Source: Saccharothrix espanaensis DSM 44229 (lineage in GTDB: Bacteria > Actinomycetota > Actinomycetes > Mycobacteriales > Pseudonocardiaceae). Taken from it: DNA of 64,000 nt. Made by a program: the position numbers and the translations under genes. The stretch covers positions 868,001 to 932,000 of the forward strand of contig NC_019673.1 of assembly GCF_000328705.1 (NCBI RefSeq), read 5' to 3'. Shown one piece after another: positions 1 to 64,000 of this stretch. Under the pieces are notes generated by a model. That model was given only the letters and a program-made list of their open reading frames with translations. It did no database searches and had not been told where the DNA came from. How positions within the stretch are numbered: position 1 is the first letter of the stretch; every line of letters starts with the position of its first letter.

Positions 1-80
1 GCGCAAGCGAAGAGCGTGCTTGCGCTCCCTGACCAAGCGCGGTTGCCCTGCGGGCAGGCCATACGGGGAGACCACGCGGT
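1..80 (+). repeat. Truncated copy of hairpin repeat element
   Basis: The window opens inside a copy of the element found whole near 24.5 and 35.1 kb. Bases 1-8 are the end of the left stem arm, 9-17 the loop (GAAGAGCGT) and 18-37 the right arm. Then come CGCGGTT and a GGCCATACGGGGA-like terminal repeat at about 58-70. The 8 visible left-arm bases (GCGCAAGC) are the exact complement of the first 8 of the right arm. The right-arm core differs from both other copies. Bases 81-124 hold nothing recognisable. Confidence 0.7.
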
Positions 81-124
81 GGGTGGGGTGGGAGCTGGGG
101 GTGGCTGGTGTGTGGGGTGTGTGG

Positions 125-1096
125 TTAGTCGTTGGCGTGTAGGGCGGCGTTCAGTTCTACGCCGGTGCCCTTGCGGGGCTTGACCTTGATGGTGCCGGTG
201 GTCGAGTCGCGGATGAAGAGCAGGTTGGGGACGCCGGAGAGGGTGGCGGCCTTCACCACCGTGCCGTCTTCTGCGGTGATCTTGGTGCCGGCGGTGATGT
301 AGAGGCCCGCCTCCACGACCGTGTCGTCGCCCAGGGAGATGCCCACGCCGCCGTTCGCGCCGATCAGGCAGCGTTCGCCGATCTCGATGACCTGCTTGCC
401 GCCGCCGGACAGGGTGCCCATCACGGAGGCTCCGCCGCCGATGTCCGAGCCGTCGCCGACGACCACGCCGGCCGAGATGCGGCCTTCGACCATGGACGCG
501 CCCAGCGTGCCGGCGTTGAAGTTCACGAAGCCCTCGTGCATGACGGTCGTGCCCGGCGCCAGGTGGGCGCCCAGGCGCACGCGGTCCGCGTCGCCGATGC
601 GGACGCCGGACGGGATGACGTAGTCCACCATGCGGGGGAACTTGTCGACCGCGTAGACGGTCACCGGGCCACGGGCGCGCAGCTTGAGGCGGGTCTCCTC
701 GAAGCCTTCCACGGCGCACGGGCCGTGGTTGGTCCACACGACGTTGTTCAGCAGGCCGAACACGCCGTCCAGGCTCTGGCCGTGCGGGCGGACCAGGCGC
801 GCCGACAGCAGGTGCAGGCGCAGGAAGACGTCGTAGGTGTCCGACGGGGCGTCGGTCAGCTCGGCGATGCCCACCCGGACGCCGACCACCTCCACGTCGC
901 GGTCGGTGTCCTGGCCGAGTTGCTTGGCGGCGGCTTCGCCCAGTTCGGCGGCGACCTCGGCGGCGGACAGGCGGACCGTGCCCGCTTCCGCCTCGCCGAG
1001 CTTCGGCGACGGGAACCAGGTGTCCAGCACAGTGCCGGTGGACGTGACGGTGGCCAGGCCGACGCCGTATGCGCCGATGGGGTTTGCGGTGCTCAC
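125..1096 (-). CDS. dapD: 2,3,4,5-tetrahydropyridine-2,6-dicarboxylate N-succinyltransferase (DapD)
   Basis: Transfers succinyl from succinyl-CoA to tetrahydrodipicolinate in the succinylase branch of the DAP/lysine pathway; cytoplasmic. The 323-aa product starts [17 protein letters not shown], like mycobacterial DapD (about 317 aa). Its C-terminal half is rich in hexapeptide (left-handed beta-helix) repeats such as [17 protein letters not shown]. The GTG start is preferred over upstream codons because a TACCGT hexamer ends 8 nt before it and the translation further upstream is non-protein-like. It is divergent from dapE, with 25 bp between start codons. DapD and DapE act at successive stages of the same route, separated by the DapC transaminase step. 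Confidence 0.95.
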
Positions 1097-1121
1097 GGGA
1101 CCAAACGGTAACGTGCCGGAC
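1097..1121. promoter_or_regulatory. Overlapping divergent leaderless promoters of dapD and dapE
   Basis: The 25 bp between the two GTG codons holds two -10-like hexamers that share two bases. TAACGT (1109-1114, plus) ends 7 nt before the dapE GTG. TACCGT (minus, 1110-1105) ends 8 nt before the dapD GTG. No Shine-Dalgarno sequence is present on either side. Seen: hexamers and spacing. Inferred: both mRNAs begin at the start codon and the promoters exclude each other. Confidence 0.6.
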
Positions 1122-2189
1122 GTGGCCGACACCTTGCACCTCGCTGCCGATCCCGTCGAGTTGACCGCCGAGCTGGTGGACGTGCCCAGCGTCTCCGGTG
1201 CGGAGGCCGAGCTGGCGGACCTGGTGGAGCGCTCGTTGCGCGCGCAGACGGGGCTGGAGGTGATCCGGTCTGGCAACTCGGTGCTGGCGCGCACGAACCT
1301 GGGGTTGCCCAAGCGGGTGATCCTGGCCGGCCACCTGGACACCGTCCCGGTGAACGACAACCTGCCGTCACGGCTGGAGGACGGCGTGCTGCACGGGCTC
1401 GGCACGTGCGACATGAAGGGCGGTGACGCGGTGATGCTCAACCTCGCCGCGACCGTCGACCGGCCCCGCCACGACCTCACGTTCGTGTTCTACGACTGCG
1501 AGGAGGTCGAGGCGGCGCGCAACGGCCTGGGGCGCATCGAGCGGGAGCTGCGGTCCTGGCTGGACGCGGACCTGGCGATCGTGTGCGAGCCGTCGAACGC
1601 CTCGGTCGAGGCGGGGTGCCAGGGGACCATGCGGGTCGAGTTGCGGACTTCCGGTGTCCGGGCGCACACCGCGCGGGGGTGGATGGGCGTCAACGCGATC
1701 CACGGGGTGGGCGAGGCGTTGCGGCGGCTGGAGTCGTATTCCGCGCGGACCGTGGACATCGACGGGTGCGTGTACCGCGAGGGCCTTCAGGCCGTGAGCA
1801 TCTCCGGTGGGGTCGCGGGGAACGTGGTGCCGGACTTGTGCGTCCTGTCGGTCAACCACCGGTTCGCGCCGGATCGGACGCCGGAGCAGGCCGAGGCGCA
1901 CCTGCGCGAGGTGTTCGCCGGGTTCGAGCTCACGGTGACCGACTCCGCCGCCGGGGCGTTGCCGGGGTTGGGCACGGAGGCGGCGCAGGAGCTGGTGCGG
2001 GCCGCCGGCGGGACGCCGGTGGCGAAGCTCGGGTGGACGGACGTGGCGCGGTTCGCGGCGTTGGGGATGCCGGCGGTGAACTTCGGGCCGGGTGACCCGA
2101 CGCTGGCCCACACGCAGCAGGAGAACGTCCCGGTGAACCAGATCCGACAGTGCCGGGAAGTGTTGCACCGCTTCCTCAACGAGGACTGA
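1122..2189 (+). CDS. dapE: Succinyl-diaminopimelate desuccinylase (DapE)
   Basis: Zn-dependent M20 amidohydrolase releasing succinate from N-succinyl-LL-DAP. The 355-aa product contains the metal/catalytic motifs GHLDTVPV, the CDMKGGDAV aspartate, [10 protein letters not shown] (catalytic Glu pair) and CEPSN, with a lid/dimerisation domain between. The GTG at 1122 ([15 protein letters not shown]) is chosen because it matches the mycobacterial N-terminus and lies 7 nt after a TAACGT hexamer. A GTG at 1113 is the alternative. It is followed after 22 bp by a LOG-family gene with its own putative leaderless promoter. Confidence 0.93.
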
Positions 2190-2198
2190 ACCCGGGGA

Positions 2199-2211
2199 TA
2201 GACTCGCGCCA
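2199..2211 (+). promoter_or_regulatory. Putative leaderless -10 box for LOG gene
   Basis: TAGACT at 2199-2204 ends 7 nt before the ATG at 2212, and no Shine-Dalgarno sequence is present. The gene may therefore be transcribed separately from dapE. Confidence 0.45.
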
Positions 2212-2982
2212 ATGAGCGACCAGAACGGCGTCGACGAGCACCCGAGGGAAAAGCAGCGCGGACCCGTCGTGCTGCGGCGTGGGCGCCGCGACGAGCTGAC
2301 CACGACCGACCAGCGGCTGCTCGACTCGCGCGGCCCGACGGACTGGGTGCACACCGACCCGTGGCGGGTGCTGCGGATCCAGGCCGAGTTCGTGGAGGGC
2401 TTCGGCGCGCTGGCCGAGGTGCCCAGCGCGGTGACCGTGTTCGGCTCCGCCCGGACCGGCCGCGACCACCCCGAGTACGAGACCGGGCGCAAGCTCGGCG
2501 GCGCGCTGGCCGAGGCCGGCTTCGCGGTGATCACCGGCGGCGGTCCGGGTGCGATGGAGGCGGTCAACCGGGGCTGTTCGGAGGCGGGCGGGTTCTCCGT
2601 CGGGCTGGGGATCGAGCTCCCGTTCGAGCAGGGCCTGAACCCGTGGGTCGACCTCGGGGTGAACTTCCGCTACTTCTTCGTCCGCAAGACCATGTTCATC
2701 AAGTACTCGCAGGCGTTCATCTGCCTGCCGGGCGGGTTCGGCACGCTGGACGAGCTGTTCGAGGCGCTCACCCTGGTGCAGACCAAGAAGGTCACCAAGT
2801 TCCCGGTGGTGCTGTTCGGCAAGTCCTACTGGCAGGGCCTGTACGACTGGGTGAAGGACTCGGTGATGGCCGGCGGCAAGGTCGGGGACAAGGACCTCGG
2901 GCTGCTGCACCTGACCGACGACATCGACGACGCGGTGCGGGTCGTCCAAGAGGCGCACCAGGCGTGGGCGGACTCGCATTGA
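2212..2982 (+). CDS. LOG-family cytokinin-riboside-monophosphate phosphoribohydrolase, long form
   Basis: TIGR00730-type Rossmann-fold protein of 256 aa. The LOG/lysine-decarboxylase-like signature is present as GGGPGAMEAVN (about 115-125) and PGGFGTLDELFEALT (about 175-190). Family members hydrolyse nucleoside 5'-monophosphates to base plus ribose-5-phosphate. About 60 N-terminal residues (charged, HPREKQRGP...) precede the Rossmann core, making it longer than classical LOG (about 180-190 aa). Its stop overlaps the start of a second, shorter LOG gene (TTGA), so the two are probably co-translated. The physiological substrate here cannot be told from sequence. Confidence 0.88.
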   Translation: MSDQNGVDEHPREKQRGPVVLRRGRRDELTTTDQRLLDSRGPTDWVHTDPWRVLRIQAEFVEGFGALAEVPSAVTVFGSARTGRDHPEYETGRKLGGALAEAGFAVITGGGPGAMEAVNRGCSEAGGFSVGLGIELPFEQGLNPWVDLGVNFRYFFVRKTMFIKYSQAFICLPGGFGTLDELFEALTLVQTKKVTKFPVVLFGKSYWQGLYDWVKDSVMAGGKVGDKDLGLLHLTDDIDDAVRVVQEAHQAWADSH

Positions 2983-3521
2983 CGGCCGTCACCGTCTACT
3001 GCGGGTCGCGGCGCGGGGTGCCGGAGTCGTACCTGGCGCTGGCGTCGGAGGTGGGCGCGGAGATCGCCCGTCGTGGCTGGTCGCTGGTGTGGGGCGGCGG
3101 TCGTACGTCGATGATGGGCGCGGTCGCGGAGGCGGCGCGCAAGGGTGGCGCACGGACCGTGGGCGTCATTCCGCACGCGCTGGTGGACCGTGAGTGGGCC
3201 GACGAGGACGCGGACGACCTGCTGCGCGTGGAGACCATGCGCGACCGCAAGGCGTTGATGGAGGCGCACGGCGACGCGTTCCTGGCGTTGCCGGGCGGTA
3301 TCGGCACCGCTGAGGAGCTGTTCGAGGTCTGGACGGCGCGGGTGTTGGCGATGCACACGAAGCCCGTCGTGCTGCTCGACGTGGACGGCCACTACGCGGG
3401 GTTGTTGGCGTGGCTCGCCGAGCTGCGCGAGCGTGGGTTCGTGTCGCAGTTCGCGCTTGACTCGCTGGTGGTGGCGGACGACGTGCAAGCGGCGTTGGAC
3501 GCGTGTCAGTCCAACGTGTAG
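2979..3521 (+). CDS. LOG-family phosphoribohydrolase, short form (Rv1205-like)
   Basis: The 180-aa product begins LTAVTVYCGSRRG from a TTG that overlaps the stop of the preceding LOG gene by 4 nt. No ATG or GTG fits the conserved N-terminus. Motifs are GGGRTSMMGAVAEA and PGGIGTAEELFEVWT. Length and position after dapE match mycobacterial Rv1205, reported as a cytokinin-producing LOG enzyme. The last 16 nt overlap the convergent DUF3224 gene. Having two different-length LOG paralogues in tandem is unusual. Confidence 0.88.
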   Translation: MTAVTVYCGSRRGVPESYLALASEVGAEIARRGWSLVWGGGRTSMMGAVAEAARKGGARTVGVIPHALVDREWADEDADDLLRVETMRDRKALMEAHGDAFLALPGGIGTAEELFEVWTARVLAMHTKPVVLLDVDGHYAGLLAWLAELRERGFVSQFALDSLVVADDVQAALDACQSNV

Positions 3522-3859
3522 TCGAGGGTGATCAGCTCGTGCTCCATCTTGACCGTGCCTGAGATGCCGGTCAGCTCGCCGGTGCCCGAGTCGGGGATGA
3601 TCACGCCGTAGAAGGCGGGGCCGGCGGGCGAGATGGTGGCGGCGTGCTGGAACACGAACGTGCCCTCGCGGCCGTCGAGGCGGCCCTCGAACTTCTCGAT
3701 GGCCACGTAGCCGGCCGAACCCTCCACCGGTTGGCAGGTGGTGAGTTCGGCCGTGCTCGTGCCCTCCAGCACACCCGTGAACGCCTTGCCGACCTGGACG
3801 CGGTCGAACTCGCCGGTGGCCGTCTCGTCCCAGCGGGTGATGGTGAACTTCGATTCCAT
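3506..3859 (-). CDS. DUF3224 domain-containing protein
   Basis: A 117-aa soluble beta-rich protein, MESKFTITRWDETATGEF..., that fits DUF3224 in full length. Function unknown. There is no signal peptide or membrane segment. It is convergent with and overlaps the LOG gene at its 3' end. A CAGTCT hexamer ends 7 nt before the ATG, a weak leaderless-promoter match. No operon partner is seen: the S15 peptidase upstream on the same strand ends 36 bp away. Confidence 0.8.
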   Translation of the reverse strand: MESKFTITRWDETATGEFDRVQVGKAFTGVLEGTSTAELTTCQPVEGSAGYVAIEKFEGRLDGREGTFVFQHAATISPAGPAFYGVIIPDSGTGELTGISGTVKMEHELITLDYTLD

Positions 3860-3895
3860 GCCGGTGAGACTGGCATGGATGCCTGTCGGGTGCTG

Positions 3896-5383
3896 TCAGC
3901 TCTGCGGGATTCTCAGGGCGGAGTCCGCGCCGAAGGTGACGGTGGAGCCGATCGTGCTCTTGCCGCCGTAGCGCAGGTCGACGGTGTCCACGACGAGGAC
4001 CAGGCGGTTGCCGGCCGCGACGTCCCACACGGTCGGTTCGAGGTCGAGGTCGAGCGTGCGGGTGCCCGGGGTCAGGGTGATCGGCTTGTGGGTGACCAGT
4101 GCGCCCAGGCCCAGCGGGTTCACCTCGTACAGGTAGGCGAACAGGCTGGTCCTGGGTGCTGTCGTGGTGACGGTGAGGTGCGCGCGGGGGGTGCCGGCGA
4201 CGGTCGTGCGGCTGTACTGGACGGGGCCGCGCCACACGGCGGCCGCGCCCCGGTCGATCAGCGGGGTGGCGACGCCGGTCGGGATGGTCAGGAAGCCCTG
4301 CAACGCGCCGGTCACCAGGACCGTGCCGCTCTCCGCGATGGTCGGCCACCCGGTGCCGATGCGGTCGGCGGCGAGGGCGACGGTGTCGGTCTTGCGGGTC
4401 ACGGCCGGCCAGGAGGCGTAAGAGCGCCAGGTACCGCCGTTGTTGGGCTTGAGCTGCACGGGGGCTTCGCGGTCGATGCCGTTGTCGAGGCCCTTGAGGT
4501 GGCGGTCGAACCAGCGGCCGACGGAGTCCCAGATCTCGTTGGGCAGGCCGGCCGCGCCGAACGCCTCGGCGGTGGCGTGGTCGCCGGGCGAGAGCATCAG
4601 CCGCTTGGGGCCGCTCAGCCGCTGGAAGAAGTCGGTGACCTGGCCGGGCGGGAACAGGCCGTCGTTCCAGGCGTTGCCGATCAGCACGGCGGCCTTGATG
4701 CCGTCGACCTTGGCGGCGGGGGAGCGCGGCGGCGAGATCGGCAGCACGTCCTCGAACCGGTCCTGCCGGTAGGCGGCCTCGGCCTCGCGCAGCACCGGGC
4801 CGGGCCGGCCGGTCAGGTGGCCGGCGGCGAGCAGCAGTTCGACGGCCTGCGCGCTGACGGTCTCGTTCGGGTAGAGCGAGCGGGCCAGGTCGGTCCACGT
4901 GCTCAGCGCCGCCACCGCCTTGACCCGAGGGTCGGCCGCGGCGGCGAGCAGCGACTGGCCCGCGCCGTAGGAGATGCCGCCGACGCCGACCCTGGTCGCA
5001 TCGCCGGCCGCGTGGGCGACGCCCCAGTCGATCACCCGGCTCACGTCGGCCACGGTGTCGGGGCCGGCCACGTCGATCTCGCCGGCGGAGTCGTGGAAGC
5101 CCCGGCTGGTGTAGCTGATCACCGAGTAGCCGGACTGGTAGGCGAGCTTCGCCGCCGCGCCGACGTACTCGATGTTGTTCACGCCCCAGCTCGACGGCAG
5201 CACGAGCAGCGGGAACGGCCCGCTGCCGCGTCCGGTCGGCTCGACGACGAACGCCTTGAGCGGCGTGCCGCCCTGGCCGGGGATGGTCTCGTAGGAGACG
5301 GTGGAACCGGGGGCCGCCTGGGCCGGTGGGGCCAGGACCAGGCCGGTTAGCGCGATGAGCAGCACGGTGAGCGTCCGGCGCAC
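3896..5383 (-). CDS. Secreted S15 (CocE/X-Pro dipeptidyl-peptidase-like) hydrolase
   Basis: 495 aa with a signal peptide (VRRTLTVLLIALTGLVLAPP, then AQAAPGS, probable AQA cleavage). The alpha/beta hydrolase domain has nucleophile motif GGISYGAGQ, acidic residue around GNAWNDGLF and histidine in SPGDHATAE. A C-terminal jelly-roll-like part (about 290-495) is typical of the S15/CocE fold. The GTG at 5383 is chosen because AGGAGG lies 6 nt upstream. An in-frame codon at 5398 has no such site. Likely an extracellular acyl- or peptide hydrolase; substrate unknown. A CRP-like box lies 18 bp upstream of the start. Confidence 0.85.
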   Translation of the reverse strand: MRRTLTVLLIALTGLVLAPPAQAAPGSTVSYETIPGQGGTPLKAFVVEPTGRGSGPFPLLVLPSSWGVNNIEYVGAAAKLAYQSGYSVISYTSRGFHDSAGEIDVAGPDTVADVSRVIDWGVAHAAGDATRVGVGGISYGAGQSLLAAAADPRVKAVAALSTWTDLARSLYPNETVSAQAVELLLAAGHLTGRPGPVLREAEAAYRQDRFEDVLPISPPRSPAAKVDGIKAAVLIGNAWNDGLFPPGQVTDFFQRLSGPKRLMLSPGDHATAEAFGAAGLPNEIWDSVGRWFDRHLKGLDNGIDREAPVQLKPNNGGTWRSYASWPAVTRKTDTVALAADRIGTGWPTIAESGTVLVTGALQGFLTIPTGVATPLIDRGAAAVWRGPVQYSRTTVAGTPRAHLTVTTTAPRTSLFAYLYEVNPLGLGALVTHKPITLTPGTRTLDLDLEPTVWDVAAGNRLVLVVDTVDLRYGGKSTIGSTVTFGADSALRIPQS

Positions 5384-5400
5384 GCAGTCCTCCTGCAATC

Positions 5401-5414
5401 GTGACCTGGATCAC
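5401..5414. promoter_or_regulatory. CRP/GlxR-like box upstream of S15 peptidase
   Basis: GTGACCTGGATCAC is a GTGA-N6-TCAC palindrome, the core of the actinobacterial CRP/GlxR consensus. It sits about 18 bp upstream of the peptidase start codon, just above its ribosome binding site, so binding near the promoter would more likely repress. Binding is inferred. Confidence 0.5.
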
Positions 5415-5466
5415 GTGGTTGTTACCGGGGAGTAAAGCAGAGTTGTACTCGTGAGTAGCAACGAGC

Positions 5467-5482
5467 TGTGACGCAGTTCACC
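5467..5482. promoter_or_regulatory. CRP/GlxR-like box upstream of folP2
   Basis: TGTGACGCAGTTCACC matches TGTGA-N6-TCACA in 15 of 16 informative and spacer positions (last base C). It is 20-30 bp upstream of the possible folP2 starts. With the box at 5401 it brackets the intergenic region. A separate perfect 12-bp palindrome, TACTCGTGAGTA, lies between them at 5446-5457. Confidence 0.5.
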
Positions 5483-5511
5483 CGGTTGGGGGACGTGGCA
5501 CGATGGGCGGC

Positions 5512-6372
5512 ATGAGGTTCGGCGAGCGGGACGTGCCCCAGGATCGAGCCTTGGTGATGGCGATCGTCAACCGGACGCGGGATTCCTTCTACGACAAGGG
5601 AGCCACCTTCAGCGACGACGCCGCGATGGCGGCCGTCGACCGGGTGGTGGCCGAGGGCGCGGACATCGTCGACATCGGCGGCGTGAAGGCCGGCGCCAAG
5701 GGCGAACCGGTCGACGCGGTCGAGGAGGCCCGCCGGGTGGTGCCGTTCGTGGCCGCCGTGCGCGAGCGCCACCCGTCGCTGGTGATCAGCGTCGACACCT
5801 GGCGGCACGAGGTGGGGCGCGCGGTGTGCGCGGCCGGCGCGGACCTGATCAACGACACGTGGGCGGGCGCGGACCCCCGGCTGGCCGAGGTCGCGGCCGA
5901 GTTCGGCGTGGGCATCGTCTGCTCGCACACCGGCGGCCTGCCGCCGCGCACCGACCCGCACCGGGTCCGGTACGAGGACGTGGTGGCGGCCGTCGTGTCG
6001 GAGCTGGTGGCGCGCGCGGAGCGGATGGTCGCCCTGGGCGTGCCGCGCGCGGGCGTGCTGATCGACCCGACGCACGACTTCGGCAAGAACACCTGGCACG
6101 GCCTGGAGCTGCTGCGCCGGCTGGGTGAACTGGTCGACACCGGGTGGCCGGTGCTGATGGCGTTGTCCAACAAGGACTTCATCGGCGAGACCCTGGGCGC
6201 GGACCTGGCCGACCGGGTGGACGGGACGCTCGCCGCGACGTCGGTGGCGGCGTGGCAGGGCGCGAAGGTGTTCCGCGCCCACGAGGTCCGCCGGACCCGC
6301 CAGGTGGTCGACATGGTGGCCGGCATCGCGGGCACCCGGCCGCCGGCGAAGGTGCTGCGCGCGCTGGCCTGA
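5512..6372 (+). CDS. folP2: FolP2-type dihydropteroate synthase homologue
   Basis: TIM-barrel protein of 286 aa from this ATG, or 289 from the ATG at 5503. It is closely patterned on mycobacterial FolP2: MAIVNRTRDSFYDKGATF, ISVDTW, LINDTW, DPTHDFGKN and LMALSNKDF. Canonical DHPS has TPDSFSDGG and a STRPG pterin/sulfa loop. Here these read NRTRDSFYDKG and GGVKAGAKGEP, so normal DHPS activity is doubtful, as reported for M. leprae FolP2. A CACGAT hexamer 7 nt before 5512 favours that start. Mycobacteria have gpgS (Rv1208) immediately downstream; it is absent here. Confidence 0.85.
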   Translation: MRFGERDVPQDRALVMAIVNRTRDSFYDKGATFSDDAAMAAVDRVVAEGADIVDIGGVKAGAKGEPVDAVEEARRVVPFVAAVRERHPSLVISVDTWRHEVGRAVCAAGADLINDTWAGADPRLAEVAAEFGVGIVCSHTGGLPPRTDPHRVRYEDVVAAVVSELVARAERMVALGVPRAGVLIDPTHDFGKNTWHGLELLRRLGELVDTGWPVLMALSNKDFIGETLGADLADRVDGTLAATSVAAWQGAKVFRAHEVRRTRQVVDMVAGIAGTRPPAKVLRALA

Positions 6373-6445
6373 CCGGGCCGGTCGCGGTGGTGGCCGAGGT
6401 GGGGCGTCCCAGCCGAAGTCCCCCGTGCTCCCGATCCCCGACCGG

Positions 6446-6459
6446 TAGAGTGGCTACCT
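6446..6459 (+). promoter_or_regulatory. Putative leaderless -10 box for padR
   Basis: TAGAGT at 6446-6451 ends 8 nt before the GTG at 6460, with no Shine-Dalgarno sequence. Confidence 0.45.
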
Positions 6460-6798
6460 GTGAAGTCGGACGCGTTGCGCGGCCACCTCGACGCCTTGCT
6501 GCTGGCCACGTTGGACGGCGGGCACCTGCACGGCTACGCGATCATCGAGGCGCTGCAACTGCGCAGCGGCGGCGCGCTGACCCTGCCCACCGGCACCGTC
6601 TACCCGGCCCTGCGCCGGCTGGAGACGGCCGGGCTGGTGGCCGGCGAGTGGAGCACGGTCGGCGGGCGGCGGCGGCGCACCTACCGGCTGACCAAGGCCG
6701 GGCAGCGGGCGCTGGCCGCCGAGCGCACCGCGTGGCGCGAGTTCACCACCGCGATCGAAGGCGTGCTGGGAGGGGGCCCGTGGCCGGCGCAGGCGTGA
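6460..6798 (+). CDS. PadR-family transcriptional regulator
   Basis: A 112-aa winged-helix regulator. The PadR helix pattern LLLATLDGGHLHGYAIIEAL, then LPTGTVYPALRRLE and the wing (GGRRRRTYRLT), covers residues 8-85. The short C-terminus makes it a PadR-s1 (small) type. It overlaps the following membrane protein gene by 19 nt, with that gene's GGGAGGGGG ribosome binding site inside the padR 3' end. Such PadR/permease-prefix pairs are common in actinobacteria and usually autoregulate. The signal sensed is unknown. Confidence 0.88.
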   Translation: MKSDALRGHLDALLLATLDGGHLHGYAIIEALQLRSGGALTLPTGTVYPALRRLETAGLVAGEWSTVGGRRRRTYRLTKAGQRALAAERTAWREFTTAIEGVLGGGPWPAQA

Positions 6799-7463
6799 TC
6801 GACGAGTACCTGGCCGGGCTGGACCGCCGGCTGCGCGGGCCGGCGCCGGTCAAGCGCGACCTGCTCGCCGAAGCCCAGGACAGCCTCGTCGACGCCGCCG
6901 AGGCCCACGCCGCCGGCGGGCTGGACGTCGAGCAGGCCCAGCGCCGCGCGGTGGCCGAGTTCGGGCCGGTCCACCGGGTCGCCCGCGACTACCAGGGCCT
7001 GCTCGCCCTCGCGCACGGCGTGCGCACCCTGTGGACGGTGGCCCTGGTCCTCCCGCTCGCGCACGTGCTGTGGGAGCTCAACCGGACCTTCTGGATCGGC
7101 GCCTGGCCCGGGTTCGGGCCCTCCGGCCCACCCCCGGACTGGTACCTGGTGATCGCCCGCGCCAACGACTCAACCGGCTGGGTCGTGGCCGGCGCGGCGC
7201 TGGGTGCTTTGCCGGTCGGCCGGCTGCTGGCCCGGCGCGGGACCGGCACCGTGACGCTGGCCCGGCTGGCGGGCGCGGTCGCCGCAGCGGCGGTCGGGGT
7301 GAACGTGCTGGCCACGGTGGCCATCACGGTCGCCACCGCGCACCTGGACGTGGGCCGGCTGCCGATGTCCCCGCCGGTCGTGGCGGCCACCGCGGTGTCG
7401 CTGCTGATCATGGGCCGGCTGGCCGTGCTGGCCCGGCGCTGCCTGGTCTTCGCGCCGGTCTGA
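6780..7463 (+). CDS. Permease-prefix-domain membrane protein, PadR partner
   Basis: 227 aa. The N-terminal about 75 residues form the alpha-helical permease-prefix/DUF1700-like domain (DEYLAGLDRRLRGPAPVKRD...AEFGPVHRVARDYQG). Four membrane segments follow, at about 80-100, 130-150, 165-190 and 200-220. GTG 6780 is chosen for the GGGAGGGGG site 3-4 nt upstream; GTG 6795 (GTGA overlap with padR) is possible. Probably controlled with padR. No transport motif is seen, so function is open. Confidence 0.75.
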   Translation: MAGAGVIDEYLAGLDRRLRGPAPVKRDLLAEAQDSLVDAAEAHAAGGLDVEQAQRRAVAEFGPVHRVARDYQGLLALAHGVRTLWTVALVLPLAHVLWELNRTFWIGAWPGFGPSGPPPDWYLVIARANDSTGWVVAGAALGALPVGRLLARRGTGTVTLARLAGAVAAAAVGVNVLATVAITVATAHLDVGRLPMSPPVVAATAVSLLIMGRLAVLARRCLVFAPV

Positions 7464-7520
7464 GAGCGGTTCCGCCGTTTCCCCGCGCCCACCCCACCCG
7501 GCGTGTGCCACGATCGTCCC

Positions 7521-7820
7521 GTGACCACCGCGCTCATCTACCTCGTCGTCATGGTCCTCGTGGCGGCCGTGGTGTTCCTGCTGGCCTCACTCGTCTTCGG
7601 GCGCGGCGAGGAACTCGCCCCGCTGCCCCCCGGCGCGTCGCCGACCCGGCTGCCCGCCGACTCGGTGTCCCCGGACGACGTGCGCGGCCTGCAGTTCCAG
7701 CAGGTCTTCCGGGGCTACAAGATGACCGAGGTCGACTGGGCCCTGGAGCGCCTGGCCGCGGAGGTGGAACGCCTCCAGGCCCGCGTCGACGAGCTGGAGA
7801 CCGCCCGTGACCCGGCTTGA
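7521..7820 (+). CDS. DivIVA-domain membrane-anchored protein (Rv1209-like)
   Basis: 99 aa. One N-terminal membrane helix (LIYLVVMVLVAAVVFLLASL) is followed by a Pro-rich linker. A DivIVA-type motif, VRGLQFQQVFRGYKMTEVDW, then leads into a short coiled coil (ALERLAAEVERLQARVDELE). Likely localises to membranes or poles with cell-wall growth machinery. It overlaps the next gene by 14 nt and so forms an operon with the SRPBCC and tag genes, as in mycobacteria (Rv1209-Rv1210). GTG 7521 is chosen; the ATG at 7503 would add MCHDRP. Confidence 0.82.
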   Translation: MTTALIYLVVMVLVAAVVFLLASLVFGRGEELAPLPPGASPTRLPADSVSPDDVRGLQFQQVFRGYKMTEVDWALERLAAEVERLQARVDELETARDPA

Positions 7821-8217
7821 GCTGACCGTCCCGGTCGACGCCCCGGCCGAGACCACCTGGGCGGCGGTGACCGACTGGGCCCGGCAGGGCGAGTGGATGC
7901 TCGGCACCCGGGTCCGGGTGACCGCCGGCGACGGCCGCGGCGTGGGCACCGAGCTGTCCGCGTTCACCGGCCTGGGCCCGATCGGCTTCACCGACACCAT
8001 GCGGGTCACCGAGTGGGACCCGCCGTACCGCTGCGCCGTTCAGCACACCGGGCGGTTCGTGCGCGGCACCGCGGAGTTCCGCGTCGTGCCGCACGGCGAG
8101 CGCAGCGAGTTCGTCTGGTCCGAGGACATCCCCGCGCTGCTGGGCCTGGCGTTCGCCCCCGGCGTGCGCTGGTCCCTGCGCCGCTTCGCCGAGTTCGCCC
8201 GGGAGTACCACCGATGA
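7807..8217 (+). CDS. SRPBCC (START-like) family protein
   Basis: 136 aa with the polyketide-cyclase/SRPBCC layout: LELTVPVDAPAETTWAAVTD at the N-terminus, a central beta-sheet (RVTEWDPPYRCAVQHTGRF) and a C-terminal helix (FAPGVRWSLRRFAEFAREY). The fold makes a hydrophobic ligand cavity; ligand unknown. It is translationally coupled on both sides, by 14 nt to the DivIVA-like gene and by ATGA to tag. Confidence 0.82.
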   Translation: MTRLELTVPVDAPAETTWAAVTDWARQGEWMLGTRVRVTAGDGRGVGTELSAFTGLGPIGFTDTMRVTEWDPPYRCAVQHTGRFVRGTAEFRVVPHGERSEFVWSEDIPALLGLAFAPGVRWSLRRFAEFAREYHR

Positions 8218-8768
8218 TCCGCTGCCCGTGGGGCGACAGCACGCCGGACTACCACGACTACCACGACACCGAGTGGGGCGTGGAGCTGCACGGCGACGTG
8301 GCCCTGTTCGAGCGGATGTGCCTGGAGTCCTTCCAGTCCGGGCTGTCCTGGATCACCATCCTGCGCAAGCGGGAGAACTTCCGGACGGCGTTCGACGGGT
8401 TCGTGCCGGCCGTCGTCGCCGAGTACGGCCAGGACGACTTCGACCGGCTGATGGCCGACGCGGGCATCGTCCGCAACCGGGCCAAGATCAACGCGACCAT
8501 CAACAACGCCCGCGCCGTCGGCGAGCTCGACGTCCCGCTGGACGACCTGCTCTGGTCGTTCGCGCCGGAGACCCACGAACGCCCGGCGACCTTCGCCGAC
8601 GTGCCGGCCGTCACCGCCGAGTCCAAGGCGATGGCCAAGGAGCTCAAGCGCCGCGGCTTCGTGTTCCTGGGCCCCACCACGTGCTACGCGCTGATGCAGG
8701 CCACGGGCATGGTCGACGACCACATCGCGGCCTGCTTCCGCGCTCACGAGGCCGTCAGCGCCCGGTGA
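8214..8768 (+). CDS. tag: DNA-3-methyladenine glycosylase I
   Basis: Base-excision repair enzyme removing 3-methyladenine. The 184-aa product has the Tag family features CPWG at the N-terminus (zinc ligand C4), YHDTEWGVELH, SFQSGLSWITILRKR (helix with the catalytic-pocket Glu/Trp) and GFVFLGPTTCYALMQATGMVDDH near the C-terminus. The zinc site of the family (Cys, His, His, Cys) can be matched by C4, H19, H175 and C179, approximately. Starts ATGA over the SRPBCC stop. The 3' end overlaps the convergent enoyl-CoA hydratase gene by 14 nt. Confidence 0.93.
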   Translation: MIRCPWGDSTPDYHDYHDTEWGVELHGDVALFERMCLESFQSGLSWITILRKRENFRTAFDGFVPAVVAEYGQDDFDRLMADAGIVRNRAKINATINNARAVGELDVPLDDLLWSFAPETHERPATFADVPAVTAESKAMAKELKRRGFVFLGPTTCYALMQATGMVDDHIAACFRAHEAVSAR

Positions 8769-9534
8769 ACTCCGCCGGGCGCTTGGCCACGAACGCCGCC
8801 ACGGCCTCCTTGTGGTCGGCGGTCGCCCCGGCCTCGGCCTGGGTGCGCGCCTCGACCTCCAGCGCCGCCGCCAACTCGCCGGAGAACGCCATCGCCTCCT
8901 TGATCTTGGCGTAGGCGACGGTCGGCCCGGCGGCGAGCCTGCGGGCCAGCTCCAGTGCGGTGGACAGCGCCTCGCCGTCCGGCACGACCTGGTTGACCAT
9001 GCCGATCCGCAGCGCCTCCTCGGCCCCGACCGGCTGCGCCAGCAGCATCATCTCCATCGCCCGGCCGTGCCCGATCAGCCGGGGCAGCGTCCAGGACGCG
9101 CCCGAGTCCGCGGTCAGCCCCACGTTGGCGAACGCCATCAGGAACTTCGCCGACGTCGCCGCGATCCGCAGGTCGCAGGCGTAGGCCAGGGACGCGCCCG
9201 CGCCCGCCGCCGTGCCGTTGACCGCCGCGATCACCGGCTTGGGCATCGCCACGATCGCCTTGACCAGCGGGTTGTAGTGCTGCTCCACGGTGCGCAGCGG
9301 CGCCGGGTCGCCCGCGTCGAGCAGCCCGATGTGCTCCTTGAGGTCCTGCCCCGCGCAGAACGCCCGCCCCGCCCCGGTCAGCACGACCGCCCGCACGGAC
9401 CCGTCGCGGGCGGTCTCGCCGACCGCGGTCAGGAGCTGTTCCTTCAGCGCCACGGTGAACGCGTTGAACGACTCCGGCCGGTTCAGGGTGAAGGTGCGAA
9501 CACCGTCAGCGTCGTCGATGAGGAGTTCGGACAC
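8755..9534 (-). CDS. Enoyl-CoA hydratase/isomerase family protein
   Basis: A 259-aa crotonase-fold protein. Oxyanion-hole motifs are GAGRAFCAGQDLKE (about 66) and NGTAAGAGASLAYACD (about 107-122). The residue corresponding to the second catalytic Glu falls in SGASW, where an Asp/Ser replaces it, as in PaaG/isomerase-like members. Start GTG 9534 lies 1 nt after the paaX stop (TGACGTG), so the two genes form one transcript. The PaaX neighbour suggests phenylacetyl-CoA or related aromatic beta-oxidation, but no other paa genes are present in the window. Confidence 0.85.
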   Translation of the reverse strand: MSELLIDDADGVRTFTLNRPESFNAFTVALKEQLLTAVGETARDGSVRAVVLTGAGRAFCAGQDLKEHIGLLDAGDPAPLRTVEQHYNPLVKAIVAMPKPVIAAVNGTAAGAGASLAYACDLRIAATSAKFLMAFANVGLTADSGASWTLPRLIGHGRAMEMMLLAQPVGAEEALRIGMVNQVVPDGEALSTALELARRLAAGPTVAYAKIKEAMAFSGELAAALEVEARTQAEAGATADHKEAVAAFVAKRPAEFTGR

Positions 9535-9535
9535 G

Positions 9536-10369
9536 TCAAGGACCTCCGGTGTTGTCGATTCCCAGGCTGTCGTCCACGAACCGGCGCACGGCGGGCGCGA
9601 GCCGCGCGGTGTGCCGGTCGAAGAACTCCGCCGCGGCCCGTCCCGGCCAGCCGGCCGGCAGCAGCTCGCGGGGCAGGCCGGGGTCGCGGAACAGGAACTT
9701 CCGCCACGCGTGCAGGAACCGCTGGGAGGCCGCGAACGCGCCGGCCGGGTCCGAACCGTCCACAGCGGACACCACGGGCTCCCACTCGGCGACGAACCGG
9801 GCGTAGTCCGCGCCCAGCGTGTCCAGGTCCCAGGCCCGCGCGGCCAGCTCGGCGGGCGGACCCTCGTGCTCGCCGTGGAACGTGCTCGCCGCCACACCCT
9901 CGACCGCCAGCACGTCGGCCAGCTCCGACGACGGGCGCGGTGCGATCCAGGTCACCGGCCCGAGCGCGCCGTAGCCGAGCAGTTGCAGCGAGGAGGCCAA
10001 CCGGTCGCGGGCCTCCCGCGCGGGCAGCTCCTCCAGCACGACCACGTGCCAGCGACCGTCCCAGGTGGAGGGCCGGGTCCGGTAGATCCGGGCGGCGGCC
10101 TCGTCCAGCCGGCGCTCCGCCCGGGGCGTCATCGCGTAGCCGGGGCCCGACGCCAGCCGCACCGGCTCCAGCCAGCCCTGCCGCACCGTCCGGGACACCG
10201 CGGTGCGCACCGCCGGCGCGGCGAAGTCGAGCGGTTCGAGCAATCGGACCAGGGCGGCGATCGTCGCGGCACCACCCCGCTCGCGGAGGTGGCCGCCGTA
10301 GACGTCGAAGAGCGCGGAACGGGCTCGCACGAGATCGGAGTCTGTCAGGGCGACCCCGCGACACGCCAC
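9536..10369 (-). CDS. PaaX-family transcriptional regulator
   Basis: 277 aa with the PaaX layout: an N-terminal winged helix (SALFDVYGGHLRERGG... AVRTAVSRTVRQGWLE), a central domain and the C-terminal PaaX_C helices (FLHAWRKFLFRDPGLPRELLPAGWPG). Family members bind phenylacetyl-CoA and repress aromatic catabolism genes. It is directly upstream of and coupled to an enoyl-CoA hydratase. GTG 10369 is the chosen start; no strong ribosome site is seen. Confidence 0.87.
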   Translation of the reverse strand: MACRGVALTDSDLVRARSALFDVYGGHLRERGGAATIAALVRLLEPLDFAAPAVRTAVSRTVRQGWLEPVRLASGPGYAMTPRAERRLDEAAARIYRTRPSTWDGRWHVVVLEELPAREARDRLASSLQLLGYGALGPVTWIAPRPSSELADVLAVEGVAASTFHGEHEGPPAELAARAWDLDTLGADYARFVAEWEPVVSAVDGSDPAGAFAASQRFLHAWRKFLFRDPGLPRELLPAGWPGRAAAEFFDRHTARLAPAVRRFVDDSLGIDNTGGP

Positions 10370-10592
10370 AGACCGCGGAATTGGTCACGACCGGATGACG
10401 GCGAATGCGCGGCCGGAAATCGTTGGCGCACGGCGATCCTGGCCCTGAACTGCGCGGAGGTGAAGATCGTCGGCAAGTCACGGATCGGTTGGAAAGATCG
10501 GTTCGGTTTCGCCGGTGAGTCCGCATAGGGGAGAATGGGGCGAGTATCCGGCCCTGGTCGGACGGGGAAGATGTTGACGGAGGGAGCACGCG

Positions 10593-10760
10593 ATGGCGGC
10601 CATGAAGCCCCGGACCGGCGACGGTCCCCTTGAGGTCACCAAGGAGGGGCGTGGCATCGTGATGCGCGTTCCGCTTGAGGGCGGGGGACGTCTAGTCGTC
10701 GAGATGTCGGCGGACGAGGCCAACGCCCTGGGCGACGCCCTCAAGGCAGCCGCTGGCTGA
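10593..10760 (+). CDS. DUF3117 small protein (Rv1211-like)
   Basis: A 55-aa cytoplasmic protein, MAAMKPRTGDGPLEVTKEG..., ending DEANALGDALKAAAG. It matches DUF3117, conserved across actinobacteria with unknown function. GGAGGGAG lies 6-9 nt before the ATG. Position after tag/Rv1210 and before glgA matches mycobacterial Rv1211. A hairpin follows 20 bp after the stop. Confidence 0.9.
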   Translation: MAAMKPRTGDGPLEVTKEGRGIVMRVPLEGGGRLVVEMSADEANALGDALKAAAG

Positions 10761-10779
10761 GCCGGAGCGAGAAACGTCA

Positions 10780-10808
10780 GGCCCCGGTTTCCACTGTGGA
10801 ACCGGGGC
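10780..10808 (+). terminator. Hairpin after DUF3117 gene
   Basis: GCCCCGGTTTCCAC pairs with GTGGAACCGGGGC through one bulged T, with a very short loop. No T-tract follows, as is usual for high-GC terminators. It separates the DUF3117 gene from pepA. Confidence 0.6.
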
Positions 10809-10850
10809 TGCGCTTCGTCCTGAAACACCCGAGTCCCCCGAGGAGTCCCC

Positions 10851-12272
10851 GTGCGCCTGCCCGTGCCCGCCCCGCTCGTCGCCGTCGAGGCCGCCGGCTC
10901 CCTCCGGCGCGGCGCGGGCCGGGTGGTGCTGGCCGCGCCGGGCGAGCCGCCGCTGCTCGGACCGGGTGGCGCGGACGTCGAGGCGTCCGCCGAGGTCAGC
11001 GGCGCGGCGGGCGCCACGCACCGGCAGGACGGCCGCTGGGTGCTCGGCATCGGCGACGCGACCCCGTCCGACTGGCGCACGGCGGGTGCGTCCCTGGCCC
11101 GTGCGCTGGACGCGGACGCCGACCGGGACGGCGCCCTCACGTTCGACGTGCAGCTGACCCCGGACGCCGACGTGCGCTCGTTCGTGCTCGGTCTGGCGCT
11201 GGGCGGCTACCGGTTCAAGGTGACCGGCGAGCCCGCGCCCAAGCGCGTGAAGTCGCTGCGGCTGGTCGGCCCGGACGTGTCGGCGGATGAGGTTCGTCAC
11301 GCCGTCGACCTGGCCCGCGCCACGTCGCTGGCCCGCGACCTGGCCAACGCGCCGTCCAACGTGAAGGACCCGGACTGGCTCGCGGCCACCGCGGTCAAGG
11401 CGGCGGCCGGCGTGCCCGGCCTGGACGTCGTGGTCCGGGACGAGAAGTGGCTGGCCCGGGAGGGTTTCGGCGGCGTGCTCGCGGTCGGCGGCGGCTCGGC
11501 CCGCCCGCCCCGGCTGATCCACATGACCTGGAACGGCCCGGCCGACGCGCCGCACCTGGTGCTGGTCGGCAAGGGCATCACCTTCGACACCGGCGGCATC
11601 TCGGTGAAGCCGGCCGACGGGATGCACCTGATGCGCACCGACATGGCGGGCGGCGGCGCGGTGATCGGCGCGCTGATCGCCATCGCCCGGCTCGGCCTGC
11701 CGGTCCGGGTCACCGGCCTGGTGCCGTGCGCGGAGAACCACGTGTCCGGCTCCGCCTACCGGCCCGGTGACGTGGTCCGGCACTACGGCGGCACCACCAC
11801 CGAGGTCACCAACACCGACGCCGAGGGCCGGATGGTGCTGGCCGACGCCCTGGCCTACGCGGTCCACCAGCTCCAGCCGGACGCGCTGGTCGACGTGGCG
11901 ACGCTGACCGGCGCGATGAAGGTCACCCTCGGCACCCGGATCGGCGGCCTGTTCGCCAGTGACGACGAGATCGCCGCGCGGGTCGCGGCGGCGGGCGAGC
12001 GCACCGGCGAGGCGTGGTGGCGGATGCCGCTGCTGGAGGAGCTCGCGGACGCGGTGAAGAGCGACATCGCCGACGTGCGGCAGATCCCGCCGGGGCCGGG
12101 CGCGATCACCGCGGCCCTGTTCCTGCGCGAGTTCACCGCCGGGCTGCCGTGGGCGCACCTGGACATCGCCGGCCCGGCCCGCGCGGACAAGAACTACGCC
12201 GAGGTCGTGGCCGGGGCGTCCGGGTTCGCCGCGCGCACGCTGGTCGAGTTCGCGGCGCACTACCGGGACTGA
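10851..12272 (+). CDS. pepA: Leucyl aminopeptidase (M17)
   Basis: 473 aa. The N-terminal macro-like domain (1-160) is followed by the M17 catalytic domain with GKGITFDTGGISVKPADG (Lys and Asp metal ligands, about 242), MRTDMAGGGAV and the signature NTDAEGRMVLADAL (about 322-335). Two-metal exopeptidase, probably hexameric and cytoplasmic. GTG 10851 has GAGGAG 5 nt upstream. The 3' end overlaps the convergent LysR gene by 13 nt. Confidence 0.93.
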   Translation: MRLPVPAPLVAVEAAGSLRRGAGRVVLAAPGEPPLLGPGGADVEASAEVSGAAGATHRQDGRWVLGIGDATPSDWRTAGASLARALDADADRDGALTFDVQLTPDADVRSFVLGLALGGYRFKVTGEPAPKRVKSLRLVGPDVSADEVRHAVDLARATSLARDLANAPSNVKDPDWLAATAVKAAAGVPGLDVVVRDEKWLAREGFGGVLAVGGGSARPPRLIHMTWNGPADAPHLVLVGKGITFDTGGISVKPADGMHLMRTDMAGGGAVIGALIAIARLGLPVRVTGLVPCAENHVSGSAYRPGDVVRHYGGTTTEVTNTDAEGRMVLADALAYAVHQLQPDALVDVATLTGAMKVTLGTRIGGLFASDDEIAARVAAAGERTGEAWWRMPLLEELADAVKSDIADVRQIPPGPGAITAALFLREFTAGLPWAHLDIAGPARADKNYAEVVAGASGFAARTLVEFAAHYRD

Positions 12273-13132
12273 TCGGCGGCGTACTCCCGGAACGCCCGCG
12301 CGACCGGCGGCACCGGGGCGTCGGCCAGCCACACCAGGGCGACCTCCCGCGCGGCCCGGGGGCTCAGCGGGAGTTCGACCAGCCCGGTCGACCCCTCCGC
12401 GTGCGGGAGCAGCGCGACCCCCAACCCGGCCGTGACCAGCCCGCGCACGGTCTCGGTCTCCTGGCCCTCGAACGCCAGCCGGGGCGTGAACCCGGCCGCC
12501 GCGCACAGGTCGTCGGTGATCCGGCGCAGCCCGTAGCCGGGTTCCAGACCCACGAAGTCCTCGTCGGCCAGCTCCGCGACGCGCACCGCGTCCCGGTCGG
12601 CGAGCCGGTGGCCGGGCGGCAGCACGAGCACCAGCTCCTGCTCGCGGACCACGGTGTGGGCGAAGCCGGGCAGCTCCGGCGGCGGCGCGACCAGCGCCAC
12701 GTCGACCACGCCGTCCGCCAGCTGCGCCAACACCGCCTGGCGTGAGCCCTGGACCAGCCGGAACCGCACGTGCGGGTGCTCGGCCCGGAACCCCCGCACC
12801 AGCTCGGGGACCAGCGAGCGGCCCAGCAGGTGCAGGAAGCCCACGGCCACCAGGCCGCGGGACGGGTCGACCTCCTCCGCGGCGGCCCGGTGCCCGGCCT
12901 CCAGCACGCCCAGCGCCCGGTCGGCGGCGTCGGCCAGCAGCCGGCCCGCCCGGGTCAGCCGCACCCGGCGGCCGGTCCGGACCACGACGGGCGCGCCGAG
13001 CGCGTCGCCCATGGCGGACAGCCAGCGGCTCACCGTGGGCTGCGGCACCCCGACGGCCTCGGCGGCGTGCGTGACGTGCTCGTCGCGCCCAAGCGCGCGA
13101 AGCACCGCGAGTTTGGGCGCCAATTCATCCAT
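12260..13132 (-). CDS. LysR-family transcriptional regulator
   Basis: 290 aa: an N-terminal winged HTH (LRALGRDEHVTHAAEAVGVPQPTVSRWL) and a LysR substrate-binding domain (about 85-285). It is divergent from an MFS exporter that it likely controls. The start is uncertain: ATG 13132 or the adjacent GTG 13135, which lies 7 nt after CATTAT. An ATG at 13171 would leave only 17 bp to the divergent gene and adds MRPIPESAIINAV. The inducer is unknown. Confidence 0.87.
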   Translation of the reverse strand: MDELAPKLAVLRALGRDEHVTHAAEAVGVPQPTVSRWLSAMGDALGAPVVVRTGRRVRLTRAGRLLADAADRALGVLEAGHRAAAEEVDPSRGLVAVGFLHLLGRSLVPELVRGFRAEHPHVRFRLVQGSRQAVLAQLADGVVDVALVAPPPELPGFAHTVVREQELVLVLPPGHRLADRDAVRVAELADEDFVGLEPGYGLRRITDDLCAAAGFTPRLAFEGQETETVRGLVTAGLGVALLPHAEGSTGLVELPLSPRAAREVALVWLADAPVPPVARAFREYAADQSR

Positions 13133-13175
13133 CACAGCATTGATAATGGCTGATTCGGGTATTGGACGCATAAGT

Positions 13176-13188
13176 TAGCGTCGGAAAC
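13176..13188 (+). promoter_or_regulatory. Putative leaderless -10 box for MFS gene
   Basis: TAGCGT at 13176-13181 ends 7 nt before the ATG at 13189. It lies within the 56-bp LysR/MFS intergenic region, where a LysR site is expected. Confidence 0.45.
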
Positions 13189-14403
13189 ATGCCCAGTCGC
13201 CTCACCACGGCCACCGTCGCCACCGGCTTGGCGACCTTCGCACTCCTCTACGCGCCGCAGCCCGTCCTGCCGCAGATCGCCGCCGAGTTCGACCTCCAGC
13301 CCGGCTCGGCGTCGCTCGCGGTGAGCGCCGCGACCGGCGCGCTCGCCGTGGCCGTGATCCCGTGCGCGGTGCTCGCCGAACGCATCGGCAGGCGCCGGGT
13401 GATCGTGTGGTCCGTGCTCGCGGCCGCCGTCTTCGGCCTCCTGCTGCCGCTCGCGCCGACCTACCCGGCGTTCCTGGCGCTGCGCGTCCTCCAGGGCTTG
13501 GCGACGGCGGGCATCCCGGCCGTGGCGATGGCGTTCCTGGCCGACGAGGCCAAGGCGGTGGGTGCGGCGATCGGCGCGCTGATCGCCGGCAACAGCGCGG
13601 GCGGCATGATCGGCCGGCTGCTGGCCGGGATCGCCACCGACTGGGCCGGCTGGCGCGGGGCGCTCGCGCTGGTGGCGGTGTTCAGCCTGGCGTGCGCGGC
13701 GGTCACGGCGGTCTACCTGCCGACCGGCAAGCCCACCGCGCGACGGGAGCGCGGCCTGCGCTCGGCGTTCACCGACCGGGTGCTGCTCGCGCAGTACGCC
13801 GTGGCGACGTTGGGCGTGGCAGCGTTCATCTCCCTGTTCAACGTCATCGCGTTCCGGCTCGCCCTGCCGCCCGGCGTGGCGTCGTTGGTGTTCCTGGCCT
13901 ACGCGGCGGGCGGGGCGTGCTCCGCGCTGGCGGGCCGGCTGGCCGACCGGCACGGCCGGGCCCGGATCGCGCTGGCGGCGCTGGCCGTCACCGCGCTGGG
14001 CGCGATCGCGACCGTGCCGGACAACCTGGCCGTGATCGCCGCGGGCCTGGTGGTGTTCACCGGCGGGTTCTTCGCGGTGCACGCGGTGGCGAGTTCGTGG
14101 GTGGGCGCTCGGGCGAAGGCCAAAGGCCCGGCGTCGGGCGTGTACCTGTTCGCGTTCTACCTGGGCTCCAGTGCCGGCGGCACGGCGGGCAGCACCGCCT
14201 ACCAGGCGTGGGGCTGGTCGGGCCTGATCCTGCTGGTCCTGGCGTGGCTGGTCCTGGCCGCCCTGGCCGTGACCACCGCCGCTCACGCCACCAAACGCCA
14301 ACCCGGGCCACCCACGCCCGAAACCACCGAACCACCCGCCACCACCCCGACCGCCCTCGCCACCACACCGGCCGCCACCGGATCACGCCCGCACACCACC
14401 TGA
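13189..14403 (+). CDS. MFS transporter (YnfM/sugar-drug exporter type)
   Basis: 404 aa with twelve predicted membrane helices. The first loop motif is LAERIGRRRVIVWS (motif A-like), and helix 4-5 region FLADEAKAVGAAIGALIAGN is as in YnfM-type members. Residues about 365-404 form a Thr/Pro-rich cytoplasmic tail, not typical of the family. The divergent LysR regulator suggests inducible efflux. The substrate cannot be told. A C-rich stretch (14404-14504) follows. Confidence 0.87.
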   Translation: MPSRLTTATVATGLATFALLYAPQPVLPQIAAEFDLQPGSASLAVSAATGALAVAVIPCAVLAERIGRRRVIVWSVLAAAVFGLLLPLAPTYPAFLALRVLQGLATAGIPAVAMAFLADEAKAVGAAIGALIAGNSAGGMIGRLLAGIATDWAGWRGALALVAVFSLACAAVTAVYLPTGKPTARRERGLRSAFTDRVLLAQYAVATLGVAAFISLFNVIAFRLALPPGVASLVFLAYAAGGACSALAGRLADRHGRARIALAALAVTALGAIATVPDNLAVIAAGLVVFTGGFFAVHAVASSWVGARAKAKGPASGVYLFAFYLGSSAGGTAGSTAYQAWGWSGLILLVLAWLVLAALAVTTAAHATKRQPGPPTPETTEPPATTPTALATTPAATGSRPHTT

Positions 14404-14504
14404 CCCGCGACCCCGAACCCAGGCCCTGTCCCCAGATCCGAACCGGCTGCGCCCCTGAGCCCGCTCCCCGCCTCCCCGCCCCTTGCCCCATCCCCATCCC
14501 CGGT

Positions 14505-15866
14505 TCAGAAGTCGAGGGGGATGGTGGCCGGGGTGGGTGCGTCGAGGGTCGTCTCGCCCGACACCGGTAACCGGACCGGTCCCGAGGTCACCGCCACGGT
14601 CACCGACCGGACGTCGGCCGGTACCTCCACCACCACCGCCACCGGGAACGTGTCGCCGCCCAGCCGCGCCCCGACCTGCGGTGCCCTGGTCCCGTCCGGG
14701 AGGGTCACCACGACCAGGTCCTTGGTGATCGTCGCCCCCGCCGCCTGCGGCAACCCCTGCCCCTGCAACCGAAGTTCCAGCAGCGCCTTGTCCGGCGCGG
14801 ACGCGGTCGCCAGCACGTAGCGGTCCTCGACGCTCACCGGCCGTTGCCGGCCCAGGCGCACCCTCGGCACCTCCAACGCCCCCGCCTGGTCGCCCACCTT
14901 GACCGGCAGCGAGGCCGGTGTCGGCGAGGCGGGCCCCGCCGCCCGCCGCAGCACGGCGGGACCCTCGCCGACCGGCTTGCCGCCCGGGATCTCCAGCCGC
15001 TGCTCCAACGACTGCGCGCCCACCGTCTCCAGCACCAGTTCCTCCGGCCCGCCCTCCTCCGGCACGGTGTAGACGACGAACACCGACCCCGTCTCCGGTA
15101 AGCGGTCCACCGCGAGCCGGTGCCGCCGGCCGGGCAGTTGCAGGAACAGCTCCGGCGGCTGGGGCGCCCAGCCCTGCCACGTCGCTCGCCCGAACGCGGT
15201 GTCGGTCTTGGTCAGTCGGTCCACCGACAGCCGCAGCACGCGCAGCCGCACGCCGTGCTCCGCGCGCAGCTCGCCCTCGTCGGTCCGCCACGACTCCGGG
15301 GTGGCGTAGCCGGTCACCCCGGTCGCGAGCTGGTCGTCGCGGAGCAGCCCGGACGCCTCCGCCAGCGGCCGGCCGTCGTCCGGCAGGACGGCCAGGAAGT
15401 CCGGCCCCGCCTCGCCGACGCCCTGGTCCGCCTCGGCCTCGCGGCCGTCCGTGCGCACCAGCTTGCCCAGCGGCGTGCTGCGGTTGCCGGGCGCGGGCAC
15501 CTGCGGCGGCTGGACCTCCAGCCGGATCCCGCCGTCGCCCCGCTCCACCTCCTTGAGCGGCACCGGCACCCAGTCGGTGGTCGCGGCGGTGCCCGGCACC
15601 TGCACCGGCCCGCACCACAGCCGGGTGTCGACCTCGGCCGCCTCGCCGGCGCGGGCGAACCAGCAGCTCACCGCCTCCTGCCCGGCGCGCGCCACGTAGC
15701 CGAAGCTCAGCGTGTAGCTGAGCTCCGCCTCCGCCTCCATCTGCAGCCCCTGCGGATCCACCACCGGACTACCCCCGATGGTGAGCGCCGGAGTCTCGGC
15801 CCGCTCCGGCACAGCCGCGCCGCACCCGGCCGCGAGCACGACGACCAAGGCGAGCACCCAACGCAT
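14505..15866 (-). CDS. Large hypothetical lipoprotein
   Basis: 453 aa. A lipoprotein signal with lipobox LAAG-C (Cys15) predicts a membrane-anchored extracytoplasmic protein. The rest is hydrophilic, with no membrane helices and beta-strand-like repeats in the last 150 residues (VTVAVTSGPVRLPV...). No family is recognised. A perfect CRP-like box lies 70 bp upstream. The next gene on the same strand (glgA) ends 127 bp upstream, so this gene likely has its own promoter. Confidence 0.75.
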   Translation of the reverse strand: MRWVLALVVVLAAGCGAAVPERAETPALTIGGSPVVDPQGLQMEAEAELSYTLSFGYVARAGQEAVSCWFARAGEAAEVDTRLWCGPVQVPGTAATTDWVPVPLKEVERGDGGIRLEVQPPQVPAPGNRSTPLGKLVRTDGREAEADQGVGEAGPDFLAVLPDDGRPLAEASGLLRDDQLATGVTGYATPESWRTDEGELRAEHGVRLRVLRLSVDRLTKTDTAFGRATWQGWAPQPPELFLQLPGRRHRLAVDRLPETGSVFVVYTVPEEGGPEELVLETVGAQSLEQRLEIPGGKPVGEGPAVLRRAAGPASPTPASLPVKVGDQAGALEVPRVRLGRQRPVSVEDRYVLATASAPDKALLELRLQGQGLPQAAGATITKDLVVVTLPDGTRAPQVGARLGGDTFPVAVVVEVPADVRSVTVAVTSGPVRLPVSGETTLDAPTPATIPLDF

Positions 15867-15935
15867 GTAGCCCCCAGTAGTTGATCCCCTACTGGTTAAA
15901 GGCGGTCACCACGCCGTCCGGTTGTCACGAGCACA

Positions 15936-15951
15936 TGTGACGGGCATCACA
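15936..15951. promoter_or_regulatory. Perfect CRP/GlxR-type box
   Basis: TGTGACGGGCATCACA matches TGTGA-N6-TCACA exactly. It is 70 bp upstream of the lipoprotein start and 43 bp beyond the glgA stop, so the lipoprotein gene is the probable target. Activation is possible from this distance; binding is inferred. Confidence 0.6.
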
Positions 15952-15993
15952 ACACGATCATCCGCCGTCGCGATGTCACTGTTGGTGGATCAC

Positions 15994-17154
15994 TCAACGG
16001 CGTTCAAGGGTCGCCCGGTAGACCTCCACGGTCTGCGCCGCCATGTTCGCCCACGAGAACTCCCGCACCGCGCGCTCCCGCCCGGCCGCCCCGAACGCCC
16101 GCGCCCGCGCCGGATCGCCCAGCACCTCGTTCACCGCGTCCGCCAACCCGCTGCGGAACGCCGGGACGTCCTCCTCGTCGTAGTGCACCAGCAGCCCGGT
16201 CCGGCCGTGCTCCACGACCTCCGGGATGCCGCCCACGTCCGACGCCACGACGGCCGTCCCGCACGCCATCGCCTCCAGGTTCACGATGCCCAGCGGCTCG
16301 TACACCGACGGGCACACGAACACCGCCGAGTGGCTCAGGATCTGCCGGACCTCCGGGGTCGGCAGCATCTCCCGGATCCACACCACCCCCGGCCGGGCCG
16401 CCGCGAGCTCCGCCACCGCCAGCCGGGTCTCCTCGGCGATCTCCGGCGTGTCCGGCGCGCCCGCGCACAGCACCACCTGGGCGTCGTGCGAGATCCGGTG
16501 CGCCGCGGCGACCAGGTGCCCGACGCCCTTCTGCCGGGTGATCCGCCCGACGAAGGTCACGATCGGCCGGCCCGGGTCGATCCCGTGCCGCTCCAGCGCG
16601 TCCACCTCCGCCACCGGCCGGTACTGCTCGGTGTCGATGCCGTTGCGCACCACGTGCACCCGCGCCGGGTCCAGCGCCGGGTAGCAGGCCAGCACGTCGG
16701 ACCGCATCCCCTCGCTCACCGCGATGATCGCGTCCGCCGCCTCGTACGCCGAGCGCTCCACCCACGACGAGATCCGGTACCCGCCGCCCAGCTGCTCGGC
16801 CTTCCACGGCCGGCGCGGCTCCAGCGAGTGCGCCGTGACCACGTGCGGCACGCCGTGCAGCAGCTTGGCCAGGTGGCCCGCCAGGTTGGCGTACCAGGTG
16901 TGCGAGTGGGCCAGGTCCACGCCGCCCAGCGCGGCGGCGATCTCCAGGTCGGCGGACAGCACGCCCAACGCCGGGTTCGCCGCCGCCAGCGCCGCGACCG
17001 GTTGGTGGGCAACGGCATCCGGGCGCGGTCCGCCGAACGCGTGCACGTCCACGTCGACCAGCTCGCGCAGTCTGGGCACCAGGAAACCGACGTGCACCCC
17101 CGCCCCGCCGTAGACCTCCGGCGGGTACTCCCGTGTCAGCAGTCCAATTCGCAC
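15994..17154 (-). CDS. glgA: GT4 glycogen synthase / alpha-maltose-1-phosphate synthase (GlgA/GlgM type)
   Basis: A 386-aa two-domain GT-B glycosyltransferase. The N-terminus RIGLLTREYPPEVYGGAGVH is nearly that of mycobacterial Rv1212c. The C-terminal nucleotide-sugar site contains GRITRQKGVGHL and PSVYEPLGIVNLEAMACGT (E-x7-E motif). The Rv1212c enzyme makes maltose-1-phosphate from ADP-glucose for GlgE, so the same is inferred here. GTG 17154 is chosen because of homology and a TACGGT box 7 nt upstream; GTG 17163 is possible. Divergent from glgC, which supplies the substrate. Confidence 0.92.
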   Translation of the reverse strand: MRIGLLTREYPPEVYGGAGVHVGFLVPRLRELVDVDVHAFGGPRPDAVAHQPVAALAAANPALGVLSADLEIAAALGGVDLAHSHTWYANLAGHLAKLLHGVPHVVTAHSLEPRRPWKAEQLGGGYRISSWVERSAYEAADAIIAVSEGMRSDVLACYPALDPARVHVVRNGIDTEQYRPVAEVDALERHGIDPGRPIVTFVGRITRQKGVGHLVAAAHRISHDAQVVLCAGAPDTPEIAEETRLAVAELAAARPGVVWIREMLPTPEVRQILSHSAVFVCPSVYEPLGIVNLEAMACGTAVVASDVGGIPEVVEHGRTGLLVHYDEEDVPAFRSGLADAVNEVLGDPARARAFGAAGRERAVREFSWANMAAQTVEVYRATLERR

Positions 17155-17161
17155 GTCGCCC

Positions 17162-17167
17162 ACCGTA
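17162..17167 (-). promoter_or_regulatory. Putative leaderless -10 box for glgA
   Basis: TACGGT on the minus strand ends 7 nt before the glgA GTG (17154). The glgC -10 (TAGGGT, 17246-17251) lies in the same 104-bp divergent region. Confidence 0.45.
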
Positions 17168-17245
17168 ACCCCGGGTGGCGGGACGACCGGGTGAACAACT
17201 CGGGTTGCCGTTCCTCCGCCGTTGGTGGGCCGGTGCCCGCACGGT

Positions 17246-17258
17246 TAGGGTCGTTGTC
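17246..17258 (+). promoter_or_regulatory. Putative leaderless -10 box for glgC
   Basis: TAGGGT at 17246-17251 ends 7 nt before the GTG at 17259, with no Shine-Dalgarno sequence. Confidence 0.45.
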
Positions 17259-18473
17259 GTGAAAGGGCAACCGCACGTACTAGGAATTGTCCTCGCCGGT
17301 GGCGAGGGCAAACGGTTGTGGCCGTTGACCGCCGACCGGGCAAAGCCCGCGGTGCCCTTCGGCGGTAACTACCGGCTCGTCGACTTCGTGCTGTCCAACC
17401 TCGTCAACGCCGGCTTCGTCCGGCTCTGCGTGCTGACCCAGTACAAGTCGCATTCGCTCGACCGCCACATCTCCACCACCTGGCGGCTGTCCAACGTGCT
17501 CGGGCAGTACGTCACCCCGGTGCCCGCCCAGCAACGACTCGGCCCGCGCTGGTACACCGGCAGCGCGGACGCGATCTTCCAGAGCCTCAACCTCGTCAAC
17601 GACGAGAAACCGGACCACGTGGTCATCTTCGGCGCGGACCACGTCTACCGGATGGACCCGGGAATGATGGTCGACCGGCACATCGAGACCGGCGCCGGCG
17701 TGACCGTGGCGGGCATCCGGGTGCCGCGCGCGGAGGCCAAGGCGTTCGGGTGCATCGATTCCGACGAGACCGGTCGGATCACCGGGTTCCTGGAAAAGCC
17801 TTCGGACCCGCCGCACGTGCCGGGCGACCCCGAAGTCACCTTCGCCTCGATGGGCAACTACGTGTTCACCACGGAGGCCCTCATCGAGGCGTTGCGCGCG
17901 GACGCCGGCAACCCCGACTCGGACCACGACATGGGCGGCGACATCATCCCCATGCTGGTCGGCCAGGGCCGGGCGCACGTCTACGACTTCGCCGACAACG
18001 CCGTGCCGGGGGAGACCGACCGCGACCGCGGCTACTGGCGCGACGTGGGGACCATCGACGCCTACTACGAGGCGCACATGGACCTGGTCTCGGTGAACCC
18101 GGTGTTCAACCTCTACAACCAGACCTGGCCGATCCGCACCGCCACCCCGCCGCTGCCGCCGGCGAAGTTCATCGCGGGCGGCAGCGCCGAGGACTCCATG
18201 GTCGGGCCGGGCTCGATCATCTCCGGCACCGTCCACGGCTCGGTGGTCTCCTCCGACGTCGTGGTCGAGTCCGGCTCGGTGGTGCAGGGCAGCGTCCTGC
18301 TGCCCGGCGTCCGGATCGGCCGGGGCGCCGTCGTCCGGCGGGCCATCCTGGACAAGAACGTGGTGGTCCCGGACGGCGCGCTGATCGGCGTCGACCCGGC
18401 CACCGACCGGCAGCGCTACACCGTCTCGGCCGCCGGCGTGACCGTGCTGGGCAAGGGCGTCACGGCAGCCTGA
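17259..18473 (+). CDS. glgC: Glucose-1-phosphate adenylyltransferase (ADP-glucose pyrophosphorylase)
   Basis: Makes ADP-glucose from ATP and glucose-1-phosphate. The 404-aa product has nucleotidyltransferase signature [47 protein letters not shown] and the Lys-containing GFLEKP. A C-terminal left-handed beta-helix (about 300-404) is typical of the allosteric domain. The GTG at 17259 gives [11 protein letters not shown], in line with mycobacterial GlgC. Divergent from glgA; together they feed alpha-glucan synthesis. Overlaps the convergent cupin gene by 14 nt. Confidence 0.95.
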
Positions 18474-18840
18474 GGGCGTGGCCGGTGGTCGCGTCGACGT
18501 GGTCGGGGACCTCTTCGAGGGGGTCCCCGACGGTCGACGTGCCGGACGGCTCGACCAGCAGGATCTGCGCGCCGTGCGCGGAGGACGGCTTGTGCTCGAC
18601 CCCGCGCGGCACCACGAACACGTCACCCGGCCCGAGGTGGACCGTCCGGTCGCGCAGCGCGATGTCCAGCTCGCCCTCGACGACCATGAAGAACTCGTCG
18701 GTCTCCGGGTGCGAGTGCCACAGGTGCTCGCCCTTCACCTTCGTCACGCGGATGTCGTAGTCGTTGACCGTCGCCACGATCCGCGGGCTCCACAACGCGT
18801 CGAAGCTCGCCAGCGCCTTGGTGATGTTCACCGGTTCCAT
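18460..18840 (-). CDS. Single-domain cupin protein
   Basis: A 126-aa beta-barrel cupin. Motif 1 is [17 protein letters not shown] (two His and a Glu metal ligands) and motif 2 is [16 protein letters not shown] mononuclear-metal enzyme or sugar/small-molecule binding protein; the substrate is unknown. Its start is 40 bp from the divergent GlxA-type regulator, which may control it. Confidence 0.85.
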
Positions 18841-18880
18841 GCCACCATGCTCGCCGCAACGCCCGTGCTATGAATCGCAC

Positions 18881-19846
18881 ATGCCGCCTGATTCCTCGCA
18901 CCGGGTCGTCATGATCGTCGACAACGGCTCGAACCCGTTCGAGATGGGCGTGGCGACCGAGCTGTTCGGCCTGCGCCGCCCGGAGCTCGGCGACCGCCCG
19001 TGGTACGACTTCACGCTCTGCGCGCCCGGTCCGATCACCATGAACAGCGGTTTCTTCACGCTCTCCGGCGTGCCGGACCTGTCGGCCACCGACGACGCCG
19101 ACACGCTGATCGTGTCCAACCGCCCGGACGCCCCGACCCGCCCGCCCGAAGACCTGCTGGCCGCCATCCGCCGGGCCCGCGCCCGGGGCGCCCGCCTGGT
19201 CAGCTTCTGCACCGGCGCCTTCACCCTCGCCCACGCGGGCGTGCTGGACGGCCGGCAGGCCACCACCCACTGGCAGTGGGCCGACACGTTCCACGCCCTC
19301 TTCCCCGCCGTGGACCTCGTCCCGGACGTCCTCTACGTGGACGACGACGACATCCACACCGCTGCGGGCAGCGCCGCCGCCCTGGACCTGGGCCTGCACC
19401 TGATCCGCCAGGACCACGGCTCGGAGGTCGCCAACACCGTCTCCCGCCGGCTGGTCTTCGCCGCCCACCGCGACGGCGGCCAGCGCCAGTTCGTGAAACG
19501 CCCCGTGCCCCCGGTCCGGGACGACACCCTGGCCCCGCTGCTGACCTGGATCCGCGACCACCTGGCCGACCCGCTGACCATCACCGCGATCGCGACCAGG
19601 TCGGCCCTGAGCCCCGCCACCCTGCACCGCCGCTTCCAGCGCGAGCTGGGAACGACTCCACTCGCCTGGCTGACCGCCGAACGAGTAGACCTGGCCCGTT
19701 CCCTGATCGAACGCGGCGAGAACCGCCTGGACGTCGTGGCCCGCCGCTCCGGCCTGGGCTCCCCGTCCAACCTCAGGTCCCAACTACGCCGCCGAACCGG
19801 CCTGACCCCCACCGCCTACCGCCAACGCTTCGGCCCAGCCGCCTAG
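18881..19846 (+). CDS. GlxA-family transcriptional regulator (DJ-1/PfpI-like + AraC HTH)
   Basis: 321 aa: an N-terminal DJ-1/PfpI-like domain (about 8-190), with VSFCTGAFTLAHAGVLDG at the nucleophile elbow (Cys present). A C-terminal AraC double HTH (about 215-315) reads LADPLTITAIATRSALSPATLHRRF and RLDVVARRSGLGSPSNL. The start is the ATG giving MPPDSSHRVVMIVDNGS. Divergent from the cupin gene. Family members sense metabolites; the ligand is not identifiable. Confidence 0.9.
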   Translation: MPPDSSHRVVMIVDNGSNPFEMGVATELFGLRRPELGDRPWYDFTLCAPGPITMNSGFFTLSGVPDLSATDDADTLIVSNRPDAPTRPPEDLLAAIRRARARGARLVSFCTGAFTLAHAGVLDGRQATTHWQWADTFHALFPAVDLVPDVLYVDDDDIHTAAGSAAALDLGLHLIRQDHGSEVANTVSRRLVFAAHRDGGQRQFVKRPVPPVRDDTLAPLLTWIRDHLADPLTITAIATRSALSPATLHRRFQRELGTTPLAWLTAERVDLARSLIERGENRLDVVARRSGLGSPSNLRSQLRRRTGLTPTAYRQRFGPAA

Positions 19847-19942
19847 CTCCGACGCCCCAGCCCCACCAACGACACCTCCCCGACCACCCACGGGCTCCCT
19901 CCTCAACGCGAGGGATCACGCCATTCGCCCGAGGTCCGCGGC

Positions 19943-20569
19943 TCAGTCCAACTTGGCGGCGACCAGCAGTCCGTCCCCCAGGGGCAGGATGACCGGCGCG
20001 AGGCGCTCGTCCTCGCGCACCGACCGGGCCACCTCGCGCAACGCCGAGGTCTCCGGATCCCGGTGCGAGGCGTCCACGACCCGCCCCTCCCACAGCACGT
20101 TGTCGAAGGCGATCACGCCGCCCGGCCGCAGCAGCCGCACGCCTTCTTCCAGGTACTTGGGGTACTCCGTCTTGGCCGCGTCCACGAACACCAGGTCGTA
20201 CGCGCCGTCGGTCAGCCGGGGCAGTACGTCCAGCGCCTGGCCCATGATCAACCGCGTCCGGGACACCGCGACGCCCGCCTCGGCGAACGCCACCCGGGCC
20301 GCCCGCTGGTGCTCCGGCTCGGCGTCGATAGAGGTCAGCACCCCCGCCGCGGGCATCCCACCGAGCAGGTACAGCGAGCCGACGCCCGCGCCCGTGCCCA
20401 CCTCCACCACGGCTTTGGCCTGCAACGCGGCGGTGAGGAACCGCAGGGCCGCGCCACCACCGGACCCGATCGGCACGCAGCCCAAGTCGGCTCCCCGTGC
20501 CCGAGCGGCCGTGATCACGGCGTCCTCGGGCAGGTAGCCCTCCACGTACTCGCGCAGCGGCGCATCCAC
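19943..20569 (-). CDS. Class I SAM-dependent O-methyltransferase (Rv1220c-like)
   Basis: 208 aa of the CCoAOMT-like O-methyltransferase family. SAM site is VVEVGTGAGVGSLYLLGG, followed by TSIDAEPEH, and the metal/catalytic loop is FVDAAKTEYPKY with FDNVLWEGRVVD. Located just upstream of and divergent from sigE, as in mycobacteria. The acceptor is unknown. GTG 20569 has a TAACCT box ending 6 nt upstream (leaderless pattern). Confidence 0.88.
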   Translation of the reverse strand: MDAPLREYVEGYLPEDAVITAARARGADLGCVPIGSGGGAALRFLTAALQAKAVVEVGTGAGVGSLYLLGGMPAAGVLTSIDAEPEHQRAARVAFAEAGVAVSRTRLIMGQALDVLPRLTDGAYDLVFVDAAKTEYPKYLEEGVRLLRPGGVIAFDNVLWEGRVVDASHRDPETSALREVARSVREDERLAPVILPLGDGLLVAAKLD

Positions 20570-20727
20570 AGCGAGAGGTTAACGCCGGACGCGGCGAATC
20601 GGGTGAACCTCCCGGGCACCGGAATTCTCAGCGTGCTCTCAGCCGACTCTCACCATGGTTATAAGAGAGCCGGTCAGGCTGGTCCCAGCACGGGACCGAG
20701 GGGAACAGGTTCCGGCGCAGGACCCAC

Positions 20728-20756
20728 GGGGAACACGTGAGCCGCAGCGAACGTTG
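20728..20756 (+). promoter_or_regulatory. ECF-type promoter candidate for sigE
   Basis: GGGGAAC (20728-20734) and CGTTG (20752-20756) are separated by 17 nt. This fits the GGAAC-N16-18-GTT pattern used by actinobacterial SigE/SigH-class factors. A transcript would start near 20763, about 40 nt before the sigE ATG. This suggests autoregulation or SigH-class control. Confidence 0.55.
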
Positions 20757-20803
20757 ATCCGTGCAGCAGGGCAGCCAGCCCACTGGAGGTGCTTCACCGC
20801 CCG

Positions 20804-21376
20804 ATGCCAACGCAGCCGTATACCGCCACCGCTCCCATCGACGACACGGAATGGATCGTGCCGACGTGGGACCAGGTCGTCCGCGACCACGCCGACCGGG
20901 TGTACCGGCTGGCCTACCGCCTGACCGGCAACCAGCACGACGCCGAGGACCTCACCCAGGAAACCTTCATCCGGGTGTTCCGCTCCCTCGCGTCCTACCA
21001 GCCGGGCACGTTCGAAGGCTGGCTGCACCGCATCACCACGAACCTGTTCCTCGACATGGTCCGCCGGCGCTCCAAGTTCCGCATGGAGGGCCTGCCGGAC
21101 GACGCCGACCGCGTCGCGGGCGACGACCCGTCACCCGAACAGGTATACACCGACACCCACTTGGACCCGGATCTCCAGGCGGCGCTCGACGAGTTGCCCC
21201 CGGACTTCCGCGCCGCAGTAGTGTTGTGTGACGTCGAAGGGCTGTCGTACGAAGAGATCGGCGCCACCCTCGGTGTGAAGCTGGGTACCGTGAGGAGCAG
21301 GATCCACCGGGGCCGCCAGGCCCTGCGCGCCTCACTGGAACGCCGACGGGGTCTTGTTCGGGAGGACTCTGCATGA
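20804..21376 (+). CDS. sigE: ECF RNA polymerase sigma factor SigE
   Basis: 190 aa. Sigma region 2 (about 25-90) contains [21 protein letters not shown]. Region 4 (about 125-180) contains [41 protein letters not shown] 24-residue N-terminal extension precedes region 2. Context (O-methyltransferase, anti-sigma factor, htrA, tatB) is the mycobacterial sigE locus, so an envelope-stress role is inferred. ATG 20804 is chosen; GTG 20789 and its nearby GGAGG make the start uncertain. ATGA overlap with the anti-sigma gene. Confidence 0.93.
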
Positions 21377-22014
21377 CCGATCTGCGAGGTTGGGGACTGA
21401 GCGAGCAGCACCTGCTGCCCGACGCGGTCGTCGCCTTCGTCGACGGCGAGCTGTCGGCGTCGGCGCACGGCCGGGCGTCGGCGCACCTGGCGCGCTGCCC
21501 GTTCTGCGCGGCGGAGGCCTACTCGCAGCAACAGGCGAGGTCGGCGGTCCGCACCGCCGAGACCCCGTGCGCCCCGGCGGGCCTGCTGGCCAAACTGGGC
21601 GCGATCCCGCAAGAGGTCGACCTGCCCAGCGCGCCCGACGGCCTGGCGGTCACCGAGGACGGCCAGCTGGTCACCGTCCAACGCCCGGACCGGGTGACCT
21701 TCGGCACCGGCCCGGTACTGGGCCAGAGCCGCCCCTTCGGCACCGGCAGCCGCTTCGGCAGCCGAGCCCGCCAAGGAGCGGGCGTAGTCGTGTCGGGCCT
21801 CATGCTCGGCGCCCTGGCCCTGGTCGTGCCCGGCAGTGAAGACCCGGCCACCACCCCGGCCCAAGGCACCACCCTGCCCCCGAACCCGGCAGTAGCGCCT
21901 GCCCTGGTCGGCGACGGCGCACGCCGAGGCGACGTCCTGCGCCCCGTCTCCACAGACACGGGCCCCCGAGCCCACACCCCCAGGCCCGCCGGCAACGCCC
22001 TACTGGACCGCTGA
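21373..22014 (+). CDS. rseA: Anti-sigma-E factor (RseA-like, ZAS motif)
   Basis: 213 aa. The zinc-binding anti-sigma motif H-x3-C-x2-C is seen as HLARCPFC (about 36-43), preceded by an upstream His (AHGRASAHL). A possible single hydrophobic segment ([18 protein letters not shown], about 136-153) and a Pro/Thr-rich tail follow. The mycobacterial protein is cytoplasmic, so the membrane segment here may differ. It is translationally coupled to sigE (ATGA) and likely sequesters SigE until redox or surface stress. Confidence 0.88.
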
Positions 22015-22428
22015 CCAAGCCCCAGCCCCGGCCACCACCCGGCAACAGCCCCCCGGCGCCCCCCGAAACCCGGCCCCACCCCGCGCGCCCAAATGCACAA
22101 CCCCGCCCCCCAAAACCGGGCGCTACGCCCCACCTCGGCCGCCACCCTCACCTCGGCCGCCACCGGCACCTCTGCCGCCACTGCCCTCTCGGCCGCCATC
22201 GCCAGGTCCGTGGCGTGGCCCGGCCGGTGGCGTAGCCAGGTCTATGTCGTAGCCGCCCCCACCACCACGCCGCCATTCCCGCTGACGACAACTTCACCGA
22301 TCACCGGGCACGATTGACCCGGCATCACGGGTGCGGGTGCTGTTGAACCGGCAGGGCAGGCGACACTTCTTCGGCCGACCGGTCCACACTCCGTGCCAGA
22401 ACCGGGCAACACCGACGTGCGGGGAGCG
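22015..22428. other. 414-bp gene-free region with short tandem repeats upstream of htrA
   Basis: No credible ORF. Around 22134-22200 a degenerate 17-18 bp unit built on CTCGGCCGCCAC is repeated four times. The start is C-rich (22015-22090). It should contain the htrA promoter, but no clear -35/-10 pair could be assigned. Confidence 0.5.
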
Positions 22429-23967
<1,539 letters not shown>

Positions 23968-24012
23968 CGGCTACTCTGGCTCTGGGCGGCAGTCGGCGGA
24001 GGTGACAGGCGA

Positions 24013-24426
24013 GTGTTCGACAGCATCGGCTGGATAGAGATCCTCATCATCGTGGTCGCGGGCCTGTTCATCCTGGGCCCGGAGCGCCTACCCTCAGCCG
24101 CCGCGTGGGTGGGCAAGACCATCCGCCAGGTACGCGAGTACGCGACGGGCGCACGTGATCAACTGAAGCAGGAGATGGGTCCCGAGTTCGACCAGTTGCG
24201 CAAGCCCCTCGAAGACCTCAGGGAACTACGCAACTTCGACCCGAAACGGGCCATCACCAAACACCTGTGGGACGACGTCCCGACAAACGGGAACAGCACG
24301 AAGCCGAACGGCTTCTCAGCACCCCACACCACAACTCCACAAGGCCCGACAGGAGCCCGGGAACGGGAACGCGAACGCCCGCTGCAACAAGGCGAACGCC
24401 CCCCATACGACCCGGACGCCACGTAA
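24013..24426 (+). CDS. tatB: Sec-independent translocase subunit TatB
   Basis: 137 aa: an N-terminal membrane helix ([20 protein letters not shown]), the conserved GPERLP hinge, an amphipathic helix (about 28-55) and a long polar tail. It forms the substrate receptor with TatC. TatB rather than TatA is supported by length and the GPERLP form. GTG start with GGAGGTGA 8 nt upstream. Located 45 bp after htrA, as in mycobacteria. A strong hairpin follows the stop. Confidence 0.93.
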
Positions 24427-24427
24427 A

Positions 24428-24467
24428 CAGAAAAGGCGCGCACCCACCCAGGTGCGCGCCTTTTCTG
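24428..24467. terminator. Strong bidirectional terminator after tatB
   Basis: A 17-bp perfect stem (CAGAAAAGGCGCGCACC against its complement) with a 6-nt loop, flanked by A-tract and T-tract. It acts as a rho-independent terminator on both strands. It closes the sigE-tatB module. Confidence 0.85.
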
Positions 24468-24494
24468 TGCGCCAGCACAGACCACCCAAAGAGT

Positions 24495-24620
24495 CGTGTC
24501 ATCCCCGTATGGCCCGCGCGCCAGCGAACCGCGCTTGAGTAGGTAGTGCAAGCACGCCCTTCGCTTGCACTACCTACTCAAGGGTGGTTGTCTTTGACCG
24601 GGCCATACGGGGATGACACG
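24495..24620 (-). repeat. 126-bp palindromic repeat element, copy 2
   Basis: Terminal inverted repeats of about 22 bp (CGTGTCATCCCCGTATGG... / ...CCATACGGGGATGACACG) enclose a 20-bp perfect inner stem (24534-24553 with 24563-24582) and a 9-nt loop, ACGCCCTTC. Its reverse complement aligns over its whole length with 35078-35203. Differences are one GG/AA dinucleotide and five stem positions, each compensated in the other arm. It does not encode protein. Confidence 0.88.
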
Positions 24621-24824
24621 ACGTCCCACGCTCTTAGTCATCCTTGGCGGCTCGCCCGTCCGGCGAGGACGCTCTTCTTCTCGCCGCCCGGCTCGACCGT
24701 GCACTCGGCTCGACCAGCGCGCCCGGTAACGACCGCTCATTGGCGAGTCCAAGGCAAAAGCACTGGTCAGAGCGCCGCAGAAAGCTCAGGCGCGGCCGCC
24801 GGCCCCCGACACCATTATCGCACG
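24621..24824 (-). repeat. Side module of the repeat element, copy 2
   Basis: Blocks also found next to the 35-kb copy: GTCATCCTTGGCGG followed by CTCGCCCGTCCGGCGAG (a small hairpin) at 24638-24672, and GCGCGGCCGCCGGCCCCCGA with CACCATTATCGCAC at 24791-24824. The block between them differs in length (about 120 bp here, about 60 bp in the other copy). The rest of the gap (24825-25067) shows nothing recognisable. Confidence 0.7.
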
Positions 24825-25067
24825 AGGCACCGACAATCAGCCCGCAGTGACGGTTCGCCCCGTCACGCCGTGCCTGCCTCGCCGTGCCTGCCTCGCCACT
24901 TCGCCTGAGCGCGCTCAAGCAAGCACCTGCAGTTCGTGCTTCGATCCCGTGAGCAATCGCCCACCACGTTCGGTCACGTGATCAGAGATCCCGCCTGCAC
25001 GTCCGACTTGCCTCAGTCTGGTAATCGGCGCCACCAGAGCCGATCGGAAGTGCCGACGGGAAAAGAA

Positions 25068-26204
25068 TCAACGTCCGGCAGGAGAAACGTTCAGCAGGCG
25101 TCCGGCCAGTCCGCGCGATCGGACCGACAACTTGGCGGCCACCGAAGTCAGTACCTGTGCCGCAGTCGACGTCGGTGAAGCCAGCACGATCGGCGTTCCC
25201 TCGTCGCCCTGTTCGCGTACCCGCGGATCCAGCGGCACCTGTCCCAGCAAAGGCACATCGGCACCCACGGCCTTGGTGAGCGAGGCCGCTACCGCCTCTC
25301 CGCCTCCGCTGCCGAACACGTCCATCCGCGAGCCGTCCGGCAGTTCGAGCCACGACATGTTCTCGATCACGCCGGCCACCCGCTGGCGCGTCTGCAACGC
25401 GATCGACCCGGCGCGCTCGGCCACTTCCGCCGCCGCCTGCTGGGGCGTGGTCACGACCAGGATCTCCGCGTTCGGCACCAGCTGGGCCACCGAGATCGCC
25501 ACGTCGCCGGTCCCCGGCGGCAGGTCCATCAGCAGCACGTCCAGGTCGCCCCAGAACACGTCCGCCAGGAACTGCTGCAACGCGCGGTGCAGCATCGGGC
25601 CGCGCCACACCACCGGGGTGTTGCCCGAGGTGAACATCCCGATCGAGATCAGCTTCACCCCGTGCGACTGGGGCGGCATGATCATTTTCTCGACCTGGGT
25701 GGGACGCGCGTCAGTGCCCAGCATTCGGGGGATCGAGTGCCCGTAGATGTCCGCGTCCACCACGCCGACCGACAGGCCGCGAGCCGCCATCGCCACGGCC
25801 AGGTTGACCGTCACGCTCGACTTGCCCACCCCGCCCTTGCCGGACGCGACGCAGAACACCCGCGTCAGCGATCCCGGCTGGGCGAACGGGATGACCGGCT
25901 CCTCCACGCCGCCGCGCAGCGACTTGCGGAGCTCGGTCCGCTGGGCGTCGCTCATCACGTCCAGCGCCACCCGGACCGACGACACGCCCTCCAGCGCCGA
26001 CACCGCGCTCGTCACGTCGGCGGTGATCTTGTCGCGCATCGGGCAGCCGGCGACGGTCAGGTACACCTCGACGTCCACGACCCCGTCGGCCACCGACACC
26101 GACTTGACCATGCCGAGGTCCGTGATGGGTCGCCGGATTTCGGGGTCCTGCACCGCTGCCAGCGCCTTGTGCACGTCGTCAACGGTGGGAAGGGTCTGCG
26201 TCAC
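25068..26204 (-). CDS. mrp: Mrp/ApbC-type Fe-S cluster carrier ATPase
   Basis: 378 aa. An N-terminal MIP18/DUF59 domain (about 5-85; GCPMRDKI Cys motif) precedes the Mrp/NBP35 P-loop domain. The deviant Walker A is SGKGGVGKS (about 120); switch regions are DADIYGHSIPRMLG and DLPPGTGD. The C-terminal CxxC of some ApbC proteins is not seen. Assembles or transfers Fe-S clusters. GTG 26204 (VTQTLPTVDDVH) with GAAGGCGAT upstream is preferred; the ORF could extend upstream but that part is not conserved in style. Confidence 0.92.
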   Translation of the reverse strand: MTQTLPTVDDVHKALAAVQDPEIRRPITDLGMVKSVSVADGVVDVEVYLTVAGCPMRDKITADVTSAVSALEGVSSVRVALDVMSDAQRTELRKSLRGGVEEPVIPFAQPGSLTRVFCVASGKGGVGKSSVTVNLAVAMAARGLSVGVVDADIYGHSIPRMLGTDARPTQVEKMIMPPQSHGVKLISIGMFTSGNTPVVWRGPMLHRALQQFLADVFWGDLDVLLMDLPPGTGDVAISVAQLVPNAEILVVTTPQQAAAEVAERAGSIALQTRQRVAGVIENMSWLELPDGSRMDVFGSGGGEAVAASLTKAVGADVPLLGQVPLDPRVREQGDEGTPIVLASPTSTAAQVLTSVAAKLSVRSRGLAGRLLNVSPAGR

Positions 26205-26325
26205 TGGATCGCCTTCGATCGCCTTCAGAGGAGAACGCCATGCTACGGCGGCGCGGCGCACCTCCAAGCTACCGGTAGGTCACTTCGATTTCGGGGCCAG
26301 CGCGAAGCCGGTCGCGTGCTTTCCG

Positions 26326-26339
26326 TAACATTGCTATCC
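26326..26339 (+). promoter_or_regulatory. Putative leaderless -10 box for marR-like gene
   Basis: TAACAT at 26326-26331 ends 8 nt before the GTG at 26340, with no Shine-Dalgarno sequence. Confidence 0.4.
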
Positions 26340-26801
26340 GTGCCGGAAACCGGAAGTGCCCGGTTGCCCACCCGAACCGAGCTCGGTGTGTGGCGATCCT
26401 TCCTCCGGGCCCATGCGCGGCTCACTCGGATCCTGGAAGCCGAACTGATCGCCGAGCAGCGCCTGTCGCTCGCGGCCTACGACGTCCTCGTGCAGCTCGC
26501 CGAGGCTCCGCAGTACCGACTGCGGATGACCGAACTGGCGGATGCCGTCCTGCTGTCGCGCTCCGGCGTGACCCGATTGGTCGACCGGCTGGAGCGCGCC
26601 GGCCTCGTGCTCCGGGAACGTGCCGACGGCGACGGCCGGGGCGTGGTCGCTGTGCTGACACCGCTGGGCCTGGACCGGCTGCGCATCGCGTCAGGCACCC
26701 ACCTGACCGGTGTGGCGCGGCACTTCGCCGAGGTGTTCAGCCGGGCCGAACTGGAGGGCTTCGGCCGGTCCTGCGACCGGCTTGCCTCGGAAGACCCCTG
26801 A
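26340..26801 (+). CDS. MarR-family transcriptional regulator
   Basis: 153 aa with winged HTH: LAAYDVLVQLAEAPQYRLRM, TELADAVLLSRSGVTRLVDRLE and wing RERADGDGRGVVAVLT. It is divergent from mrp and convergent with the DUF1003 gene. No obvious target is adjacent. GTG 26340 (VPETGSARLPTRTELG) is the chosen start. Confidence 0.88.
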   Translation: MPETGSARLPTRTELGVWRSFLRAHARLTRILEAELIAEQRLSLAAYDVLVQLAEAPQYRLRMTELADAVLLSRSGVTRLVDRLERAGLVLRERADGDGRGVVAVLTPLGLDRLRIASGTHLTGVARHFAEVFSRAELEGFGRSCDRLASEDP

Positions 26802-26918
26802 TCTGGACCCACGCCCTCCAACCACCGACCCGACCACCGACCCAACCGACGAACCGACCACCGACCACCGACCAACAACCGACCGACAGACGGACAGACC
26901 GACAGACGGACAGACCAG
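26802..26918. repeat. Simple-sequence intergenic repeats after marR-like gene
   Basis: Built of CGACC/CCACCGA and GACAGACGGACA words. The last part is two perfect 16-bp units (CCGACAGACGGACAGA) at 26883-26914. It lies between convergent genes and no protein is encoded. Confidence 0.7.
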
Positions 26919-27425
26919 CTAGGACGGCACGTCGTCCCACCGCGGATCGTCCTTCAACGCCTTGCGCCGCTGCTCCCGGAACACCCGGTCCAACTCGCCG
27001 CGCAGGAAGTCGCGCGTCGCGACCTCCCCCAGGGCCAGTCGCAACGCGGCGAGTTCCCGCGCCATGTACTCGGTGTCGGCCTTGGTCTGGGCGGCCCGCG
27101 CCCGGTCCTCCTCCAACGACACCCGGTCCCGGTCGTCCTGCCGGTTCTGGGCCAGCAGGATCAGCGGCGCGGCGTACGCGGCCTGCGTGGAGAACGCCAG
27201 GTTGAGCAGGATGAACGGGTACGGGTCCCACTGGAGGGACACCGCGACCAGGTTCAGCGTGATCCACACGATGACGAGCAGCGTCTGCCAGAACAGGAAC
27301 TTCCCGGTGCCGAGGAACCGGGCGAGGCGCTCGGAGAACCTGCCGAACGCCTCCGGGTCGAGCTCGAACCGGAACCGCCCCGGCTGACGCGGTTGGTCCA
27401 GTCGGCGGCGTGGCAGCTCAGGCAT
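26919..27425 (-). CDS. DUF1003 membrane protein (Rv1231c-like)
   Basis: 168 aa. Two membrane helices (FLFWQTLLVIVWITLNLVAV, about 43-62; FILLNLAFSTQAAYAAPLIL, about 70-90) match DUF1003. A charged coiled-coil C-terminus (NRQDDRDRVSLEEDRARAAQ... ) follows. Overlaps the end of the upstream MgtE-like gene by 8 nt, so it is co-expressed, as in mycobacteria. Function unknown; a Mg2+-related role is only suggested by context. Confidence 0.88.
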   Translation of the reverse strand: MPELPRRRLDQPRQPGRFRFELDPEAFGRFSERLARFLGTGKFLFWQTLLVIVWITLNLVAVSLQWDPYPFILLNLAFSTQAAYAAPLILLAQNRQDDRDRVSLEEDRARAAQTKADTEYMARELAALRLALGEVATRDFLRGELDRVFREQRRKALKDDPRWDDVPS

Positions 27426-28722
27426 GGGTCAGCCCCGTTTCCCGCCAGTTGTCCGGCAGCAGGTGGTCCAGCACGTCGTCGACGGTGACCGCGCCCACCA
27501 GGTGGTCCGACTCGTCCAAGACCGGCCCGCACACCAGGTTGTACGCGGCGAAGTACCTGGTCACGTCACTGAGCGACGCGTCCGGCGTCAACGTCGCCAG
27601 GTCGGTGTCCAGCACTCCGGCCACCAGGTCGGACGGCGGTTCGCGGAGCAGCCGTTGGATGTGCACGCACCCGAGGTACCGCCCGGTGGGCGTGGCGGTC
27701 GGCGGTCGGCACACGAACACCATGCTGGCCAACGCCGGCGTGAGGTCCGGGTTGCGCACGTGCGCCAGCGCCTCGGCCACCGTCGCGTCCGGCGCCAGCA
27801 CCACCGGTTCCGGGGTCATCAACCCGCCCGCGGTGTCGAAGTTGTACTCCAGCAGGCGTTTCACCGGGGCCGACTCCTCCGGTTCCATCAGGTCCAGCAG
27901 CCGGTCCTTGTCCCGCTCGGGCAGTTCGGCCAGCAGGTCGGCGGCGTCGTCGGGGTTCATCGCCTCCAGCACGTCCGCGGCGCGCTCCTCGTCCAGGTGC
28001 GCCAGCAGGTCCTTCTGGTCGTCCTCGGGCAGTTCCTCGATGACGTCGGCCAGCCGCTCGTCGTCCAGCGCCTCGGCCACCTCGTACCGCCGCTTCACCG
28101 GCAGGCTGTGCAGCGCCAGCGCCACGTCCGCCGCGCGCATGGTCTCGAAGATCGCCACCAGGTGCTGCGCGCCCTGGGGCTGCCCGGCGATCTCGGTCAC
28201 CGACAGCCCGGTCAGCTCCTCCCACCGCAGCACCTGCACCGGACCGCGCCGCGCGAGCCGGCCGGTGCGCTCCCGCACCGCGACCCGCGTCATCCGCCAG
28301 TCCCTGGTCCGGGTCGGTTCCATGGCCGCGTCGACCAGCACCGCGTCCTTCCCGCCGTCAACCCCACCTGCCCCACCTGCCCCACCGGCCCCGCCGCCCA
28401 CCGCGCTGTCCACGCGCACGCGGGCGTCGAGCAGTTCGCCGACGACGAGGACCTCGTTGGTGCGCTGGTGGAAGTGCCGCAGGTTGACCGACCCGGTGGC
28501 GAGCGTCACGGCGTTCGGCTCGATCGAGGTGACGCGCAGCATCGGCACGAAGATCCGCCGCCGGGTGGCCAGTTCCAGCACCAGACCCAGCACGCGCGGC
28601 GGCTGCCGGTCGACGCGCAACCCGATCACCAAGTCGCGAACCTTGCCGATGGATTCCCCGTCGGGCCCGAACACGGGCAGTCCGGCGAGCTGAGCGGCGA
28701 AAACCCTGTTCACGGCGACCAC
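27418..28722 (-). CDS. MgtE-N/CBS-domain protein lacking the channel (Rv1232c-like)
   Basis: 434 aa: a PRC-barrel-like N-terminus (AGLPVFGPDGESIGKVRDLV), a Gly/Ala linker (GGGAGGAGGAGGVDGG, about 108-123) and an MgtE N-terminal superhelical domain (about 185-290; ELPEDDQKDLLAHLDEERAA). A CBS pair follows at about 295-425 (MTPEPVVLAPDATVAEAL; GAVTVDDVLDHLLPDNW). The MgtE transmembrane channel is absent, so it cannot itself transport Mg2+. It may sense Mg2+ or nucleotide for the DUF1003 partner. GTG start with TAGCCT ending 6 nt upstream. Confidence 0.88.
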   Translation of the reverse strand: MVAVNRVFAAQLAGLPVFGPDGESIGKVRDLVIGLRVDRQPPRVLGLVLELATRRRIFVPMLRVTSIEPNAVTLATGSVNLRHFHQRTNEVLVVGELLDARVRVDSAVGGGAGGAGGAGGVDGGKDAVLVDAAMEPTRTRDWRMTRVAVRERTGRLARRGPVQVLRWEELTGLSVTEIAGQPQGAQHLVAIFETMRAADVALALHSLPVKRRYEVAEALDDERLADVIEELPEDDQKDLLAHLDEERAADVLEAMNPDDAADLLAELPERDKDRLLDLMEPEESAPVKRLLEYNFDTAGGLMTPEPVVLAPDATVAEALAHVRNPDLTPALASMVFVCRPPTATPTGRYLGCVHIQRLLREPPSDLVAGVLDTDLATLTPDASLSDVTRYFAAYNLVCGPVLDESDHLVGAVTVDDVLDHLLPDNWRETGLTHA

Positions 28723-28734
28723 CGGGCCAGGCTA

Positions 28735-28853
28735 ACCAAGGTCGCGCCCGGCCGCTCCACGCCTCGCTCGCGCCGCAGCTCGGATCACCGCTCGGACCGC
28801 GGCTTGCACCGCGCTCGGACCGCGCTCGGACCGTGGCCTGACCGCGGCGTAGA
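28735..28853. repeat. Short tandem repeat between MgtE-like and GNAT genes
   Basis: About four imperfect copies of GCTCGGACCGCG within 28786-28848, G/C-rich and gene-free. Confidence 0.5.
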
Positions 28854-29321
28854 TCACCCGGTGCCGGGCACGGCCTGGAGCAGGAGCGGCGACGAGGAGA
28901 AGCCGTGCCGTTCGTAAACCGACACCGCCCGCACGCTGGAGTGCACGGTCACCCGCTCGGCCCCGGACTCCGACGCGGCCACCAGCACCGCGTCGATCAA
29001 CTGCCCCCCGATCCCGTTGGACCTCTCCTCCGGCACCACGTACACGCACTGCACGTCCGCCGACACCCGCTCCACCGCACCGGGGTACGGCACCCGCGGA
29101 GTCAGCGCCAACCAGGCCATCCCCCGCACCCCTCCGCCCCGCAAAGCCACCCAGCACCGGTGCGATCCAAGGTGCTCCGCGGCCCACGCCGTGAAGCTCG
29201 TCACGAACTCGGCCAACCCCGTCGAAGGCGTCCCGTGCACCTCCTCCGCCCAGCGCCACCGCAGTTCGGCCACGGCGCTCATCCGATCCGGCCCGGCAGT
29301 CACGATCTCGACGGAATCCAC
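28854..29321 (-). CDS. GNAT-family N-acetyltransferase
   Basis: 155 aa with the acetyl-CoA motif A VYVVPEERSNGIGGQLIDAV (R/Q-x2-G-x-G/A form) and motif B VTVHSSVRAVSVYERHGF. Substrate unknown. Divergent from the phzF-like gene with 41 bp between starts. GTG start at 29321 without a clear ribosome site. Confidence 0.87.
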   Translation of the reverse strand: MDSVEIVTAGPDRMSAVAELRWRWAEEVHGTPSTGLAEFVTSFTAWAAEHLGSHRCWVALRGGGVRGMAWLALTPRVPYPGAVERVSADVQCVYVVPEERSNGIGGQLIDAVLVAASESGAERVTVHSSVRAVSVYERHGFSSSPLLLQAVPGTG

Positions 29322-29349
29322 GAACCCGATGATCCCGGCGAACCAGGTC

Positions 29350-29362
29350 TAGGGTCGAACCC
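29350..29362 (+). promoter_or_regulatory. Putative leaderless -10 box for phzF-like gene
   Basis: TAGGGT at 29350-29355 ends 7 nt before the GTG at 29363, with no Shine-Dalgarno sequence. Confidence 0.45.
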
Positions 29363-30205
29363 GTGCTGAACTACGACGTCTTGGACGTGTTCACCGACCG
29401 CCCCTTCGCCGGCAACCAGCTCGCGGTCGTGCACAACGCCGAGGAACTGTCCGACCGCCAGATGCAGGCCGTCGCGCAGGAGTTCGGCTACTCCGAGACG
29501 GCGTTCCCGCTGCCGCCCACCGATCCCGCCGCCGACTACCGGCTGCGCATCTTCACGCCGATCACCGAACTCCCGTTCGCGGGCCACCCCAGCATCGGCA
29601 CGGCCTGGCTGCTGGGGTCCACCGGCGGCCTGCCGCACGGCCCGGCGACCCAGCAGACCGCGCGCGGCCTGCACCGCGTGGTGCTCGACGCGGAACGGGC
29701 GACGCTGACCGGGGACGCCCCGGTCGTCGGCGACTACCTCGACGCGGGGCCGCTGGCCGGCGCGCTCGGCCTGTTCCGGTCGGACGTCTATCCGCACGCC
29801 GAGGCCGGGGTGGCGGGCGCGGGCCTGGACTTCACGTTCCTCCCGGTCCGCGCCGACGCCGTGACCCGGGCCGTGCCGCGCGCCGACCTCGCCGAGCACG
29901 TCGTCGGACGTGGCCTGGTGGCGGTGTCGTTCGTCGACGGCGCGGCGCACGTCCGGATGTTCCGGCGGACCGGGGGAGAAGACCCGGCCACCGGGTCCGC
30001 CGCCCTCGCGCTCGGCGTGTGGTTGGCCGACCGTGGGCTCCTGCACGGCGACGGCGAGCACAACATCACGGTGCGCCAAGGCGAAGAGCTGAGACGTCCC
30101 TCCACTTTGGACTGCACGGTGACGACGGTCGGCGGCGTCGCGACGCACGTGGCGGTCGGTGGCCGGGTCGTTCCGGTGGCGCACGGGCAGATCAGGGTGC
30201 CTTGA
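29363..30205 (+). CDS. PhzF-family epimerase/isomerase
   Basis: 280 aa with two similar hot-dog-like halves (DapF fold). The catalytic Glu lies in GYSETAFPLPP (about 45), and motifs are LPFAGHPSIGTAWLL and EDPATGSAALALGVWLAD. The family isomerises small ring compounds (e.g. DHHA in phenazine synthesis). No phenazine genes are present, so the substrate is unknown. Ends 10 bp before the convergent kinase gene. Confidence 0.9.
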   Translation: MLNYDVLDVFTDRPFAGNQLAVVHNAEELSDRQMQAVAQEFGYSETAFPLPPTDPAADYRLRIFTPITELPFAGHPSIGTAWLLGSTGGLPHGPATQQTARGLHRVVLDAERATLTGDAPVVGDYLDAGPLAGALGLFRSDVYPHAEAGVAGAGLDFTFLPVRADAVTRAVPRADLAEHVVGRGLVAVSFVDGAAHVRMFRRTGGEDPATGSAALALGVWLADRGLLHGDGEHNITVRQGEELRRPSTLDCTVTTVGGVATHVAVGGRVVPVAHGQIRVP

Positions 30206-30215
30206 GCCCTCCTGA

Positions 30216-31082
30216 TCAAGAGGTCTGCTGGATCAGAGCCCGCGCGATCACTTCGCTGAGCCCGGCCAGCTCGTGCTCACCGGCTTCCGTGCACCACAAC
30301 CAGTTGTCGACGGCCCGGTACAGCGTCCACAACCGGGTGCGTTCGGCGTCCAGCTCGCCGAGGTCGCACAGCGCGGCCATCCGGTCCAGCACGCCGCGCT
30401 CGCCCGCCACCTCGTCGGCCCGGTTCCACAGCAACGGGACCACGCCGAACTCCCGGTCCCCGGCGACCGGCTTCGGGTCGATCATCAGCCACGGCTCGCG
30501 GTCGGCGCGCAGCACGTTCTCGTAGTGCAGGTCCTGGTTGACCAGCGTGTTCCCGGCGGTGGCGGTCAGCTCGCGGCCCAGTTCGTCGGCCAGCCCGACG
30601 AACCGGTCGGGCACGATCCCGCCCAGGTTCGCGTTCTCCTCCGCCAGCCCGTCGACCGAGACGCGGCGGAACTGCGGCCCGGCGGGCAGGCGCAACCGGC
30701 GCAGCAGGCCGCCGGTGACCTCCAGGGCTTCCTCGATGGACGTGTCGAGCAGCGTCTGGGTGTGGTCGAGGCGTTCCAGCAGCAGCGCGCCGCGCTCGTC
30801 GTCGCTGTCCAGCAGGCGCACGACGCCGTCGCCGTTCCACGCCCTGAGCGCCAACGGTTCCTGCCGCGTCTCCTTGTCCAGCCAGGTCAGCTTGAGCACG
30901 GCTGCGGTGCCGTCCGCACGTCGCACCGGGAGCACCACGGCGACGTAGCCGTTCATCAGGTCGCCGTCCGGGGTCAGCTCCCAGCGGGCGCAGAACTCGG
31001 TGGCCAGTGCGGGCAGGGTGTCCCGCCACGCCAGTACGTCGTCGCCGTGGTCGATGGCGAAGTCCGGCGGAACGATGATCAC
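30216..31082 (-). CDS. Aminoglycoside/hydroxyurea 6-O-phosphotransferase family protein (APH(6)-like)
   Basis: 288 aa of protein-kinase-like fold. The phosphotransfer loop is NTLVNQDLHYENVLRA (about 190-205) and the metal-binding motif MIDPKPVAGD (about 213), both typical of streptomycin 6-kinase-type APH_6_hur proteins. The ATP-lysine region is AAVLKLTWLDKET. GTG 31082 has GAGGAGG 4 nt upstream. It could inactivate an aminoglycoside or phosphorylate an endogenous metabolite. No antibiotic cluster is visible nearby. Confidence 0.85.
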   Translation of the reverse strand: MIIVPPDFAIDHGDDVLAWRDTLPALATEFCARWELTPDGDLMNGYVAVVLPVRRADGTAAVLKLTWLDKETRQEPLALRAWNGDGVVRLLDSDDERGALLLERLDHTQTLLDTSIEEALEVTGGLLRRLRLPAGPQFRRVSVDGLAEENANLGGIVPDRFVGLADELGRELTATAGNTLVNQDLHYENVLRADREPWLMIDPKPVAGDREFGVVPLLWNRADEVAGERGVLDRMAALCDLGELDAERTRLWTLYRAVDNWLWCTEAGEHELAGLSEVIARALIQQTS

Positions 31083-31153
31083 GCGGCCTCCTCTGTGTTC
31101 CGTAGGCGTGCGGATTCTTGGGCGCGTGCGGCTGTGGGGGTGGAGGTAAAGGG

Positions 31154-31486
31154 TCAGAGTTCCAAGCGGTAGACGGAATCCCACACGGGAGTGGTGTTCA
31201 GCCGCGCGGTCCGCAGAGCGGTCGAGGTCTCGTCGTCGGGGGTGATCAGACGCGCGGTAGCGGAAACGGTGACCAGGTGGGAGTGCGTCGACGGCGAGCG
31301 CACGGTGAGCGTGCACGTCACGCCGTCTGACAGTCCGGGCACCCGTTGCTCGGACCCACCGACCGCGACCAGGACGGTGTCGTCCCGCCACAGCGCCCAC
31401 ACCAGGCGCGCGTCGTGCCCGGCGGGTGCGACCCACACCGCAGCGGCCTTGCGGAGGGCGTTGTCCAGCACTCGGGTGATCTCCAC
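31154..31486 (-). CDS. Hypothetical 110-aa protein
   Basis: A soluble, beta-strand-rich protein: MEITRVLDNALRKAAAVWVA then alternating strands (LVWALWRDDTVLVAVGG, TCTLTVRSPSTHSHLVTVSA). It resembles FMN-binding split-barrel proteins in strand pattern only; no motif confirms it. GTG 31486 follows a CAGGCT hexamer by 6 nt. It lies upstream of, on the same strand as, the APH-like kinase (71 bp gap). Confidence 0.6.
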   Translation of the reverse strand: MEITRVLDNALRKAAAVWVAPAGHDARLVWALWRDDTVLVAVGGSEQRVPGLSDGVTCTLTVRSPSTHSHLVTVSATARLITPDDETSTALRTARLNTTPVWDSVYRLEL

Positions 31487-31598
31487 CGGTTCAGCCTGCC
31501 ACGGCCTGTGAGCCGGGACTCACGAAATAGCGGCCGACCACCCCGCGTGCCACCCTTCGCAGAACGAGAGTTACCGGCCGGTACGAGGAGGTACCCCA

Positions 31599-32558
31599 GT
31601 GGTCGACCAGCAGCGTCCCCGTCGCTCGTGTCTGGCCGTGCCCGGATCGAGCCAGAAGATGATCGACAAGGCCCGCACGCTGCCCGCGGACCAGGTGTTC
31701 CTCGACTTGGAGGACGCCTGCGCGCCACTGGCCAAGCCCGGTGCCCGCAAGACGATCGTCGCGTCGCTGAACGAGGGCGACTGGGGTTCGCGGGCCAGGG
31801 TCGTCCGGGTCAACGACTGGACCACCGAGTGGACCTACCGGGACGTGACCGAGGTCGTGGAGGGCGCGGGCGCGAACCTGGACTGCATCATGCTGCCCAA
31901 GGTGCAGACCGCGGAGCAGGTGCACGCGCTGGACCTGCTGCTCACCCAGATCGAGAAGACCATGGGCTACGAGGTCGGCCGGATCGGCATCGAGGCGCAG
32001 ATCGAGAACGCGCTGGGCCTGATCAACGTCAACGCGATCGCCACCGCGTCACCGCGGGTCGAGACGATCATCTTCGGCCCGGCCGACTTCATGGCGTCGA
32101 TCAACATGAAGTCCCTGGTGGTCGGTGAGCAGCCGCCGGGCTACGACGTCGGCGACGCCTACCACTACATCCTGATGCAGATCCTGATGGCGGCGCGCGC
32201 CCACGACAAGCAGGCCATCGACGGGCCGTACCTGCAGATCCGCGACGTCGACGGCTTCAAGCGGGTCGCCGGCCGGTCGGCCGCGCTGGGCTTCGACGGC
32301 AAGTGGGTGCTGCACCCCGGCCAGATCGACGCGGCGAACGAGGTGTTCAGCCCGAAGCAGGAGGACTACGACCACGCCGAGAACATCCTCGACGCGTACG
32401 ACTACTACACGTCGGAGGCCGGCGGTCGGCGCGGCGCGGTCATGCTCGGTGACGAGATGATCGACGAGGCGTCGCGGAAGATGGCGCTGGTGATCTCGTC
32501 CAAGGGCCGTGCGGCGGGCATGTCCCGGACCGACGTGTGGGCTCCTCCGGCGGAGTAG
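31599..32558 (+). CDS. HpcH/HpaI (CitE-like) CoA ester lyase, malyl-CoA lyase type
   Basis: A 319-aa TIM barrel. Metal ligands are expected from the Glu of GIEAQIENALGLINV and the Asp of FGPADFMASI; the C-terminal part GKWVLHPGQIDAANEVFSP closely follows the pattern of L-malyl/beta-methylmalyl-CoA lyases (about 318 aa). The GTG start has AGGAGG 7 nt upstream. Taken with an acyl-CoA dehydrogenase (33.5 kb) and a mesaconyl-CoA-hydratase-like MaoC protein (47.9 kb), it suggests ethylmalonyl-CoA-pathway chemistry. Citramalyl-CoA lyase is an alternative. Confidence 0.87.
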   Translation: MVDQQRPRRSCLAVPGSSQKMIDKARTLPADQVFLDLEDACAPLAKPGARKTIVASLNEGDWGSRARVVRVNDWTTEWTYRDVTEVVEGAGANLDCIMLPKVQTAEQVHALDLLLTQIEKTMGYEVGRIGIEAQIENALGLINVNAIATASPRVETIIFGPADFMASINMKSLVVGEQPPGYDVGDAYHYILMQILMAARAHDKQAIDGPYLQIRDVDGFKRVAGRSAALGFDGKWVLHPGQIDAANEVFSPKQEDYDHAENILDAYDYYTSEAGGRRGAVMLGDEMIDEASRKMALVISSKGRAAGMSRTDVWAPPAE

Positions 32559-32665
32559 GTGGAGCAGGCGGAGTAGGCCGGGGAAGCGGAGTGAGCGGAG
32601 TAGGTGGAGCAGGTCGGGGAAGACGAGAAGTGGGAAAGCCGGGAAGGCGAGCCGGGAAAGAGTGA
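32548..32665 (+). repeat. Polypurine tandem repeat after CoA lyase gene
   Basis: G/A-rich on the plus strand. The word GGAGTAGGTGGAGCAGG occurs twice, with related GGAGTAGGCCGGGGAAG and GGAGTGAGC units. The first unit overlaps the lyase stop codon. No ORF; may form triplex or slipped structures. Confidence 0.6.
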
Positions 32666-32761
32666 CGGTAGGTGCCGGGGAGGCCGACACAAAGTGGCCT
32701 CCCCGGTGAGCATTCCCACAAATCGCCGGAGAAATTGGCGATCAAGGGGTGGGGCCTGTGC

Positions 32762-32941
32762 ATGGTGATTCCCATGTCACGTTCCCGTAATGCGAGGCCC
32801 CGGATACGGCTGTTCCGCCGGCGGCCCGCTGACGACCTGCTGGAGCGCAGTTTCCGCACCTGTCCCAGGTGCTCGACGGACGTCCACGTGTTCGCGGACG
32901 TCTGCCGGCACTGCGGTGGAGCGCTGGAACTCGGCGCGTAG
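32762..32941 (+). CDS. Small zinc-ribbon protein
   Basis: A 59-aa basic protein. The N-terminus is Arg-rich (SRSRNARPRIRLFRRRP), followed by CPRC-x10-CRHC, a four-Cys zinc ribbon at about 34-52. GGGGTGGGG lies upstream of ATG 32762; ATG 32774 is an alternative. Function unknown; likely nucleic-acid or protein binding. Confidence 0.65.
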   Translation: MVIPMSRSRNARPRIRLFRRRPADDLLERSFRTCPRCSTDVHVFADVCRHCGGALELGA

Positions 32942-33015
32942 ATCTCCGCGCGTTCGAACCCTCGCCACGACCCTCGCCACGGGCCTCGCGGGCGGTGGCG
33001 GAGAGCCTGTCTGGA

Positions 33016-33315
33016 TCAGGTGGTGAACGTGTAGGTCGTGTAGATGTCGTTGCCGTTCTTCACGATCCAGTAGACGGCCACGATCCACAGGATCACCGCG
33101 ATCAGACCGAGCAGCGTGAACACGACCCCGAGGACCAGTCCCGCGGTGGCCAGCCCCCGCCCGTCCTCGCCGGTGCGCTTGATCTGGTTGCGGGCGATGA
33201 TCCCGAGCACGATCCCGGCGGGGGCGAAGACGAATGCGCAGATCAGCGCGGCGATCGCCATCCCGTTGGTGCGCTTGGGCGGCGGGTAGTAGCCACCCTG
33301 CGGGTAGTAGGCCAT
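33016..33315 (-). CDS. DUF4190 membrane protein
   Basis: 99 aa: Tyr/Pro/Gly-rich N-terminus (MAYYPQGGYYPPPKRTNG), then two to three hydrophobic segments (AIAALICAFVFAPAGIVLGI; GLVLGVVFTLLGLIAVILWI) with the small polar NQIKRTGEDGRGLA loop typical of DUF4190. GAGGGGAAG lies 5 nt before the ATG. Function unknown. Confidence 0.85.
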   Translation of the reverse strand: MAYYPQGGYYPPPKRTNGMAIAALICAFVFAPAGIVLGIIARNQIKRTGEDGRGLATAGLVLGVVFTLLGLIAVILWIVAVYWIVKNGNDIYTTYTFTT

Positions 33316-33459
33316 GGAGCTTCCCCTCTAGGCGGTGGGGGCACAAGGTAACCCGCTGTTTCGGTTCAGCGGGTGGCGCGGAGCACCTTCGTGACGCGAA
33401 CGGGCGTTAACCCGGCCATACTCGCCGGTAACCTCGGGAGCTACGAAGGGATACCTGCG

Positions 33460-34671
33460 ATGGCGCGCCTGGCCCAGACCGCTGGACTCACCGACATCCA
33501 GGAGGAGATCCTCTCCACGGTCCGCACGTTCGTGGACAAGGAGATCATCCCGCACGCGCAGGCGCTCGAACACGGCGACACGTACCCGGCGGACATCGTC
33601 GAGGGCATGAAGGAGATGGGCCTGTTCGGGCTCACCATCCCGGAGGAGTTCGGCGGCCTCGGCGAGTCGCTGCTGACCTACGCGCTGGTGGTCGAGCAGA
33701 TCGCCCGCGGCTGGATGTCGGTGTCAGGCGTGATCAACACGCACTTCATCGTCGCGCACATGCTCAAGCAGCACGGGACCCCCGAGCAGAAGCAGAAGTA
33801 CCTGCCGCGCATGGCCACCGGCGAGGTGCGCGGCTCGTTCTCGATGTCCGAGCCGGAACTGGGGTCCGACGTGGCGGCCATCCGGACGCGCGCGACTCGG
33901 GCCGGGGGTGAAGCCGGCGCGGGTTCGTACGTGATCGACGGTCAGAAGATGTGGCTGACGAACGGCGGCACGTCGAACCTGACCGCGGTGCTGGTGAAGA
34001 CGGACGAAGGCGCGGAGAAGGCCCACCAGAACCTGACGGCGTTCCTGGTCGAGAAGCCCGAGGGGTACGGGGAGGTCCTGCCCGGCCTGACCATCCCGGG
34101 GAAGATCGACAAGATGGGGTACAAGGGCGTCGACACCACGGAGATGGTGTTCGACGGCTTCGCCATCGGTGCCGACCAGGTGCTGGGCGGGACGCCGGGC
34201 CAAGGCTTCCGGCACATGATGGACGGCGTCGAGGTCGGCCGGGTCAACGTGGCGGCGCGGGCGTGCGGGATCGCGCTGCGGTCGTTCGAGCTGGCGATCG
34301 AGTACGCCCAGCAGCGCAAGACGTTCGGGAAGCCGATCGTGGAGCACCAGGCGATCGCGTTCAAGCTCGCCGAAATGGCCACGAAGGTCGAAGCGGCCCA
34401 TTTGATGATGGTCAACGCGGCACGCTTGAAGGACTCCGGAGCGCGGAACGACGTCGAAGCGGGCATGGCGAAGTTGATCGCCTCGGAGTACTGCGCCGAA
34501 GTGACGCAGGAAGCGTTCCGCATTCACGGCGGGTACGGGTACTCGAAGGAGTACGAGATCGAGCGCCTGATGCGCGAAGCACCGTTCCTGTTGATCGGCG
34601 AGGGTACTAGCGAGATCCAGAAGACCATCATCAGCCGCGGCCTGCTGCGCGACTACCGGTCCCGAGGCTGA
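33460..34671 (+). CDS. Acyl-CoA dehydrogenase family protein
   Basis: 403 aa with the three ACAD domains: an N-terminal helical domain, a beta-barrel (SMSEPELGSDVAAI; MWLTNGGTSN) and the C-terminal helices. FAD/CoA motifs are RKTFGKPIVEHQAI and FRIHGGYGYSKEYEIERLMR; the putative catalytic Glu is in LIGEGTSEIQ. The start at ATG 33460 gives MARLAQTAGLTDIQEEI. The Streptomyces ccr/meaA cluster encodes a similar-sized acyl-CoA dehydrogenase beside CitE and MaoC proteins (from memory), so methylsuccinyl-CoA is a possible substrate. Confidence 0.88.
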   Translation: MARLAQTAGLTDIQEEILSTVRTFVDKEIIPHAQALEHGDTYPADIVEGMKEMGLFGLTIPEEFGGLGESLLTYALVVEQIARGWMSVSGVINTHFIVAHMLKQHGTPEQKQKYLPRMATGEVRGSFSMSEPELGSDVAAIRTRATRAGGEAGAGSYVIDGQKMWLTNGGTSNLTAVLVKTDEGAEKAHQNLTAFLVEKPEGYGEVLPGLTIPGKIDKMGYKGVDTTEMVFDGFAIGADQVLGGTPGQGFRHMMDGVEVGRVNVAARACGIALRSFELAIEYAQQRKTFGKPIVEHQAIAFKLAEMATKVEAAHLMMVNAARLKDSGARNDVEAGMAKLIASEYCAEVTQEAFRIHGGYGYSKEYEIERLMREAPFLLIGEGTSEIQKTIISRGLLRDYRSRG

Positions 34672-34722
34672 CCTGGCTCGGTCGCGTGCGACTGGCCCTG
34701 CGGGTTGCGCTCGGTTCGGCGC

Positions 34723-34910
34723 GTTCCGCCAGGTCGTACGGCTGAGGGCGTTTCGCAGGTCGTACGGCTGAGGGCGTTTCGCAGGGCGTGCGGCTTGGGA
34801 TGTTCCGTAGGTCGTGCTCGGCTTGGGGCGTTGCGCGGGTTGTACGGCGTGGGGGCGTTTCGCGGGTTGTACGGCGTGGGGCGTTTCGCAGGTCGTGCGA
34901 GGCGCGAGCG
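34723..34910 (+). repeat. Degenerate 26-28 bp tandem repeat, about seven units
   Basis: The unit approximates TTTCGCAGGTCGTACGGCTG plus AGGGCG. Units start near 34723, 34750, 34776, 34802, 34830, 34857 and 34883. Copies differ by a few substitutions and 1-2 bp indels. No protein-like reading frame. It lies directly before the repeat element's side module. Confidence 0.65.
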
Positions 34911-34943
34911 CGGGAGTCGCGTCGGCTGGATTGTCGGTGGGGC

Positions 34944-35077
34944 GTGGGATAATGGTGATCGGGGGCCGGCGGCCGCGCCTGGGTGGCGTTGCGGGTGGGT
35001 TGACCTGGGGGAACAAGCTAAAAGAGTCCTCGCCGGACGGGCGAGCCGCCAAGGATGACGGGCAGTGCGGTGGGCGT
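34944..35077 (+). repeat. Side module of the repeat element, copy 3
   Basis: Reverse-oriented equivalent of 24621-24824. GTGGGATAATGGTG, then a GGGGGCCGGCGGCCGCGC block, then about 60 bp of spacer, CTCGCCGGACGGGCGAG and CCGCCAAGGATGAC. Orientation is inverted relative to the 24.6-kb copy. Confidence 0.7.
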
Positions 35078-35203
35078 CGTGTCATCCCCGTATGGCCCGG
35101 TCGGAGACAACCACCCTTGGGCAGTGAGGGCAAGCGAAGGGCGTGCTTGCCCTCACTGCCCAAGCGCGGTTCGCTGGCGCGCGGGCCATACGGGGATGAC
35201 ACG
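35078..35203 (+). repeat. 126-bp palindromic repeat element, copy 3
   Basis: Same length and terminal inverted repeats as 24495-24620, in opposite orientation. The inner 20-bp perfect stem is 35116-35135 with 35145-35164; the loop GAAGGGCGT is the complement of the copy-2 loop. The stem core reads GGCAGTGAGGG where copy 2 reads AGTAGGTAGTG, both fully paired. The terminal repeats extend to about 25 bp here (CGTCGTGTC... / ...GACACGACG). Confidence 0.88.
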
Positions 35204-35206
35204 ACG

Positions 35207-35556
35207 CGGCAGGTGGATTGTGCGCTGCGCGCACTGGTGGGTGCGTGTGTGTGGTTCGGCTGAATGGGCGAAGGGGTGGGAGGGTCTGGGTCCGAAGTTT
35301 TGCCGTCGGGCTGACTTCGGGTGGTCCCTGCTGCTGGTCGTTGCGCAAACGGTCGTGTGTGTTCGGCTGTGGGGATGGCCGGGGTGGTCCGCGCTCGGGT
35401 GGGGTGGACTTGGGTGTTCGGGCTGGTCACGGTGGGTGGGTCGTGATATGCGGCGGGGGCTTCAGGTCACGGAAGCGTTGAGTTCCGGGTCACCCGTTTC
35501 GCGCTGTTCGCCCGCCCTTGGCAGGATGGGGGTGATCAGCAGAAGAGGTGGTCTCC
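35207..35556. other. Gene-free G/T-skewed stretch
   Basis: 350 bp with strong G over C skew on the plus strand and ORFs of unnatural composition only. It may hold the promoter of the gene at 35557. Nothing else recognised. Confidence 0.5.
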
Positions 35557-36084
35557 GTGACGAGTTCCTTCTCCGGTCAGAGCCGGCCAGGTGTGCCGCC
35601 GCGACTGCCCACGCCACCTACCGGGTGGCCGATCGGCTCCTACGGCACCTACGAGGAGGCCCAGCGGGCGGTCGACCATCTTGCCGATGGTGATTTTCCC
35701 GTTCAGGAGGTGACCATCGTGGGTGTCGACCTGATGCTCGTCGAACGGGTCACCGGCCGCCTCACGTGGGGGCGGGTGCTGGGGACCGGTGCTGCTTCCG
35801 GGGCTTGGTTCGGGTTGTTCGTCGGTGTGCTGTTGTCCTTGTTCAACACGAACGCCGGCGCCAGTTTCGGGCCGATCCTCGTCGGGTTGATCGTCGGCAT
35901 CGGGTTCGGGTTGATCTTCGCGGCGGTCGGGTACGGGTCGGCTCGCGGCAAGCGGGACTTCCAGTCCGCCAGCCAGCTCGTCGCCGGGCGCTACGACGTG
36001 CTGTGCCAGCCGCGCAACGCCGAGCGCGGGCGCGACCTGCTGGCCAAGCTCGCGATGCGGCCAGTCGACGCGCCGAAGGACTGA
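35557..36084 (+). CDS. General-stress-like membrane protein (Rv1234-like)
   Basis: 175 aa. The N-terminal about 60 residues have the stress-protein pattern PIGSYGTYEEAQRAVDHLAD, FPVQEVTIVGVDL. Two adjacent membrane segments, glycine-zipper-rich (ASGAWFGLFVGVLLSLF; GPILVGLIVGIGFGLIFAAV), lie at about 80-125. GTG 35557 has AGAGGTGG 5 nt upstream. It sits directly ahead of lpqY as in mycobacteria. Function unknown. Confidence 0.82.
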   Translation: MTSSFSGQSRPGVPPRLPTPPTGWPIGSYGTYEEAQRAVDHLADGDFPVQEVTIVGVDLMLVERVTGRLTWGRVLGTGAASGAWFGLFVGVLLSLFNTNAGASFGPILVGLIVGIGFGLIFAAVGYGSARGKRDFQSASQLVAGRYDVLCQPRNAERGRDLLAKLAMRPVDAPKD

Positions 36085-36098
36085 GGGTTTCACGATGG

Positions 36099-36154
36099 TG
36101 ATCACCGGGTAGAGCCCTTCCGGGCTCCGGTGGTTGCGGCACCTGATCACCGGG
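36099..36154. promoter_or_regulatory. Hairpin and paired TGATCACCGGG repeats ahead of lpqY
   Basis: TGATCACCGGG occurs at 36099-36109 and again at 36144-36154 (45 bp apart). Between them GAGCCC-TTCC-GGGCTC, extended by CACCGG/CCGGTG around a 3-nt bulge, forms a hairpin (about 36104-36133). The hairpin may terminate the upstream gene. The direct repeats are candidate operators for the transporter operon. Confidence 0.5.
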
Positions 36155-36259
36155 CCTACGTTCGTTCCACCGGTCGGCCTCGCGGCCGCTCGGTGGGGCA
36201 CGACGAGGTGCCGGGCGCTGCGGTCTGGCTCCTCCGCTGTCGGGAAGGAGGCTGGGCCG

Positions 36260-37501
36260 ATGACACCTCATCGGTTGGCCGCCGTCGGGTGTGCCGCGCT
36301 GGTCGCGGCGTCCGGGCTGGCGGGGTGTGGCTCGGGTGACGGCGGGATCACCATCAACGTCTACAAGTACCCGCAGGAGAACTTCCAGAAGATCGTCGAC
36401 CGGTGCAACGAGGCCGCGGACGGCTACCGGATCGTCTACCACAAGCTGCCTCGCGAGGCCGACGGGCAGCGGGAGCAGCTGGTCCGCCGGCTCGCCGCCG
36501 AGGACGACGGGATGGACGTCCTCGCGCTCGACGTGACCTGGACCGCCGAGCTGGCCAAGGCCGGTTGGATCAAGGAGTTCACCGGCTCGGCCAAGTCCGC
36601 GGTGGAGGACGGCACGCTGTCCACCCCGCTGGAGACCGCCCGCTACGAGGGCAAGCTGTACGGCGCTCCGGACAACACGAATGTCCAGCTCCTCTGGTAC
36701 CGCAGTGACCTCGTCCCCACTCCGCCCAAGACCTGGGACGAGATGATCGAGATGGGCTCCCGGCTCAAGGCCGAGGGCAAGCCCGGCCTGGTCGAGGCGC
36801 AGGGCAAGCAGTACGAGGGCCTGGTCGTCCTGTTCAACACGCTGGTCAACTCCGCGGGCGGCGAGATCCTGGACGACAACGGCACCAAGGCCGTCGTGGA
36901 CGACGGTGCCGTCAAGGCGCTCGAAGTGCTCAAGAAGTTCGCCACCTCGGACGTGGTGGACCCGTCGTTCTCGAACTTCGCCGAGGACGACGCGCGGCTG
37001 GCGATGGAGGGCGGCAAGGCCGCGTTCATGCTGAACTGGCCCTTCGTCTACGCCGCCGCGCAGAAGAAGCCCGAGTTCGCGGCGAACTTCAAGTGGGCGC
37101 CCTACCCGTCGATCGACGGTTCCGGCGCCAAGGTCACGGTCGGCGGGATCAACTACGCCGTCAGCGCGTTCACCCGGCAGTCCGAGAAGTCGTTCGACGC
37201 GGTGTCGTGCCTGCGGGGCGCGGAGAGCCAGAAGTTCGCGGCCATCAACGACGGTGTGCCGCCGACCATCGAATCGGTCTACGACGACCCGGAGATGGCC
37301 AAGCCCTACCCGATGAAGGAAGCCATCCTGGAGACGCTGAAGAACGCGAGCGTCCGCCCGCGCACCCCGGCGTACCAGAACGTCTCGACGGTGATCTCCA
37401 CGATCTTGTCGCCGCCCGGGTCGATCGACCCGGAGGCCACCGCGGAGCGGTTGCGCACCGAGTTGCAGAACGCGCTCGACTCCAAGGGGGTGCTGCCATG
37501 A
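36260..37501 (+). CDS. lpqY: Trehalose-type ABC transporter substrate-binding lipoprotein LpqY
   Basis: A 413-aa type-2 periplasmic-binding-fold lipoprotein. The signal ends at lipobox LAG-C (Cys23). Ligand-region motifs include YGAPDNTNVQLLWYRSDL and NWPFVYAAAQ. ATG 36260 has GGAAGGAGG 7 nt upstream. It heads an operon with two permeases and an ATPase in the mycobacterial LpqY-SugABC order, which imports trehalose. Trehalose specificity here is inferred from synteny. Confidence 0.92.
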   Translation: MTPHRLAAVGCAALVAASGLAGCGSGDGGITINVYKYPQENFQKIVDRCNEAADGYRIVYHKLPREADGQREQLVRRLAAEDDGMDVLALDVTWTAELAKAGWIKEFTGSAKSAVEDGTLSTPLETARYEGKLYGAPDNTNVQLLWYRSDLVPTPPKTWDEMIEMGSRLKAEGKPGLVEAQGKQYEGLVVLFNTLVNSAGGEILDDNGTKAVVDDGAVKALEVLKKFATSDVVDPSFSNFAEDDARLAMEGGKAAFMLNWPFVYAAAQKKPEFAANFKWAPYPSIDGSGAKVTVGGINYAVSAFTRQSEKSFDAVSCLRGAESQKFAAINDGVPPTIESVYDDPEMAKPYPMKEAILETLKNASVRPRTPAYQNVSTVISTILSPPGSIDPEATAERLRTELQNALDSKGVLP

Positions 37502-38454
37502 GCCACGCGTTGTCCGAGGAGAAGGGCGAGCGGGCGCCCGTCGAGGGGCGCAAGCCGGGCAGAGCCGCGCTGAGCGAGGGGAAGAAGGCCGAGCGGCGGC
37601 TGGGGCTGCTGCTGTGCGCGCCGGCCGTGCTGGTGATGGCGGCGGTCGCGGGCTGGCCGATCCTCTACTCGCTGTGGCTGTCCCTCCAGCGGTACGACCT
37701 GAAGTTCCCGGACCGCCAGGAGTTCGTCTGGTTCGACAACTACGTCACCGTGCTGTCCAACTCGTACTGGTGGAACGCGGTGTGGATCACGGTCGTGATC
37801 ACCGTCGTGTCCGTGATCATCGAGTTGGTGCTGGGCATGGTGCTGGCGCTGATCATGCACCGCACGCTGGTCGGGCGGGGCATCGTGCGCACGTCGACGC
37901 TGATCCCGTACGGCATCGTGACGGTGGTGGCCGCGTTCTCGTGGCGCTACGCGTGGACGCCGGGCACCGGCTACCTGTCGGAGTTGGTGGCGGGCGGCGA
38001 ACCCGTGCTGACGCAGAAGATCCCGGCGCTGATGGTGGTCATCCTGGCCGAGATCTGGAAGACCACGCCGTTCATGGCGCTGCTGCTGATGGCGGGCCTG
38101 GCCCTGGTGCCCGACGACCTGCTCAAGGCGGCGGCGATGGACGGCGCGAACGCGTGGCAGCGGTTCACCAAGGTGATGGTGCCGGTGATGAAACCGGCGA
38201 TCCTGGTGGCGCTGCTGTTCCGCACGCTCGACGCGTTCCGGGTGTTCGACAACCTGTTCGTGCTGACCGGAGGGTCGCAGGGCACGACATCGGTCTCGAT
38301 GATCGCCTACAACAACCTGATCAAGGGCCTGAACCTGGGCATCGGCTCGACGATGTCGGTGCTGATCTTCCTGATGGTGGCGTTGATCGCGTTCATCTTC
38401 ATCAAGTTGTTCGGTACGGCGGCACCGGGCAGTGACGGCGGGGGGAGGCGCTGA
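37498..38454 (+). CDS. sugA: Sugar ABC transporter permease SugA
   Basis: A 318-aa inner-membrane permease: six helices after a charged 35-residue cytoplasmic N-terminus. The EAA-loop contact with the ATPase is [20 protein letters not shown] (about 222-241). The start overlaps the lpqY stop (ATGA). Works as a heterodimer with SugB. Confidence 0.93.
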
Positions 38455-39299
38455 TGGCGGGTATCGGTGGTGCCGAGACCTCCGGGCGCAAGGCTCGGTG
38501 GGCGGTCCTCAACGTCCTGGTCGTGGCGTACGCGCTGTTCCCCGTGCTGTGGATCGTCTCGTTGTCCTTCAAGACGAAGGAGACGTTGGCGGACGGCAAC
38601 TTCATCCCGCGCGAGTGGACGCTGGAGAACTACACGTCCATCTTCGCCACCACGGAGTTCGTGCGGGCGCTGGTGAACTCGATCGGCATCGCGATCATCG
38701 CCACCGCCGTCGCGGTGGTGTTCGGCACGATGGCCGCGTACGCGATCGCCCGGCTGGACTTCCCCGGCAAGCGGGTGCTGGTCGGGATCTCCCTGCTGGT
38801 GTCGATGTTCCCGCAGATCTCGCTGATCTCGCCGCTGTTCGAGATCGAGCGGACGCTCGGGCTGTTCGACACCTGGCCGGGCCTGATCCTGCCCTACATC
38901 ACGTTCGGGCTGCCGCTGGCGATCTACACGCTGTCGGCGTTCTTCCGGGAGATCCCGTGGGAGCTGGAAAAAGCGGCCAAGATGGACGGCGCCACGCCCG
39001 GTCAGGCGTTCCGCCGGGTGATCGCGCCGCTGGCCGCGCCGGGCGTGTTCACCACGGCCATCCTGGTGTTCATCTTCTGCTGGAACGACTTCCTGTTCGC
39101 GATCTCGCTGACCTCCACCGAGAACTCGCGCACGGTCCCGGTGGCGCTGTCGTTCTTCACCGGCAGTTCCCAGTTCGAGGACCCGACCGGGTCGATCGCG
39201 GCGGCCGCCGTGGTGATCACGATCCCGATCATCCTGTTCGTGTTGTTCTTCCAGCGTCGGATCGTCGCCGGGTTGACCTCCGGCGCCGTCAAGGGGTGA
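38454..39299 (+). CDS. sugB: Sugar ABC transporter permease SugB
   Basis: 281 aa, six membrane helices, EAA loop [20 protein letters not shown] (about 172-191). The ATG shares a base with the sugA stop (TGATG). MalG-like half of the translocation pore. Confidence 0.93.
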
Positions 39300-39303
39300 A
39301 GCA

Positions 39304-40488
39304 ATGGCCGAGATCGTGCTGGACAAGGTGAGCAAGCAGTACCCCGACGGCGCAGTGGCCGTGCGGGACGTGGACATCGAGATCGCCGACGGCGAGTTCA
39401 TCATCCTGGTGGGCCCGTCCGGGTGCGGGAAGTCCACGACCCTGAACATGATCGCGGGGCTGGAGGACATCACCTCCGGCGAGCTGCGCATCGGCGGCGA
39501 GCGGGTCAACGAGCGCGCGCCCAAGGACCGTGACATCGCGATGGTGTTCCAGTCCTACGCGCTGTACCCGCACATGACGGTGAAGGAGAACATGGCCTTC
39601 CCGCTGCGGCTGGCGAAGGTCGACAACGCCACCGTGGAGAAGAAGGTCAAGGACGCGGCCGAGATCCTCGACCTCACCCAGCACCTGGACCGCAAACCGT
39701 CCAACCTCTCCGGCGGCCAGCGCCAGCGGGTGGCGATGGGGCGGGCGATCGTGCGCAGCCCCAAGGCGTTCCTGATGGACGAGCCGCTGTCCAACCTGGA
39801 CGCCAAGCTGCGGGTGCAGATGCGGACCTCGGTGTCGCGCCTGCAGAAGCAGCTCGGCACCACGATGGTCTACGTGACGCACGACCAGACCGAGGCGATG
39901 ACCCTCGGCGACCGGGTGGTGGTGATGCGGGGCGGCTCGGTGCAGCAGATCGGCGCGCCGCAGTACCTCTACGACCACCCGGCCAACCTGTTCGTGGCGG
40001 GGTTCATCGGCTCGCCGTCGATGAACTTCGTGCCCGCCGCGCTGGAGGGCGGGACGGTCCGCTCGCCGCTGGGCGACGTGCCGCTGACCGACCGGGTGCA
40101 CGGGCTGCTCTCCGCCGCCGACGCGCCGCGCGAGGTGATCATGGGGCTGCGGCCCGAGCACTTCGAGGACTCCCGGCTGGTGGACGACGCGGTGCGCGCG
40201 CACGGCGTGACGTTCACCAGTCACGTGGACGTGCTGGAATCGATGGGCTCCGACAAGTACGCCTATTTCAGCCTGTCGGGTGAACAGGCCACGTCGGCGG
40301 AGCTGGCCGAGCTGGCCGCCGACGCGGGCTCGTCGGACGTGCCCGGTGGCGGCGTCTCGCTGGTCACCCGGCTCTCCGCCGCGTCGACGGCCACCGAGGG
40401 TGAGCAGGCCGACATCTGGTTCGACGCCGACAAGGTGCAGCTGTTCGACCCCGGCACCGGCCGCAACCTGACCTATTCCGGCGATTGA
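39304..40488 (+). CDS. sugC: Sugar ABC transporter ATP-binding protein SugC
   Basis: 394 aa, MalK/UgpC type. Walker A GPSGCGKST (about 38), Q-loop FQSYALYPHM, signature LSGGQRQRVAMGRA, Walker B FLMDEPLSNLD and H-loop TH in VYVTHDQTEA, followed by a regulatory TOBE-like domain (about 240-390). Four bases separate it from sugB. The operon ends with a terminator hairpin. Confidence 0.95.
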   Translation: MAEIVLDKVSKQYPDGAVAVRDVDIEIADGEFIILVGPSGCGKSTTLNMIAGLEDITSGELRIGGERVNERAPKDRDIAMVFQSYALYPHMTVKENMAFPLRLAKVDNATVEKKVKDAAEILDLTQHLDRKPSNLSGGQRQRVAMGRAIVRSPKAFLMDEPLSNLDAKLRVQMRTSVSRLQKQLGTTMVYVTHDQTEAMTLGDRVVVMRGGSVQQIGAPQYLYDHPANLFVAGFIGSPSMNFVPAALEGGTVRSPLGDVPLTDRVHGLLSAADAPREVIMGLRPEHFEDSRLVDDAVRAHGVTFTSHVDVLESMGSDKYAYFSLSGEQATSAELAELAADAGSSDVPGGGVSLVTRLSAASTATEGEQADIWFDADKVQLFDPGTGRNLTYSGD

Positions 40489-40496
40489 TCGGCTCC

Positions 40497-40527
40497 GGGG
40501 GCCATCCGACTCGCTCGGGTGGCCCCC
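40497..40527 (+). terminator. Terminator after sugC
   Basis: A 13-bp stem, GGGGGCCATCCGA with TCGGGTGGCCCCC (one G-U pair), 5-nt loop, followed by ATTTGT. It lies 9 bp after the sugC stop. Confidence 0.8.
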
Positions 40528-40734
40528 ATTTGTCACAGGTCACGGGGAGTTACTGACCAGCCGGGACCATCGGCAGGGACGAACTCCATAGGCCATTCAG
40601 CGCAGCAAACGCACATCTCGCCGCTTTCGTGGCGCATTCGCTGCTGTCCGTCCGCACGCTGGTCGAAGGCGGGGATAACCCCGATCAACGGCGTCGGGGC
40701 AGGGGAGACCGCCGAGCACAGAAGAGAGCGCGCG

Positions 40735-41628
40735 ATGGGGATTCTTGACGGAAAAGCGGTCGTGATCACCGGTGCGGGGCGCGGGCTGGGTGAGGCCTAC
40801 GCGATGCACGCGGCGCAGTCGGGCGCCGCGGTCGTGGTCAACGATGTCGATGCTGACCTCGCCGAACAGGTGGCGGAGCACATCCGGGGGTACGGCGGGC
40901 GGGCGGTCGCCAGCACGCACACGGTGGCCGATCCGACCGAGGCGGAGAAGATCGTCGGAATGTGCCTGACCGAGTTCGGCCGGCTGGACGGCTTGGTGAA
41001 CAACGCCGGGCTGAACTACGAGACCCTGCCGTGGGAGGACGACCCCGAATCGGTGCGTCGCACGGTCGAGGTCAACCTGCTGGGTGTCATATACACCGGA
41101 ATGGCCGCGATGCGCGTGATGCGCGAACAGGGCGGTGGTTCCATCGTCAACATTTCGTCGGGGGCGTTCTTCGGGCAGCGCAAACTGTCCACCTATGCGG
41201 CGACCAAGGGCGCGGTGGCGTCCTTGAGCACGTCCTGGGCGCTGGACCTGGAGGGCGAGGGGATCCGCGTCAACGCGGTGTGCCCGGTCGCCCACACCCG
41301 CATGGTCTGGCGGTCCGAACGGTCACTGCGGGCGATCCCCGCCGACCGCACCCCCGGCAAGGTCGCGCCGCTGGTGCTGTTCCTGCTCAGCGACGCCGCC
41401 GAGGGGATCACCGGCCAGATCGTCCGGTGCAACGGCCGGCAGCTCCACCTCGTGGGGCACCCGTTCTTCAAGCAGCCGATCCTGGAGAGCGACACCTGGG
41501 ACACCTCGTCGGTGAAACGGGCGTTCGACGGCGTGCTCCAGGCCCACCTGGAACCGTTCGGGCTGGAGAAGCGGATGCCGCCGCGACTGCGCGAGCTGGT
41601 GGAGCAGCCCGGCCAGACAGCGGTGTGA
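40735..41628 (+). CDS. SDR-family NAD(P)-dependent oxidoreductase
   Basis: A 297-aa classical SDR. Cofactor site TGAGRGLGEA (about 11-20), NNAG (about 92), catalytic Ser in NISSGAFF, and the Tyr/Lys pair in TYAATKG. An extra C-terminal segment (about 250-297; FDGVLQAHLEPFGLEKRMPP) resembles SDRs that act on acyl-CoA or steroid substrates. The start is ATG 40735 (MGILDGKAVVITG) with a weak AGAAGAGAG upstream. Stands alone, between two hairpins. Confidence 0.9.
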   Translation: MGILDGKAVVITGAGRGLGEAYAMHAAQSGAAVVVNDVDADLAEQVAEHIRGYGGRAVASTHTVADPTEAEKIVGMCLTEFGRLDGLVNNAGLNYETLPWEDDPESVRRTVEVNLLGVIYTGMAAMRVMREQGGGSIVNISSGAFFGQRKLSTYAATKGAVASLSTSWALDLEGEGIRVNAVCPVAHTRMVWRSERSLRAIPADRTPGKVAPLVLFLLSDAAEGITGQIVRCNGRQLHLVGHPFFKQPILESDTWDTSSVKRAFDGVLQAHLEPFGLEKRMPPRLRELVEQPGQTAV

Positions 41629-41661
41629 GGGGCGGGGCCTCGGGCGGCCCGTCCGAGGCGT

Positions 41662-41692
41662 GGAAGTGCCGCCCCCGCGCGGTGGCACTTCC
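41662..41692. terminator. Hairpin after SDR gene
   Basis: GGAAGTGCCGCC pairs with GGTGGCACTTCC around a 7-nt loop. A smaller GCCTCGG/CCGAGGC hairpin precedes it. The rest of the gap to 42022 holds no recognised feature. Confidence 0.65.
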
Positions 41693-42022
41693 CAGGAGGA
41701 GCGGCGTGCGTCCGGTGCCGACCGCCTGAGGGGTGCGGTCGGAACCTGACGCATGCCGCGCCGACGTCGTCCGAGAGGCGTTGGGGCGTGCGCGTCCACG
41801 ACCATCTACCGGCACGGATGCCGGGCCCCGACGGGTTCGCCGACCAGGGTTCCGCCGAGGAGTGGAGCGGGTGCCGGCCGTCCACGTCCGCGGGACTGGT
41901 CGCCGGTGGGGAGGAGGCGGGCCGGGCAGTCGGGTGAAATTCGGCCGTGGGGCGGGAAATCGTGCTCGATCACCCGGTCAGGTGATTCTGGCGGGGCCGT
42001 ACTCCGGTGCCACCATCGGGTC

Positions 42023-42994
42023 ATGCCCGCGCGCAGGCCGAGGGTCACCGATTGGCGGCTGGTGGTCCAGTCGCGGTTGGACCGCGTCCGGGCCGACCTG
42101 GCCGCGCTGGGGCCGCCGGACCCGCTCGACCCGGAGAGCGCGCAGTGGCGGCTGGTCGCCGAGCAGGAGGCGGCCGTCGTGGAGGACATGGTCACCCGGC
42201 ACGAGCCGCGCTGGCGGACGGTGGCCTCGTGGTGGTCGGGGTGGCACATCGAGCGGGCCTGGCGGTCGCTGCACGAGGCGGAGATCGCGGTCGTCGCGGC
42301 CGGCAGCGGGTTCCTGGGGCGGTTACCGGGGTTGCGGGCGCGGGTCGCGGAGAACCTGGAGGACGACGACCCGCGGCGGATCGCGCTGGAGGAGCTGCGG
42401 CCGGGCGAGTTCCCGCTGGTGGTGGAGCGGGAGCTGGTGGTCGACGCGTTGCGGGCGTCGTTCGACAAGTCGGATTTCGCGCACGTCGGGTCGCGGGCGC
42501 TGCGCAACAAGCTGATCGCCGCGTCGGTGGTGCTGCTCGCGGTGAACACGCTGCTGGGCGTCATCGGGCTGGTGAGCCCGGGGATGATCCCGATGTGCGT
42601 GGGGTCCGAGCGGCTGCCGACGGTGTGCCCGTCGGGGAAGAACGCGGCCGGCGTCGACGTGTGGCTGATCCAGGTGCTGGGCGCGTTCGGGGCGATCCTG
42701 TCGGCGGTGGTGCTGCTGCTGCGCCGGCGGCCGAGCTTGTCGCCGTACGTGATGATCGGCTACCAGGCCACCATCAAGATCCTGCTCGGGTCGGCGCTGG
42801 CGGTGATCGGGATCCTGGCGCTGGGCGCGGGCGTGACGACGGGGCTGATCGGCGTGGCCTCGCAGGCGGCGCTGCTGCTGTGGGCGGTGATCCTGGGGTA
42901 CTCGCAGCAGGTGGCGACCCGCCTGCTGGACAGCTACGCCGACCGGGTGATGGACCAGGCCCGCCCGCTGCCCCGGCTGGAGGGGCCGAGGTAG
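42023..42994 (+). CDS. Hypothetical membrane protein
   Basis: 323 aa. The cytoplasmic helical N-terminus (1-155) is charged (LRARVAENLEDDDPRRIALEEL). Four membrane segments lie at about 163-185, 213-235, 245-265 and 270-292. A short loop with two Cys (MCVGSERLPTVCPSG) separates segments 1 and 2 and may form a disulfide outside. No family recognised. Convergent, 1 bp from the ParB-like gene. Confidence 0.75.
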   Translation: MPARRPRVTDWRLVVQSRLDRVRADLAALGPPDPLDPESAQWRLVAEQEAAVVEDMVTRHEPRWRTVASWWSGWHIERAWRSLHEAEIAVVAAGSGFLGRLPGLRARVAENLEDDDPRRIALEELRPGEFPLVVERELVVDALRASFDKSDFAHVGSRALRNKLIAASVVLLAVNTLLGVIGLVSPGMIPMCVGSERLPTVCPSGKNAAGVDVWLIQVLGAFGAILSAVVLLLRRRPSLSPYVMIGYQATIKILLGSALAVIGILALGAGVTTGLIGVASQAALLLWAVILGYSQQVATRLLDSYADRVMDQARPLPRLEGPR

Positions 42995-42995
42995 G

Positions 42996-43844
42996 TCAGG
43001 GGCGGTGGCGGCTGGACCGGATGGTGTCGATGACGTCCTGGTCCCAGCGGTGGGTGCGGATGAGGCGGTAGCGCTCGGCGGCCACCCACATGTAGGCCTC
43101 GGTCTCCGTGCGGTCGCCGACCAGGCCGGCCTGGCGCAGCATCCCGACCACCGGCACGTACTCCTCGGTGTACCAGCGCAGGGCGATGGTCGGGCGGTCC
43201 AGGAACGCGCCCTCGTCCTGCATCAGGCGGAAGCCCCAGGCCTCGACGTGCTCGCCGAGCTCGGCGTACTCCCACGGGTCGGACAGCAGCACGGCCGTGC
43301 GGGCCTGCCCGGCCAGCGGCACGCGTTCCAGGAACAGCCGGCGGTAGTCCTTGACGATCAGGTCGCCCCGGTGCCGGATGCCGTGGGCCGCCACCCGGGT
43401 CACGACCTCCGTCACGTACGCGTCGATCACGGTCAGGCCGAGCGCGTGCGCGACCGACACCCGGTGGTGGCCGTCCTGGACGAAGTGCAGGTCACCCACC
43501 CGGTAGACCTCGATCGGCGGCACCGCCTCGCCCCGGCGGGCGGCCAGCGCCAGGCGCTGCCAGCGCTCCCGCACCCGCGCGGAGGTCGGCCGGAACCGGC
43601 GGTCGAAGTCGCGGGTGCGGTCGACGCTGCCCACGATCGAGTCCAGCCGGATGGTCCGCAGGCCGAGCCGGCGCTCGCCGAGCATCCCGAGCGCCTCCAC
43701 CACCTCGTGGAACGGCAGCATGATGTTGACGTCGTCGGGCTCGCGCCGCAGCCACGCCGCCAGGCGGGACATCACCTGGCCGCGCCGGGCGCGCAGGAAG
43801 TCGTTCTCCGCGTCGGCGGCGGGGAACCCGGTGTCGCGGCGCAT
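42996..43844 (-). CDS. ParB/sulfiredoxin-fold N-terminal-like protein
   Basis: 282 aa. The ParB-like box is seen as IEVYRVGDLHFVQDGHHRVS plus VAHALGL (about 120-145), matching the DGxHR motif of ParB/Srx folds, now known as CTPase/kinase-like. Flanking regions are helical. No HTH is apparent, so this is not a chromosome-segregation ParB. The ATG has GAGGAGGGCGG upstream and overlaps the phosphoesterase stop (TGATG), so the two are made together. Confidence 0.75.
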   Translation of the reverse strand: MRRDTGFPAADAENDFLRARRGQVMSRLAAWLRREPDDVNIMLPFHEVVEALGMLGERRLGLRTIRLDSIVGSVDRTRDFDRRFRPTSARVRERWQRLALAARRGEAVPPIEVYRVGDLHFVQDGHHRVSVAHALGLTVIDAYVTEVVTRVAAHGIRHRGDLIVKDYRRLFLERVPLAGQARTAVLLSDPWEYAELGEHVEAWGFRLMQDEGAFLDRPTIALRWYTEEYVPVVGMLRQAGLVGDRTETEAYMWVAAERYRLIRTHRWDQDVIDTIRSSRHRP

Positions 43845-44524
43845 CAGCCGCCCTCCTCTCCGGCCGGCCCGCTCACGGGCACGTCCAGCACCTTGTACCC
43901 CACCACGTTGACCACGCGCGTGCGGTCGAGCAAGCGGTCCGGCCGGGGTGTGCCGTGCGGGTGGATGTGGCCGTGCAGCATCAGCGGCGGGTGCAGCCGG
44001 TGCACGGCGTCGTGCAGGCAGGCGAAGCCACGGTGCGGCGGGTCCGGCTCGTCGCCGCAGCCCAGCGGCGGCGAGTGGGTGAGCAGGACGTCCACGGCCC
44101 GTCCGTCGCGCAGGCCGCGCCACGCCGCCAGCCGGGCCACCCGGCGCACCCGCCGGGCCTGCTGCCGCTCGGTCCACTGGTTGGGGCCGTCGTTGTAGCG
44201 GATCGAGCCGCCCAGGCCGGCGATCCGCAGCCCGGCCACGTCGACCACCCGGCCGTCCGCGTTCACCGCGCCCGCCGGGCCGGGCCAGCGGGACGGGAGG
44301 CCGGCCCGCGTCCACAGGCCGCGCACGTTCGAGTAGCCGCTCAGGTCGACGTCGTGGTTGCCGGGGACGAACACGCACGGCCGGTCCAGCGCCGAGGTGA
44401 GGAACTCCAGGTAGTCGAACGGCAGGTCGCCCGCCGCGACGACCAGGTCGACGTCGTGCCGGCGCACCTGTTCGGTCCACAGCTGCTCGACCACCTCGTC
44501 CGCCACCGCGAGCACCTTCGGCAT
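43844..44524 (-). CDS. Calcineurin-like metallophosphoesterase
   Basis: 226 aa. Metal-site motifs are VVAAGDLPFD (GD), PGNHDVD, LLTHSPP and GHIHPHG. The usual DxH of the first motif reads ADEVVE, so one His ligand is replaced, a variation seen in some actinobacterial members. ATG start with TAGGCT ending 6 nt upstream (leaderless pattern). Coupled to the ParB-like gene; divergent from a DUF2332 gene. Confidence 0.82.
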   Translation of the reverse strand: MPKVLAVADEVVEQLWTEQVRRHDVDLVVAAGDLPFDYLEFLTSALDRPCVFVPGNHDVDLSGYSNVRGLWTRAGLPSRWPGPAGAVNADGRVVDVAGLRIAGLGGSIRYNDGPNQWTERQQARRVRRVARLAAWRGLRDGRAVDVLLTHSPPLGCGDEPDPPHRGFACLHDAVHRLHPPLMLHGHIHPHGTPRPDRLLDRTRVVNVVGYKVLDVPVSGPAGEEGG

Positions 44525-44530
44525 CCGTCG

Positions 44531-44624
44531 AGCCTAAGGCCGGTGACCGCGCGCGACACCTCGTCGGTGAAAGGGTGAAATGCACGTTTCGCCTGCTGCC
44601 GCCCGGCGCGATTCGGACTAGCGT
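44531..44624. promoter_or_regulatory. Divergent leaderless promoters of phosphoesterase and DUF2332 genes
   Basis: Minus-strand TAGGCT (44536-44531) ends 6 nt before the phosphoesterase ATG. Plus-strand TAGCGT (44619-44624) ends 7 nt before the DUF2332 GTG. No Shine-Dalgarno on either side. Confidence 0.45.
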
Positions 44625-44631
44625 CCGGGGT

Positions 44632-45717
44632 GTGCTCGCCGAGATGTTCCTCGACGCGGCTCGCGGCTGTCGGGACCACAGTCCGCTCACCCACACCCTG
44701 CTGGTGTCGGCGGCGGACGATCTGGCGCGCGGCGGCATCACCGCGCAGGTGATGGCGGGTGCGGAGTGCGACCGCAAGGGCACCGTCCCCGGGCTGAGGT
44801 TCGCGAGCGCCCTGCACCGGACGGTGCTGGAGGGCCGCGCGCCGTGCCTGGCCAAGCACTACCCGACCGCGGGCGGCGAGCCGCACCTGGACACGCTGTG
44901 GGACGACGCCCTGCCGGTGCTGCACGAGCACGTGGACGAGCTGCGCGCGCTGGTCAACGCGACCGTCGTGCAGACCAACGAACCCGGCCGCAACGCTCCG
45001 TTGTTCGGCGGCCTGCAGACCGCGACGCACCTGGTCGCCGACGCGGTCGGCCGGCGCACCACGTTCCCGGTGCGGCTGCTGGAGGTGGGCGCGTCCGGCG
45101 GCCTGAACCTGCGCCCGCACCGGATCGCCTACCGGGTGGGCGAGGAGGTCTTCGGCGACGTCGGCAGCCCGTTCGTGCTCGACACCGGGTGGACCGGCCG
45201 CCCCGAGGTGGACCTGTCGCACAACCTGCGGGTGGTGCGCCGGGCGGGCTGCGACCTGAACCCGGTCGACGTGTGCACCGACGACGGCCGGCTGCACCTG
45301 TCGTCGTTCGTGTGGGCGGACCAGCGGTGGCGGTGGGAACGCCTGCAAGCCGCCGTCGGCCTGGCCCAGCTCGACCCGGTGCCGGTGCGGCGGGCGACCG
45401 GGCCGGAGTGGCTGGCCGAGCAGTTGGCGCGGCCGGAGCGGGACGTGCTCACCGTGGTGTGGCACTCGGTGGTGTGGCAGTACGTGTCGCCGGCGGACCG
45501 CGCCATGGGGCGGTCGATCCTGGCCGACGCGGCGGCCCGCGCGACCCCGATGGCACCGCTGGCCCTGCTGGTGTTCGAGCCCAGGCGCACGCACGAGCGG
45601 ACCCGGTACGACTTCCAGCTGCTGCTGAAGCTGTGGCCCAGCGGGATCTCGCTGCGGTTGGGCGCGGGCGCGGGGCACGGCATCCCGTTCGTCTGGCAGA
45701 CCCGGCCCTGGAGCTGA
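44632..45717 (+). CDS. DUF2332 family protein, copy A
   Basis: 361 aa, soluble. Contains a SAM-methyltransferase-like glycine motif, RLLEVGASGGLNL (about 144-156), and the conserved TNEPGRNAPL, VWADQRWRWERL and LTVVWHSVVWQY. DUF2332 has no assigned function. The GTG start is chosen on the -10 spacing. A second, divergent paralogue lies at 48.5 kb, on the other side of corA. Confidence 0.82.
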   Translation: MLAEMFLDAARGCRDHSPLTHTLLVSAADDLARGGITAQVMAGAECDRKGTVPGLRFASALHRTVLEGRAPCLAKHYPTAGGEPHLDTLWDDALPVLHEHVDELRALVNATVVQTNEPGRNAPLFGGLQTATHLVADAVGRRTTFPVRLLEVGASGGLNLRPHRIAYRVGEEVFGDVGSPFVLDTGWTGRPEVDLSHNLRVVRRAGCDLNPVDVCTDDGRLHLSSFVWADQRWRWERLQAAVGLAQLDPVPVRRATGPEWLAEQLARPERDVLTVVWHSVVWQYVSPADRAMGRSILADAAARATPMAPLALLVFEPRRTHERTRYDFQLLLKLWPSGISLRLGAGAGHGIPFVWQTRPWS

Positions 45718-45721
45718 GGGG

Positions 45722-46318
45722 TCAGGTGGTGCGGCTCGGGCGCAGGGCAGTGGGCGGGACGTGAACCCACGCGGGTTCATCGACTTCCTTGCACACCACG
45801 CGCACCGGGCGGTAGTCGGTCGTTCGGATTCCCCGGTAGCCGTGGCGCACGACCGCCCGGTGCACCACGTCGGACACCATCACCACCAGGTCCGCTTCCG
45901 GGGTCGCGTGCTGCGCCTCGTACAGGGGAGCGCTGTCCACCAGGCGGCACGCGGTGTTGAGGTCCGCGCCCACCCAGCCGTACGGGTCGCGCACGAGCTC
46001 GCCCGCGTGCACCGCCATCCGCAGCCGGATCCGCTCCGCGACGCCGAGCAGTTCCGCGCCCAGCAACGGGACCAGCGGCTCCAGAACGTCTACTTTGGAC
46101 ACTGTGGGCGGCACGAGCACGATGAGCCCGTCGCCCCGGTCCTCGGTGACGAGCCGCCGCCGGGGCACCCCGGCGGCCCGGAAAGCCCGTCGCACCACGG
46201 TGTGCAGCGCCGCCCGCGCCCGTACCTGCGCGCGGTTGTCACGTCTGCCGTAGCCGGCGATGTCGAACACGACGACCGTCCGGTGCAGCGGACGGCTCGG
46301 CGCCAGTCTGGTGTTCAT
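45722..46318 (-). CDS. Class III nucleotide cyclase-homology protein
   Basis: 198 aa. VVVFDIAGYG (metal-Asp region), a central EDRGDGLIVLVPP (beta2-beta3 hairpin, GDG) and VRDPYGWVGADLNTACRLVD (WVG...N...R region) follow the adenylate/guanylate cyclase pattern. The N-terminal second metal Asp is not certain, so activity is open. ATG 46318 has GGAGGTGGGG upstream. That site lies in a perfect hairpin stem. Likely in one transcript with corA and a small membrane protein. Confidence 0.72.
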   Translation of the reverse strand: MNTRLAPSRPLHRTVVVFDIAGYGRRDNRAQVRARAALHTVVRRAFRAAGVPRRRLVTEDRGDGLIVLVPPTVSKVDVLEPLVPLLGAELLGVAERIRLRMAVHAGELVRDPYGWVGADLNTACRLVDSAPLYEAQHATPEADLVVMVSDVVHRAVVRHGYRGIRTTDYRPVRVVCKEVDEPAWVHVPPTALRPSRTT

Positions 46319-46322
46319 CGGT

Positions 46323-46347
46323 CCCCACCTCCGCACTGGAGGTGGGG
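46323..46347 (-). promoter_or_regulatory. Hairpin that buries the cyclase-gene ribosome binding site
   Basis: In the mRNA, CCCCACCTCC pairs perfectly with GGAGGTGGGG (10 bp, 5-nt loop AGTGC). The 3' arm is the Shine-Dalgarno sequence, ending 4 nt before the ATG. It could restrict translation, or attenuate transcription of the downstream gene. Confidence 0.6.
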
Positions 46348-46366
46348 CGCGGGGGAGTGATCTCCC

Positions 46367-46462
46367 CTAGTTCCCGGTGGCGATCAGCAGGGTGACCGTG
46401 GTCAGCCAGCCGATCAGGAAGGCGAGGATCCAGAACCGGAGGTTGGTCAGCATTCTGGTCAT
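46367..46462 (-). CDS. Candidate 31-aa single-pass membrane protein
   Basis: Translation: MTRMLTNLRFWILAFLIGWL, followed by TTVTLLIATGN. One hydrophobic helix with a positively charged N-terminus (inside). It lies 37 bp after the corA stop and before the cyclase gene, on the same strand. No strong ribosome site is seen. It could be a regulator of CorA, like other small transporter partners, but this is inference. Confidence 0.45.
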   Translation of the reverse strand: MTRMLTNLRFWILAFLIGWLTTVTLLIATGN

Positions 46463-46499
46463 GGTCGGGACGTCCCGTCGGGTCGGGGTGGACTGGGGG

Positions 46500-47582
46500 C
46501 TACAGCCAGCGGTTCCGACGGAATATTCGGTACAGGGTGAGGCAGGCGACCAGGATTATGGTGATCACCATGGGGTAGCCGTAGCGCCAGTGCAGCTCCG
46601 GCATGAAGTCGAAGTTCATCCCGTACACGCCGACGACCATGGTCGGCACGGAGATGATCGCCACCCAGGACGAGATCTTGCGCATGTCCGAGTTCTGCTG
46701 GAGCGTGATCTTGGCGAGCGTCGCGTCGACCAGCGTGGTCAGCAGCTCGTCGAAGTTCATCACCCGCTCGGAGACCTCGGTGAGGTGGTCGTCGACGTCG
46801 CGGAAGTACGACCGGACCTGCTCCGGGATCAGCGGCGTGTAGCCCTCGGCGAGCCGGCGCAGCGGCACGGCCAGCGGCATCACCGCCCGGCGCAGCTCCA
46901 GCACCTCGCGCTTCATCAGGTAGATCTGGTCGGCGCTGATCCGGCTGCGCGGCGCGAACACCAGCGCTTCCATCTGGTCGATGTCGTCCTCGATGTGGTC
47001 GGTCACCTCGAGGTAGTTGTCCACGACGTGGTCGGCGATCGAGTACAGCACCGCGGCCGGGCCGACCCGCAGCTTCTCGGCGTCCGACTCCAGTTCGCGG
47101 CGCACCGCGGCGAGCCCGGAGTGGTTGCCGTGCCGGACCGTGACCACGAAGTCGCGGCCCAGGAAGACCATGATCTCGCCGCTCTCCACGATCTCGTTGG
47201 CCGTGTCGGGGGACGCGTTCTGCACGTACCGCACGGTCTTGAGCACCATGAACAGCGTGTTGTCGTACCGCTCCAGCTTCGGCCGCTGGTGGGCGTGCAC
47301 CGCGTCCTCGACGGCCAGCTCGTGCAGCCCGAACGTCTCCGCGACGCCCTGGATCTGCTCCTCGTCCGGCTCGTGCAGGCCGATCCAGACGAACCCGTCG
47401 CCACGCCGGCGCACCTCGTCCACGGCGTCGGTGTGCGACCACCGGCCGGACAGGCGCTCGCCGTCGACGTAGACGCCGCAGTCCACCACGTACGCCGACA
47501 GCGGCACCGGGATCGGGACCGAAGGGCGGTCGCGGTCGGGCACGCGGGCTCTCCGGCCGCCGAGCGAGGGCAAGCTGGGCAC
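46500..47582 (-). CDS. corA: CorA-family Mg2+/Co2+ channel
   Basis: 360 aa. A large cytoplasmic N-terminal domain, a long stalk helix (about 230-300) and two C-terminal membrane helices. The signature YGMNFDFMPEL (about 315-325) is the GMN selectivity filter. GTG 47582 (VPSLPSLGGRRARV) has GGAGG 4 nt upstream. Position after lpqY-sugABC matches mycobacterial Rv1239c. Ends RRNRWL. Confidence 0.93.
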   Translation of the reverse strand: MPSLPSLGGRRARVPDRDRPSVPIPVPLSAYVVDCGVYVDGERLSGRWSHTDAVDEVRRRGDGFVWIGLHEPDEEQIQGVAETFGLHELAVEDAVHAHQRPKLERYDNTLFMVLKTVRYVQNASPDTANEIVESGEIMVFLGRDFVVTVRHGNHSGLAAVRRELESDAEKLRVGPAAVLYSIADHVVDNYLEVTDHIEDDIDQMEALVFAPRSRISADQIYLMKREVLELRRAVMPLAVPLRRLAEGYTPLIPEQVRSYFRDVDDHLTEVSERVMNFDELLTTLVDATLAKITLQQNSDMRKISSWVAIISVPTMVVGVYGMNFDFMPELHWRYGYPMVITIILVACLTLYRIFRRNRWL

Positions 47583-47877
47583 GGGTCCTCCAGACAGGGA
47601 GCGTCGACTCGCGGAACAAGATGACGACGGCACGTCCCCGACCGGACAGCACTGGGCCTAGCTGTGGGAAGCCGACCCTCCGCGGAGGACGCGCGAGGTA
47701 CTCGCAGGATGGGGATCGTTGCTCATCGGCAGCCCTCACCTCCTCGGGTCGGTCGTCCGCGGCGGTGGAGTCGCTCACAGACCAGTTGCCGAGGGTACTC
47801 CTCCCGAGTTCACACTGTCGTCCCGGTCGTGGGGTGCTCGATCACAGACCCCCACCACGAGCCAACGGAGGCGTGCG

Positions 47878-48384
47878 GTGCAGTTCGGGCGTTATTACGA
47901 GGAGTTCGAGGTCGGCGCGGTCTACAAGCACTGGCCCGGGAAGACGGTCACCGAGTACGACGACCACCTGTTCTGCCTGCTGACGATGAACCACCACCCG
48001 CTGCACCTGGACGCGCACTACGCGGCGGAGACCACCGACTTCGGCAAGAACGTGGTGGTCGGCAACTACGTCTACTCGCTGCTGCTGGGCATGTCGGTGC
48101 CGGACGTGTCGGGCAAGGCCATCGCGAACCTGGAGGTGGAGTCGCTCAAGCACATCAAGCCCACCTTCCACGGCGACACCATCTACGGTGAGACCGAGGT
48201 GCTCGACAAGACCCCGTCGAAGTCGAAGGACGACCGGGGTGTGGTCTACGTCGAGACCCGCGGGTACAAGCAGGACGGCACGGTCGTCTGCGTGTTCCGC
48301 CGCAAGGTGATGGTGCCCAAGCGCTCGTACGGCGACAGCCGCGGCGGCGAGCAGCCGGGCCGACCCGAGCCGGTCACCGGCTGA
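47878..48384 (+). CDS. MaoC-family dehydratase (mesaconyl-CoA hydratase-like)
   Basis: A 168-aa hot-dog hydratase: VQFGRYYEEFEVGAVYKHWP, LLTMNHHPLHLDAHYA (hydratase motif with catalytic Asp/His region), FGKNVVVGNYVYSLLLGMSV. The N-terminal half is very close in pattern to the MaoC protein next to ccr/meaA in Streptomyces (from memory), which hydrates mesaconyl-CoA. GTG 47878 has CGGAGGCG 4 nt upstream. The likely partners (CoA lyase, acyl-CoA dehydrogenase) lie 13-16 kb away in this window. Confidence 0.87.
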   Translation: MQFGRYYEEFEVGAVYKHWPGKTVTEYDDHLFCLLTMNHHPLHLDAHYAAETTDFGKNVVVGNYVYSLLLGMSVPDVSGKAIANLEVESLKHIKPTFHGDTIYGETEVLDKTPSKSKDDRGVVYVETRGYKQDGTVVCVFRRKVMVPKRSYGDSRGGEQPGRPEPVTG

Positions 48385-48457
48385 GCCGGGGGAGGATGGC
48401 GGTCGACCGGTCCGCGCGAACGGCCGCCGGGGGTCCGACGAAGGACGAAGGAGTGAC

Positions 48458-49537
48458 GTGACTGCCCTGGACCTGGTGCGGCGGCGACTGTCCCGGTTCG
48501 CCGAGCTGGAGGCGCCGGGCGTCTCGCCGCTCTACGAACACCTGGCCGGGCACGCCGCCGCCGACCCGGAGGTCGCCGGGCTGCTGACCGCCGCCCCGGA
48601 GCGCTTCGCGCACGCGACGCTGTTCCTGGCGGCGGCGCACCGGCTGGTGCAGGCCGAGCCGTTCCACGAGCTGTCGAACTACTACCCGTCGCTGGGCGGC
48701 ACCTTCGGCGCGGACGAGCGCACCTGGCCGTTGTTCCGGGAGTTCGTGCTGGAGCGGGCCGACCGGATGCGGGCGCTGATCGCGGCCCGGTCGACCCAGA
48801 CCAACGAGGTGCGCCGGGCGGCGCTGCTGTACCCGGCGGTGGCCATGGTGAAGGGCCCGGTCGGGCTGCTGGAGGTCGGCTGCTCCGCGGGCCTGCTGCT
48901 CGGGCTCGACCAGTACGGCTACCGGTACCAGACCGAGCAGGCCGGGCAGGTGGCCGCGGGCCCGGCGAAGGCCGCGCTCGGGCTGCACTGCGCGCTCGAA
49001 CTCGCGCCCGGCGCGGAACTGCCCAAGATCCCCAAGGCGGTCAAGGTGGCGGCGAAGGTCGGGTTGGACCGCGCGCCCGCCGACCTCACCGACGAGGACA
49101 GCTACGCGTGGCTGGAGGCGTGCGTGTGGGCCGACCAGCCCGAACGGCTCCGGCTGTTCGGCGTGGCCGCCACCGTGCAGCGCAAGTCGCCGCCGACGTT
49201 CGTGGCCGGCGACGCCGTGGACGACCTCGCCGCGGCCGCCGCGCAGGTGCCCGCCGACCTGCCGCTGGTGGTCGTGACCAGCAACGTGCTGCCGTACGTG
49301 CCGGGCGGGGAGTTCGTGCGCGCGCTGCGGGCGCTGGACCGGCCGGCCTGGTGGGTCAGCCACGAGAGCTACGCGGCCGGGCTGGAGCACGTGCTGCCCG
49401 GCCGGGAGGACCTCGAGCAGGGCGACACCGCGTTCGGCGTGCTCGGGCTGGTCCGGTTCGAGGGCGGCGAGGTGGTGTCGGCCAAGGCCCTCGCCAAGAC
49501 CGCCCTGCACGGCCAGCGGCTGGTCTGGCTGCCCTGA
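48458..49537 (+). CDS. DUF2332 family protein, copy B
   Basis: 359 aa. Shows the same SAM-site-like element (GLLEVGCSAGLLLGL), STQTNEVRRAALLYPA and WADQPERLRLF as copy A at 44.6 kb, with different N-termini. GTG start has GAAGGAG 3-5 nt upstream. Function unknown. Starts 73 bp after the MaoC gene, so it may be co-transcribed. Confidence 0.82.
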   Translation: MTALDLVRRRLSRFAELEAPGVSPLYEHLAGHAAADPEVAGLLTAAPERFAHATLFLAAAHRLVQAEPFHELSNYYPSLGGTFGADERTWPLFREFVLERADRMRALIAARSTQTNEVRRAALLYPAVAMVKGPVGLLEVGCSAGLLLGLDQYGYRYQTEQAGQVAAGPAKAALGLHCALELAPGAELPKIPKAVKVAAKVGLDRAPADLTDEDSYAWLEACVWADQPERLRLFGVAATVQRKSPPTFVAGDAVDDLAAAAAQVPADLPLVVVTSNVLPYVPGGEFVRALRALDRPAWWVSHESYAAGLEHVLPGREDLEQGDTAFGVLGLVRFEGGEVVSAKALAKTALHGQRLVWLP

Positions 49538-50303
49538 CCCCGGACCGCGACGGGCGGGCCGGCCGTGGCCCGGACGGGTGATCTCTCCGCTTGAATGCGG
49601 TTCCGCGCCGTGGGGCGGGGAGTCCGGGCGGCCGGTGCGGCATGGCGGTGGGTGATCGTTCCGGGGCGGCCCGCACGTTCGGGGAGCGCCCGGTCGGGGC
49701 TGCCGCCGGCGGACCGGTCGCACGCGGCGTCACCTGCCCCGATCGGACGAAGTCGAGCGCGTGCGCGGGTGCTGTTCCGGGCCCCGGAAGGCCATCCGGG
49801 GCCGCGGACGAGCGGAAGTGTGTCCAAGATCGCAGCCCGCTCCAAGTGGGGTCCCGCGGTGCCGTCCCCCGCTCGGAGCGCACCCGATCGCACCAGGCAG
49901 GCCTGGTCGCGGACCCCCTGTGCCGCCGGTTGGGTGACGTTCCCTATCGACGTAGCGATGGTCACGGAGAGTCGGGTTCCGGCCCGAAATCGGCGGCCGC
50001 CGGCCCGGACCTCCCCCGCTCCGGGCCCGACTCGTCCACCCGGTACCAGGCACCGTCCCTCACCTGGGGGATTCGTCCTCCGCACGAGTAGTAGTCGCCC
50101 GATCGAGTCAGGGGCGACACCGCCAACACAGCGGATCAAGCGGTCACGTTCGGCCGTCACAGTCACCCGCTGTAGTCACACCGGAACGGCGGTGCTGGTC
50201 GCTACCCCAGGTGCGGTACAAAACTCCCAAGGTGCCGCGCCGTGCGGTACAACGGTTTTCACTGGCGCCACAAGGGTGCGGGTAGCGAACGGGGTTGATC
50301 ACC
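49538..50303. other. 766-bp gene-free region
   Basis: ORFs here have unnatural composition and are rejected. An 11-bp direct repeat, GTGCGGTACAA (50211-50221 and 50242-50252, 31 bp apart), lies upstream of the small protein at 50304 and may be an operator. Nothing else recognised. Confidence 0.5.
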
Positions 50304-50462
50304 GTGAATCTGAAGAAGATTCTCACTTTCGCCGGGGTCGGCTTGGTCCTGTTCTTCCTGATCGCGGAACCCCAGCAGGCGGCTCAGCTCGTCCAGAACG
50401 TGCTGAACACGCTGAAGGGAGCCGCTGAGGCGCTCATCACCTTCGTGAAACAATTGTTCTGA
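50304..50462 (+). CDS. Small membrane-anchored protein
   Basis: 52 aa: VNLKKILTFAGVGLVLFFLI then an amphipathic C-terminal part (AEPQQAAQLVQNVLNTLKGA... FVKQLF). One N-terminal membrane helix. GTG start. Similar short proteins with an NLKK...FFLI start occur widely in high-GC actinobacteria (recollection). It is 43 bp upstream of a PH-domain membrane protein gene and probably in its operon. Confidence 0.7.
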   Translation: MNLKKILTFAGVGLVLFFLIAEPQQAAQLVQNVLNTLKGAAEALITFVKQLF

Positions 50463-50505
50463 GTCGCCCGGCTCCTCTCCCCCGGCGAAGGGTCAGGTCT
50501 GAGGC

Positions 50506-51066
50506 ATGTTCGCACCACGAGACCCCGACGAGTACCTGCTCCCCACGGAGCGTCGGGTCATCCGGGTCCGCAGGCACTGGAGCAGTCTGCTCTGGGATCT
50601 CCTGGAGGCGGCGGCCCTGCTGGCCGGCGCCATGATGATCTCCTACCTGCTGCCCGACAACGCCGGCGTGGTCCAGAACATCCTCTGGTACGCGGCGCTG
50701 TTCGTGCTGCTCAGGCTGGCGTACTTCGTCATGGAGTGGTGGGTGGAGCGGATCGTCGTCACCGACAAGAGGTTCATGATCTCGTCGGGGGTCTTCGAGA
50801 CCAAGGTGGCCATGATGCCGATCAGCAAGGTCACCGACCTCACCTACGAGCGGACGGTGCTGGGGCGCATGTTCGGCTTCGGCACCCTGGTCGTGGAGTC
50901 GGCGGGGCAGATCCAGGCGCTCAACCGGATCGAGTTCCTGCCGAACCCCGAAGAGGTGTACGACGCCATCTCGGAGTTGACCTTCGGCGACAAGAAGGCG
51001 CAGGCCGAGCGGTTCTCGATGATCAAGGCGCAGCGGGCGGCGCGCGGGAAGAAGATGGTGCCGTAG
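50506..51066 (+). CDS. Bacterial PH (bPH2/YdbS-like) domain membrane protein
   Basis: 186 aa. Two membrane helices (about 30-50 and 58-78) are followed by the PH-like domain VVTDKRFMISSGVFETKVAM, MPISKVTDLTYERTVLGRM, FGFGTLVVESAGQ (about 85-150). The C-terminus is basic. Function unknown; likely membrane-surface scaffold. Confidence 0.87.
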   Translation: MFAPRDPDEYLLPTERRVIRVRRHWSSLLWDLLEAAALLAGAMMISYLLPDNAGVVQNILWYAALFVLLRLAYFVMEWWVERIVVTDKRFMISSGVFETKVAMMPISKVTDLTYERTVLGRMFGFGTLVVESAGQIQALNRIEFLPNPEEVYDAISELTFGDKKAQAERFSMIKAQRAARGKKMVP

Positions 51067-51080
51067 GTCAGACTGGGCGG

Positions 51081-51938
51081 GTGCGCATCGACCTGCACAC
51101 CCACTCGACCGAGTCCGACGGCACGGACACGCCCGCGGAACTGGTGGCCGCCGCGGCGGCCACCGGTCTGTCCGCCGTCGCGCTGACCGACCACGACACC
51201 GCCGCCGGCTGGGCGGAGGCGGCCGACGCGCTGCCCCCGGGCCTGCGGCTGGTGCGCGGCGCGGAGCTGTCCTGCGCGTCGGACGACGGTCGAGGCAGGG
51301 TCATCACCGTCCACCTGCTCGCCTACCTCTACGACCCCACCTCGCCCGCCCTGGTCGAGGAGCAGCTGCGGCTGCGCTCCGAACGACGGCACCGGCTGCG
51401 CCGGATGGCGGTGCGGATGGTCGAGGACGGCTTCCCCATCGACCCCGACGAGCTGATGGCGGCGATGCCCGCCGACGCGCCCGCCGGCCGCCCGCACCTG
51501 GCCATGGCGCTGATCAGGGCCGGTGTGGTGACCAGCGTGGACGAGGCGTTCGCCCGGTACCTGACCGGCGGGCGGTACTACGTGCCGCGCACCGACACCC
51601 CGGTCGCGCGGGCCATCGAGATGATCACCGAGGCGGGCGGGGTCACCGTGCTCGCCCACCCGTTCGCCTCCTCGCGCGGACCGATCGTGTCCGACGGGGT
51701 GGTGGCCGACCTCGCGGACCTCGGGCTGGCCGGCGTCGAGGTCGACCACCCCGACCACGACCCGGCGACCCGGGCGCGGCTGCGCGGGCTCGCGGGCGAG
51801 CTGGGACTGCTCACGACGGGCTCCTCGGACTACCACGGCACCAACAAAACCGTGCGGATCGGTGCCGAGACCACATCACCCGACGTGCTGGACGCGATCG
51901 CCGACCGGGCGACCGGGTGCAAGGTGCTGGTCGGTTAG
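51081..51938 (+). CDS. PHP-domain metal-dependent phosphohydrolase
   Basis: 285 aa with four PHP motifs: LHTHSTESDGT (start), LTDHDTAAG, VTVLAHPFAS and GSSDYHG. Probably a phosphoesterase on nucleotides or short oligonucleotides (RNase AM/YciV-like). GTG 51081 starts 14 bp after the PH-domain gene. Confidence 0.9.
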   Translation: MRIDLHTHSTESDGTDTPAELVAAAAATGLSAVALTDHDTAAGWAEAADALPPGLRLVRGAELSCASDDGRGRVITVHLLAYLYDPTSPALVEEQLRLRSERRHRLRRMAVRMVEDGFPIDPDELMAAMPADAPAGRPHLAMALIRAGVVTSVDEAFARYLTGGRYYVPRTDTPVARAIEMITEAGGVTVLAHPFASSRGPIVSDGVVADLADLGLAGVEVDHPDHDPATRARLRGLAGELGLLTTGSSDYHGTNKTVRIGAETTSPDVLDAIADRATGCKVLVG

Positions 51939-52036
51939 GCCGACCGTGCCGGAGCGCTGCGCCGACCGTGTGAAGGGCCGCTGCGCCGTGCGCGGGCAGT
52001 GCCGGGACTGTCGGTCCACCTCGGTAGTTTGGTGTC

Positions 52037-52876
52037 GTGCAGGAACAGCTGGGGTTCGATTTCGGCGCGATGCCGAAGAAGCTCGTGCGGGTCACCCCGT
52101 CGAAGCTCTCGACGTGGGCGGACTGCCCGCGCCGGTTCCGCATGGCCTACGTGGACCGGCCGACACCGCCGCGCGGCGGCGCGTGGGCGCACAACACGCT
52201 CGGCGCGGTCGTGCACAACGCGCTCAAGGCGCTGTTCGACCTGCCGGCCGAGCGCCGCACCCCGGAGCAGGCGGTGGCCCAGCTGCACCGCCAGTGGAAG
52301 AACGACGGGTTCCGCGACGCCGAGCAGGCCGCCGTGTACCGGGGCCGCGCCGAGGGCTGGGTGCGCGACTACGTCGGCGGGCTCGACACGTCGATCGAGC
52401 CGCTGGGCATCGAGCGCTGGGTGTCCACGCCGACCGCCCGGATCGTCGCGGAGGGCCGGGTCGACCGGATCGACCTGCGCGAGGGCGAGCTGGTCATCGT
52501 CGACTACAAGACCGGGCGGCACGCGCTGAGCGCGGACGACGCGCGCGGCTCCCAGGCGCTGGCGCTGTACGCCCTGGCGGCCCGGCGGACCCTGCGCAAG
52601 CCGTGCCGGCGGGTGGAGCTGCACCACCTGCCCACCGGGGCGGTCGCGGTGTGGGAGCACACCGACGAGAGCCTCGCGCGGCACGTCTCGCGGGCCGAGG
52701 AGGCCGCCGACGAGATCGGCTTGGCCGCCGACACCCTCGCCGCCGGCGGCGACCCGGAGATCCTCTACCCGCCCCGCACCGGCAACCAGTGCACCTGGTG
52801 CGACTTCCGCCGGAGCTGCCCGGAGGGGCAGCAGGCGGCACCGACACTCGACCCGTGGGCTCTGCTCGCGCCGTAG
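52037..52876 (+). CDS. RecB/Cas4-like PD-(D/E)XK nuclease with Fe-S cysteines
   Basis: 279 aa. Starts with PSKLSTWADCPRRFRMAYVD (first Cys), nuclease core EGRVDRIDLREGELVIVDYK (D...D-x-K), and ends with QCTWCDFRRSC (C-x2-C-x5-C). Together these give the four-Cys Fe-S cluster of the AddB/Cas4/RecB family. Stand-alone nuclease without helicase, as Rv2119 in mycobacteria. GTG start with TAGTTT ending 6 nt upstream. DNA repair role inferred. No CRISPR-associated genes are nearby. Confidence 0.88.
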   Translation: MQEQLGFDFGAMPKKLVRVTPSKLSTWADCPRRFRMAYVDRPTPPRGGAWAHNTLGAVVHNALKALFDLPAERRTPEQAVAQLHRQWKNDGFRDAEQAAVYRGRAEGWVRDYVGGLDTSIEPLGIERWVSTPTARIVAEGRVDRIDLREGELVIVDYKTGRHALSADDARGSQALALYALAARRTLRKPCRRVELHHLPTGAVAVWEHTDESLARHVSRAEEAADEIGLAADTLAAGGDPEILYPPRTGNQCTWCDFRRSCPEGQQAAPTLDPWALLAP

Positions 52877-52884
52877 GGAGAGCC

Positions 52885-53181
52885 GTGACGATGGTGGAGA
52901 CCGAGCCGCGCGTGCTGCGGACGTGGCGCGGGGTCGGCGGCAGCGTGGCCGTGGGCCTCGTGCTGCTGGCGCTGGCGCTGATCGGCGTGCAGGTCTACGC
53001 GGGCCTGCACGACCTGCCCGGACCGGGCGTGGGCGTGGTGCTGGGCCACTTGCTGGCCGCCGCGGTGGCCGTGGTGGCGCAGGTCGTCGCCGACCGGCGC
53101 ACCGGCTGGGTCGCCGGGCTGTGCGGCCTGGCGGTGCTGGTGGCCGGCGCTACGACGCTGTGGGTGTTCTGGTGGGCGTGA
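52885..53181 (+). CDS. Small hypothetical membrane protein
   Basis: 98 aa with three membrane helices (GGSVAVGLVLLALALIGVQV; VLGHLLAAAVAVVAQVV; AGLCGLAVLVAGATTLWVFW). GTG start with TAGGGAGAG upstream, 8 bp after the nuclease gene, so likely co-transcribed. No family recognised. Confidence 0.75.
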   Translation: MTMVETEPRVLRTWRGVGGSVAVGLVLLALALIGVQVYAGLHDLPGPGVGVVLGHLLAAAVAVVAQVVADRRTGWVAGLCGLAVLVAGATTLWVFWWA

Positions 53182-53196
53182 GCCAGGCCCGGGTGG

Positions 53197-54072
53197 TCAG
53201 GCGCTGAGCCAGGCCCGCCAGGTCGGCAGGAGGGTGGCCAGCAGCGCCTCGGGGGCCTCGGTGTTCGGCGAGTGCAGGACGCCCTTGAGGACGGCGAAGT
53301 CGGCGTCGAGGCGTTCGGCCATGTCCCGCTGCGCGGCCGCCGACCAGGCGTCGTCCAGCTCGCCGCAGACCACCAGGCACGGCGTGCCCGACGAGCGCAG
53401 CGACCGCGCCAGCTTCGCCACCAGGTCCGGCTCGGTGCGCAGCGCGTCGCCCATGCCGAGCAGGCCCGCGGCCGTGGAGCGGCCGAACCGGGACCGGTAG
53501 AAGTCCTTGAGCCCCTCCGGGAGCAGCGCCCACTGCGGGTTCAGCGCGGCGCGGACGAGGGTGAACTCGTACAACGCCGCGACGCCCTGCTCGCGCAGCA
53601 GCGGTTCGCCCTGCTCCAGCGCGAGCCGGCGCTCGCCCGGCGGCAGCTCCGAGGGCCCCGACGACAGCAGCGTCAACCCGGTGATCGGGGCCTGCGCGAG
53701 CACCGCGCCCCGGCACACCAGCCCGCCGTAGGAGTGGCCGAGCAGCAGCACCCGCCGGCCGTCCGCGGTGAGCTTGCCGACCAGCTCGGCCACCGCCGCG
53801 CCCAGCGGACCGGGGTGGTAGTCGGCCTCGGCGACCGGGCCCGCCGACTCGTACTGGCCGGGCAGGTCGATCGCCACGACCTCCAGACCGGCGTCCGCGA
53901 TCGGGTCGAGCAGCGGCGCGAAGTCCTCTTTGGACCCGGTGTAGCCGGGCACCAGCAACGCCGTCGCGCCGATGTCGACACCGGCCGCGGGCGCGCGCAG
54001 GGCGGCGACCGGACCGTACCGGCCGGGCAGGTCGACGCGGTGCGCGCGGTGCGGGCTGAGCTGCGAGTGCAC
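53197..54072 (-). CDS. Alpha/beta hydrolase
   Basis: 291 aa. Oxyanion region LLVPGYTGSKEDF, nucleophile GHSYGGLV (about 115), acidic residue in CGELDDAWS and His in VLHSPNTEAP. Substrate unknown. Convergent with the membrane protein gene; the propeller protein on the same strand ends 54 bp upstream. Confidence 0.87.
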   Translation of the reverse strand: MHSQLSPHRAHRVDLPGRYGPVAALRAPAAGVDIGATALLVPGYTGSKEDFAPLLDPIADAGLEVVAIDLPGQYESAGPVAEADYHPGPLGAAVAELVGKLTADGRRVLLLGHSYGGLVCRGAVLAQAPITGLTLLSSGPSELPPGERRLALEQGEPLLREQGVAALYEFTLVRAALNPQWALLPEGLKDFYRSRFGRSTAAGLLGMGDALRTEPDLVAKLARSLRSSGTPCLVVCGELDDAWSAAAQRDMAERLDADFAVLKGVLHSPNTEAPEALLATLLPTWRAWLSA

Positions 54073-54126
54073 GTCTCGAAGTGTGCCGCACTCCGCCCGT
54101 GCGCGCGTGGGTGAACGAGCGCGGCG

Positions 54127-55623
54127 CTACCGCAGGGCGACCAGCGTGTCGCCGCGCTGCTCCAGCACGACCGGCCCCTCGGTGCCCATCAGGACCGGGC
54201 CGGTGTAGCCGCCCCGGTCGACCGGCACGCGGCCGATCTCCTGGCCGGAGACCTGGTCGACCACCTTCAACCCGTCCGGCACCGGGATCAGCGCGCGGCC
54301 CGCCAGCGTCGTGCCGGGGCCCTGCGACGGGGTCGTCCACAGCGGGTTCAGGTCGGCCAGGGTCAGCGCGATCGTGCGCGACCCGGTGAACCAGTAGACG
54401 TTCGCGGTGCTGGTCATCGTGGACACCACCCGGCCCGGGGGGTCGCCCGCCAGCTCCTGCTCGGACACCTCGACCGGGTACTCCTGGATCAGCCCGCCGG
54501 TCTCCGCGTCGAACACGATCAGCTTGCCCGGCACGGCCACCGCGACCCGGTTGGCGGTCACCGCGACCACCCGCGCGCCCTTGACGCCGACCAGCGCGGT
54601 GCTGAGCACCTGCGGCTCGTCGGACTTCTCCGGGTTGGGCTTGAGCACCGTGATCCGGTCGGACGGGTCCTGGTTGTAGCACCGCTCGATCACCGCGGCC
54701 TTGCCGCCGCTGACCGCGAACGAGCCGTACTCGCAGCCCGGCCGGGGTTGCTTCCCCGCGTTCACGATCGCGCGCAGCGTGCCGTACTCCAGCGACCGCA
54801 CCAGGTCGTCGCGCCGGTACACCTCGAAGTACGTCCCGCCGGTGGCCAGCACGTGCGAGCCCTCGTTGAGCAGGCGGGTGTCCAGCGCGGCGTCGCCGTT
54901 GCGCTGCGGGCCGCGCTTGCCCGACGCGGCGTCCAACGTGGTCAGCTCGGAGCAGTTGGTGTCCTTGCGGTAGAGCGCGAACACCTTGCCCCAGGCGGTG
55001 CTCACCGTGCACAGCGGCAGGTCCCGGCTGTAGCGCCAGCGGACCTCGCCGGTCAGCGCGTCCCGGCCGACGACCTCGCCGTTGTCCCCGGTCGCCACCA
55101 CCGAGTCCAGGTGCACCGGCACCTGGGTGGCGGCGCTCGGGGCCCGCCACAGCTCACCCAGTGACGGCGGCAGCACCGTCACCGGTTCGAGCGGCGTGAT
55201 CTGGCTGGGTCCGGTCTGCGAGGTGGTGTTGCGGGCATCGCTGAACACCCACACCAGCCCGGCCGCGACCAGGATCCCGACCACGACCAGGGCCAGGGCC
55301 ACGTAGTCGCCCCTGGTCCGCCACGTCCGCACGGGACCCACCGGCCCGTCGTCGGTGCTGCCGGGGGAGGGGTCCGCCAAGACGTCCTCGGTGGTCGGCT
55401 GGTCGGCGTCGTCGTCGGCGGAGCGCTGCGCGCCCGTCGAACGCCCGGCGCTCGCGCCCGTCGACTGCTCGGCGGCCGTGCCCGTCGACTGCTCGGCCAC
55501 GGCGTCCGTTGAACGCTCCGCGACAGCACCCGTCGACTGCTCCGCGACAGCACCCGTTGAACGCTCCGCGTTCGCGTCCACCACGACCTGCCCGTTCGAC
55601 TCCGCCTGTTCCGGCTGGCCCAC
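54127..55623 (-). CDS. Membrane-anchored PQQ-like beta-propeller protein (Rv3212-like)
   Basis: 498 aa. The cytoplasmic N-terminus (about 1-105) contains six imperfect 8-residue repeats of the type AEQSTGAV (about 15-65). One membrane helix (VALALVVVGILVAAGLVWVF) lies at about 112-132. An extracytoplasmic domain of beta-propeller blades (VVATGDNGEVVGRDALTGEV; LIVFDAETGGLIQEYPV) follows. GTG 55623 is chosen; the open frame runs much further upstream but overlaps rhlE. Adjacent to rhlE as in mycobacteria. Confidence 0.82.
   Translation of the reverse strand: MGQPEQAESNGQVVVDANAERSTGAVAEQSTGAVAERSTDAVAEQSTGTAAEQSTGASAGRSTGAQRSADDDADQPTTEDVLADPSPGSTDDGPVGPVRTWRTRGDYVALALVVVGILVAAGLVWVFSDARNTTSQTGPSQITPLEPVTVLPPSLGELWRAPSAATQVPVHLDSVVATGDNGEVVGRDALTGEVRWRYSRDLPLCTVSTAWGKVFALYRKDTNCSELTTLDAASGKRGPQRNGDAALDTRLLNEGSHVLATGGTYFEVYRRDDLVRSLEYGTLRAIVNAGKQPRPGCEYGSFAVSGGKAAVIERCYNQDPSDRITVLKPNPEKSDEPQVLSTALVGVKGARVVAVTANRVAVAVPGKLIVFDAETGGLIQEYPVEVSEQELAGDPPGRVVSTMTSTANVYWFTGSRTIALTLADLNPLWTTPSQGPGTTLAGRALIPVPDGLKVVDQVSGQEIGRVPVDRGGYTGPVLMGTEGPVVLEQRGDTLVALR
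55430..55580 (-). repeat. Coding tandem repeat in propeller protein
   Basis: About six imperfect 24-bp units encode AE(Q/R)STGAV-type octapeptides. Nucleotide identity between units is high (GAACGCTCC/GACTGCTCC alternation), suggesting recent expansion. Confidence 0.7.
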
Positions 55624-55697
55624 TGCCCGGCTCCCGATGGTTCGGTGATCTGTCCGGCCACATGCTGCCGCACGTGGCCGGAGATCCGTGTGAGGAG

Positions 55698-58184
55698 TCA
55701 GTCTGCCGACGGCGGGGCGTCCGCGGAACCTTCCGTCTCGGTTCGCGTGGCGCGGCGACGGGTGCGGGGGCGCTCGGTCTCCTCCGCGTCCGCCGGTTCC
55801 GCCTTGCGCCTGGTCCGGGAGCGGGTGTCCGCTTCCTCGGGCTGCGCTTCGGCGGTGGCCTCGGCCGTCTTGCGGGTCCGCGTCCGCTTGGGCGCGGCCT
55901 CGGCCGGCTGGTCGGACGTCTCCGCGACCTCGGCGGGTGCCGCGGCCTTGCGGGTACGGGCCCGCTTCGGGGCCGCCGGTTCGACCGCCGTCTCGACCGC
56001 GGGCTCGGCGTCGGCCGGGGTGGCCTCCGCCGGGGCTTCGACGGCCTTCTTCCGCGTCCGGGTGCGCTTGGGCGCGGCCTCTGCGACCGGCTCTGCGACC
56101 GGCTCTGCGACCGGCTCTGCGACCGGCTCCGCGGCCGGCTCGGTGACGGCCTCGGCGGGCGCGGGCTCGGCCTTCTTGCGGGTGCGGGTGCGCCTGGGCG
56201 TGACCGCTTCGGCCGGGGCCTCTGCGGGCGCTTCGGCGACCGGCGCGGCCACCGGCTCCGCTACCGGCGCGGCAACCGCGTCGGCGGCGGGTGCCTGCGG
56301 CGCGGCGTCGGCGGGGGCGTCGGTCGACGCTCCAGCCCGGCTGCGCCGACGGCTGCGGGTGGGCGCGGCGTCGGCCGGTGCTTCGGCCTTCGGCGCGTCC
56401 GGGATCGCGACCGCTTCGGCCGGGGTGGCGGCCTCGACCGGCGCGTGCTCGACGGCCGTGCCGTTGACCGCGACGGCCTCGGGCGCGGAGCCGTCGGCCA
56501 CCGCGGCGGCCTCGCCGGCCGAACTGCCACGACGACGGCGGCGGCGCGACCGGGTGTGCTCGGTGGAGCCCGCCTCGCCGTTCGGCGACCCGCCCTCGGC
56601 CTGGCCGTTCGGCGACCCGCCCTCGGCCGTGACGCCCTCCGCCGGGACACCGCCCCGGCTGCGCCGGCGACGCCGGGTCCGGCCGCCGCCGTTCTCGGTG
56701 CCGTCCTCGGTGGCCGCCGGCTCGCCGCTCGTGGTCGGCGACCCCGGCGAACCGGGCGCGCCGCGCTTGCGACCGCGCTTGCGGGGCTTGCGCTCGCCCT
56801 TGAGGTTCTCCTCCGGCTCGGCGTCCAGGCCCGCGCGGGTGCGCAGGCCCAGCGGCAGCCGGCCGGTCGAGCCCGCCGGGATGTGCAGCTCGGCGAACAG
56901 GTGGTCCGACGTCGAGTACGTCTCCACCGGCTCCGGCTTGCCCAGGTTGAGCGCGTCGCTGATCGACTTCCAGCGCGGCATCTCGTCCCAGTCGACCAGC
57001 GTGACGGCGACGCCCGTGCGGCCCGCGCGGCCCGTCCGGCCGATGCGGTGCACGTAGGTCTTCTCGTCCTCCGGGCACTGGTAGTTGATGACGTGCGTGA
57101 CGCCCTCGACGTCGATGCCGCGCGCGGCCACGTCCGTCGCCACCAGCACGTCGATCTTGCCGCTGCGGAACGCCCGCAGCGCCTGCTCGCGCGCGCCCTG
57201 GCCCAGGTCGCCGTGCACGGCCGCCGCGGCGAACCCGCGCTCGACCATCTCGTCCGCGACCTTCTGCGCCGTGCGCTTGGTGCGGGTGAAGATCATGCAC
57301 AGGCCGCGGTCGCGGGCCTGCAACGCGCGCGCTAGCAGCTCGGTCTTGTCCAGCGCGTGCGCCCGGTAGACGAACTGCTCGGTGCGCTCGTGGATCGCGC
57401 CCGCGTCGTTCTCCTCGGCGCGCACGTGCGTGGGCTGGTTGAGGAACGTGCGGGCCAGCGTGATGATCGGCCCCGGCATGGTCGCCGAGAACAGCATGGT
57501 CTGCCGCTCGTCGGGCACCATGCGCAGGATGCGCTCGATGTCGGGCAGGAAGCCCAGGTCGAGCATCTCGTCGGCCTCGTCCAGCACCAGCCCGCGGACC
57601 TTGCCCAGCACCAGGTGGCGCTGCTCGGCCAGGTCGAGCAGCCGGCCCGGGGTGCCCACGACCAGGTCCACGCCCTTGCGCAGGGCGTTGATCTGCGGCT
57701 CGTACGGCCGGCCGCCGTAGATGGCCATCACCCGCACGCCCAGGTGCTTGGCGGCGTCGGTGAGGTCGTGGGTGACCTGCAGGCACAGCTCGCGGGTCGG
57801 CACCACGACCAGCGCCTGCGGCGTGCCGTCACCCGGCACGGTGATCCGCTGGAGCAGCGGGATGCCGAAACCCAGGGTCTTGCCGGTGCCCGTGCGGGCC
57901 TGCCCGATGACGTCGTCGCCGGCCAGCGCCAGCGGCAGCGTCAGCTCCTGGATGGCGAACGCCCGCTCGATGCCGGCCTCGGCCAGCGCGCGGACGATCT
58001 CGGCGTGCACGCCCAGCTCGGCGAACGTGGGGGAGTCGGTCCGGACCGGGGCGTTGGCGACCAGCGGGTGGGAGGTGTCCACGTCGGGGACTCCCAGCTC
58101 GCTGTGCTCCAAGGCCACCGGGTCCAGCTGGGTCTGTTCGTTTGTCGCGGTCAGGATGATCGCCTCTCTCGTACCAGCGCGCAC
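55698..58184 (-). CDS. rhlE: DEAD-box RNA helicase RhlE with long repetitive tail
   Basis: 828 aa from GTG 58184. The start is uncertain: a CTG at 58154 and upstream codons are possible. The helicase core (about 50-450) has Q motif FAIQELTLP, Walker A ARTGTGKT, VLDEADEMLD, LFSATMP and HRIGRTGRAGR. The about 370-residue tail is low complexity. Basic KRTRTRK/RRRRR blocks alternate with Ala/Pro/Glu stretches, including AEPVAEPVAEPVAE. This resembles the tails of actinobacterial RNase E/RhlE and may bind RNA or a degradosome. Confidence 0.9.
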   Translation of the reverse strand: MRAGTREAIILTATNEQTQLDPVALEHSELGVPDVDTSHPLVANAPVRTDSPTFAELGVHAEIVRALAEAGIERAFAIQELTLPLALAGDDVIGQARTGTGKTLGFGIPLLQRITVPGDGTPQALVVVPTRELCLQVTHDLTDAAKHLGVRVMAIYGGRPYEPQINALRKGVDLVVGTPGRLLDLAEQRHLVLGKVRGLVLDEADEMLDLGFLPDIERILRMVPDERQTMLFSATMPGPIITLARTFLNQPTHVRAEENDAGAIHERTEQFVYRAHALDKTELLARALQARDRGLCMIFTRTKRTAQKVADEMVERGFAAAAVHGDLGQGAREQALRAFRSGKIDVLVATDVAARGIDVEGVTHVINYQCPEDEKTYVHRIGRTGRAGRTGVAVTLVDWDEMPRWKSISDALNLGKPEPVETYSTSDHLFAELHIPAGSTGRLPLGLRTRAGLDAEPEENLKGERKPRKRGRKRGAPGSPGSPTTSGEPAATEDGTENGGGRTRRRRRSRGGVPAEGVTAEGGSPNGQAEGGSPNGEAGSTEHTRSRRRRRRGSSAGEAAAVADGSAPEAVAVNGTAVEHAPVEAATPAEAVAIPDAPKAEAPADAAPTRSRRRSRAGASTDAPADAAPQAPAADAVAAPVAEPVAAPVAEAPAEAPAEAVTPRRTRTRKKAEPAPAEAVTEPAAEPVAEPVAEPVAEPVAEAAPKRTRTRKKAVEAPAEATPADAEPAVETAVEPAAPKRARTRKAAAPAEVAETSDQPAEAAPKRTRTRKTAEATAEAQPEEADTRSRTRRKAEPADAEETERPRTRRRATRTETEGSADAPPSAD
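56079..56126 (-). repeat. Perfect 12-bp x4 tandem repeat in rhlE
   Basis: CTCTGCGACCGG (plus-strand reading) is repeated four times exactly, with a fifth degenerate unit. It encodes EPVA repeats. Copy-number changes would keep the frame. Confidence 0.85.
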
Positions 58185-58457
58185 GGCCTGTACGGGCCAC
58201 TCGACCGCGCCTACCGCCTCGCGGCCGCGCGAAGCGGCCGGGCGTGTGGCGCGGGAGGGCCTGCGAGGTATGCGCGCACCCTCTCCTGGCGGCACGGTGC
58301 CGCCGTAGTCGGCTCTCGGCACCGCTGCGAGCCCCTGCTGGGCCGCGCCGCGCCGGGCGTCGGGTAGTCACTCTACCTGCCGACTAGGCCGTTCGGGGTG
58401 GAACGCCCGTGGTGGCTGCGGAGTCGCGTGCCTGGGGTGTTGTGAAGACCACCCGAC

Positions 58458-58470
58458 TAGGCTCGCGGCC
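58458..58470 (+). promoter_or_regulatory. Putative leaderless -10 box for ferritin-like gene
   Basis: TAGGCT at 58458-58463 ends 7 nt before the ATG at 58471, with no Shine-Dalgarno sequence. Confidence 0.45.
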
Positions 58471-59136
58471 ATGGGTGACGCAGCGGTGGTGTCCGGCCAG
58501 GTGGCCGAAGGTGTGGTCGACCTGCTCGGCGCACTGGCCTACGGCGAGCTGTCGGCGTTCGACCGGATGGCGGAGGACGCGCGGACCGCGCCGACGCTGG
58601 CCGGGCGCGCCGACCTGTCCGCGATGGCGGCGGCCGAGATCGGGCACTTCACCCTGATCGAGCGGTACCTGGCCGACCACGGGCACGTCCTGGAGGACGC
58701 GATGAGCCCGTTCGTGGCGGGTTTCGACGCGTTCCACGCCTCGACGGCGCCCAAGTCGTGGCACGAGTCGCTGGTCAAGGCCTACGTCGGCGACGGCCTG
58801 GCGGCGGACTTCTACCGCGAGGTCGCCCAGTGGCTCGACCAGCCGACCAAGGAGCTGGTGCTCGCGGTGCTGGCCGACACGGGCCACTCGGCGTTCGCCG
58901 AGCGCGAAGTCCGGGCGGCCTGCGGCGCGGACCCGAAGATCAAGGACCGGCTCACGCTGTGGGGTCGCCGGCTGCTCGGCGAGGCGTTGACGCAGGCCCA
59001 GTACGTGGTGGCGGAGCGGGACCCGCTCGCCGAGCTGATCGTGCGGGGCTCCGGCGACCTCGCCGGCATCGCCGCGCTGTTCCGGCGGCTCCAGCAGAGC
59101 CACACGCGGCGCATGACGGCGCTCGGGCTCGGCTAG
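58471..59136 (+). CDS. Ferritin-like-fold protein (Rv3210c-like)
   Basis: A 221-aa all-helical protein. Glu/His ligand candidates sit in [29 protein letters not shown] (E-x2-H) and [10 protein letters not shown], fitting a di-iron four-helix bundle. It resembles the MiaE-like/ferritin-like family. Substrate unknown. Divergent from rhlE with 286 bp between starts. Confidence 0.8.
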
Positions 59137-59156
59137 GGTTGATTTCGACAGTTGTC

Positions 59157-59178
59157 TGACCGCCGAGTTGGGCGGTCA
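59157..59178 (+). terminator. Hairpin between ferritin-like and DUF3107 genes
   Basis: TGACCGCC pairs with GGCGGTCA around a 6-nt loop, 20 bp after the ferritin-like stop and 20 bp before the DUF3107 start. Confidence 0.5.
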
Positions 59179-59198
59179 ACGCGTGTACGGAGGTCAGC

Positions 59199-59423
59199 GT
59201 GGAGGTCAGGGTCGGCGTCGCGGACAGTCCGCGTGAGCTCGTGGTGTCGAGCTCTCTGTCCCCCGATGAGGTCGAATCGCAGGTCGCGGACGCGCTGAGG
59301 GCGGGCAGCGGCCACCTGACGCTGGTCGACCAGAAGGGTGCCCGCTACGTGGTGCCCGCGAGCCGCATCGCGTACGTGGAGATCGGTCCGAGCGACTCGC
59401 GCAAGGTCGGCTTCACGGCGTAA
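59199..59423 (+). CDS. DUF3107 protein (Rv3208A-like)
   Basis: A 74-aa soluble protein, MEVRVGVADSPRELVV..., ending DSRKVGFTA. The pattern DSPRELVVSSSLSPDEV and YVVPASRIAYVEIG is that of DUF3107, conserved in actinobacteria. GTG start with GGAGGTC 4 nt upstream. Function unknown. Confidence 0.9.
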   Translation: MEVRVGVADSPRELVVSSSLSPDEVESQVADALRAGSGHLTLVDQKGARYVVPASRIAYVEIGPSDSRKVGFTA

Positions 59424-59460
59424 GGACCTCGGGTCCCGTCGAGGGATCGGCAGAGCTGAC

Positions 59461-59490
59461 GAAGGGGCGTCCCGTTCGGGACGCTCCTTC
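59461..59490. terminator. Terminator after DUF3107 gene
   Basis: GAAGGGGCGTCCC pairs with GGGACGCTCCTTC (one mismatch), 4-nt loop. It separates the DUF3107 gene from the convergent DUF4873 gene. Confidence 0.75.
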
Positions 59491-59550
59491 GTCGTGCCCG
59501 GTCCGCGGGCGCCAAAACCCGCCGCCAAAACCCGCCGTCGGATGTCGCCG

Positions 59551-59880
59551 TCAGATGTCGGCGGAGGGCTCCGGCGCGGGCGGGATCACGAACGGCGGCG
59601 TGCTCGTCCCGGCGACCCGGTAGCGCCGCCACGGGTCGGGGTCGGTCAGCGCGCCGGTCGCCGAGCCGTCCGGGGTGCGCAGCAGCGCGGTCCGCGCGCC
59701 GGCCTCCACCAGCTCGGTGACCTGGTCGTTCGCCGCGACGCGGCCGTACCAGTGGTAGCGGCCGTCGATCGGCTGGAAGTACCCGCGCAGCTCGACGTCC
59801 ACGGCCACCTCGCGCTGGTCGAACACCAGCACCGCCGCGCCGGTGTAGCCGTCCTCGTCGTGGTCGTGCTCTTCGGACAT
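59551..59880 (-). CDS. DUF4873 domain-containing protein
   Basis: 109 aa: acidic His/Asp-rich start (MSEEHDHDEDGYTGAAVLVF) then LRGYFQPIDGRYHWYGRVAA and the C-terminal DPDPWRRYRVAGTSTPPF, matching DUF4873. In some monooxygenases this domain is a C-terminal appendage; here it stands alone. The ATG overlaps the TetR stop (TGATG), so it is coupled to the regulator. A diiron oxygenase is divergent from the same locus. Confidence 0.82.
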   Translation of the reverse strand: MSEEHDHDEDGYTGAAVLVFDQREVAVDVELRGYFQPIDGRYHWYGRVAANDQVTELVEAGARTALLRTPDGSATGALTDPDPWRRYRVAGTSTPPFVIPPAPEPSADI

Positions 59881-60602
59881 CAGGTCTCCTCGCCGTTGAC
59901 GAGCCGCAGCCGGGCGGGCTCCTCGGTGAAATCGGTGACCAGCGGCGCGTCCGGGTCGAGCGCGACGCCCGCGGACCGGAGCAGGCCGTCGATGGCGTGC
60001 CAGATGATGGTGGCCAGGTAGTCGCTCAGGCTCGCCCGGGTCATCGACTGGCGGTCCAGCCACCAGTCGCCGGCGTTCTGCACCATGCCGACCAGGGCGT
60101 GCGCCCACGGCTCGGCCCCGCCGGAGTCCATGTCGAACGCGCGCAGGTAGTCGCCCAGCAGGCGGGCCAGCGCGGCGGCGATGAGCTGCTTGTCCTCCTG
60201 CACCACGTCCTGCTCGACGGGGCGGTCGGTGAACGACTTGCGCACCACGAACCGGTAGAGGTTCGGGTTCTCCTCGATCACCGACAGGTAGGCGTCGACG
60301 ATGCCGCGGATCCGGGCGCGGATCGGGCCCTCGTGGCTGATCGCCGGGACCATCTTGTCCATCAGCATCTCGGTGCCGCGCTGCCCGACCGCCAGGTACA
60401 GGTCCGACTTGTCGGTGAAGTGCCGGTACAGCACGGGTTTGCTGACGCCCGCCGCGGCCGCGATCTCGTCCATGCCGACCTCGGGGCCGTGCGCGGCCAC
60501 GGCGCGGATCGTCGCTTCGACGAACTCCGCCCGGCGCGCCTCCCGGTGCCCCTTCCAGCGCTCCCGGCGTGCGTCCGTTCCGCCCTTGACAGTTCGAGCC
60601 AT
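59880..60602 (-). CDS. TetR-family transcriptional regulator
   Basis: 240 aa. The HTH is MDEIAAAAGVSKPVLYRHFT (about 45-64), preceded by a basic N-terminus. The C-terminal ligand domain is of the Rv3208 type (ENPNLYRFVVRKSF). ATG 60602 has TAGCGT ending 7 nt upstream. Divergent from the diiron oxygenase gene; a perfect palindrome lies between them. Coupled to the DUF4873 gene. Confidence 0.9.
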   Translation of the reverse strand: MARTVKGGTDARRERWKGHREARRAEFVEATIRAVAAHGPEVGMDEIAAAAGVSKPVLYRHFTDKSDLYLAVGQRGTEMLMDKMVPAISHEGPIRARIRGIVDAYLSVIEENPNLYRFVVRKSFTDRPVEQDVVQEDKQLIAAALARLLGDYLRAFDMDSGGAEPWAHALVGMVQNAGDWWLDRQSMTRASLSDYLATIIWHAIDGLLRSAGVALDPDAPLVTDFTEEPARLRLVNGEET

Positions 60603-60609
60603 GTGACGC

Positions 60610-60632
60610 ACGCTACCAGAAGTAACTGTTAC
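60610..60632. promoter_or_regulatory. TetR promoter and operator candidate
   Basis: TAGCGT (minus, 60615-60610) is the likely -10 of the TetR gene. GTAACTGTTAC (60622-60632) is a perfect 5-1-5 palindrome next to it, well placed to repress both divergent genes. Confidence 0.55.
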
Positions 60633-60685
60633 CTCAAGTCGCAGATAACCCCGCTCGCCAGGAACACCCAACCGGGAGGGACCCG

Positions 60686-61585
60686 ATGACGAGGGCCTTG
60701 AAGGTCGCCGATCGCGAGAAGACCGCCGAGCGGCTGCTCAACTCCTCGGCTGACAAGTTCTACGACCCGGAGGTGGACATCGACTGGTCCGCGCCGCTGG
60801 TCGAGGGCCTGCGGTACACCCCGGAGCACCGGTGCTCCCTCTACGGCACCGAGCTGTGGGACCGGATGACGCCCGAGCAGCGGATCGACCTGTCCCGGCA
60901 CGAGGTCGCCAGCGTGGCCAGCGTCGGCCTCTGGTTCGAGATCCTGCTGATGCAGATGCTGCTCAAGGAGGTCTACCGGTCCGATCCGACGACCAAGCAC
61001 GCGCAGTACGCGCTGACCGAGGTCGCCGACGAGTGCCGGCACTCCACGATGTTCGCGCGCATGGTCGAGCGCATCGGCTGCCCGCCCTACGGACCCCGCA
61101 GGCACGTCTACCACCTGGGCAAGCTGCTCCCGGTGATCGGCTACGGCCCGGCCCTGTACGGCTCGATCCTGGTCGCGGAGGAGATCCTCGACCGGATGCA
61201 GCGCGAGACCATGGCCGACGAGAGCGTGCAGCCGCTGGTCCGCATGGTCAACCGGATCCACGTGCTGGAGGAGGCGCGGCACGTCCGGTTCGCCCGCGAG
61301 GAGGTCGTGCGCGGCATGGCGACCATCACCAAGAAGGAACTGCCCTACCAGCGCTGGCTGATCGCGACCACGTCGATGTTCATCACCCGGTCGATCATCA
61401 ACCCCGAGGTGTACGCGGCCGTCGGCCTGGACAGGGACGAGGCGCACAAGGCCGCGCTGGGCAACCCGAAGTGGCACGAGACGATCCAGTGGTCCGGCGA
61501 GCGGATCATGAAGTTCCTCGACGAGCAGGGCCTGGTCGGGAAGCCGGGGATGCGGGCATGGCGCCGGTCGTTCCTGCTCGGATGA
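60686..61585 (+). CDS. Diiron oxygenase (AurF/CmlI-like)
   Basis: A 299-aa helical protein. Iron-ligand motifs are DECRHSTMF (E-x2-H, about 113) and LEEARHVRFAREEV (E-x2-H, about 192), with further Glu in AEEILDRM. It matches the AurF-type N-oxygenase/diiron family. Substrate unknown. GGGAGGG lies 5-8 nt before the ATG. ATGA overlap with the following alpha/beta hydrolase suggests a two-step pathway under TetR control. Confidence 0.87.
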   Translation: MTRALKVADREKTAERLLNSSADKFYDPEVDIDWSAPLVEGLRYTPEHRCSLYGTELWDRMTPEQRIDLSRHEVASVASVGLWFEILLMQMLLKEVYRSDPTTKHAQYALTEVADECRHSTMFARMVERIGCPPYGPRRHVYHLGKLLPVIGYGPALYGSILVAEEILDRMQRETMADESVQPLVRMVNRIHVLEEARHVRFAREEVVRGMATITKKELPYQRWLIATTSMFITRSIINPEVYAAVGLDRDEAHKAALGNPKWHETIQWSGERIMKFLDEQGLVGKPGMRAWRRSFLLG

Positions 61586-62451
61586 GCGCCCCCTGGGAAC
61601 CGGACCACCGGTTCGTGACCTCGGACGGGACCGCGCTGCACGTCGTGGACAACGGGCCGCGGGACGCGGACGTGACCACCGTGCTGGTGCACGGCTGGAC
61701 GCTGGACCACACGTCGTGGGACCACGTGGCTCCGGCACTGCCCGGTCGGGTGCTCCGCTACGACCACCGCGGCCATGGCGGGTCCGCGGCGTCGTCGGCG
61801 GAGGCGGCCACGATCGAGCGGTGCGCGGACGACCTGGCCGAGTTGATCGCGGCACGGGTGCCCACCGGGCGCATCGTGCTCGCGGGTCACTCGATGGGCG
61901 GAATGACGATCATGGCGCTGGCCGAGCAGCACCCCGCGCTGCTCGACCGCGTCGCCGGGATCGTCCTGGTGAACACGTCGTCGGGCGGCCTGTCCGGCAC
62001 GAGGCTCGGCCTGCCGGGCGTGTGGGGCCGGGCGTTCGTGGCCGGCGAGCGCGCCTCGAACCGGCAGATCGCCCGGCTGCGCCGGCCGCAGCTGCTCCAG
62101 CGGACCCGGGTCCTGCGCCCCGGTCTGCGGTGGCTGCTGTTCGGCAAGCAGCCGCTGTGGCGGGACGTGGCGTCGTCGGCGGTCATGGTGGGCCGGTGCA
62201 ACCCGGTGGCCATGGTGGCGTTCCGGAGCTCCCTGGACGCACACGACCGGGTGAAATCGCTCAAGCAGTTCGGCGGCATCCCGGCAGTAGTCCTCGCCGG
62301 CGGCGCGGACCGCCTCACCCCGGCCCGGCACGCACGGATCATCGCGGACGAGGTGACGCACGCCGAGTTGGTGATCTACCCAGGAGCGGGTCACATGCTC
62401 CCGATGGAGCGATCACGAGAGGTCACAGCACACATCACCGCGCTGCTGTGA
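61582..62451 (+). CDS. Alpha/beta hydrolase
   Basis: 289 aa. Oxyanion region VHGWTLDHTSW, nucleophile GHSMGGMT (about 103), acidic residue in GGADRLTP and His in GAGHMLPME. Coupled to the diiron oxygenase gene (ATGA). It may act on an ester, lactone or epoxide made by that enzyme; inferred from coupling only. Followed by a long nested hairpin. Confidence 0.9.
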   Translation: MSAPWEPDHRFVTSDGTALHVVDNGPRDADVTTVLVHGWTLDHTSWDHVAPALPGRVLRYDHRGHGGSAASSAEAATIERCADDLAELIAARVPTGRIVLAGHSMGGMTIMALAEQHPALLDRVAGIVLVNTSSGGLSGTRLGLPGVWGRAFVAGERASNRQIARLRRPQLLQRTRVLRPGLRWLLFGKQPLWRDVASSAVMVGRCNPVAMVAFRSSLDAHDRVKSLKQFGGIPAVVLAGGADRLTPARHARIIADEVTHAELVIYPGAGHMLPMERSREVTAHITALL

Positions 62452-62480
62452 CGACCCGCCGGACCACCACGCGAGGCCGC

Positions 62481-62553
62481 GTCGGTAGGTCGAGACTCAT
62501 TTCCCGGCGATCACGCTTTTCGATCGTCGGGAAATCAGGCTCGACCTACCGAC
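62481..62553. terminator. 73-nt nested inverted repeat between convergent genes
   Basis: Outer stem GTCGGTAGGTCGAG/CTCGACCTACCGAC (14 bp perfect), 5-nt internal loop on each side (ACTCA/TCAGG), inner stem TTTCCCGGCGATC/GATCGTCGGGAAA (one mismatch), loop ACGCTTTTC. Bidirectional terminator or a mobile palindromic repeat. Confidence 0.7.
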
Positions 62554-62598
62554 TTCCCGGCGGCCGAGCCCGCCGCGACGGAGTCGCGGCAATCCAAC

Positions 62599-63243
62599 TC
62601 AGTGCTGGAGGGGGAAGCCGCCGCCGATGCCGCGCCACGCGAGGTTGGAGATCAGGGCGACCGCGTCTTCCTTCGGGACCTGGCGGTCGTCGGCCAGCCA
62701 CGCACGTGCCGTGACCTGCGACAAGCCGACAAGGCCGACCGCGAGCAGCCGGGCGCGGTGCTCGTCCAGGCCGGTGTCGGCGGTGATGGTGCCGGTGATC
62801 GCCTTCACGCTCTCCGTCGTCGCCCGCTCCACGGCCTGCGCCACGGCCGGCTCGCTGCGCAGGTCGGACTCGAAGACCATGCGGAACGCCTGGCCCTCGC
62901 CGTCCACGAAGTCGTAGAACGCGCCGACCGTCGCCTTCACCCGCTGCTTGTTGTCCGTGGTGGACTCCAGCGCACCGCGCACGCGGTTCACCAGCTCGTC
63001 CACGTGGGATTCCAGCAGCGCCATGTACAGCTCCAGCTTGCCGGGGAAGTGCTGGTACAGCACCGGCTTGCTGACGCCCGCGCGCTCGGCGATCTCGTCC
63101 ATCGCGGCGGCGTGGTAGCCGTTGGACACGAACACGTCCTGCGCCGCGGCCAGCAACTGGGCACGCCGGGCGGTGCGTGGGAGTCGGACCCCTCGTCCCG
63201 CGCCGCCGTTGTGCCCGACCGTGGTCTGGGCCGTCTCCGTCAT
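62599..63243 (-). CDS. TetR-family transcriptional regulator
   Basis: 214 aa. HTH MDEIAERAGVSKPVLYQHFP (about 48-67); ligand domain with AFYDFVDGEGQAFRMVFESD. ATG 63243 has GGAGG 4 nt upstream. Its HTH recognition helix (GVSKPVLYxHF) is the same as in the TetR at 59.9 kb, so related operators are possible. Divergent from the alpha/beta hydrolase at the window end. Confidence 0.9.
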   Translation of the reverse strand: MTETAQTTVGHNGGAGRGVRLPRTARRAQLLAAAQDVFVSNGYHAAAMDEIAERAGVSKPVLYQHFPGKLELYMALLESHVDELVNRVRGALESTTDNKQRVKATVGAFYDFVDGEGQAFRMVFESDLRSEPAVAQAVERATTESVKAITGTITADTGLDEHRARLLAVGLVGLSQVTARAWLADDRQVPKEDAVALISNLAWRGIGGGFPLQH

Positions 63244-63310
63244 GGTGCCTCCAGCCAACCTGTCCATCGCGAAACCGGCAAGGGGTGGCCCTGCCGGCTC
63301 GTCGGCAACC

Positions 63311-63325
63311 TTACTCGCTGGTAGC
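63311..63325 (+). promoter_or_regulatory. Candidate TetR site shared with the 60.6-kb locus
   Basis: TTACTCGCTGGTAGC lies between the divergent TetR and hydrolase genes. The minus strand at 60625-60612 reads TTACTTCTGGTAGC, the same except for one base missing and one changed. Confidence 0.4.
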
Positions 63326-63381
63326 AGCGTTGCGGGAAAGCTTCTCGTTTCGTAGGACGCCCGAGCAGGCATCCTGGAGGA

Positions 63382-64000
63382 ATGACCGAGGCCCTGGAGG
63401 CGAGCAGACCCGCCCTCACCCACGTGCCCCTGTCCGCCGCGCCGCTACCCCCGCTGGACTCAACGAGCGCGCCGTGGCCAGGTGACTACCTCGACATCGA
63501 CGGCCACACCGTGCACGTCCGGCGCACCCCCGGCCCGGCCGACTCGACCGCCGTCTACGTGCACGGCCTGGGCGGTTCGGCCACGAACTGGACCGACCTG
63601 GCCGGGCAGCTCTCCGGCCACGTCGACGGGCACGCGCTGGACCTGCCCGGGTTCGGCCGCTCCGAGCCGATCCCCGGCTACACGTTCAGCATGGCCACCC
63701 ACGCCGAGGTGGTCGTCGCCTACATCGAGTCGCTCGGCGTCGGCCCGGTGCACCTGTTCGGCAACTCAATGGGCGGCGCGATCTCGCTGATCGCCGCGGC
63801 CGCCCGGCCCGACCTGGTGCGCACGCTGACCCTGATCTCGCCCGCCGTGCCGGACCTGCGTCCCAGCCTGCGCCGGGTGTCCGACCCGCGGCTGCCGCTG
63901 GCGTTCCTGCCGGTCCTGGGCTCGCGGATGCGCCGGCAGCTCGCCCTGGTCACGCCCGAGCAGCGGACCCAGCAGATGCTGCGGCTGTGCTTCGCCGACC
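63382..64000 (+). CDS. Alpha/beta hydrolase, 3' end beyond window
   Basis: 206 codons visible. MTEALEASRPALTHVPLSAA, then VYVHGLGGSATNWTDL (oxyanion), LDLPGFGRSEPIPG, nucleophile GNSMGGAI (about 131). The acidic residue and His lie past the window edge. GGAGGA sits just upstream of ATG 63382. Divergent from the TetR regulator, which may control it. Confidence 0.88.
   Translation, partial: MTEALEASRPALTHVPLSAAPLPPLDSTSAPWPGDYLDIDGHTVHVRRTPGPADSTAVYVHGLGGSATNWTDLAGQLSGHVDGHALDLPGFGRSEPIPGYTFSMATHAEVVVAYIESLGVGPVHLFGNSMGGAISLIAAAARPDLVRTLTLISPAVPDLRPSLRRVSDPRLPLAFLPVLGSRMRRQLALVTPEQRTQQMLRLCFAD

Follow-up and report, generated by a model that had tools for sequence, protein, structure and literature searches.

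The repeat at 35 kb and its copies in the window

The window, by which we mean the whole 64,000-nucleotide stretch that was analysed, covers positions 868001-932000 of the 9,360,653-base chromosome of Saccharothrix espanaensis DSM 44229. At 35 kb it carries a non-coding repeat (copy 1) in which a paired inner stem is enclosed by a longer outer stem, a second copy lies in the opposite orientation at 24.5 kb and a third is found at the left edge. Their features are as follows:

35020..35059, + strand, upstream module AAAAGAGTCCTCGCC..CCAAGGATGAC, which in two-hairpin units flanks both hairpins on their inner sides
35074..35099, + strand, outer stem left arm of copy 1 (type A, GTCATCC), 26 nt, 100% complementary to 35182-35207
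35100..35108, + strand, 5' mini-hairpin GTC-GGA-GAC (from the alignment, by eye)
35116..35135, + strand, inner stem left arm of copy 1, with a variable core at ~35119-35130 and nearly constant ends CTT and CAAGC
35136..35144, + strand, loop GAAGGGCGT between the inner-stem arms of copy 1
35145..35164, + strand, inner stem right arm of copy 1, pairing with 35116..35135
35172..35181, + strand, 3' mini-hairpin CGC-TGGC-GCG (from the alignment)
35182..35207, + strand, outer stem right arm of copy 1, complement of 35074-35099
24493..24622, - strand, whole hairpin of copy 2, orientation opposite to copy 1, left half of a unit
24534..24582, - strand, inner stem-loop of copy 2, arms 24534-24553 and 24563-24582
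24637..24676, - strand, module of copy 2 (by eye against aligned modules)
1..77, + strand, copy 3, cut by the window edge; it spans 867950-868077 in the genome and is intact there

The inner stem of copy 1 pairs at 20/20 positions. An earlier note on this DNA had placed the paired 20-bp stem at exactly 35116..35164 and had counted five compensated core pairs between the 35-kb and 24.5-kb copies; both statements hold, and if anything the note understated the phenomenon. The third copy, which it took to be truncated, is whole in the genome and has perfect pairing throughout its inner 20 bp.

A single strand can be folded as a four-armed cross made up of the outer stem, the two mini-hairpins and the inner stem, with a predicted fold of -112.7 kcal/mol for copy 1; minimum-energy folds form the mini-hairpins in some sequences only. 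The hairpin unit is 121-150 nt long, a length of ~120-135 nt per half also being given. Across the aligned copies the 5' mini-hairpin reads, by eye, GTC-NNN-GAC or, in other genomes, GCC-GGA-GGC. The 3' mini-hairpin elsewhere has GCCC/GGGC or GGGC/GCCC instead of CGC/GCG, with 146/146 cells Watson-Crick and two-sided changes in two of its four pairs. The base that follows GGA in the module (e.g. 35050-35059) tracks the type of outer arm, with T accompanying type A in 56/56 copies and G accompanying type B in 28/28, the remaining 48 of 132 copies being untyped or having no module; the link probably reflects two co-inherited subfamilies. Tandem G-rich repeats of the GTACGGCTGAGGGCGTTTCGCAGG type lie at 34705-34900 of the window, between an acyl-CoA dehydrogenase gene and the element (by eye).

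Distribution, two-hairpin units and site history

The S. espanaensis genome (G000) has at least 38 copies, 37 recognised by the loop pattern and one more, at 3264936, with a differing loop; the reversed control pattern gave one forward and no reverse match in the same genome. None of the 38 copies lies between 3.51 and 6.79 Mb, which has a probability of 8e-8 under uniform positions. This copy-free stretch may follow gene content, the core genes of S. espanaensis being described in its genome paper as clustering around oriC (PMC3469384).

BLAST found copies in 9 of the 25 genomes of the genus, S. espanaensis included. A covariance model, with up to 17 candidates scored per genome, extended the family to at least 39 of 200 genomes and at least 13 of 46 genera of the Pseudonocardiaceae, with 10 of the 39 in the genus, among the matches listed; G001 (S. 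algeriensis), G011 (S. obliqua), G018, G020 and G023 fall outside those matches. When the best matches of 16 genomes (13 of other genera, 3 of this genus) were folded, outer and inner stems formed in 16/16 with mostly different sequence, the structure model itself favouring paired matches. In 13 copies of Lentzea sp. NBRC 105346 (G208), inspected by eye, the cores vary with their arms matched and 10 share a common outer-stem mismatch, and in G002 and G010, which have a related class, the arms of some copies are unmatched. Plasmid and phage collections gave no match at blastn sensitivity, and carriage of the repeat by either was rejected. One S. espanaensis copy (L431, at 8084745) has an inner-arm stretch, TTTTCCGGGGGGTGC, in common with S. 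algeriensis copy 4677018 and unlike the other S. espanaensis cores seen; this core has possibly moved between species.

A complete unit consists of a hairpin on the - strand, a centre and a hairpin on the + strand, and many of the copies sampled from S. tamanrassetensis (G021), G003 and S. algeriensis are of this kind. The hairpin midpoints lie 279-348 bp apart in 26 pairs (~0.3 kb), and four further pairs, from G018 and G023, include another stem class. This second class (e.g. L066, L164) has an imperfect, differing inner stem and a long loop, and is the partner of the first class in the same unit. The layout, non-coding with two inverted ends and present in multiple copies, is that of a miniature inverted-repeat transposable element (MITE), with many copies, the window copies among them, being single halves. 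Unit centres have features of their own: those of G003 and S. tamanrassetensis (e.g. L148) hold further palindromes such as AAGCTTCTTCGAAGCTT, and those of G018 and G023 hold arrays of short GCGC-rich repeats. In S. obliqua a 237-aa frame with a creatininase-family look, by eye, lies between the hairpins of one unit (L109, 1182-1895), where the orthologous units L119 and L149 have ~0.3 kb in its place; whether this frame is a captured passenger gene is a question we raise here.

At the 35-kb site, 15 of the 20 loci retrieved were examined. The right half is present in S. espanaensis and S. obliqua, and S. tamanrassetensis has the left half, of the long-loop class with two A.C pairs in its arms. 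G003 retains a scar in which the module is joined to the outer arm at GGGCAGGCC, and S. algeriensis, G023, G007 and G008 have short spacers only. Overall, three species have a copy at this locus and a fourth has the scar. At the 24.5-kb site (11 of 18 retrieved loci examined) the left half occurs in S. espanaensis and S. obliqua and a pair in S. tamanrassetensis and G003, giving copies in four species, with no element seen by eye in S. algeriensis, G018, G023, G007, G008, G013, G004 and G024. Target duplications were sought at the element-free sites and none was definable, the intergenic flanks being too diverged to set ends; nor was a transposase flanked by hairpins, or an autonomous copy, recognised.

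The repeat is itself entered by insertion sequences. Three copies, L031 (~974-2062), L033 and L034, at 3.00, 1.40 and 8.14 Mb of S. espanaensis respectively, have an IS30-like element at the identical point of the inner-stem base, between CAACCAC and CC (rve and HTH_38 domains, from a search of L031). Three copies, L025, L032 and L033, have an IS4-like element in the outer arm, at CATACGG (Nterm_IS4 and DDE_Tnp_1 domains, from a search of L032). In L034 an IS4-like element is bordered by an IS30-like end and, on its other side, by the outer arm.

Pairing and turnover of the inner stem

From 164 distinct copies 132 were kept, from five genomes, those of S. algeriensis, G003, S. obliqua and S. 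tamanrassetensis being a sample; a one-base shift was applied to fit copy 2929797. The copies set aside were seven long-loop stems of G018 and G023, all imperfect, two long-loop copies and one unparsed copy of S. algeriensis, and 22 copies of G016, G018, G020 and G023 whose stems differ in length or sequence. Nine of these 22 have one mismatched pair within the 17 bp beside the loop, eight of them C.A (six in identical copies of G020) and one A.A.

The inner 20 bp are perfect in 119 of the 132 copies and have mismatches in 13, with 16 of 2640 pairs non-Watson-Crick (5 G.T, 6 C.A and 5 other), and yet there are 72 distinct left arms. Each of positions 4-15 shows three or four Watson-Crick pair types, and positions 16-18 and 20 are invariant in 132/132. 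The note's claim that the stem changes fast whilst its pairing is kept is borne out, and neither stems that are mostly identical nor stems unpaired as often as the flanks diverge were encountered in the 132 copies. Wobble amounts to 0.2% on either strand of the inner stem against 3.7% in the tRNAs of the same genome (31 tRNAs at 30 loci, from 56 tRNA matches); the counts of G.T are 5/2640 and 24/650 (Fisher p = 4e-13), the copies being related so that p-values are a guide only.

For 42 chosen sequences the paired share is 95.1% of 2102 cells, compared with 33-42% in slid controls, the tested structure being derived from the same 42 sequences, which favours the unslid version. The covariation that the note proposed to check is strong, with 330 of the 2102 cells changed on both sides and two on one side. 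None of 500 shuffles matched the observed values for cells paired, two-sided pairs, two-sided cells or covariation score, and 20/500 matched the observed pair types.

The outer stem behaves differently. Its 792 cells in these 42 sequences comprise 762 Watson-Crick, 2 G.T, 23 A.C and 5 other, with 18 of the 23 A.C cells in two columns; read on the other strand these A.C cells are G.U at 2.9%, near the tRNA rate. The mismatches thus have a strand bias in the outer stem (23 A.C to 2 G.T) and none in the inner stem (6 C.A to 5 G.T). At the inner-stem base (7 pairs) pairing fails in 63/294 cells, and two columns account for 48 of these. The near-absence of wobble is limited to the inner 20 bp, where it applies to both strands, and does not extend to the whole cross. 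As the A.C cells of the outer stem occur at a tRNA-like rate, the frame could still have a role as RNA or DNA, and any RNA function of the cross would more likely belong to the other strand.

Across 33 S. espanaensis copies per-site diversity reaches 0.5 in the core, and is 0 or 0.1 in most frame columns; higher values occur at two loop purines (0.5) and at a few sites of the outer arm (0.4). The note had described the flanks as nearly constant, which is right for the frame within the family and does not apply to the intergenic DNA beyond, which is unalignable between species.

Matching on both flanks gave 33 orthologous element pairs, of which the 22 with equal relative orientation were used and 11, in which opposite halves were compared, were excluded. 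Core identity is 66% within a genome (1873 pairs), 56% in the 22 orthologous pairs, whose flanks are 80-92% identical, and 52% in other between-genome pairs (n=6751), so that the cores of orthologues are slightly closer than those of random between-genome pairs (56% vs 52%). These identities suggest that the site is often inherited and its core renewed within the species; alternatively the orthologous copies may be independent insertions at the same gene borders. Six cores were found with both outer-arm types in one genome, which indicates that inner and outer parts reassort, and the arms of copy 7406276 fit two different cores, a mixture such as gene conversion would give.

Arms of the same genome that differ by one compensated change are of transversion type in 17 cases and of transition type in 14. 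This share of transitions (14/31) is below the 78.5% of two-step compensations that are wobble-type in RNA genes (p = 5e-5), is not clearly below the 61% of instantaneous changes that are transition-type there (p = 0.10; both values from PMC8794818), and does not differ from one third (p = 0.18). Neighbours that differ by two changes have them adjacent in 4/13 cases, and clustering is not clear.

Possible origins of the paired cores and comparison with known systems

Judging from the comparison of copies, we lean narrowly towards the view that this non-coding repeat is old and was probably mobile once, and that DNA arm-to-arm copying would rewrite its inner stems, the results being spread by gene conversion. 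The sequence of the core would be only loosely constrained. After a mutation in one arm, DNA synthesis or repair templated by the opposite arm, through quasipalindrome correction or template switching at an extruded hairpin, would restore the change or double it in one step, and new cores would then pass from copy to copy by ectopic gene conversion. The frame would probably be kept by recognition of folded DNA by a protein, by a past role in transposition, or by a transcript that acts at the 3' ends of neighbouring genes. Compensation in two steps is expected to pass through wobble and to be rich in transitions, and therefore rare wobble together with transversions favours copying in one step; likewise, strict selection for pairing would slow the core, which is among the fastest parts of the element, and one-step copying accounts for both its speed and its pairing. 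Identical arms with doubled changes and no intermediates, as expected of a quasipalindrome, characterise the inner stem and, less well, the outer. Inverted loops, sometimes expected from template switching, were found in 0/132 copies, which counts against copying, as do the mismatches of the outer stem and of the inner base, the 9/22 mismatches among odd stems, the outer-stem mismatch common to 10 Lentzea copies, the unmatched arms in G002 and G010, the slightly greater likeness of orthologue cores than of random between-genome pairs, a share of transitions not clearly different from 61%, and two-change neighbours that are not clearly clustered. A dedicated enzyme system that recognises the four-armed frame and copies arm onto arm, giving a homing-like concerted renewal at fixed sites in place of passive repair, seems quite improbable.

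The element could also be a structured RNA at the 3' ends of its neighbours (a terminator, stabiliser or sRNA), mainly on the opposite strand, with two-step compensation under selection, and the gene context is in keeping with this. Gene gaps with elements are convergent in 63 cases, divergent in 11 and tandem in 53, against 35, 40 and 66 in the background (convergent vs divergent p = 9e-7, unit pairs merged; the background comprises gaps no shorter than 150 bp in the window and in 80 loci fetched by the element pattern, pattern-bearing gaps removed; home-made gene calls from third-position GC), and the gene past the outer stem points toward the hairpin in 114/155 copies (81 convergent and 33 'tandem-'). 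The preference for convergent gaps fits either a 3'-end role or tolerance of insertions away from promoters. The predicted fold of copy 1 is stable, covariation is strong, and the A.C bias of the outer stem, which would be wobble on the other strand, led us to judge arm copying less likely and the RNA alternative more likely; that bias is, however, mostly in two columns and may represent few events. Wobble in the inner stem is ~20x rarer than in tRNAs on either strand, compensation of transversion type is as common as that of transition type, and a search of the window and 12 loci against Rfam 15 gave no family at gathering score, on which ground a known structured RNA was rejected. No T run, as in an intrinsic terminator, was seen by eye beyond the outer stem on either side of copies 1 and 2. 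Taken together we regard the RNA explanation as rather unlikely. A non-autonomous, MITE-like element that is still spreading, its copies differing through bursts of different masters and its enzyme needing the hairpin, would be compatible with both copying and a role as RNA; two inverted hairpin halves ~0.3 kb apart, presence and absence between species at both window loci, the S. espanaensis core found also in S. algeriensis, and the preference for promoter-free gaps all speak for it. The absence of any recognised hairpin-flanked transposase or definable target duplication, and the number of copies at orthologous sites, do not, and spreading alone leaves the origin of new paired cores unexplained, so that it is possible, if somewhat doubtful. 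Finally, the variable stem might be an address that points to a target, or to a partner, at another place in the genome, as the largely species-specific cores would allow, but for the one core searched, the commonest, 16/16 exact matches are the arms of eight hairpins and near matches number 55 vs 64 for a reversed control. With no free exact target for that core the guide-target idea was dropped, and an address appears hardly credible. Among the three causes that the note had proposed, arm-to-arm copying fits the core best, selection for an RNA hairpin alone fits it poorly, and a stem that specifies a target finds no support from the core tested.

By what route a perfect stem acquires a new sequence while avoiding unpaired and wobble states is a question still open in general. 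This repeat supplies dozens of parallel examples in each genome, its constant frame can act as an internal control, and related species carry orthologous copies, so that arm-to-arm copying and ectopic conversion can be measured under natural conditions. The work also adds a repeat family across the Pseudonocardiaceae that is a landing site for insertion sequences. We found no description of it in the literature searched, mostly non-subscription, so that its novelty is provisional, and the main text of the S. espanaensis genome paper (PMC3469384) has no occurrence of 'repeat' or 'palindrom'. By the features tested it is neither REP/RAYT nor an Rfam family, and its layout is MITE-like without proven ends or transposase.

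ERIC, BOX and NEMIS are bacterial intergenic stem-loop repeats, and REP/REPIN elements, associated with RAYT, are dispersed intergenic palindromes in inverted pairs with species-specific sequences. Integron attC sites resemble the present repeat in having a folded strand and a variable terminal structure. Like REP/REPIN the Saccharothrix repeat is dispersed, intergenic, palindromic, in inverted pairs and species-specific; however, REP sequences are described as 20-40 bp palindromes with a GTAG or CGTC tag (PMC3733652), and the Saccharothrix repeat is 121-150 nt long with four arms and, by eye, no constant GTAG or CGTC, CGTC being present at the outer-stem base of some copies. The Y1_Tnp domain (PF01797) has no match in seven of the nine element-bearing genomes (S. 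espanaensis, S. algeriensis, G003, G018, G020, S. tamanrassetensis and G023) and has matches in the other two, S. obliqua and G016; mobilisation as a REP by RAYT (TnpA-REP) was rejected on this and on the differences in length and tag. A survey of bacterial stem-loop repeats describes 92 families, likewise intergenic, with no mention of Saccharothrix or of compensated stems in the portion of that source at hand (PMC2267715). The double-hairpin or repetitive hairpin elements of mitochondria are also dispersed between genes and possibly mobile, and in those of sponges the stems are conserved and the loops vary, the reverse of what is seen in Saccharothrix (PMC2800124). There is also a likeness in behaviour to hairpins maintained by template switching, where stem changes are compensated without intermediates and arms are homogenised (PMC8794818; PMC8604942; PMC7202029); those cases concern RNA genes, yeast coding repeats and E. 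coli, whereas here a dispersed bacterial repeat is involved, with dozens of copies per genome.
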